IMG/VR virus record: IMGVR_UViG_3300025652_000619
Coordinates: 1 to 22,362 of that record
Strand: one strand, 5' to 3'
From: a virus
Length of the DNA: 22,362 nt
Every line of letters starts with the position of its first letter. Position 1 is the stretch's first letter. Positions 1-22,362 of this stretch are shown here, piece by piece. The notes below the pieces were generated by a model. That model was not told where the DNA came from. It did not search any database and saw nothing but the letters and a program-made list of their open reading frames with translations. Both the position numbers and the translations under genes were made by a program.

Positions 1-75
1 CCATATGATAGATGTGTGTGTATGGAGGAAGTTACCTAATCCATCTATAACTAATAAGATGTAAGATATGAATTG

Positions 76-147
76 ACCCCACCCCTCTATAAAATTGCAT
101 TGGCTCTTGCCTTGCTGCAGCCAATGAATTTTCTAGAGAGGTAGGGT
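76..147 (+). repeat. Long imperfect inverted repeat over a ribosome binding site
   Basis: Left arm 76-105 pairs with right arm 119-147 around a 13-nt loop (106-118). Positions 98-105 and 119-126 pair perfectly. The stem continues as an A/T run and then a C/G-rich base, giving about 26 pairs with three mismatches and one bulged G. The right arm contains the purine-rich AGAGAGG/AGGG stretch just ahead of the ATG at 151, so the folded RNA would hide that ribosome binding site. It lacks a T-run, so it does not look like an intrinsic terminator. An RNase III-type processing site is an alternative reading. The pairing is seen directly; the regulatory role is inference. Confidence 0.75.
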
Positions 148-150
148 ACA

Positions 151-267
151 ATGAGTAATGAATGGATGATAATAACAATAGGAATATCGTGTGTATTAGC
201 AGCTACTACTATACTGATACTTGTTATGACTGTAATAGAGGCACTATCCTTTGCAACTATTCTATGA
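151..267 (+). CDS. Small predicted single-span membrane protein (38 aa)
   Basis: The ORF starts MSNEWMII and runs almost at once into a hydrophobic stretch of about 30 residues (Ile, Leu, Val, Ala, Thr), which is long enough for one membrane span. It has no charged residues after Glu4 until Glu30. The purine-rich RBS at about 136-146 supports the ATG at 151, and that RBS is buried in the 76-147 hairpin. Its end overlaps the next ORF by 17 nt. I do not recognise a family. Tiny membrane peptides near phage early regions can be host-takeover or holin-like, but nothing here decides that. Confidence 0.5.
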   Translation: MSNEWMIITIGISCVLAATTILILVMTVIEALSFATIL

Positions 268-361
268 CGCTCTGACAGTAGCTGTAGTACTGACTGCTGT
301 ACTGGTAGCTCTTGGTGTAATAAAAATGCTTATATGCGATCTGATGGACTATCTGAGGTGA
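251..361 (+). CDS. Small predicted membrane protein (36 aa, TTG start)
   Basis: This is an open frame with a TTG start at 251, preceded by GAGG at 238-241 with an 8-nt spacing. The product has a hydrophobic core (LTVAVVLTAVLVALGVI) and an acidic-polar tail ending DYLR. It overlaps the end of the 38-aa ORF by 17 nt, and its TGA shares one base with the ATG of the next ORF (TGATG at 359-363). The well-placed RBS and tight packing argue for a real gene; the non-ATG start and small size argue against. No family is recognised. Confidence 0.4.
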   Translation: MQLFYDALTVAVVLTAVLVALGVIKMLICDLMDYLR

Positions 362-453
362 TGAATCGCTGTACGCGATGTCACTATATCAAAAGATTAA
401 AAACAAAACTTTTGAAAAAGTTTTACAAAACACAGTCTGGAGTTAAGAAATGA
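361..453 (+). CDS. Small basic peptide with a CxxC motif (30 aa)
   Basis: The ORF begins MNRCTRCHY, giving C4-x2-C7-H8, and is followed by a lysine-rich tail (KRLKTKLLKKFYK). Its start overlaps the previous stop (TGATG), and its stop overlaps the next start by ATGA at 450-453, the typical signature of translational coupling. The GAGG at 355-358 is only 2 nt from the start, so initiation probably depends on reinitiation. The CxxCH could bind metal or nucleic acid, but one CxxC is not enough to call a zinc finger. Function unknown. Confidence 0.45.
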   Translation: MNRCTRCHYIKRLKTKLLKKFYKTQSGVKK

Positions 454-785
454 AGATAATTTATACAGTATATGAAAATGATTGGCCAGAGCATAACGAA
501 ACCATAAAAGAAGTATTGGAGTATGAAAATAGAATACTGTTAAAAAAACAAAGAGAAAGAGATATAGTCTCTGATCTCTGTTTCAGAAATAATTGGAAAA
601 ACTGCGAGACAGTATTCGAGATACTTGAAGCGTTCCCACTGTGCCCAACATACGAAGATGAGGCTAACAGCCTACGTATAAATTTCGTTAAAGAGTGGGT
701 ATTAGAACACCACAGAGAAGACGTCATTGTAGTCGAAGATGAATATAGTCAGCATGAATCGCTAATTGTAAAAACATACCAATAG
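450..785 (+). CDS. Hypothetical protein (111 aa)
   Basis: This is the first full-sized gene of the left region. The start at 450 is supported by GGAG at about 440 with roughly 7 nt spacing and by the ATGA overlap with the preceding 30-aa ORF. The product is mixed charge, rich in Glu and aromatic residues, with no signal peptide or membrane span. Cysteines occur at C44, C52 and C65 but not in paired metal-binding spacing. I do not recognise the family. Its position in a chain of small coupled ORFs ahead of the replication block fits an early host-interaction gene, but that is inference from context only. Confidence 0.7.
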   Translation: MKIIYTVYENDWPEHNETIKEVLEYENRILLKKQRERDIVSDLCFRNNWKNCETVFEILEAFPLCPTYEDEANSLRINFVKEWVLEHHREDVIVVEDEYSQHESLIVKTYQ

Positions 786-896
786 GTGATACTGTAAACA
801 CACTGCGCGTGGTTGATGATTCTAGGGTATATCTATACGATGAGCAATAAGCAGACTAACCTTGACTGCGCTTCGCTCATACGCTGTATCCATATG

Positions 897-909
897 GGGA
901 ACACACCTC
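897..909 (+). repeat. Leader-like direct repeat GGGAACACACCTC, copy 1
   Basis: The same 13 bases occur at 2169-2181, directly at the predicted start of the SP6-like promoter. Here the upstream bases (CCATATG at 890-896) match that promoter poorly, so this copy may be a degenerate or variant promoter, or a shared 5' leader element. CCATATGGG also occurs at 1910-1918. Confidence 0.5.
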
Positions 910-944
910 CTTACCTACCTATGTAAGTTTTGCAAGGGGGTGGT

Positions 945-983
945 TGTGGATAAATATGTGGATAAGTATTAAAGTTATCCACA
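945..983. promoter_or_regulatory. Cluster of three perfect DnaA boxes; candidate origin or DnaA-regulated site
   Basis: TGTGGATAA occurs at 945-953 and again at 957-965, and its reverse complement TTATCCACA at 975-983. All three match the strong E. coli-type DnaA box (TTATCCACA) at 9 of 9 bases. The first two are 12 bp apart in the same orientation. The second and third form a 9-bp-arm inverted repeat with a 9-bp spacer. An A/T-rich segment follows. Known bacterial origins combine clustered boxes with an A/T-rich unwinding region; that this phage uses the site as an origin is inference. Regulation of the adjacent promoter, or DnaA titration, are alternatives. Confidence 0.7.
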
Positions 984-1014
984 GGATTTCCCTAAAATTA
1001 ACCAGACTTATCCC

Positions 1015-1042
1015 ATGACAAAGCAGCCAGAATCATTATAAT
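1015..1042 (+). promoter_or_regulatory. Sigma70-type promoter
   Basis: A -35 box ATGACA at 1015-1020 (5 of 6 matches to TTGACA) and a -10 box TATAAT at 1037-1042 (6 of 6) are separated by 16 nt. Predicted transcription starts near 1049-1050 and would read the genes at 1088 and 1309. The nearest DnaA box ends about 31 nt upstream of the -35 box, so DnaA could influence this promoter. Confidence 0.6.
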
Positions 1043-1087
1043 TACAATCAAGGAAACGATAAATAAACCACCAAAAAAGGTTGACAA

Positions 1088-1294
1088 ATGGAACTATATT
1101 ACACTAAACAAAGGCAGGGAAGACTGGCATTTCGTAACGCAGTGCGGGTACATGTTGATAACTTCACAGCAGTGAAACGCATTGTATCAGATAAACAACT
1201 GAGCGATATTGATACATTAACCATCGCTTACAATCGCTGGCCTACGCCAGCAAACCTTGAAAAACTGCAGCAATATAAACTTAACCTAGTATAA
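1088..1294 (+). CDS. Hypothetical protein (68 aa)
   Basis: This is a small, mildly basic soluble protein (starts MELYYTKQRQ) with no membrane span and no cysteines. The start is supported by AAGG at about 1077-1080, 7 nt before the ATG, and by the sigma70 promoter at 1015-1042. It is followed after 14 nt by the next gene, so the two probably share a transcript. The family is not recognised. It could be an early DNA-binding or host-interaction protein, but no motif shows this. Confidence 0.6.
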   Translation: MELYYTKQRQGRLAFRNAVRVHVDNFTAVKRIVSDKQLSDIDTLTIAYNRWPTPANLEKLQQYKLNLV

Positions 1295-1308
1295 ACTGGA
1301 GATATAAA

Positions 1309-1671
1309 ATGACTACATTATTAAACATTGATTTCACATCGCTTGGCTTAGACGTAGAAAAAGAGATCCAAATGCTGGGCAATGGGCTGGCGCGCTCTTG
1401 CAACGCTCTCGCAGAAAGCAGCAAGAACAACCACGATAAACACCAGATGGCACTGCAAGACGAAATGCAAAAGGGAGATGATGCAGATTTATCAGCAGCA
1501 TCACACAGCGCAAACAAAGCGTCATATTTTGAAGGGCAGCAGCTCAAATGGGTGAAAATGCGACAGCTAATTGAGGCGGAAGGTTACAGCGATACAAACG
1601 TAAAAGCCTTCCCGCCTAAACTCACACGCGAGCAACTCGAGGAGCTAGCCAACGCTCGAAGTAAAAAATAA
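1309..1671 (+). CDS. Hypothetical protein (120 aa)
   Basis: This is a soluble, largely helical-looking protein rich in Ala, Gln, Lys and Glu. The middle (about 35-75) has the polar composition of a helix or coiled coil, and the C-terminus is basic (ARSKK). GGAG about 6-7 nt before the ATG supports the start. Base composition is visibly richer in G+C than its neighbours, which may mark separate ancestry. It is the last gene before the 520-bp control region and its terminator. Function unknown. Confidence 0.7.
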   Translation: MTTLLNIDFTSLGLDVEKEIQMLGNGLARSCNALAESSKNNHDKHQMALQDEMQKGDDADLSAASHSANKASYFEGQQLKWVKMRQLIEAEGYSDTNVKAFPPKLTREQLEELANARSKK

Positions 1672-1729
1672 ATTGACCCACCTGAACAAGTGGTAAAACT
1701 GTTCACTTTATATACAAAAAAAAAATTTT

Positions 1730-1846
1730 CTCGCTTCGCTCGATCAAAGGAGTTCGCTATCGCTCACCATAATTGGCTCGCTTCGCTCGCAACAACATAA
1801 TGTGTTCGCTGCGCTCACCATAAAAAAAATCAACTCGCTTCGCTCG
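1730..1846. repeat. Alternating A-B-A-B-A repeat array
   Basis: Element A, CTCGCTTCGCTCG, is identical at 1730-1742, 1777-1789 and 1834-1846. Element B, TTCGCT(n)CGCTCACCATAA-like, starts at 1753 and 1805. Starts are spaced 23, 24, 28 and 29 bp. The arrangement looks like a unit of about 47-57 bp duplicated in tandem with divergent spacers. A further relative lies at 868-879. On the other strand each element carries the tandem AGCGA-AGCGA pattern. Such motifs recur in non-coding DNA of many phages and bacteria; iteron-like protein binding is inference. Confidence 0.75.
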
Positions 1847-1909
1847 TGGCTGTAGTACATAGAGAGCCAGAACGCCAACCCACGCTGCTCGCTCGCGCTG
1901 ATGTACATA

Positions 1910-1935
1910 CCATATGGGAAACATAGCCCAAATGG
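1910..1935. repeat. Short inverted repeat
   Basis: CCATATGGG (1910-1918) faces CCCAAATGG (1927-1935) across 8 nt, with one mismatch in the 9-bp arms. CCATATG also occurs at 1-7 and 890-896. It may be an operator or a degenerate promoter/leader copy. Role unknown. Confidence 0.4.
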
Positions 1936-2023
1936 GATATACAACCACCGCGCGGGGGGATACTATGGACATCAAGTCTGGCTTAAAATTGATTTCAACT
2001 AAAAAATATAAAGTCAGGTTACA

Positions 2024-2079
2024 AAAAAATAATGCAACGCCTCTGCCTTCTGCGAAGGCGTTGATTATTTTTTCTTCTT
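2024..2079 (+). terminator. Strong intrinsic terminator, possibly bidirectional
   Basis: CAACGCCT (2035-2042) pairs perfectly with AGGCGTTG (2056-2063) and is followed by ATTATTTTTTCTTCTT. Upstream, the A-rich run 2024-2033 pairs with the T-rich run 2064-2073 if G2034 is bulged, so the stem can extend to about 18 pairs and works from either direction. A competing hairpin GCCTTC(TGC)GAAGGC at 2045-2059 uses part of the same 3' arm. It would separate the 1088-1671 transcript from the downstream block. Confidence 0.85.
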
Positions 2080-2116
2080 GTATATAAAAATATAATTAAA
2101 TATCTTTACATTTACT

Positions 2117-2148
2117 TATACATGTGATACATATACCCCACATGTATA
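2117..2148. promoter_or_regulatory. Perfect 10-bp palindrome, candidate operator
   Basis: TATACATGTG (2117-2126) and CACATGTATA (2139-2148) are exact reverse complements separated by 12 nt. The element lies between the terminator and the SP6-like promoter. A weak sigma70-like pair (TTTACA 2105-2110, TACATA 2128-2133, 17-nt spacer) overlaps it, which would fit an operator controlling transcription of the large downstream block. Binding protein unknown. Confidence 0.5.
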
Positions 2149-2153
2149 TTCCA

Positions 2154-2170
2154 TTAGGTAATACTATAGG
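2154..2170 (+). promoter_or_regulatory. SP6/T7-type phage RNA polymerase promoter
   Basis: TTAGGTAATACTATAG (2154-2169) matches the SP6 promoter core TTAGGTGACACTATAG at 14 of 16 positions. The initiating G would be 2169, giving a GGGAACACACCTC leader. The RNA reaches AAGGAG (2183-2188) and an ATG at 2195; the AAGGAGATATA segment is the same as in the T7 gene 10 leader. A single-subunit RNA polymerase gene would be expected outside this window. Confidence 0.65.
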
Positions 2171-2194
2171 GAACACACCTCTAAGGAGATATAT

Positions 2195-2395
2195 ATGACA
2201 CCAATAAATAAACTAACTAAATTGTCTCACGATTGGACTGTCTACTTATCAAGTATGGAAAATAAACTAACGCTTACTCCATCTGTTACTCAGATTATCC
2301 ATGACTACATACAGCTTGCTGAAGAAGAAAACAACCATCTTCTGCACCAGTATGAAGGGACTCAGGATTATCAAGATGAGATGTACTATTTGTAA
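2195..2395 (+). CDS. Hypothetical protein (66 aa), first gene of the main operon
   Basis: The ATG at 2195 has an excellent RBS (AAGGAG at 2183-2188, 6-nt spacing) directly downstream of the SP6-like promoter, so it should be highly translated. The product is small and polar, with a Glu-rich run (AEEEN) and an acidic, tyrosine-rich tail (DYQDEMYYL). There is no membrane span. Its last 20 nt overlap the next gene. The family is not recognised. Placement at the head of the replication block suggests a regulatory or host-shutoff role, which is inference. Confidence 0.65.
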   Translation: MTPINKLTKLSHDWTVYLSSMENKLTLTPSVTQIIHDYIQLAEEENNHLLHQYEGTQDYQDEMYYL

Positions 2396-2543
2396 TACTC
2401 TTTTAACTGACCAAGAAACAAGTAGAAAATATAACGACACTCACCCATTGAGTGGAGAATACTTAGATACTTGTACTCAGTGCCTTATATCTATTATAGA
2501 TATTGAACCTACACTACATATAGAGGACTTAGATGACGAGTGA
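2376..2543 (+). CDS. Small zinc-ribbon-like protein (55 aa)
   Basis: The chosen ATG at 2376 (MRCTICNT) has AGGA at 2364-2367 with 8-nt spacing; longer in-frame starts lie further inside the previous gene and have no RBS. The protein carries two CxxC pairs, CTIC near residues 3-6 and CTQC near residues 33-36, a typical four-cysteine zinc-binding arrangement. It ends with an acidic tail (EDLDDE). It overlaps neighbours on both sides. Such knuckle proteins often bind nucleic acid or RNA polymerase, but the family is not recognised. Confidence 0.6.
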   Translation: MRCTICNTLLTDQETSRKYNDTHPLSGEYLDTCTQCLISIIDIEPTLHIEDLDDE

Positions 2544-2730
2544 TAACAGAGAAGCCTATATAAGAATAGCTAACATGCTTGCTAATTGGGCATTAGACTT
2601 TGATAAGACTACTCAAGACGCTATAGATTATATGGATCGAGTAATTATCTTAGACGAATTAACTCGCAGTGCTATGGTAAATGTAATTACCAATGACATT
2701 GACAAAGTGAGGAAACTAAATGAACGATGA
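2533..2730 (+). CDS. Hypothetical protein (65 aa)
   Basis: The start is supported by GAGGA at about 2523-2527 and an 11-nt overlap with the preceding gene; its end overlaps the next gene by 11 nt. The product is soluble, helical-looking and acidic in the middle, with a basic C-terminus (KVRKLNER). No cysteines or membrane segments. It belongs to a run of compact, overlapping small genes between the main promoter and the ArdC gene. Family not recognised. Confidence 0.6.
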   Translation: MTSDNREAYIRIANMLANWALDFDKTTQDAIDYMDRVIILDELTRSAMVNVITNDIDKVRKLNER

Positions 2731-2971
2731 GAATGAAGTAACAAACCCAGAGTATTATCGTAAGTGGAATATAGAACCTGCTGTATATATCATGGCAAAT
2801 AACCTTGAGTTTTGGCGTGGTAATATAATCAAGTACGCTAGTCGTGCTGGCTATAAACTTTATGAAGGTAATGATTACTTCCAGAGTGAAATAAAAGATT
2901 TAAGAAAACTTATTGAATATGCAGAGATGCGTATTGATCAATTAGGGTTTGCTGATAACGATGGTAAGTAA
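2720..2971 (+). CDS. DUF3310 family protein (T7 gp1.7-like region)
   Basis: The protein (83 aa) shows the DUF3310 pattern: an early NPEYY (NHP-x-HY-like), a central NIIKYASRAG matching the family's N-x-IKY-x-x-RAG signature (about residues 35-44), and a following helix DLRKLIEYAEMRI resembling the family's DLxKAxxYLxRxI. T7 gp1.7, which carries this domain, is a nucleotide kinase acting on dGMP and dTMP; whether this shorter protein has that activity is not shown. The RBS GAGG about 7 nt upstream supports the start. Neighbouring dNTP and replication genes fit a nucleotide-metabolism role. Confidence 0.7.
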   Translation: MNDENEVTNPEYYRKWNIEPAVYIMANNLEFWRGNIIKYASRAGYKLYEGNDYFQSEIKDLRKLIEYAEMRIDQLGFADNDGK

Positions 2972-3194
2972 GTGGACTCCAAGATACTGGGCTAAGGTAA
3001 AAATGTCAGACACACATACCTTAACTATTGAAGATAAGTTTCATAACACAACAGAGGTAATGAATAACATACGTGAATTGTTGTCACCATTAGTAGACCA
3101 TTGGTGTATAACTATTATGCGTGGTAACGTAGTGCATACTGTAAGGTATGTATCAGATAATGAACTTTTAAAAGCAAAGGATTATTATGAATGA
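2961..3194 (+). CDS. Hypothetical protein (77 aa)
   Basis: I chose the ATG at 2961 (MVSKWTPRYW); an in-frame TTG at 2949 is possible but lies almost on top of the AGGG at 2944-2947. The product is soluble, with alternating beta-like segments (HTLTIEDKF, WCITIMRG, VVHTVRYV) and a short helical end. It overlaps the DUF3310 gene by 11 nt and the next gene by 8 nt. No known family is recognised. The start is less certain than the frame. Confidence 0.55.
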   Translation: MVSKWTPRYWAKVKMSDTHTLTIEDKFHNTTEVMNNIRELLSPLVDHWCITIMRGNVVHTVRYVSDNELLKAKDYYE

Positions 3195-3345
3195 CTATGG
3201 TGATGAGGTTGAGTTTGATGCGCTCGATGAACAAGCTAAAGATGAGTACCATCTACATTGGTGCTTAGAGGAAGCTAAAGAGTATATCGAAAAGTATGGC
3301 ATGGATAAATTCTTACACGAACTTAGAGTGAGGTTAGAGCAATGA
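3187..3345 (+). CDS. Small acidic hypothetical protein (52 aa)
   Basis: The frame begins MNDYGDEVEF and ends RVRLEQ. It is strongly acidic in the first half, with one helix-like segment (LEEAKEYIEKYGMDKFL). AAAGGA ending 5 nt before the ATG at 3187 supports the start. It overlaps the previous gene and overlaps the ArdC start by ATGA (3342-3345), a coupling signature. It may be an acidic modulator of the following protein, but this is only context. Family not recognised. Confidence 0.6.
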   Translation: MNDYGDEVEFDALDEQAKDEYHLHWCLEEAKEYIEKYGMDKFLHELRVRLEQ

Positions 3346-4214
3346 AATTTGCAGACTTTAAAAGTAAAGTGAATAAAGAAATCCTAAACTTAATGGAGGA
3401 ACATGATTCAAATTGGATTCAACCTTACTGCGAGAAGATTGCAAGGTTTGGTAATCCACACAATGCAATCAAAGGTAACACCTACAGTGGTATGAATAAG
3501 TTTTACCTATCATGTTTGGCTGACTACGAGCGACCTATGTATGCTACATACAAACAGTGGACAAGCATTGGTGGTGATATGTCAAACACTAAAGGTAAGG
3601 GACTACCAGTAATCTACTTCAACTCGTCAATCAAGAAAGAGAAAAATGCTAAGGGCGAAGAAAAGACAAGGAGTGTAGGCTTTTATAGAGTATATTACGT
3701 ATTCAATATCGCTGACGTTGGTAATGTAGACGAGAGTAAGCTTGCTTCAACTAAGGCTAAGGCTACTATGCAAGACATAGAGCCTGATGAAAAATGTGAG
3801 TCTATTATAAAAGCTACTAACGCTGGCATTGTGTTCAATCAAGAACGTGTGCCTTGCTATATACCATCTAAAGATATAATTAGTATGCCAGATAGAAAGG
3901 CTTTCTATAGCTCTACTGATTACTATTCTACTATGTTTCATGAGCTTACTCATTGGACAGGCCACAAGTCTAGGCTAAATAGAATTGTAATGAAGGAACG
4001 TACCAAGAAAGACTACGCCTTTGAAGAACTAGTAGCAGAGATTGGATCTGCTCACCTATGTGTTGCATCTGGTATTGAAAAGAAACCTAGAGAAGATCAT
4101 GCCAAGTACCTAAATTCTTGGGTGACTTATCTCAAAGAAGATGATAACATTATGGTCAAAGCTTTCAGCAAGGCTAGTAAAGCAACTGATTTTATTCTTA
4201 ACACAGGAGAGTAA
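3342..4214 (+). CDS. ArdC-like antirestriction protein (ssDNA-binding plus zincin protease-like domain)
   Basis: The protein (290 aa) has the two-part ArdC architecture. The N-terminal half contains GNTYSGMN (about 45-52), typical of the ArdC ssDNA-binding domain. The C-terminal half contains the metallopeptidase motif FHELTHWTGH, with zinc ligands H200 and H204, catalytic E201, and a downstream FEELVAEIGSA segment (227-237) that supplies the third ligand. Plasmid ArdC protects incoming single-stranded DNA from host nucleases and restriction; here the protein could be injected or made early. The start is coupled to the preceding gene by ATGA, and GAGG lies upstream. Its place just before the primase links it to DNA entry or replication. 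Family assignment is strong; phage function is inference. Confidence 0.88.
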   Translation: MKFADFKSKVNKEILNLMEEHDSNWIQPYCEKIARFGNPHNAIKGNTYSGMNKFYLSCLADYERPMYATYKQWTSIGGDMSNTKGKGLPVIYFNSSIKKEKNAKGEEKTRSVGFYRVYYVFNIADVGNVDESKLASTKAKATMQDIEPDEKCESIIKATNAGIVFNQERVPCYIPSKDIISMPDRKAFYSSTDYYSTMFHELTHWTGHKSRLNRIVMKERTKKDYAFEELVAEIGSAHLCVASGIEKKPREDHAKYLNSWVTYLKEDDNIMVKAFSKASKATDFILNTGE

Positions 4215-4215
4215 C

Positions 4216-4506
4216 ATGAGCAAAGAACCAAGCGATTACTGGCAAGACGAGTACCAATCTAAATTCTTAACAGATAGTGAGGAAGATATGTTATTGGATA
4301 AAGTAGATGAGCTAGTATGTGATGACATACAAATGTTATTGATGGACGCTATGGCGCCTAACGAGGGCTATAAGATTAGGCATGATGAATTGCTAAAGTT
4401 ACTTAGCGAGTGTGATGGTGGTGACTTCAGTGGCTTTGGTGAGTACCTATACATTATGTTGCTAGACCATGCAGGACATGAAGCTATGAGGGAGCTAGAC
4501 CTATGA
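4216..4506 (+). CDS. Acidic hypothetical protein (96 aa)
   Basis: The start at 4216 (MSKEPSDYWQ) is chosen because AGGAGAG lies just upstream and the ATG follows the ArdC stop by one base; an upstream in-frame ATG at 4141 would lie deep inside ardC. The product is very acidic and leucine-rich, with no membrane span and only scattered cysteines. Its stop overlaps the primase-helicase start by ATGA. The strongly negative charge could suggest DNA mimicry or a partner-binding role, but there is no direct evidence. Family not recognised. Confidence 0.65.
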   Translation: MSKEPSDYWQDEYQSKFLTDSEEDMLLDKVDELVCDDIQMLLMDAMAPNEGYKIRHDELLKLLSECDGGDFSGFGEYLYIMLLDHAGHEAMRELDL

Positions 4507-6170
4507 CAGATACAGCAAGCAGAGGCAGACCAAGCTATAAAAAATCATGTGATTCATGTAAGAGTAGTGATGCCTGTCAAGTTTTCGAGCATGACAATGG
4601 CAAGCACGATGCCTACTGCTTTGCATGTCAAACCTATTTCCCTATGGAAATGGAAAAGAAACCAACAGTAGTGTCAATCGACAAGGCAAAGCCTATGATA
4701 AACTGGGATAAAGAGTACGTTAATAGTTTACCTACAACAGCTATTGCTGATCGCAAGTTAAGCAAAGAAACTGTAGAGAAATTCAACGTTAAGGTAGCAC
4801 TATGTGAGAAAGATGGTCGTACTATCCAAGAGCATTACTATCCAGACCACAAAGATGGCAAGCTTATTGGTTACGAAATCAAGCAGGTTAGCCCTAAGCG
4901 TTTCACATCTATAGGTAATCGTAAGGGTGAGTTTGATTTATGGAATCAACACAACACATCTATTGGTAAGAAGCTATTTATCACAGAGGGTAGGCTTGAC
5001 GCTATGGCTCTGTACCAAACGATTGTTGACAACAGGCCAGCTAAGTACTCAGCCTTCGAGCCAGCAGTAGTATCGCTTACTCGTGGAGCTAGTGGTGCTG
5101 TCAAAGATCTGATGGCAAACAGAAAGTTCCTAGATAAATACGAAGAAGTAATCTTAGCATTTGACCAAGACGATGCTGGTAAAGCAGCAGCAAGAGAAGT
5201 ACTAAAAGTATTTCCTATGTTTAAGGTTGCTGACTTTGACGAGAAAGATGCTAGTGACATGCTTGTTAAAGGCAAGAGCAAGGAACTATACCAAGCATGT
5301 GTATGGAACTCACAGCATGAAAGACAGGGTCAAGTAGTAGACATCGATGATATCCTACTCAAGTGTATGGAAAAGCCTAAGATGGGCATACCATTTTGCT
5401 GGCCTTCAGTTAATAAAGCTACGTTTGGTATACGACCGCACACTATCCACGTGGTTGCTGCTGCACCTAAGATTGGTAAGACTGATTGGCAACACCAGTT
5501 AGTGCATCACCTTACCTTTAATCAAGGCGTTAGGGTAGGTATGTTTGACCTTGAGAATAGTCCAGTGCGTACTGCTAAGAAGCTGGCAAGTAAAGAAGCA
5601 CAGCTTGACTTTACTCGTCCAGACAAAGAGTATAATGATGAGATACTGCATGATGCACTAGTATCTATGCAAGGCAGGGTACGATTCTATGATCGTGGTG
5701 CTAGTCGTGATTGGTCTGACATTCGTATTGCTATCGAGGAGATGCACTTACTAGATGGTATTAATATCTTTATGATTGATCCAATAACTGCACTGATTTC
5801 TCGCTATTCTAGCGCGGAAGCCAATGACAAGCTCAATGAGATATGTACTGACATGGCTGACTTAGTAAATAGCTACCCCATTACAATCTTCTGCTTCTCC
5901 CATGTAAACCCTAAGCCTAAGTCTAGTAAGCCACATGAGGCTGGTGCTAAAGTATTCTCTAGTGAGCTTACAGGCTCTCGTGCTATGGAGAAATGGTTTC
6001 ATTATGGACATGCTATTAGTCGTGATCGTACTGATGAATGTCCTGAAGAAGAAAAGAACAAGAGCAGATTCTATATGTTATTCGATCGTGAGTATGGACA
6101 ATCTTATAGTGCTGATGTATTCTATAACGAAGACACAATACAATACTTGGAGGAAGGTAGCAGATGGTAG
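4503..6170 (+). CDS. T7 gp4-like DNA primase/helicase
   Basis: This 555-aa protein has the full T7 gp4 order, and T7 gp4 is of similar size (566 aa). An N-terminal zinc-binding primase module has C16-x2-C19 and C39-x2-C42. A Toprim primase core has E162 in TEGRLDA and DxD at 221-223 in FDQDDAG. A RecA-type helicase has Walker A APKIGKT (321-327), Walker B FMID ending at D426, and the sensor-like FSHVNP (465-470). It would unwind the fork 5'-3' and make primers for the adjacent polymerase. Walker A begins with Ala instead of the usual Gly. The start overlaps the previous stop by ATGA, and the end overlaps the polymerase start by 7 nt. Confidence 0.96.
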   Translation: MTDTASRGRPSYKKSCDSCKSSDACQVFEHDNGKHDAYCFACQTYFPMEMEKKPTVVSIDKAKPMINWDKEYVNSLPTTAIADRKLSKETVEKFNVKVALCEKDGRTIQEHYYPDHKDGKLIGYEIKQVSPKRFTSIGNRKGEFDLWNQHNTSIGKKLFITEGRLDAMALYQTIVDNRPAKYSAFEPAVVSLTRGASGAVKDLMANRKFLDKYEEVILAFDQDDAGKAAAREVLKVFPMFKVADFDEKDASDMLVKGKSKELYQACVWNSQHERQGQVVDIDDILLKCMEKPKMGIPFCWPSVNKATFGIRPHTIHVVAAAPKIGKTDWQHQLVHHLTFNQGVRVGMFDLENSPVRTAKKLASKEAQLDFTRPDKEYNDEILHDALVSMQGRVRFYDRGASRDWSDIRIAIEEMHLLDGINIFMIDPITALISRYSSAEANDKLNEICTDMADLVNSYPITIFCFSHVNPKPKSSKPHEAGAKVFSSELTGSRAMEKWFHYGHAISRDRTDECPEEEKNKSRFYMLFDREYGQSYSADVFYNEDTIQYLEEGSRW

Positions 6171-8029
6171 ACTATGTTATAGATATAGAGACTGATGGTA
6201 TCGATGCTACAAAGATACACTGTATGTCTGTTCATAACATCGAAGGTTGGAATGGTGTGCATGATTGGACAGCTAGTAGCTACCAAACCATGCGAGCCTT
6301 CTTTAAACTAGTAACAAAAGATGATCGTATCATAGGTCATAACTTTGTACGCTATGATAAGCCAGTGCTTGAGAAGTTATTGGAAGTAAAAATCAATGCA
6401 CAGATTGTAGATACCTTAGCACTGTCTTGGTATATATACCCTGACTTACAAAAGCATGGCCTTGCACAGTGGGGTGAGCGTTTAGGTATTGCCAAGCCAG
6501 AGATAGATGACTGGGAAAATCTAACTGTAGAGCAATACATTCATCGTTGTGAGGAAGATGTAAAGATTAACCTCAAGCTATGGCAAGCACAGGAAGTTTA
6601 CTTAAATCAGTTATACGATAATGAGCCAGAGCCTTTAATAAAATACCTAAGCTTCAAGATGCACTGCTCTCAACTTGCTGAGAAAAGTGGTTGGGACTTT
6701 GATGGCGAGAAAGCATACGCACTACAGGCAGACTTAAAGAATAAGATTGGTTTAGCTAATGCTAAACTAGCTGAAGTAATGCCTAAAGTAATCAAGTATG
6801 CTGAACGCACTAAGCCATCTAAATGTTTCAAAAAGAATGGTGATCTATCTAGCGCAGGTATTAAATGGGACAGCCTAACTAAAAGCAAGGGCATACCTTT
6901 TGACTATGAAGGTACTATAAAAGAAGAAGTCAAGGTAGAAGAACCTAACCCTAGTTCTGTAAAACAAACTAAAGACTGGCTGTTTTCTATAGGCTGGGAG
7001 CCAGCACGATACGACTACAACAATCGTAACTATTCTGATGGTAGAGAAGTACCACAGATCAGAGGCATGGATGGTTTGATATGCCCTTCAGTAAAGAAGT
7101 TATCAAGTGTATGCCCTGAAGTACTTGAGTTAGAAAACCTAGCAATCATTAAACACAGATTGATTGTAGTAGAAAATCTAATCAAAGCATACGAGAAACA
7201 AGGTAAGCCTAGAGCAGAGATGCGTGGCCTAACTAATACGCTACGCCTCAAGCACACTGTCATTGTTAATGTACCATCACTTCGTAAACCACTAGGCAAG
7301 GAGATCAGAGAGTTACTTATTGCTAAAGAACCAAACCTATTATTAGGTAGTGATATGTGTAGCTTGGAAGATAGAACTAAGCAACACTTCATATGGGATT
7401 ACGATCCAGAGTTTGTAAAAGATATGATGTCAGATGACTTTGATCCACACCTTGACTTGGCTTTATCTGCTGGTGCTTTAACAACTGAGCAAGTAGACGA
7501 GTACAAAGCAGGTAATAAGACAGACGAAATGACAGCCATCAGACACGCTTACAAGGGTGGTAACTATGCCTGTACCTATGGTGCTGGTGCTAAGACGCTC
7601 TCAAGGCAACTGGGTTGCTCTGAAGCAGAGGCATCGAAGATACACAAGGCGTATTGGAAACGTAACTGGTCACTGAAAAAGCTATCTGACGACTTAAAAG
7701 TTAAGAACATTAAGGGATCTATGTGGCTATGGAATCCAGTATCCAAGCTGTACTACCATCTCAAGGCAGAGAAGGATAAGTTTAGTACACTCAATCAAGG
7801 TACTGCTACGTTCTGCTTTGACATGTGGTTAGGTTACATCGTTAGCAAACGACCTCAACTTACTGGTCAGTTCCATGACGAGTTAATACTACGAATAAAA
7901 GAAGGAGAGAAAGATGCTACAGAAAAGTTAGTAAAGAAAGCTGTACAACAGGTCAACAGTGTGCTAAAATTAAATCGTGATTTAGATTGTGATATACAGT
8001 TTGGTAAAGACTATTCACAAATTCACTAA
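6164..8029 (+). CDS. T7-like family A DNA polymerase with 3'-5' exonuclease
   Basis: The exonuclease domain shows DIET (D7, E9), GHNFVRYD (59-65) and EEDVKIN (around D132), the three Exo motifs. The polymerase domain shows motif A GSDMCSLEDR (D397), motif B R460-x3-K464-x3-Y468-x3-YGAG (O helix), and motif C HDE at 571-573. Tyr468 sits at the position that is Tyr in T7 polymerase (Phe in E. coli Pol I), which in T7 allows use of dideoxynucleotides. At 621 aa it is shorter than T7 gp5 (704 aa), so the thioredoxin-binding insertion may be reduced or absent. GGAGGAAGG upstream supports the ATG at 6164, and the gene overlaps the primase by 7 nt. Confidence 0.96.
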   Translation: MVDYVIDIETDGIDATKIHCMSVHNIEGWNGVHDWTASSYQTMRAFFKLVTKDDRIIGHNFVRYDKPVLEKLLEVKINAQIVDTLALSWYIYPDLQKHGLAQWGERLGIAKPEIDDWENLTVEQYIHRCEEDVKINLKLWQAQEVYLNQLYDNEPEPLIKYLSFKMHCSQLAEKSGWDFDGEKAYALQADLKNKIGLANAKLAEVMPKVIKYAERTKPSKCFKKNGDLSSAGIKWDSLTKSKGIPFDYEGTIKEEVKVEEPNPSSVKQTKDWLFSIGWEPARYDYNNRNYSDGREVPQIRGMDGLICPSVKKLSSVCPEVLELENLAIIKHRLIVVENLIKAYEKQGKPRAEMRGLTNTLRLKHTVIVNVPSLRKPLGKEIRELLIAKEPNLLLGSDMCSLEDRTKQHFIWDYDPEFVKDMMSDDFDPHLDLALSAGALTTEQVDEYKAGNKTDEMTAIRHAYKGGNYACTYGAGAKTLSRQLGCSEAEASKIHKAYWKRNWSLKKLSDDLKVKNIKGSMWLWNPVSKLYYHLKAEKDKFSTLNQGTATFCFDMWLGYIVSKRPQLTGQFHDELILRIKEGEKDATEKLVKKAVQQVNSVLKLNRDLDCDIQFGKDYSQIH

Positions 8030-8042
8030 AATGTGTTATAAT
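8014..8042 (+). promoter_or_regulatory. Strong extended -10 sigma70 promoter for the SSB block
   Basis: TTCACA (8014-8019, 5 of 6 matches) and TATAAT (8037-8042, 6 of 6) are 17 nt apart, and TG at 8034-8035 makes an extended -10. The elements straddle the polymerase stop codon. Transcription would start near 8049 and reach the SSB RBS (AAGGAG at about 8057-8062). It would let host RNA polymerase express SSB and the downstream genes separately from the main block. Confidence 0.75.
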
Positions 8043-8069
8043 AAATAGGTAACTTAAGGAGAAATACAA

Positions 8070-8711
8070 ATGGCTTTAAATCGTAAATCACCAGTAGCAA
8101 CTACCAACTCTAATGTTGAGTACTCTAACTTAACTGAAGGTGAGCATGAGGGTCGTCTAGTTTATGTAGGTGATCTTGGTTTACAAGAACGCAGCTACAT
8201 GGGTGACGAGAAACCACCAGCTCAACAACTTTCATTAGGTATTGAAATCATTGGAGAGAAAGTAACCATTGATGGTAAGGAACAACCACGACTAATGTGG
8301 ACTAAGCCTTTCAATATCTTTTATCAAATGAATGAGTTAGGTAATGAGTACAAGTATTACAAGGTATTTAAACCTACTGCACAAGAAGGCCAAGTGGCTG
8401 ACTGGGATAGCGTACTGGGTTTACCATGTAATGTTATCGTCAAACACCAAGCTGGCAAAGAAGGCAGAGTGTATGACAACATTGATAGTATTGCCCCAAT
8501 CCCATCTAAGTATCAAGATGTAGTAGGAGAAGCAACTATCACTGCTATGGCAGTAGGTGACGCTGATGATGAAAACAATGTAGCTACCAAAGCATTGTTT
8601 GGCCTAGCTAAGTATGTGTTTGATAAGCGCATTACTGGTGACACAGCTAAGGTAACACCTATCACAGCAGCAACTACATCAGAAGATTTCTCTGACGACA
8701 TTCCTTTCTAG
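8070..8711 (+). CDS. Single-stranded DNA-binding protein
   Basis: This 213-aa protein fills the gp2.5 position between polymerase and exonuclease. The body has an OB-like beta-rich composition with aromatic segments such as YVGDLGLQERSY and PFNIFYQ, a pattern seen in phage SSBs. The C-terminus is disordered-looking and ends SEDFSDDIPF. The last five residues, DDIPF, equal the tip of bacterial SSB, which recruits host repair and replication proteins; T7 gp2.5 ends differently, in an acidic tail with a terminal Phe. It has its own sigma70 promoter and an AAGGAG RBS about 8 nt before the ATG. SSB by position and tail is well supported; the exact fold is inferred. Confidence 0.85.
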   Translation: MALNRKSPVATTNSNVEYSNLTEGEHEGRLVYVGDLGLQERSYMGDEKPPAQQLSLGIEIIGEKVTIDGKEQPRLMWTKPFNIFYQMNELGNEYKYYKVFKPTAQEGQVADWDSVLGLPCNVIVKHQAGKEGRVYDNIDSIAPIPSKYQDVVGEATITAMAVGDADDENNVATKALFGLAKYVFDKRITGDTAKVTPITAATTSEDFSDDIPF

Positions 8712-8713
8712 TC

Positions 8714-9412
8714 ATGGAACTTCTGATAGATGGAGACCCTATTGTATATAGAATAGGGTTTGCTTGTCAGAGTAAGGATAAGGACTCTGGGTTAGTTACT
8801 GCTGACTCAGAGTCTTTTACCCTACATAGCTGCAAACAGTTTGTTAATGCAATACTCAAAGACACTGAAGCAGAGTCTTATAGAATGTACATCTCTGGCA
8901 AAAGAAACTTTAGAAACAAAGTCGTTGATGATTACAAAGCAAACAGAGCTGGCAAGTCTAAACCAGTACACTACAATCTCATAAGAGATTATCTAACTCG
9001 TAAATTTAAAGCACAGCTTATCGAAGACATAGAAGCTGACGATGCTTTAGGTTTAGCTCAAACACCTAACACTGCTATTGCTACAATCGATAAAGACTTA
9101 TTGATGGTGGAAGGTAAGCATTATAATTATATAAAGAAAGAGTGGAAGCAGGTAACTGCTGAAGAAGGTACTCGTTTCTTTTATAAACAAATGATTACTG
9201 GCGATAAGGTAGATAATATAACAGGCATATATGGGCTTGGTGAAAAGAAAGCTAGTAAGCTACTAGATGAAACTCCTCGTGAAGAATGGGATAAGTTAAT
9301 CTTAGATCTATACGACAAAGAATTTGACAATGGATTTCATAGAGCGGTACAAAACTCACAGCTTCTTTGGATACTACAGCGTGACAAACAAATGCCAATG
9401 GATTTTAAATGA
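8714..9412 (+). CDS. 5'-3' exonuclease, FEN/RNase H-like (T7 gp6 role)
   Basis: The 232-aa protein shows the metal-binding pattern of 5'-nuclease/FEN enzymes: LIDGDP (D6, D8), YKANRAGKSKP (the basic arch-side segment), IEADDALG (E107, D109, D110), TIDKDLL (D126, D128) and TGDKVDNITG (D164, D167). A helix-turn-helix-like segment GLGEKKASKLL (174-184) follows, matching the H2TH/HhH element. It would remove RNA primers and degrade duplex DNA 5'-3'. No clear RBS is visible; the ATG lies 2 nt after the SSB stop, so translation is probably coupled. It overlaps the endonuclease start by ATGA. Confidence 0.92.
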   Translation: MELLIDGDPIVYRIGFACQSKDKDSGLVTADSESFTLHSCKQFVNAILKDTEAESYRMYISGKRNFRNKVVDDYKANRAGKSKPVHYNLIRDYLTRKFKAQLIEDIEADDALGLAQTPNTAIATIDKDLLMVEGKHYNYIKKEWKQVTAEEGTRFFYKQMITGDKVDNITGIYGLGEKKASKLLDETPREEWDKLILDLYDKEFDNGFHRAVQNSQLLWILQRDKQMPMDFK

Positions 9413-9810
9413 AGCCTCGTAACAAAAAGAAGGATAGCCAATTTCGTAGTGGCTTAGAAAAAGCATTAGCTGAAAAGCTACCTAAAGAATTTGAATACGA
9501 ACCAGCACCAGTACCTTACATTATGAAACGTAAGTACATACCTGACTTCGTATATCAAAACTTTTACATTGAGTGTAAAGGATTCTTTAGAGCAGGTGAC
9601 ACCATGAAGTATAAGTCAGTAAGAGATTGTATTGATGGTGAGTTAATCTTCGTACTGTCTGATCCAAATAAGAAAGTACGTAAGGGTAGTAAGATGACTA
9701 TGGGACAGTGGTGTGAGAAAGAAAACATGGCACACTTTACTGTTAAAAATTGTGACGAACTAATGAAATACATTAAGGAGAAACAACATGAAAATAGCAG
9801 TAATACCTGA
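9409..9810 (+). CDS. T7 endonuclease I-like Holliday junction resolvase (gp3)
   Basis: This 133-aa protein matches T7 endonuclease I (149 aa) in motif order: FRSGLE (catalytic E17), YEPAPVPY, YIPDF (D46), YIECKG (E55 and K57), a KGSKMTMGQWCEK segment equivalent to the KGS..YGE.CEK stretch, and a basic N-terminus (KPRNKKK). The E...D...E-x-K set is complete, so the nuclease site appears intact. It would cut branched DNA and resolve junctions before packaging, and in T7 it also helps degrade the host chromosome. The ATGA overlap with the exonuclease gene indicates coupling, and its end overlaps the phosphoesterase gene by 23 nt. Confidence 0.94.
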   Translation: MKPRNKKKDSQFRSGLEKALAEKLPKEFEYEPAPVPYIMKRKYIPDFVYQNFYIECKGFFRAGDTMKYKSVRDCIDGELIFVLSDPNKKVRKGSKMTMGQWCEKENMAHFTVKNCDELMKYIKEKQHENSSNT

Positions 9811-10549
9811 TTGCCAAGTAAAAGATGGCGTACCAACTGAACACTTGACATGGGCAGGTGAGTACTTAGCTGACAAGAAGCCTGATGTTATCGTAAACAT
9901 TGGTGACTTCTGGGACATGCCTAGCCTATCGAGCTACGACAAAGGTCGTAAAGACTTTGAAGGCAGACGATACACTAAGGACGTACAAGCTGGTAACAAA
10001 GCAATGGACTTGCTTCTTGCTCCAATAAAGAAAGAGATCCAAAGGCAGAAACGTAACAAAAAGAAAGCATGGAAACCTCGTATGGTATTTACCATTGGCA
10101 ACCATGAGTACAGGATAGAGAGAGCAGTAGACGCAGATGCTATCCTTGAAGATGTAATTAGCTACAAAGATTTAAACCTCGATGACTGGGAAGTACATGG
10201 ATTTCTTGAGCCAGTAATCATTGAGGGTGTAGCGTTTGCCCACTACTTCACAAGTGGAGTTATGGGTAGACCAGTAGCAAGTGCTAAGTCGTTACTGTCT
10301 AAGCGTATGATGTCCTGCATCATGGGTCATGTGCAAGACAGAGACATAGCATTTCAGAAACGTGCTGATGGTATAAACTTAACTGGGTTATTCGCAGGTA
10401 CGTTTTACCAACATGACGAGAAGTATCTAGGCGCACAGAACAATGGTAGTTGGGCTGGCATCTGGTTGTTAAATGAAGTTGATAATGGTGGATTAGATGT
10501 ACTACCTGTCAGTATTAATTATCTAAAAGAAAGGAAAAGAGATGAGTAA
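9788..10549 (+). CDS. Calcineurin-like metallophosphoesterase
   Basis: The motifs of the family are present in order in this 253-aa protein: PDCQ (D8, Q10), IGDFWD (D40), GNHE (105-107), AHYF (H152) and GHVQD (H181). The first motif is D-x-Q, not the usual D-x-H, a variant common in related phage proteins as far as I recall. The enzyme would hydrolyse phosphoester bonds with two metal ions; the substrate (nucleotide, RNA or DNA end, or phosphoprotein) is not shown. AAGGAG with about 7 nt spacing supports the ATG at 9788 inside the end of the endonuclease gene. Position between endonuclease and ribonucleotide reductase suggests nucleotide or DNA metabolism. Confidence 0.9.
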   Translation: MKIAVIPDCQVKDGVPTEHLTWAGEYLADKKPDVIVNIGDFWDMPSLSSYDKGRKDFEGRRYTKDVQAGNKAMDLLLAPIKKEIQRQKRNKKKAWKPRMVFTIGNHEYRIERAVDADAILEDVISYKDLNLDDWEVHGFLEPVIIEGVAFAHYFTSGVMGRPVASAKSLLSKRMMSCIMGHVQDRDIAFQKRADGINLTGLFAGTFYQHDEKYLGAQNNGSWAGIWLLNEVDNGGLDVLPVSINYLKERKRDE

Positions 10550-10757
10550 ATTATTTAAATGGGAGTGGTCACTGTTACGAATACATGAAGAACTAAATGT
10601 TCTTCTTATGTTTGGCTGGCCTATTCTTGGTGGGTGGTTTCCATACATAGGATTCACACAATTTTATAACTTTGAAGATGAAACCACTGAGAGATGTTTC
10701 TTAATGGAATGGTTTTGTACTGGGTTAGCTTTTACAGGTAAAGATGAAGATGAGTAA
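10542..10757 (+). CDS. Small Trp/Phe-rich hypothetical protein (71 aa)
   Basis: The protein has an unusual content of aromatic residues (many W, F, Y) and a moderately hydrophobic centre (LLMFGWPILGGWFPYIGF, about 21-38) that could be one membrane segment or a reentrant loop, followed by an acidic C-terminus (GKDEDE). AAAGGA upstream supports the start, and it overlaps both neighbours. Related small hydrophobic proteins are sometimes found beside phage nrd genes, but I do not recognise this one. Membrane association is a guess from composition. Confidence 0.6.
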   Translation: MSKLFKWEWSLLRIHEELNVLLMFGWPILGGWFPYIGFTQFYNFEDETTERCFLMEWFCTGLAFTGKDEDE

Positions 10758-11721
10758 TGCACAAATACTAACACCCAAGAGTACATATACGTATGATTAT
10801 CCACAAGCATTAGAGTATTCTAAGGCTCAAGAATCAATCTTCTGGACAGCAGACGAGATTGAAATGGAGAAAGATATACATGATCTCAAGACTAATCTTA
10901 CTGATGCTGAGTTACATGGCGTTACAACTGTTCTTAAACTATTTACTCTATATGAGCTTCATGTAGGTAACGAGTACTGGCTTGACTACGTGCGTAAGAC
11001 ATTCCCACGCCCTGAGATTCAACGCATGGCTAGTTTGTTTGGTATGTTTGAACTGAATGTACACGCACCTTTCTATGACAAGCTGAATGAAGTAATGGGC
11101 TTAAAGACTGATGAGTTTTATGAGTCATACACAAAAGATAAAGTACTAAAGGATCGCATGGCATGGATTGATCGTCAGTTTAAGACTGATGACCCACTAC
11201 TTATTACTGCAATGGGCAGCATCACAGAAGGTGCTATCTTGTACAGTAACTTTGCTTTCCTAAAACACTTCCAAGCAGAGGGAAAGAACAAGCTAATGAA
11301 CATGACCGCAGGTATTAACTTCTCAGTGCGAGATGAAAATCTGCATAGTGAGGCAGGGGCATGGCTGTTTAAAACGCTTAGAGACGAACTGAAGCCTTCT
11401 GAGAAGGAATACGCTAGAATTGTAAAGAAGATTAAGAACACATGTGAGCAAGTGCTTGAGCATGAGGGACGTATCATTGATATGATATTTGAACAGGGTA
11501 ATATCAAGGGTATTACTGATGTACAAATGAAGAACTTTATTATGTCACGCTTAAACTTATGTCTAAGTCAGTTAGATATAGCACCAATGTTTGATGTGGA
11601 CTATGATCCAATCAGTCATTGGTTTTATAAAAACATTAACAGTGGGTCATTCCACGACTTCTTTGCGAAGCAAGGTAATAACTACAGTCGTGACTGGGCG
11701 GAAGGAAAATTCTCATGGTAA
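10744..11721 (+). CDS. nrdB: Ribonucleotide reductase class I, small (R2) subunit
   Basis: This 325-aa protein carries the dimetal carboxylate scaffold: E71 (TLYELHVGNEYW), E103 with H107 (FELNVHAPFY), E162 (ITEGAILYSNF), and E198 with H201 (VRDENLH). Tyr111 follows H107 at the same +4 distance as the radical Tyr122 after His118 in E. coli R2. It would generate the radical used by NrdA to reduce ribonucleotides. The first pair reads E-x3-H, not the usual E-x2-H, so one ligand position is uncertain. Starts at 10744 and 10750 are both possible. The gene lies in front of nrdA with a 7-nt overlap, the normal R2/R1 pairing though in the order nrdB-nrdA. Confidence 0.93.
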   Translation: MKMSNAQILTPKSTYTYDYPQALEYSKAQESIFWTADEIEMEKDIHDLKTNLTDAELHGVTTVLKLFTLYELHVGNEYWLDYVRKTFPRPEIQRMASLFGMFELNVHAPFYDKLNEVMGLKTDEFYESYTKDKVLKDRMAWIDRQFKTDDPLLITAMGSITEGAILYSNFAFLKHFQAEGKNKLMNMTAGINFSVRDENLHSEAGAWLFKTLRDELKPSEKEYARIVKKIKNTCEQVLEHEGRIIDMIFEQGNIKGITDVQMKNFIMSRLNLCLSQLDIAPMFDVDYDPISHWFYKNINSGSFHDFFAKQGNNYSRDWAEGKFSW

Positions 11722-13421
11722 AAGAAAAATCTATTTACGAAGAACTTGGTGAAGAACGTAAAGAACTTCAGGCTGAAGGTAAGCTACCTCTATGGGTAAC
11801 AACAGCAGCATGGCAAATTCTTAAGGACAAGTACACAACAGATCAATACCCTGATCTGTACTCAATCTATAAAAGAATATCAAGCACAGCAGCGCAGCAC
11901 ATGGACGATGATAAAACACATTGGGAAAAGAAATTCTTTAACCTAATGTGGAATGGTTGGCTTGCTTGCTCAACACCTGTACTTGCTAACATGGGAACTA
12001 ATCGTGGTTGCTCTGTATCTTGTAGTGGTAACTATGTAGGAGATAGTATATATGAATTTTATGATGCACAAAAAGAGGTTGCTGTCCTTTCAAAAAATGG
12101 TTTTGGAACTTCAAGCTACATTGGAGGAATTAGAGAGCGAGGAACTCCTATCAGTGGAGGGGGATTTGCTTCAGGGATACTGCCAGTGCTTAGAGGTTTT
12201 GTCCAATTATCTCGTGATGTATCACAAGGCAACACTCGTAGAGGCGCATGGGCAGGTTATATTGAACTAGATCATGGAGATTTCTGGGAGATAGCTGACC
12301 ATCTAATTAACCACCCTGATGATTGTAACTTAGGTTGGATTGTTAGTAATGATTTTATGGATAGGTTAGACAAAGAAGATGAAGATGCTGTAGCTAGATA
12401 CCAACGAGCTATGAAAGTCAAGATGGTTACAGGCAAAGGCTACTTCTTTTTCGTAGATAAAGTTAATGAAGCTAACCCACCAATGTATGCAGAGCATGGA
12501 TTGAAAGTTAAAGCAAGTAATTTATGCACTGAAATCACACTACATAGTGATGAGTTTCATACGTTTACTTGTGTATTATCGTCAATGAACCTAGCTAAGT
12601 ACGAAGAATGGGTAGATACAGACGCAGTACAGACTGCTATTATATTCCTAGACTGTGTAGCTGAGGAATTTATAAAGCAAGGTCGTGGAATTAAAGGCTT
12701 AGAAAATTCAGTACGTTTTACTGAGTCAGGTAGAGCATTAGGCTTAGGTACACTAGGTTTCCATACTTACCTACAGCAAAACTCAATGGATATTGAAAGC
12801 TATGAAGCATATAACCTTAACCAACGTATGTTTAAAGGCATTAAACAGGAAGCAGTTAAGGCTAGTCAGTGGTTAGCTAAGACTAAGGGAGAACCTAAGT
12901 GGTGTAAGGGTCATGGTGTACGTAATACACACCTACTAGCTATCGCTCCTAATAGTAGCTCTGCACTAGTTTGTGGCAGTGTCTCACAAGGCATTGAGCC
13001 TGTGTATAAGAACGTGTTTGTTCAAGGTAGCCCTGCTGGTGAGATCAATAGGATTAATCCTGTCCTAGTGGATCTGATGAAGGCTAAAGGGGTGTATAGT
13101 GACGAGACAATCAATCAGATTATCAAGGACAATGGTTCAGTACAGCTAGTCGATTGGCTAACTGATGAGGAGAAGGTTGTCTTTAAGACTAGTTTTGAGA
13201 TTAATCAAGAGGTATTGGTACGCCTAGCTAGTGCAAGACAGAAGTATATCTGTCAAGCACAATCACTAAACTTATTCTTCCCTAGTGATACACCAGAGGA
13301 CGAGATAAGTAGGGTACACAAGCTCGCCTTCAAAGATAAATACATAAAATCATTGTACTATCTAAGAAGCGAGGCAGGTGTAAGAGGCAGCAGTGGTGAA
13401 TGTGTCGCATGTGAGGGTTAG
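11715..13421 (+). CDS. nrdA: Ribonucleotide reductase class I, large (R1) subunit
   Basis: This 568-aa protein has the R1 catalytic set: N269, C271 and E273 in ASNLCTE (finger loop, thiyl radical Cys), C103 in VSCSGNY and C286 in TFTCVLSS as the redox pair, a LYYL motif near the end for the radical path (equivalent to E. coli Y730-Y731), and a C-terminal GECVACEG with C563 and C566 for re-reduction. It is much shorter than E. coli NrdA (761 aa) and lacks an N-terminal ATP-cone, so activity is probably not shut off by dATP, as in other phage reductases. AAGGA about 9 nt upstream supports the start. Its TAG overlaps the TAA of the converging structural gene. Confidence 0.96.
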   Translation: MVKEKSIYEELGEERKELQAEGKLPLWVTTAAWQILKDKYTTDQYPDLYSIYKRISSTAAQHMDDDKTHWEKKFFNLMWNGWLACSTPVLANMGTNRGCSVSCSGNYVGDSIYEFYDAQKEVAVLSKNGFGTSSYIGGIRERGTPISGGGFASGILPVLRGFVQLSRDVSQGNTRRGAWAGYIELDHGDFWEIADHLINHPDDCNLGWIVSNDFMDRLDKEDEDAVARYQRAMKVKMVTGKGYFFFVDKVNEANPPMYAEHGLKVKASNLCTEITLHSDEFHTFTCVLSSMNLAKYEEWVDTDAVQTAIIFLDCVAEEFIKQGRGIKGLENSVRFTESGRALGLGTLGFHTYLQQNSMDIESYEAYNLNQRMFKGIKQEAVKASQWLAKTKGEPKWCKGHGVRNTHLLAIAPNSSSALVCGSVSQGIEPVYKNVFVQGSPAGEINRINPVLVDLMKAKGVYSDETINQIIKDNGSVQLVDWLTDEEKVVFKTSFEINQEVLVRLASARQKYICQAQSLNLFFPSDTPEDEISRVHKLAFKDKYIKSLYYLRSEAGVRGSSGECVACEG

Positions 13422-16400
13422 AATAAACCTGTTGGCCTATTTTCTTCAGCAGTTCTAAACTTAGATGCTTCTCTCCTTACATCACCAGCAGCATCATTAG
13501 CCAGTATGTTAATTAAACCACCAACAACAGGTAGTCCTGTTACTATTGAATTTTTTGAATTAAATTCTTCATTAACAAGACCCTCGTAAGCATCTTTAAA
13601 GAATGAGAACGCAGGTAAGGTGGCGTAGTTGCCAGCAGCACCAACTATGTCACCCCTTTGAAGCTGATCAATAGTGTAGTAAGAAGCACCTAGCATCTTT
13701 AATCCAAACTCTCCCATACGATCATCAAAGTTTGTAATCTCAAACCCTTCCATACCATTCTTAAGATAAGCTCGCATCTCACTAACAGATGCTCCAACAA
13801 ATGCTACAGTAGGTAGTAACATAGCCATAGACTTATAGCCTTCAGCTCGTACAGCAGGGTCTTGTGATCTAATAGCCTTGAATGTTTTTCTACCAACAAA
13901 GTTTAACTGGTTAATCATAAACATTTTTAGCGAGTATAACACACGACCATTAGGGTTATCTAAAGATGCTTGTGGTGTTTTAGATAGTGAGATAGGTTGT
14001 GCATCAGATAGCTCATTCCAAATTAATAGTTTAACATTTTCATCAGAAGTATCTCCCTTTTTAAGAGCTGAGATCATACTGTCAAACTCATCGCCATAAG
14101 CAGTCTTATACCTTCTAGCAAGTTTATCAACACCTGCCTTAGTCTGTGCTTGTCGTTTTACATTCTGCCATGTAGCGTTCATGTATACGTTCTTACCTAT
14201 CTGATCCATCTTCTGAAACCCTGAGTACTTCATAAAGAAGTTTAAAGTCTTAGACAGATCTCTAGGATCTGTTGCGATCGACTGGATAGTATCAGCTAAA
14301 CCATAGTCAAGCATATCAAACTCTTTCTTAGATAGTATACCTCTAAACGTATTGATAATACCTTGTGACCACATAGCTAAACCTACGTCAGATAGTTGAA
14401 TTAACGCAGAGAATGGATTAGCAAGAGTCCAAATATAACCTAAGTCTCTAACAAACTTTACTGCTCCAGAAGGGCTTTGCTGGCCCATACCATAACGAGA
14501 ACTAATAACACTATCTACAGCATCAAAAGCACTTGCTGGAAGTGCTGGAGCTTCAGCGTTAAATTTTCTTGTTAAACTTTCTTTAACATCAATTACATTT
14601 AACACGTTATCATTTTTATCTTTTTTAAAAGCTAGGTTTTTTAAACCTAAAAAATTAGCTTGCTCTGTAAGATCAACAGATTTAGTTATATGTTTATATA
14701 AAGCATCTTCTGTGCGTTCATAATACTTAAATAGATTTGGAGTAATGTCATCAGTACTCATAGTCCTTGCTTCAGTAGAAAAAACCCTACCATTTTTATA
14801 ATCTGGTACCTCATTACGAGCTACTCTAGTTAAAAAGCTTGACACTTCTTCTTGAGGAATGTCGTCTAAAGTTTTTGCACCATGATGCTCAAGAAACTTA
14901 TCTTGCATACTACGCATACGAGTAGCGCCAATACGTTTGTCAGAACCTATTGCTTTCATTAAACCATTGTAGTCTTTAACAAGACTAGGCATATAATTTA
15001 TTCGTTTTTTAAATATGCTGGCTGTAGCAGACCCTACTTGTTGAGCTTTAGTTGCTTTACCATCTGGTGTTTTGTACCTAAATACATTACTAAGATCTTC
15101 TTCCATCTCATCAATAACACGCCTAGCATTTTTTACTTGAGCAGCAGCTTTTTCAGCACCAATCTTTTTAGCTAGTATACTAGTAATACCTTCCATGTCT
15201 CCATTACGACTAAACACAAACACTTTAAAAGCATCTTCATCACTTAATTTCTTTAAGCTTGCCATGTAATCTTTCACACCAACATTAGCATCTTTTTTAT
15301 CTACCCTGTTAGCTCGTGCAATAGCCTTCCTATCTGATTCACCAGACAACATATTAAAAAGCTTTCTACTTCTATTCATCTCTGACTTATTTAAGTCAAG
15401 AGCTATCTTAGGCGAGTAGTTTTCTATTACATTTAAAACAGGGATAAGCAGTCGTTCAGTTAGCTGCCTTGTTTTACCTTTTGTTTTTACTAATTCTTCA
15501 GCAGCATCTCTTGTTACTCTAATTACTGTTTGAGCTTCTTCAGCAGTTCTAGGCATTAGCACTTGACGACCAGTAGCAGCCTTTGCTTCATTAACTATTT
15601 CACGAGTATGTCCAAACATTTGCTCAACCATGTCAGGCACTTTATCTTTTGCTGCAATAGCTTCTTCTGTTGTTTTTACTTGTGTTCGAGCAAGGGCAGC
15701 AGACACGTTGGCATCGTCTATAATTTTATTAGCACCTTGCTCTCGAAATAAATTTAACTTGGCTGCTTTCTTTGCGCTATAAACATTAAAACCTTTAGTC
15801 AAAGTACCAGCAGCAACAGCACCTATACCTGTAGATACAGCAGCCCTTGTAAAACTAACATCTCTACCAGAGCCAAGATCATCTGACACTGAATAAGCAC
15901 CACTAAAACCACCACCAAATGCAGCCATCTTAGCTACGCTACCAGTCATACTAGCAGGTAAAGCTATTAAACTTTCAATACCTGCCATAGCTATAAACGC
16001 ACCAAGACCACCAGCAAACCCAGCTTCATCTCTATCAAAAGCAGCAGCAGCTTCAGGATATTTAGCACGTAAGTCTGCATCTTCCCTATCACGAATCATT
16101 TTAACTCTTTCGTTATAAGGAATATCATGCCATTCTTCTTCACCAATACCAAAAACTTCTGAAGGAGCCATGTACGAGTCAGTTACAGAATCCTCCATGA
16201 TAGTATTAAATGCAGCTTGTGATGCAGTCCAAGCATTACCAATCAAACCTTTGTTTTTATAAAAACCATAAGCAAACTTATCTAGTCCATCAGCATCATC
16301 ATTATTTATTGGAACAAAAGTATTAACATCACCAAAACCATAGATAGGTACTAAGTTATTAATAAGCTCTTGCTCTTGCTGCTGGCTCATCTCCTCATCT

Positions 16401-16573
16401 AAAGATTTATTAAAACCCTGTTGCTTTAACAGCTCACCAAAAGTCTCATCTTGATTAGATACAGGAGCTGAGTTAGATACAGGAGCAGGGCTAGGCACAG
16501 AAGTCTCTTGACTTAATGTTGGAACAGGAGATTGTGGAGCTGCTGCTACTGGTGTTGGATCTTGTAATGCCAT
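13418..16573 (-). CDS. Very large internal virion (ejection) protein candidate
   Basis: This 1051-aa protein is the last gene of the minus-strand arm, the usual place of the large internal core protein in podoviruses (T7 gp16 has 1318 aa). The N-terminus is Pro/Ala/Ser-rich and repetitive (PAPVSNSAPVSN). A long Gly/Ala-rich hydrophobic zone (about 186-260) could enter a membrane. The rest is mostly charged and helical, and a second hydrophobic patch (MLLPTVAFVGASV) lies near the C-terminus. I see no lysozyme or transglycosylase motif. The assignment as an ejection protein rests on size, position and composition, so the detailed role is inferred. An AGG-containing weak RBS precedes the ATG at 16573. 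Confidence 0.7.
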   Translation of the reverse strand: MALQDPTPVAAAPQSPVPTLSQETSVPSPAPVSNSAPVSNQDETFGELLKQQGFNKSLDEEMSQQQEQELINNLVPIYGFGDVNTFVPINNDDADGLDKFAYGFYKNKGLIGNAWTASQAAFNTIMEDSVTDSYMAPSEVFGIGEEEWHDIPYNERVKMIRDREDADLRAKYPEAAAAFDRDEAGFAGGLGAFIAMAGIESLIALPASMTGSVAKMAAFGGGFSGAYSVSDDLGSGRDVSFTRAAVSTGIGAVAAGTLTKGFNVYSAKKAAKLNLFREQGANKIIDDANVSAALARTQVKTTEEAIAAKDKVPDMVEQMFGHTREIVNEAKAATGRQVLMPRTAEEAQTVIRVTRDAAEELVKTKGKTRQLTERLLIPVLNVIENYSPKIALDLNKSEMNRSRKLFNMLSGESDRKAIARANRVDKKDANVGVKDYMASLKKLSDEDAFKVFVFSRNGDMEGITSILAKKIGAEKAAAQVKNARRVIDEMEEDLSNVFRYKTPDGKATKAQQVGSATASIFKKRINYMPSLVKDYNGLMKAIGSDKRIGATRMRSMQDKFLEHHGAKTLDDIPQEEVSSFLTRVARNEVPDYKNGRVFSTEARTMSTDDITPNLFKYYERTEDALYKHITKSVDLTEQANFLGLKNLAFKKDKNDNVLNVIDVKESLTRKFNAEAPALPASAFDAVDSVISSRYGMGQQSPSGAVKFVRDLGYIWTLANPFSALIQLSDVGLAMWSQGIINTFRGILSKKEFDMLDYGLADTIQSIATDPRDLSKTLNFFMKYSGFQKMDQIGKNVYMNATWQNVKRQAQTKAGVDKLARRYKTAYGDEFDSMISALKKGDTSDENVKLLIWNELSDAQPISLSKTPQASLDNPNGRVLYSLKMFMINQLNFVGRKTFKAIRSQDPAVRAEGYKSMAMLLPTVAFVGASVSEMRAYLKNGMEGFEITNFDDRMGEFGLKMLGASYYTIDQLQRGDIVGAAGNYATLPAFSFFKDAYEGLVNEEFNSKNSIVTGLPVVGGLINILANDAAGDVRREASKFRTAEENRPTGLF

Positions 16574-16603
16574 AAGTATACCTACTAATTATTTTATTTT
16601 TTA

Positions 16604-17365
16604 TTACTTCTTTTTAACTTCATATGTGCTACCTGTTCTCATATCTTGCATCTCTTTTACTTCGATTGCTTCAGGGTTGTATGACACCTCATCGTTCCAG
16701 AAGTCTCTATTAACCCTAATAACACCTTTTAACACATCATTTTTAACAAGCAATGAAAGAAGCTGAGAGTCAGTAGGTAATGGAGTTTGATTACCTTGTT
16801 TTTGAGATGTTAATATCTTAGCTTTTTCTTGATTTACTCTTTGCATAAGATCTACATAATAAGAGTTTTTATCATAAGTCCCAGAAAATTCATCAACAGG
16901 TAAACCCATATCTTCAAAAGTTTTATTTATAATGTTACCTGCGTTATCTACATCTTGTTTAGATACTTGTTGAGGTATAACAGGCTTCTGCCTTTCTAAA
17001 GCATCTTTACGCATGGTTTCAAACATAGTAACATACTTAGGATCAGCACCTCTTGCAATTAAAGCTAACTTGATTGCTTCAAAATCAGCAGGTTTTGTTG
17101 CTTGAGACATAGCTTGAACAAGCTGTTGCGCTTCAGCCTTGTTTGATTCTGCTATTCTTTCAGCATCAGTCTTAATACCAAGACGCTCACGTAAACCTTC
17201 AGTAAGACCTTGTCCCAAACCAGTACCAATACCAGCACCAAGCTTCCCTAAAGCACTAGTTTGTTCAGCTATATTAGCATCTATTTCTTTTTGTTGTTCA
17301 GCTCGTTCTGCTAAACGCACATCTCTTGGTTGAACACCAAAAATTTCTTCTATCATACCAGCCAT
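16604..17365 (-). CDS. Putative internal virion protein (253 aa)
   Basis: This is a soluble, helical and Gln/Ala-rich protein. A glycine-rich stretch (GKLGAGIGTGLGQGL, about 41-55) resembles a small zipper or loop, flanked by charged helical segments typical of coiled coils. It sits between two other putative core proteins and is followed by the 1051-aa protein after 30 nt, the same order as small-to-large internal proteins in T7-like phages. AGGAA upstream of the ATG at 17365 supports the start. No sequence motif gives function; the structural role is inference from position. Confidence 0.65.
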   Translation of the reverse strand: MAGMIEEIFGVQPRDVRLAERAEQQKEIDANIAEQTSALGKLGAGIGTGLGQGLTEGLRERLGIKTDAERIAESNKAEAQQLVQAMSQATKPADFEAIKLALIARGADPKYVTMFETMRKDALERQKPVIPQQVSKQDVDNAGNIINKTFEDMGLPVDEFSGTYDKNSYYVDLMQRVNQEKAKILTSQKQGNQTPLPTDSQLLSLLVKNDVLKGVIRVNRDFWNDEVSYNPEAIEVKEMQDMRTGSTYEVKKK

Positions 17366-17380
17366 TATAATTTCCTATTA

Positions 17381-18355
17381 TTAGTTGCTTGGGAACATAC
17401 TGTCAAAAGACCAAGAACTACCACCAGAATTTGGATTATACCCAGTGTTATACTGTACTGCCATGCCAGCTACGCCTTCAGGAGATAGGTCAGGTTTTTT
17501 GAAAAAGCCTTTTGCATAATCGCCAGCAATATCGCCAAGACTTGAACCTGCTGAACTAAATAAAGAATCCATAAAACCACCACCACTACTACTAGGTGCA
17601 AATAAGTTTCGACCAGCTTGAGCTGAACCAATCATAGCGTCTGAACGCATCTGTTCTAGTTTAGCACGATTACCAAGTAACTCTTGCTCAAGACCAAATA
17701 CATCTTTAAGAGTACCATATGAAGCACCATAACCACCTAATAGATTTTCTAATCTTTGTTGGTCTGCGCCAGAGCCAAGTATGTATCTTGATTCTTGTCG
17801 TTTAAACTCAGCTTGTTGTTCTGCTTCTCTAAGCCTACGAGCTTCAGGAGCTAACTCTGCTAATGCCCTTGACTGTGCTAGGTTAGTAGCATACATATCA
17901 GGATTAACTAAACCAGTACCAGCTCCAGCACCTAGACCACCACCTGCCAAGCTTAATCCCATACGACCAGTACCAAACATGGTATCTCGCGTATTAATGT
18001 TTTGTTGATTAAACGCAGGTTGCAGTAGTGCAGCTTGTTGATTAAAGATTTCTTGCTCACGCTGTCTAGGATCGCCATACTGATAATCAAATCTAGATAC
18101 AGGGCTTTGTAATTCAGATAAGTACTGACTTAAAAAAGGCTCTGCTTGTTGCTGCCCCTGTGCATACAAACTTTGTAGTTGAGGAGTCAGTGCTGTAGAA
18201 AAGTTATAAGCACCATCTTCTCCTTTTGTTCCTGATGTATTGCCAATAAGGCTAGTGTAAGAATAAGGCTGAAGCTGCGCTTCTTTCATAGCTTGAGGTT
18301 GAGCGACTTTACCACCACCAAATAAGCTGCCACCAATACTGCTTCCAATACCCAT
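17381..18355 (-). CDS. Putative internal core/structural protein (324 aa)
   Basis: The protein has a Gly-rich N-terminus (MGIGSSIGGSLFGGG), a Gln/Ala-rich middle with coiled-coil character (about 60-130 and 165-240), a second Gly-rich loop (LAGGGLGAGAGTG), and a Gly/Ser-rich C-terminal third. This low-complexity Gly/Gln style is common in internal or tail-tip proteins of marine podoviruses. AGGGGA about 10 nt before the ATG at 18355 supports the start. It lies between the fibre-like protein and the next internal protein. Whether it is a core or a tail-tube-associated protein cannot be told from the sequence. Confidence 0.65.
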   Translation of the reverse strand: MGIGSSIGGSLFGGGKVAQPQAMKEAQLQPYSYTSLIGNTSGTKGEDGAYNFSTALTPQLQSLYAQGQQQAEPFLSQYLSELQSPVSRFDYQYGDPRQREQEIFNQQAALLQPAFNQQNINTRDTMFGTGRMGLSLAGGGLGAGAGTGLVNPDMYATNLAQSRALAELAPEARRLREAEQQAEFKRQESRYILGSGADQQRLENLLGGYGASYGTLKDVFGLEQELLGNRAKLEQMRSDAMIGSAQAGRNLFAPSSSGGGFMDSLFSSAGSSLGDIAGDYAKGFFKKPDLSPEGVAGMAVQYNTGYNPNSGGSSWSFDSMFPSN

Positions 18356-18367
18356 TTTATATATCCC

Positions 18368-19237
18368 CTATGAAATTCGTAAAAACATGCTAGTGACTTT
18401 GTAGTCTAATCTCTTGTTTAAGTAGCCCATGATGCGCCAAGTGCCTGTTGGTGTACCACTACTCTGTACAACAATAGCACTGTCACCAGATACGTTTGGA
18501 TTTTCAGCAACACCAGCGTAACGTAAGTTAGAACCAGCAGTAGTTGAGCCAGCATCTAATGAACCATCAGCACCTACATACTCACAAAAAGCATAAGTAC
18601 CAAGAGCACCTAGTTCTTTTGATTGTACTGCAATACCTGTTATACCAGAGCCATCACCAACAAGAGCAGTTGCAGTAAGCGTACCACTTACAGTGGCATT
18701 ACCTGTTACGCTAATAGCTTCAGTTGGAGAAGCAGTACCCACACCCACTCGATTGTTAGCAGTATCTACAGTAAGTGTAGTACCATCTACAGTTAGGTCA
18801 TCAGCTACTACGCTAGTAAACGTACCAGCAGCCTTAGTAGTTCCACCAATTACTGTGTTATCAATAGTACCACCATTAACATCAGCAGTAGTTGCAGTAA
18901 GGTTAGCGACTGTTACACCACCACCATCTGCGATTACAATAGCGTCATCGCCATCTGTATACTCAATAAGTGGTGTGCGTATTGTAGTAGCTGTAACTGC
19001 TGCTGCTGTAGTACTTCCAATAACAGTAGCATCAATAACACCACCATTACAATTAATACTTGGTATAGTGGTAGTGCCAGTAAATGTTGTATTATTTATA
19101 TCAGCTTTAGTATTTACAGCAGTTTGTATTGCGTCAAACTCATCGTCAATCTCTGTACCTTTGACAATCTTGTTAGCGTTGCCAGTAGCCAGTGCATCTT
19201 TAGCTGCAAAGTCTGTTGTTTTAGAATAATTACTCAT
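18368..19237 (-). CDS. Tail fibre-like protein (289 aa)
   Basis: The N-terminus has a motif common at the start of phage fibre proteins (NANKIVKGTEIDDEFDAI, about 20-37). The middle has repeats of beta-strand type: GGVIDATVIGSTT (65-77) and GGTIDNTVIGGTT (122-134), plus VGVGTASPTEAI and VGDGSGITGI, all typical of trimeric fibre or spike shafts. The C-terminal 80 residues form a distinct domain that would bind the receptor or cap the trimer. Its start overlaps the previous stop as TAATG (19235-19239). At 289 aa it is short for a main fibre, so another tip protein may exist. Role in host adsorption is inferred from the architecture. Confidence 0.8.
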   Translation of the reverse strand: MSNYSKTTDFAAKDALATGNANKIVKGTEIDDEFDAIQTAVNTKADINNTTFTGTTTIPSINCNGGVIDATVIGSTTAAAVTATTIRTPLIEYTDGDDAIVIADGGGVTVANLTATTADVNGGTIDNTVIGGTTKAAGTFTSVVADDLTVDGTTLTVDTANNRVGVGTASPTEAISVTGNATVSGTLTATALVGDGSGITGIAVQSKELGALGTYAFCEYVGADGSLDAGSTTAGSNLRYAGVAENPNVSGDSAIVVQSSGTPTGTWRIMGYLNKRLDYKVTSMFLRIS

Positions 19238-20799
19238 TAGATAATCCTACCTTCTTTAGCGTAAACGTCTAGTTTTTGGACGCTTAGTAACGCGCCATCG
19301 ATTGTTGTTTGTATTCCTAGTTGTACTATTGCACCTGTACCTGCTACAGACGAGTCTAGTCTTTCTAAAGAAATACCTAAATTATATTCTGATACTGTTT
19401 CAGCATTAGCTCCATATTCGCTTATACCATATTCAGATACATTTGTTTCTGTTAAAGTAAAAGGAAAACTAAAGTAATTAGCTGTGTAATCAAAACCTGC
19501 TTTGAGTGAAAAGGATTGAGATTGATTTCCAATTACTGTAACTGCTACTCGTTTTAATAATTTATTTTTATTAGGAAACCCTAAGTCAAAATGATTAGTA
19601 AAGTAAGACATTAAGTAACTACTACCATTGTCATTATAGCTTTCGTACTCTGCGATACCATTAGCCTGTGTTAAGTACATTGTCTTAGCTGTAGGGTCAT
19701 ACACGTAATCAGTATGGTCTAAGTTATTCCAAGTAGTGCAACGTAAAGTAGCATCTTCTAATGTACCACGAGTGTCAAATACAAATATCTCTTTAGCTTC
19801 TGGTAAACTAATTAAATAAAATGCTGCCTCTGGGAAGTAACATGATTTAATTAGACTTGAATTGCTTTCTCTGTTTACAATATCCATGAATGTATCTCGT
19901 ACATTCTTAGACAAGTCATTCATTGGCTGTGACTTTTCTTGGACAGTACGTCCTAGTGAACGCAAGCCAGTAGCAGACAAAAAGATAATGTCATCACCTG
20001 TATTCTGTATGCTGTCTCTAGCAATACAACCCACACCAGCAATTACTTCCACTAGCTGTAATGTATTTACATCAAAACCTGCTTGAAAGCTATCGCCATC
20101 AGCAAAAATTGCAATGTGGTTGTTACAAAATATAATTAATCTACCATTATGTTCGCCTAAGCCTGTAATAATATCTTGGCCTTTAGGCAAAACACCAGTA
20201 ATGTTTAGCGTACCAGCACTACCAGTATTCCATTTTGCGCCATTTAGTAGATCACTAAAGTAAACTGTAGTTTTATTATCGTTAGTATCAGCAGCCCATA
20301 AACGACCAAAGGCAGACATAACAATATCTGCTGCTGGAGCTGTACCAGTGTAGTCAGCGTGTTGGTCTATTGATTTAAATTCGTTAGAAGTAGTCTCATT
20401 GGTGTAGTACAGTGGTTTATAACCACGCTGAAAGAAGTACGCCCTGTCATTTAACGTAGCACTAGACCAATTACCAGCAGTAATAGTGTCAGTAGTAGTT
20501 GGTGTGCGTTCTGTTAATGTAGCTAAGCCTGTGTAAAACTTGTCAGCACTCCATGATACTAAAGTGTTAGCACCTACTACGTCTAGAAATGGGTGCATAC
20601 CTTTTAGGTTAGTGCTAGTACCACCAGTAGTAGTACGATATATCCAACCTTTCCTAGCACCTAGTCTACCAAACTCGTCAATCACACAGTTGTTAGCTTC
20701 CAGTGCAAAGCTAGGATTGTTAGCTACACTACTCTCTTGAGTATTTAAACCTAAGAAAGCTGGTGCTACTAGTGATGCTGTTACTAAAGGTTTTGCCAT
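19237..20799 (-). CDS. Tail nozzle-like (tail tubular protein B-type) candidate
   Basis: This 520-aa protein is beta-rich and follows the adaptor gene, which is the gp12 position in T7-like phages (gp12 is 794 aa, so this is shorter). Early segments such as FLGLNTQESS, NNCVIDEFGRLGARKGW and ALEANN fit the opening of nozzle-type proteins, where a short LxxG(V)xxQ and an xxxNxxxD..G...RxG pattern is common. Later parts look like a beta-propeller-like repeat set. The start is TAATG-coupled to the preceding gene, and the stop is TAATG-coupled to the fibre gene. Position and N-terminal pattern support a tail-tube role; no search was run. Confidence 0.7.
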   Translation of the reverse strand: MAKPLVTASLVAPAFLGLNTQESSVANNPSFALEANNCVIDEFGRLGARKGWIYRTTTGGTSTNLKGMHPFLDVVGANTLVSWSADKFYTGLATLTERTPTTTDTITAGNWSSATLNDRAYFFQRGYKPLYYTNETTSNEFKSIDQHADYTGTAPAADIVMSAFGRLWAADTNDNKTTVYFSDLLNGAKWNTGSAGTLNITGVLPKGQDIITGLGEHNGRLIIFCNNHIAIFADGDSFQAGFDVNTLQLVEVIAGVGCIARDSIQNTGDDIIFLSATGLRSLGRTVQEKSQPMNDLSKNVRDTFMDIVNRESNSSLIKSCYFPEAAFYLISLPEAKEIFVFDTRGTLEDATLRCTTWNNLDHTDYVYDPTAKTMYLTQANGIAEYESYNDNGSSYLMSYFTNHFDLGFPNKNKLLKRVAVTVIGNQSQSFSLKAGFDYTANYFSFPFTLTETNVSEYGISEYGANAETVSEYNLGISLERLDSSVAGTGAIVQLGIQTTIDGALLSVQKLDVYAKEGRII

Positions 20800-21134
20800 T
20801 ATGCTGTACTCACTAGGAATGGTGTTTCTTCAACTGTTAAGATACATGATACGCCTGTAGAACCTGCATCACCTGTAATTTGATAACCAGATTCCAGCAT
20901 TACATATCCACCATCTTGCTTTAGTTGTATGTAATCACCTGAACCTAAAGACTTTGAACCTAAGACTGTAATAGTTGCATCATTTTCAATGTTAATATGC
21001 ACACCATTAATTGTAGAACCTGTACCATTAGACACAAATGCTAGTACCCATTTTGCTCTAGTGTTAGGTGGTACTGTATATAAAGTACTTGTAGTTGTAG
21101 GTAAGTTCTCAATCAATATAGTTCTAGCTTTCAT
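20799..21134 (-). CDS. Small beta-rich structural protein candidate (111 aa)
   Basis: I chose the ATG at 21134 (MKARTILIEN) because GAGGAG lies about 10 nt before it; an ATG at 21167 would add 11 residues inside the adaptor gene. The product alternates short hydrophobic beta-strand segments with Gly/Thr turns (LYTVPPNTRAKWVLAFVSN, GDYIQLKQDGGYVMLESG), a jelly-roll-like composition often seen in small capsid decoration, tail or accessory proteins. Its position between adaptor and nozzle favours a tail-associated part. The family is not recognised. Confidence 0.6.
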   Translation of the reverse strand: MKARTILIENLPTTTSTLYTVPPNTRAKWVLAFVSNGTGSTINGVHINIENDATITVLGSKSLGSGDYIQLKQDGGYVMLESGYQITGDAGSTGVSCILTVEETPFLVSTA

Positions 21135-21771
21135 ACCAGATAGTCTCCTCTGGGTGCTTCGCAGCATCTAAGGCAATAGCATCAGCTAGGGCTACGTCAG
21201 ATCTCGCGTAAGCAGATACTGGGTTGACACCCCCATCTTCACCACGCTCCTCTACTGCCATCGCGTAAGCAAGCAGCTCAATAGGTTTGGAGGGTACTTT
21301 GAAGGTGTCTGCATCACCAGATAAATCATCAGTACGAAGAACTACATTAAATCGTAGGTCGTATGCCCCATCAGGTATTGGATAAACGTCTACTTGTGTG
21401 TCACCATCTTGACTAATACCATTAAAGTTATAGTAGTAGGGTGCGCCTTCTTGTGGTGTAGTGTTTAAGAATAAAGAATTAAAAGTATGAGAATCCTTAT
21501 GCTTCATAAAGAAATCATCAGTATCGTTAATAACATCTAATACTGTCATACGATTTAACGAACCATTAAGCTCGTAATTAAATATACCAGTAGATGTTGT
21601 AGCTGATAATGTAGTACGAAGACCAGACCAAGACCATGCGTTTTCTACTGTTTCTTTAGCATCATTAACTAGTACAGCGATAAGTGAAGAATACGCAGAC
21701 TCCTCAGTAGTAGCTACTGTACGCTCACGCAATCGTTTTAATATACTGTTTACTACTTCTAAATATGTCAT
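21124..21771 (-). CDS. Head-to-tail adaptor, T7 gp11-like (tail tubular protein A)
   Basis: The 215-aa protein opens MTYLEVVNSILKRLRE, the helical start characteristic of gp11-like adaptors, and includes NDAKETVENAWSWSGLRTT and a C-terminal helical segment (PIELLAYAMAVEERG) typical of the family; T7 gp11 has 196 aa. It would form the ring joining the portal to the nozzle. I prefer the ATG at 21771, which overlaps the previous stop as TAATG like other junctions on this strand; an ATG two codons upstream (21777) is less likely. The stop lies within the next gene's 5' end, and its own GAGGAG provides the RBS of that gene. Confidence 0.88.
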   Translation of the reverse strand: MTYLEVVNSILKRLRERTVATTEESAYSSLIAVLVNDAKETVENAWSWSGLRTTLSATTSTGIFNYELNGSLNRMTVLDVINDTDDFFMKHKDSHTFNSLFLNTTPQEGAPYYYNFNGISQDGDTQVDVYPIPDGAYDLRFNVVLRTDDLSGDADTFKVPSKPIELLAYAMAVEERGEDGGVNPVSAYARSDVALADAIALDAAKHPEETIWYES

Positions 21772-22064
21772 TACCATTTCACCTTATCTGCCCAGTAAGC
21801 TGCTGACATCTTACCCTTAGCTATGTTCTTGCCATGTCTGGCTTTAAATGATTTACGCTTTGCTTTCATTTTTGCAGATTCTCCAGCTTTAGGTTTACCT
21901 GCTGTACTAGCACCTTTTTCACCAAAGCGAATAGTCTTAACCTTGTCGCCTTCTTTAGCCACTACTACGTGTGATTTCTTTGGGTGATTAGGTGTGCGCT
22001 TAGGTTTGTTGTAACCTGCTACACCTGCGTTAGCTAGTCGTGAATCTTTCTTCTTAGCTGCCAT
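21771..22064 (-). CDS. Conserved small basic phage protein (97 aa)
   Basis: This is a lysine-rich, low-hydrophobicity protein with the phrases AGYNKPKRTPNHPKKSHVVVAKEGDK, KTIRFG, and a C-terminal SFKARHGKNIAKGKMSAAYWADKVKW-like region. I recall near-identical phrases in many marine and other podovirus genomes, so the family appears widely conserved, but I know no function. The basic charge would suit nucleic acid binding or packing in the virion, which is inference. The start overlaps the previous stop as TAATG (22062-22066), and the stop overlaps the adaptor start in the same way. Confidence 0.8.
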   Translation of the reverse strand: MAAKKKDSRLANAGVAGYNKPKRTPNHPKKSHVVVAKEGDKVKTIRFGEKGASTAGKPKAGESAKMKAKRKSFKARHGKNIAKGKMSAAYWADKVKW

Positions 22065-22303
22065 TAGATACCTACGTCTGGTAACGCTGCTGCCTTTAGT
22101 TCGTCTACAGTAGTCATACTGTCTACCTGTGCTGGTGCATCACGTAGTTGTTGTTTCTTAGTTACGATAGCTGAAGTATCAGAACCTGCTTCCTGCGCTT
22201 GCATGTACTGAACGTCAAGAGTTGCTAGTAAAGGCTCACGCTCTTTACGTAGTCTGTCCTTAGTAATGTCTTTAGCTTTATCTACGTTTACTACTATTCC
22301 CAT
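22064..22303 (-). CDS. Putative tail assembly-type small protein (79 aa)
   Basis: I chose ATG 22303 (MGIVVNVDKAK) because GAGG (22311-22314) is 7 nt away; the ATG at 22309 is too close to the same GAGG. The product is helical, with the phrase RLRKEREPLLATLDVQYMQA, followed by QQLRDAP and TVDELKAAALPD. This resembles C-terminal domains of phage tail-assembly/fibre-assembly proteins (RxxRxxLLxxLDxxY...LRD). It overlaps the upstream partial gene and is TAATG-coupled to the next gene. Function is inferred from resemblance only. Confidence 0.6.
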   Translation of the reverse strand: MGIVVNVDKAKDITKDRLRKEREPLLATLDVQYMQAQEAGSDTSAIVTKKQQLRDAPAQVDSMTTVDELKAAALPDVGI

Positions 22304-22362
22304 GACCATGCCTCACGAAATGTTCTATCTGATGGTACTTCTGATGCGTCTACAATGTGATA
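22294..22362 (-). CDS. C-terminal end of an upstream tail-associated gene (partial)
   Basis: An open frame enters from the right edge and ends at the TAG 22294-22296. Its last 22 residues read YHIVDASEVPSDRTFREAWS then WE. The VDAS-x-(V/I)P-x-DR-x-FR-x-AW pattern is a recurring ending in small phage tail-assembly proteins. It overlaps the following gene by about 10 nt, which fits the same coupled operon. Only the C-terminus is visible, so identity is uncertain. Confidence 0.6.
   Translation of the reverse strand, partial: YHIVDASEVPSDRTFREAWSWE

Follow-up and report, generated by a model that had tools for sequence, protein, structure and literature searches.

A conserved cluster of DnaA boxes ahead of a predicted early promoter in a T7-supergroup, Zobellviridae-like phage

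The window analyzed here (the whole stretch of 22,362 nucleotides) is a 22-kb virus record from a marine phage, IMGVR_UViG_3300025652_000619 in IMG/VR, whose replication genes encode a primase-helicase, a family A polymerase, a 5'-3' exonuclease, and a T7-type endonuclease I. The initial annotation had called this phage T7-like. The description stands for the replication genes, which belong to the T7 supergroup, but it does not extend further: a search of the window and six related contigs, all incomplete fragments, turned up no T7-type RNA polymerase, with clear matches in the positive controls A7, phiEap-1, and ZK1, and many Zobellviridae are among the isolates with the nearest DNA polymerases. 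The same search in three Zobellviridae gave no match. The single-subunit RNA polymerase with its own promoters that marks the T7 primary origin was not seen in the fragments at hand, and the phage shares with Zobellviridae the T7-supergroup replication genes, the two opposed gene arms, and the lack of a detected RNA polymerase. Judged from its sequence, it is a T7-supergroup, Zobellviridae-like phage; a family rank is withheld, as its structural proteins were matched only distantly. A 213-aa protein (window 8070-8711) scored below threshold against NCBIfam NF046043, the phage replication initiation protein NGO0469 family (66.5 bits vs. a cut-off of 75).

The rightward arm of replication genes opens with a compact DnaA-box cluster, after which come a promoter-like sequence and two small ORFs. 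Two further IMG/VR contigs, L005 and L006, span the same place and are used for comparison in the feature list below.

945 to 953, minus strand: DnaA box 1, an exact TTATCCACA; 9/9 positions invariant in the window, L005, and L006.
957 to 965, minus strand: DnaA box 2, an exact TTATCCACA; 9/9 invariant; forms a same-strand double DnaA box with box 1 across a 3-bp gap.
966 to 974, no strand: 9-nt spacer of the inverted repeat, itself inverted relative to L005 and L006.
975 to 983, plus strand: DnaA box 3, an exact TTATCCACA, inverted relative to box 2; 8/9 invariant, reading TTATGCACA in L006.
984 to 1014, plus strand: decayed remnant of an array of weak boxes spaced 11-12 bp, recognized by alignment with L005 and L006; ~12 bp shorter in the window.
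1015 to 1042, plus strand: predicted sigma-70-type promoter, ATGACA-N16-TATAAT; the best promoter-like match in 1-3400, with hexamers conserved in the three sequences.
1043 to 1087, plus strand: conserved A/T-rich leader, 39/45 positions invariant.
1088 to 1294, plus strand: first downstream ORF, 68 aa, conserved in L005 (91%) and L006 (93%).
1309 to 1671, plus strand: second downstream ORF, 120 aa, with relatives in L005 and L006 only.

A match search of the window confirmed the claim that three exact DnaA boxes lie within 39 bp and that two of them, boxes 2 and 3, make up an inverted repeat (27 bp, with 9 nt between the exact arms); boxes 1 and 3 form a further exact arm pair with 21 nt between. 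Boxes 1 and 2 have the geometry of a double DnaA box, i.e., two boxes on the same strand 2-3 bp apart, with 0 mismatches, and in the double-box search a pair with up to two mismatches arose in 0 of 30 shuffles. In E. coli, DnaA binds in vivo mainly to box pairs spaced 2-3 bp (PMC11317965), and the double boxes at purH, polA, and DARS2 described there are likewise same-strand pairs with a 3-bp gap, although the pair in the window is in phage DNA, has both boxes exact, and is joined by a third, inverted box. The A/T-rich neighborhood noted earlier is present, at 75% A/T in both 950-989 and 1030-1069, but the richness is modest, falling to 57% in between. The exact 39-mer does not occur in other IMG/VR contigs, a near-match DNA search of phage records returned one short unrelated match only, and the Rfam and tRNA searches gave no match.

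Might the cluster be an accident of chance or composition, with no function? The total of loose DnaA boxes is indeed close to expectation (6 TTWTNCACA sites in the window vs. 3.4 expected), and what is unusual is their clustering. Among 5,002 sequences simulated with Markov models of order 1 to 3, none had even two exact boxes within 39 bp, and by a Poisson estimate a triple of exact boxes is expected ~1e-8 times per window, which bears out the view that the cluster is improbable by chance. These odds and the conservation among diverged contigs described below make an accident extremely improbable. The one escape from the argument by conservation is recent shared descent of the three contigs, which their diverged flanks oppose.

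A search for the cluster in related phages had been proposed as a check, and it was found to be kept in both contigs. DNA identity to the window is ~92% over the early arm in L005 and ~78% near the site in L006; L005 keeps all three boxes and L006 two. In the three-way alignment, the 3-bp linker between boxes 1 and 2 is as invariant (3/3 columns) as those boxes themselves, but only 4/9 columns are invariant in the spacer and 19/43 between box 3 and the -35 hexamer. The promoter follows the same pattern, with 5/6 invariant columns in the -35 hexamer, 3/16 in its spacer, and 6/6 in the -10 hexamer. Boxes and promoter hexamers kept amid diverged spacers thus read as a good footprint, from three sequences only. 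The window and L005 differ by 5 mismatches over the 39 bp in direct comparison and by 0 once the 9-nt spacer is inverted, and L005 1026-1052, read as its reverse complement, matches window 957-983 exactly; a simple explanation would be template switching at the hairpin. In L005 and L006, weaker boxes continue at 11-12 bp steps from box 3 into the -35 hexamer, and these are no longer recognizable in the window after the loss of ~12 bp.

Several other features of this early region were noted. A long imperfect hairpin at 74-143 (CCCCTCTATAAAATTGCATTGGCT ... AGCCAATGAATTTTCTAGAGAGG), ahead of an ORF for a 38-aa membrane peptide, is conserved in L005 and L006, while ~470 bp within 383-926, including a 111-aa ORF (450-785), are missing from both and look like an inserted cargo gene. 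The sequence GGGAACACACCTC occurs twice (897 and 2169), after CATATG and CTATA, and L005 and L006 share the second of these copies, directly before the ribosome-binding site of the ORF at 2195. A reading of the repeated GGGAACACACC (897, 2169) as a phage promoter was set aside, as the window has just two exact copies and an RNA polymerase was not found. Several TCGCTTCGCTCG-like palindromic repeats lie between early genes at 1725-1860.

A box array also occurs in two more distant relatives, L057 and L059 (~60% helicase identity), at an equivalent place (~3 kb before the helicase vs. 3.56 kb in the window) and built differently from that of the window. L057 has five exact boxes and L059 four, its contig beginning inside the first, with weaker boxes besides. 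Taken together, the rarity of the cluster, its retention in L005 and L006, the 3-bp spacing of the double box, and the independent array in L057 and L059 make it very likely that the host DnaA would bind here. A box cluster is lacking in most of the other relatives, several of which extend 10 kb upstream, and in eight isolate records that are mainly Zobellviridae. Since most relatives lack it, and two of them (L036 and L033) keep a TTGACA-type promoter ahead of the early arm with no boxes there, the DnaA-box cluster is an optional module. Among the leftward genes of L057 is a fatty-acid-desaturase-fold protein (2148-3227, minus strand; PF00487, E 2.8e-28) with AlkB-like histidine motifs, possibly an auxiliary membrane hydroxylase or desaturase.

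As to what DnaA would do at the cluster, the initial annotation had offered three roles (a DnaA-dependent origin, a titration decoy, or a switch for the promoter at 1015). The promoter it named is present and promoter-like, with 11 of 12 hexamer positions matched, and begins 32 bp downstream of box 3. Such a predicted host-type promoter adjoining DnaA boxes, with conserved hexamers and a diverged spacer, has the organization of a DnaA-regulated promoter. The switch is the best supported of the three roles, because the hexamers are conserved and the spacer is not, and because the relatives' box array reaches the -35 hexamer; the origin lacks support from GC skew or a DnaA-trio in this clade. 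We therefore tentatively favor, as quite possible, a host DnaA binding site attached to the phage's first early promoter and controlling it. DnaA would bind the double box cooperatively and form a complex with box 3, whose effect would fall mainly on the promoter at 1015-1042. Occupied distal strong boxes would help the host RNA polymerase to begin early transcription and, in the relatives, excess DnaA-ATP would be able to turn the promoter off again through the weak boxes that reach the -35 hexamer, so that early expression would be tied to the DnaA state of the host; opening of the adjacent A/T-rich DNA may be a side effect. The precedent is E. coli nrdAB, where high-affinity boxes activate and DnaA-ATP represses (PMC8203912). 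With the nrdAB and dnaA promoters of that study, the phage locus shares boxes upstream of a host-type promoter and, in L005 and L006, the combination of strong and weak boxes; it differs in that the genes downstream are phage genes with no assigned function, and the regulation is a prediction.

Further evidence on this reading comes from other viral genomes. In 120 viral contigs with paired boxes among the matches listed, same-strand box spacings peak at 11-13, 20-22, and 29-34, and the exact-box spacings are helically phased (R ~0.7 vs. ~0.05 for a reversed control word, which shows coding periodicity only), the two words being compared on spacing and context and not on counts. Helical phasing, the agreement of the double box with the measured preference of E. 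coli DnaA, and the presence of a differently built array at the corresponding place in L057 and L059 all favor control of the early promoter. Against it, the boxless early promoters of L036 and L033 imply that the promoter does not generally depend on DnaA, the weak boxes closest to the promoter are degenerate in the window, where the interval between box 3 and the -35 hexamer also differs by 12 bp, and the L057 promoter lies ~170-200 bp away from its array. Moreover, the genes that would be controlled have no assigned function: the 68-aa ORF has no match in Pfam, PHROG, NCBIfam, or PADLOC, and neither ORF has relatives beyond L005 and L006.

A DnaA-dependent replication start, in which DnaA and transcription from 1015 would open the A/T-rich leader and the primase-helicase and family A polymerase would load, is a possibility, if a doubtful one. 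With no T7-type RNA polymerase detected, the sequence seen offers no polymerase of the phage's own for a phi1.1 start in the T7 style. The L057 array sits in an ORF-free region between the leftward genes and the rightward early arm, adjoining DNA of 84% A/T, and coincides with the cumulative GC-skew minimum, but the skew there tracks gene direction and is confounded by it. Clusters among the 120 viral contigs are intergenic in 65 (54%) as against 30 of 120 (25%) for the control word, again among the matches listed. The exact three-box spacing of the window recurs in 45 bacterial contigs, many from Firmicutes, and in 8 viral ones, of which five (L203 and L205 to L208) seem to make up a single related group. 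A crude motif search of the fetched bacterial stretches found a DnaA domain-IV-like motif in at least 12 and an L34-like motif in others. These 45 loci, some of them next to dnaA-like motifs, are identical to the window in box order and spacings. In contrast to bacterial oriC, the window has far fewer boxes and no DnaA-trio or clear unwinding element was found in it; L005, L006, and L057 likewise have no DnaA-trio by the boxes. The proposed check by GC skew, made on the window, went against an origin: skew is +0.12 to the left and -0.02 to the right of the cluster with its minimum at 2517, and neither the window nor L005 shows an origin-type change at the cluster. Nor do most relatives with comparable replication genes, or the eight isolate records, carry a cluster at all.

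Replication of the T7 type is the standard example of a system that needs no host initiator, and the initial annotation had stated that T7-like phages normally start without host DnaA. This is too simple. T7 itself has one box, within a gene. When the L057 array was used as a blastn query, it pointed to T7-like isolates whose exact boxes are concentrated at the genome ends, namely Shigella phage A7 (8 of 8 in two end regions, inside the terminal repeats), Klebsiella phage ZK1 (12 of 13 in sequence recurring at both ends), and Enterobacter phage phiEap-1 (10 of 11, likewise). The A7 terminal repeats measure 177 bp (PMC8427288); DnaA is not mentioned in that paper, and no function for the boxes of the three phages was found in the literature searched. 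Like the window, these T7-related phages have exact-box clusters in non-coding DNA; unlike it, their arrays lie in demonstrated or exact end repeats, are mostly direct repeats, and accompany an RNA polymerase of the phage's own.

These arrays suggest another role for the cluster, as a genome-end or DNA-entry element at which host DnaA would hold or mark the incoming end or aid its processing, which we consider distinctly unlikely. The terminal repeats of VpV262 also fall in an ORF-free region between two gene arms, and the proposed injection stop signal of T5 is described, in one sentence of PMC13250531, as containing DnaA boxes. The two sites have in common DnaA boxes with inverted repeats in a virulent phage, near the first-entering DNA, but T5 is unrelated, and no two-step entry is known for the window phage. 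No direct terminal repeat was seen in the window fragment, only a contig start coincident with that of L006 (~8 bp apart); L005 runs through the suspected junction, and the conserved promoter comes after the cluster. In ten relatives (L005:443-510, L057:4036, L026, L028, L029, L033, L036, L049, L054, and L062), the divergent region carries TTTTGTATCTRGG and then a C-rich run, a conserved non-coding landmark that is a candidate packaging or terminus signal. The window lacks this landmark, probably because the window contig begins to the right of it. The landmark was also considered as a possible genome end.

Finally, the cluster could be a decoy that titrates DnaA off the host origin as phage copies accumulate, which is very unlikely. 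Three strong boxes per genome could give hundreds of sites late in infection, as compared with a total of 307 consensus boxes in E. coli (PMC5835720). However, with a T7-type endonuclease I and a 5'-3' exonuclease, the phage probably destroys the host DNA and would gain little from blocking initiation, and the link to a conserved promoter is left unexplained.

The element is of a kind already known, and its use by these phages is a prediction. The open-access papers searched describe neither dependence on host DnaA nor such a cluster in this group, and earlier reports elsewhere are possible. It is conceivable, though on balance unlikely, that sites for host DnaA were repeatedly gained by virulent T7-supergroup phages, at the head of the early arm or in the terminal repeats, and that these phages rely on DnaA as a signal to start their own replication or as a checkpoint on it. 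With conserved DnaA-box modules in the T7 supergroup, including the laboratory-grown Shigella phage A7, the use of a host initiator by these phages becomes directly testable.
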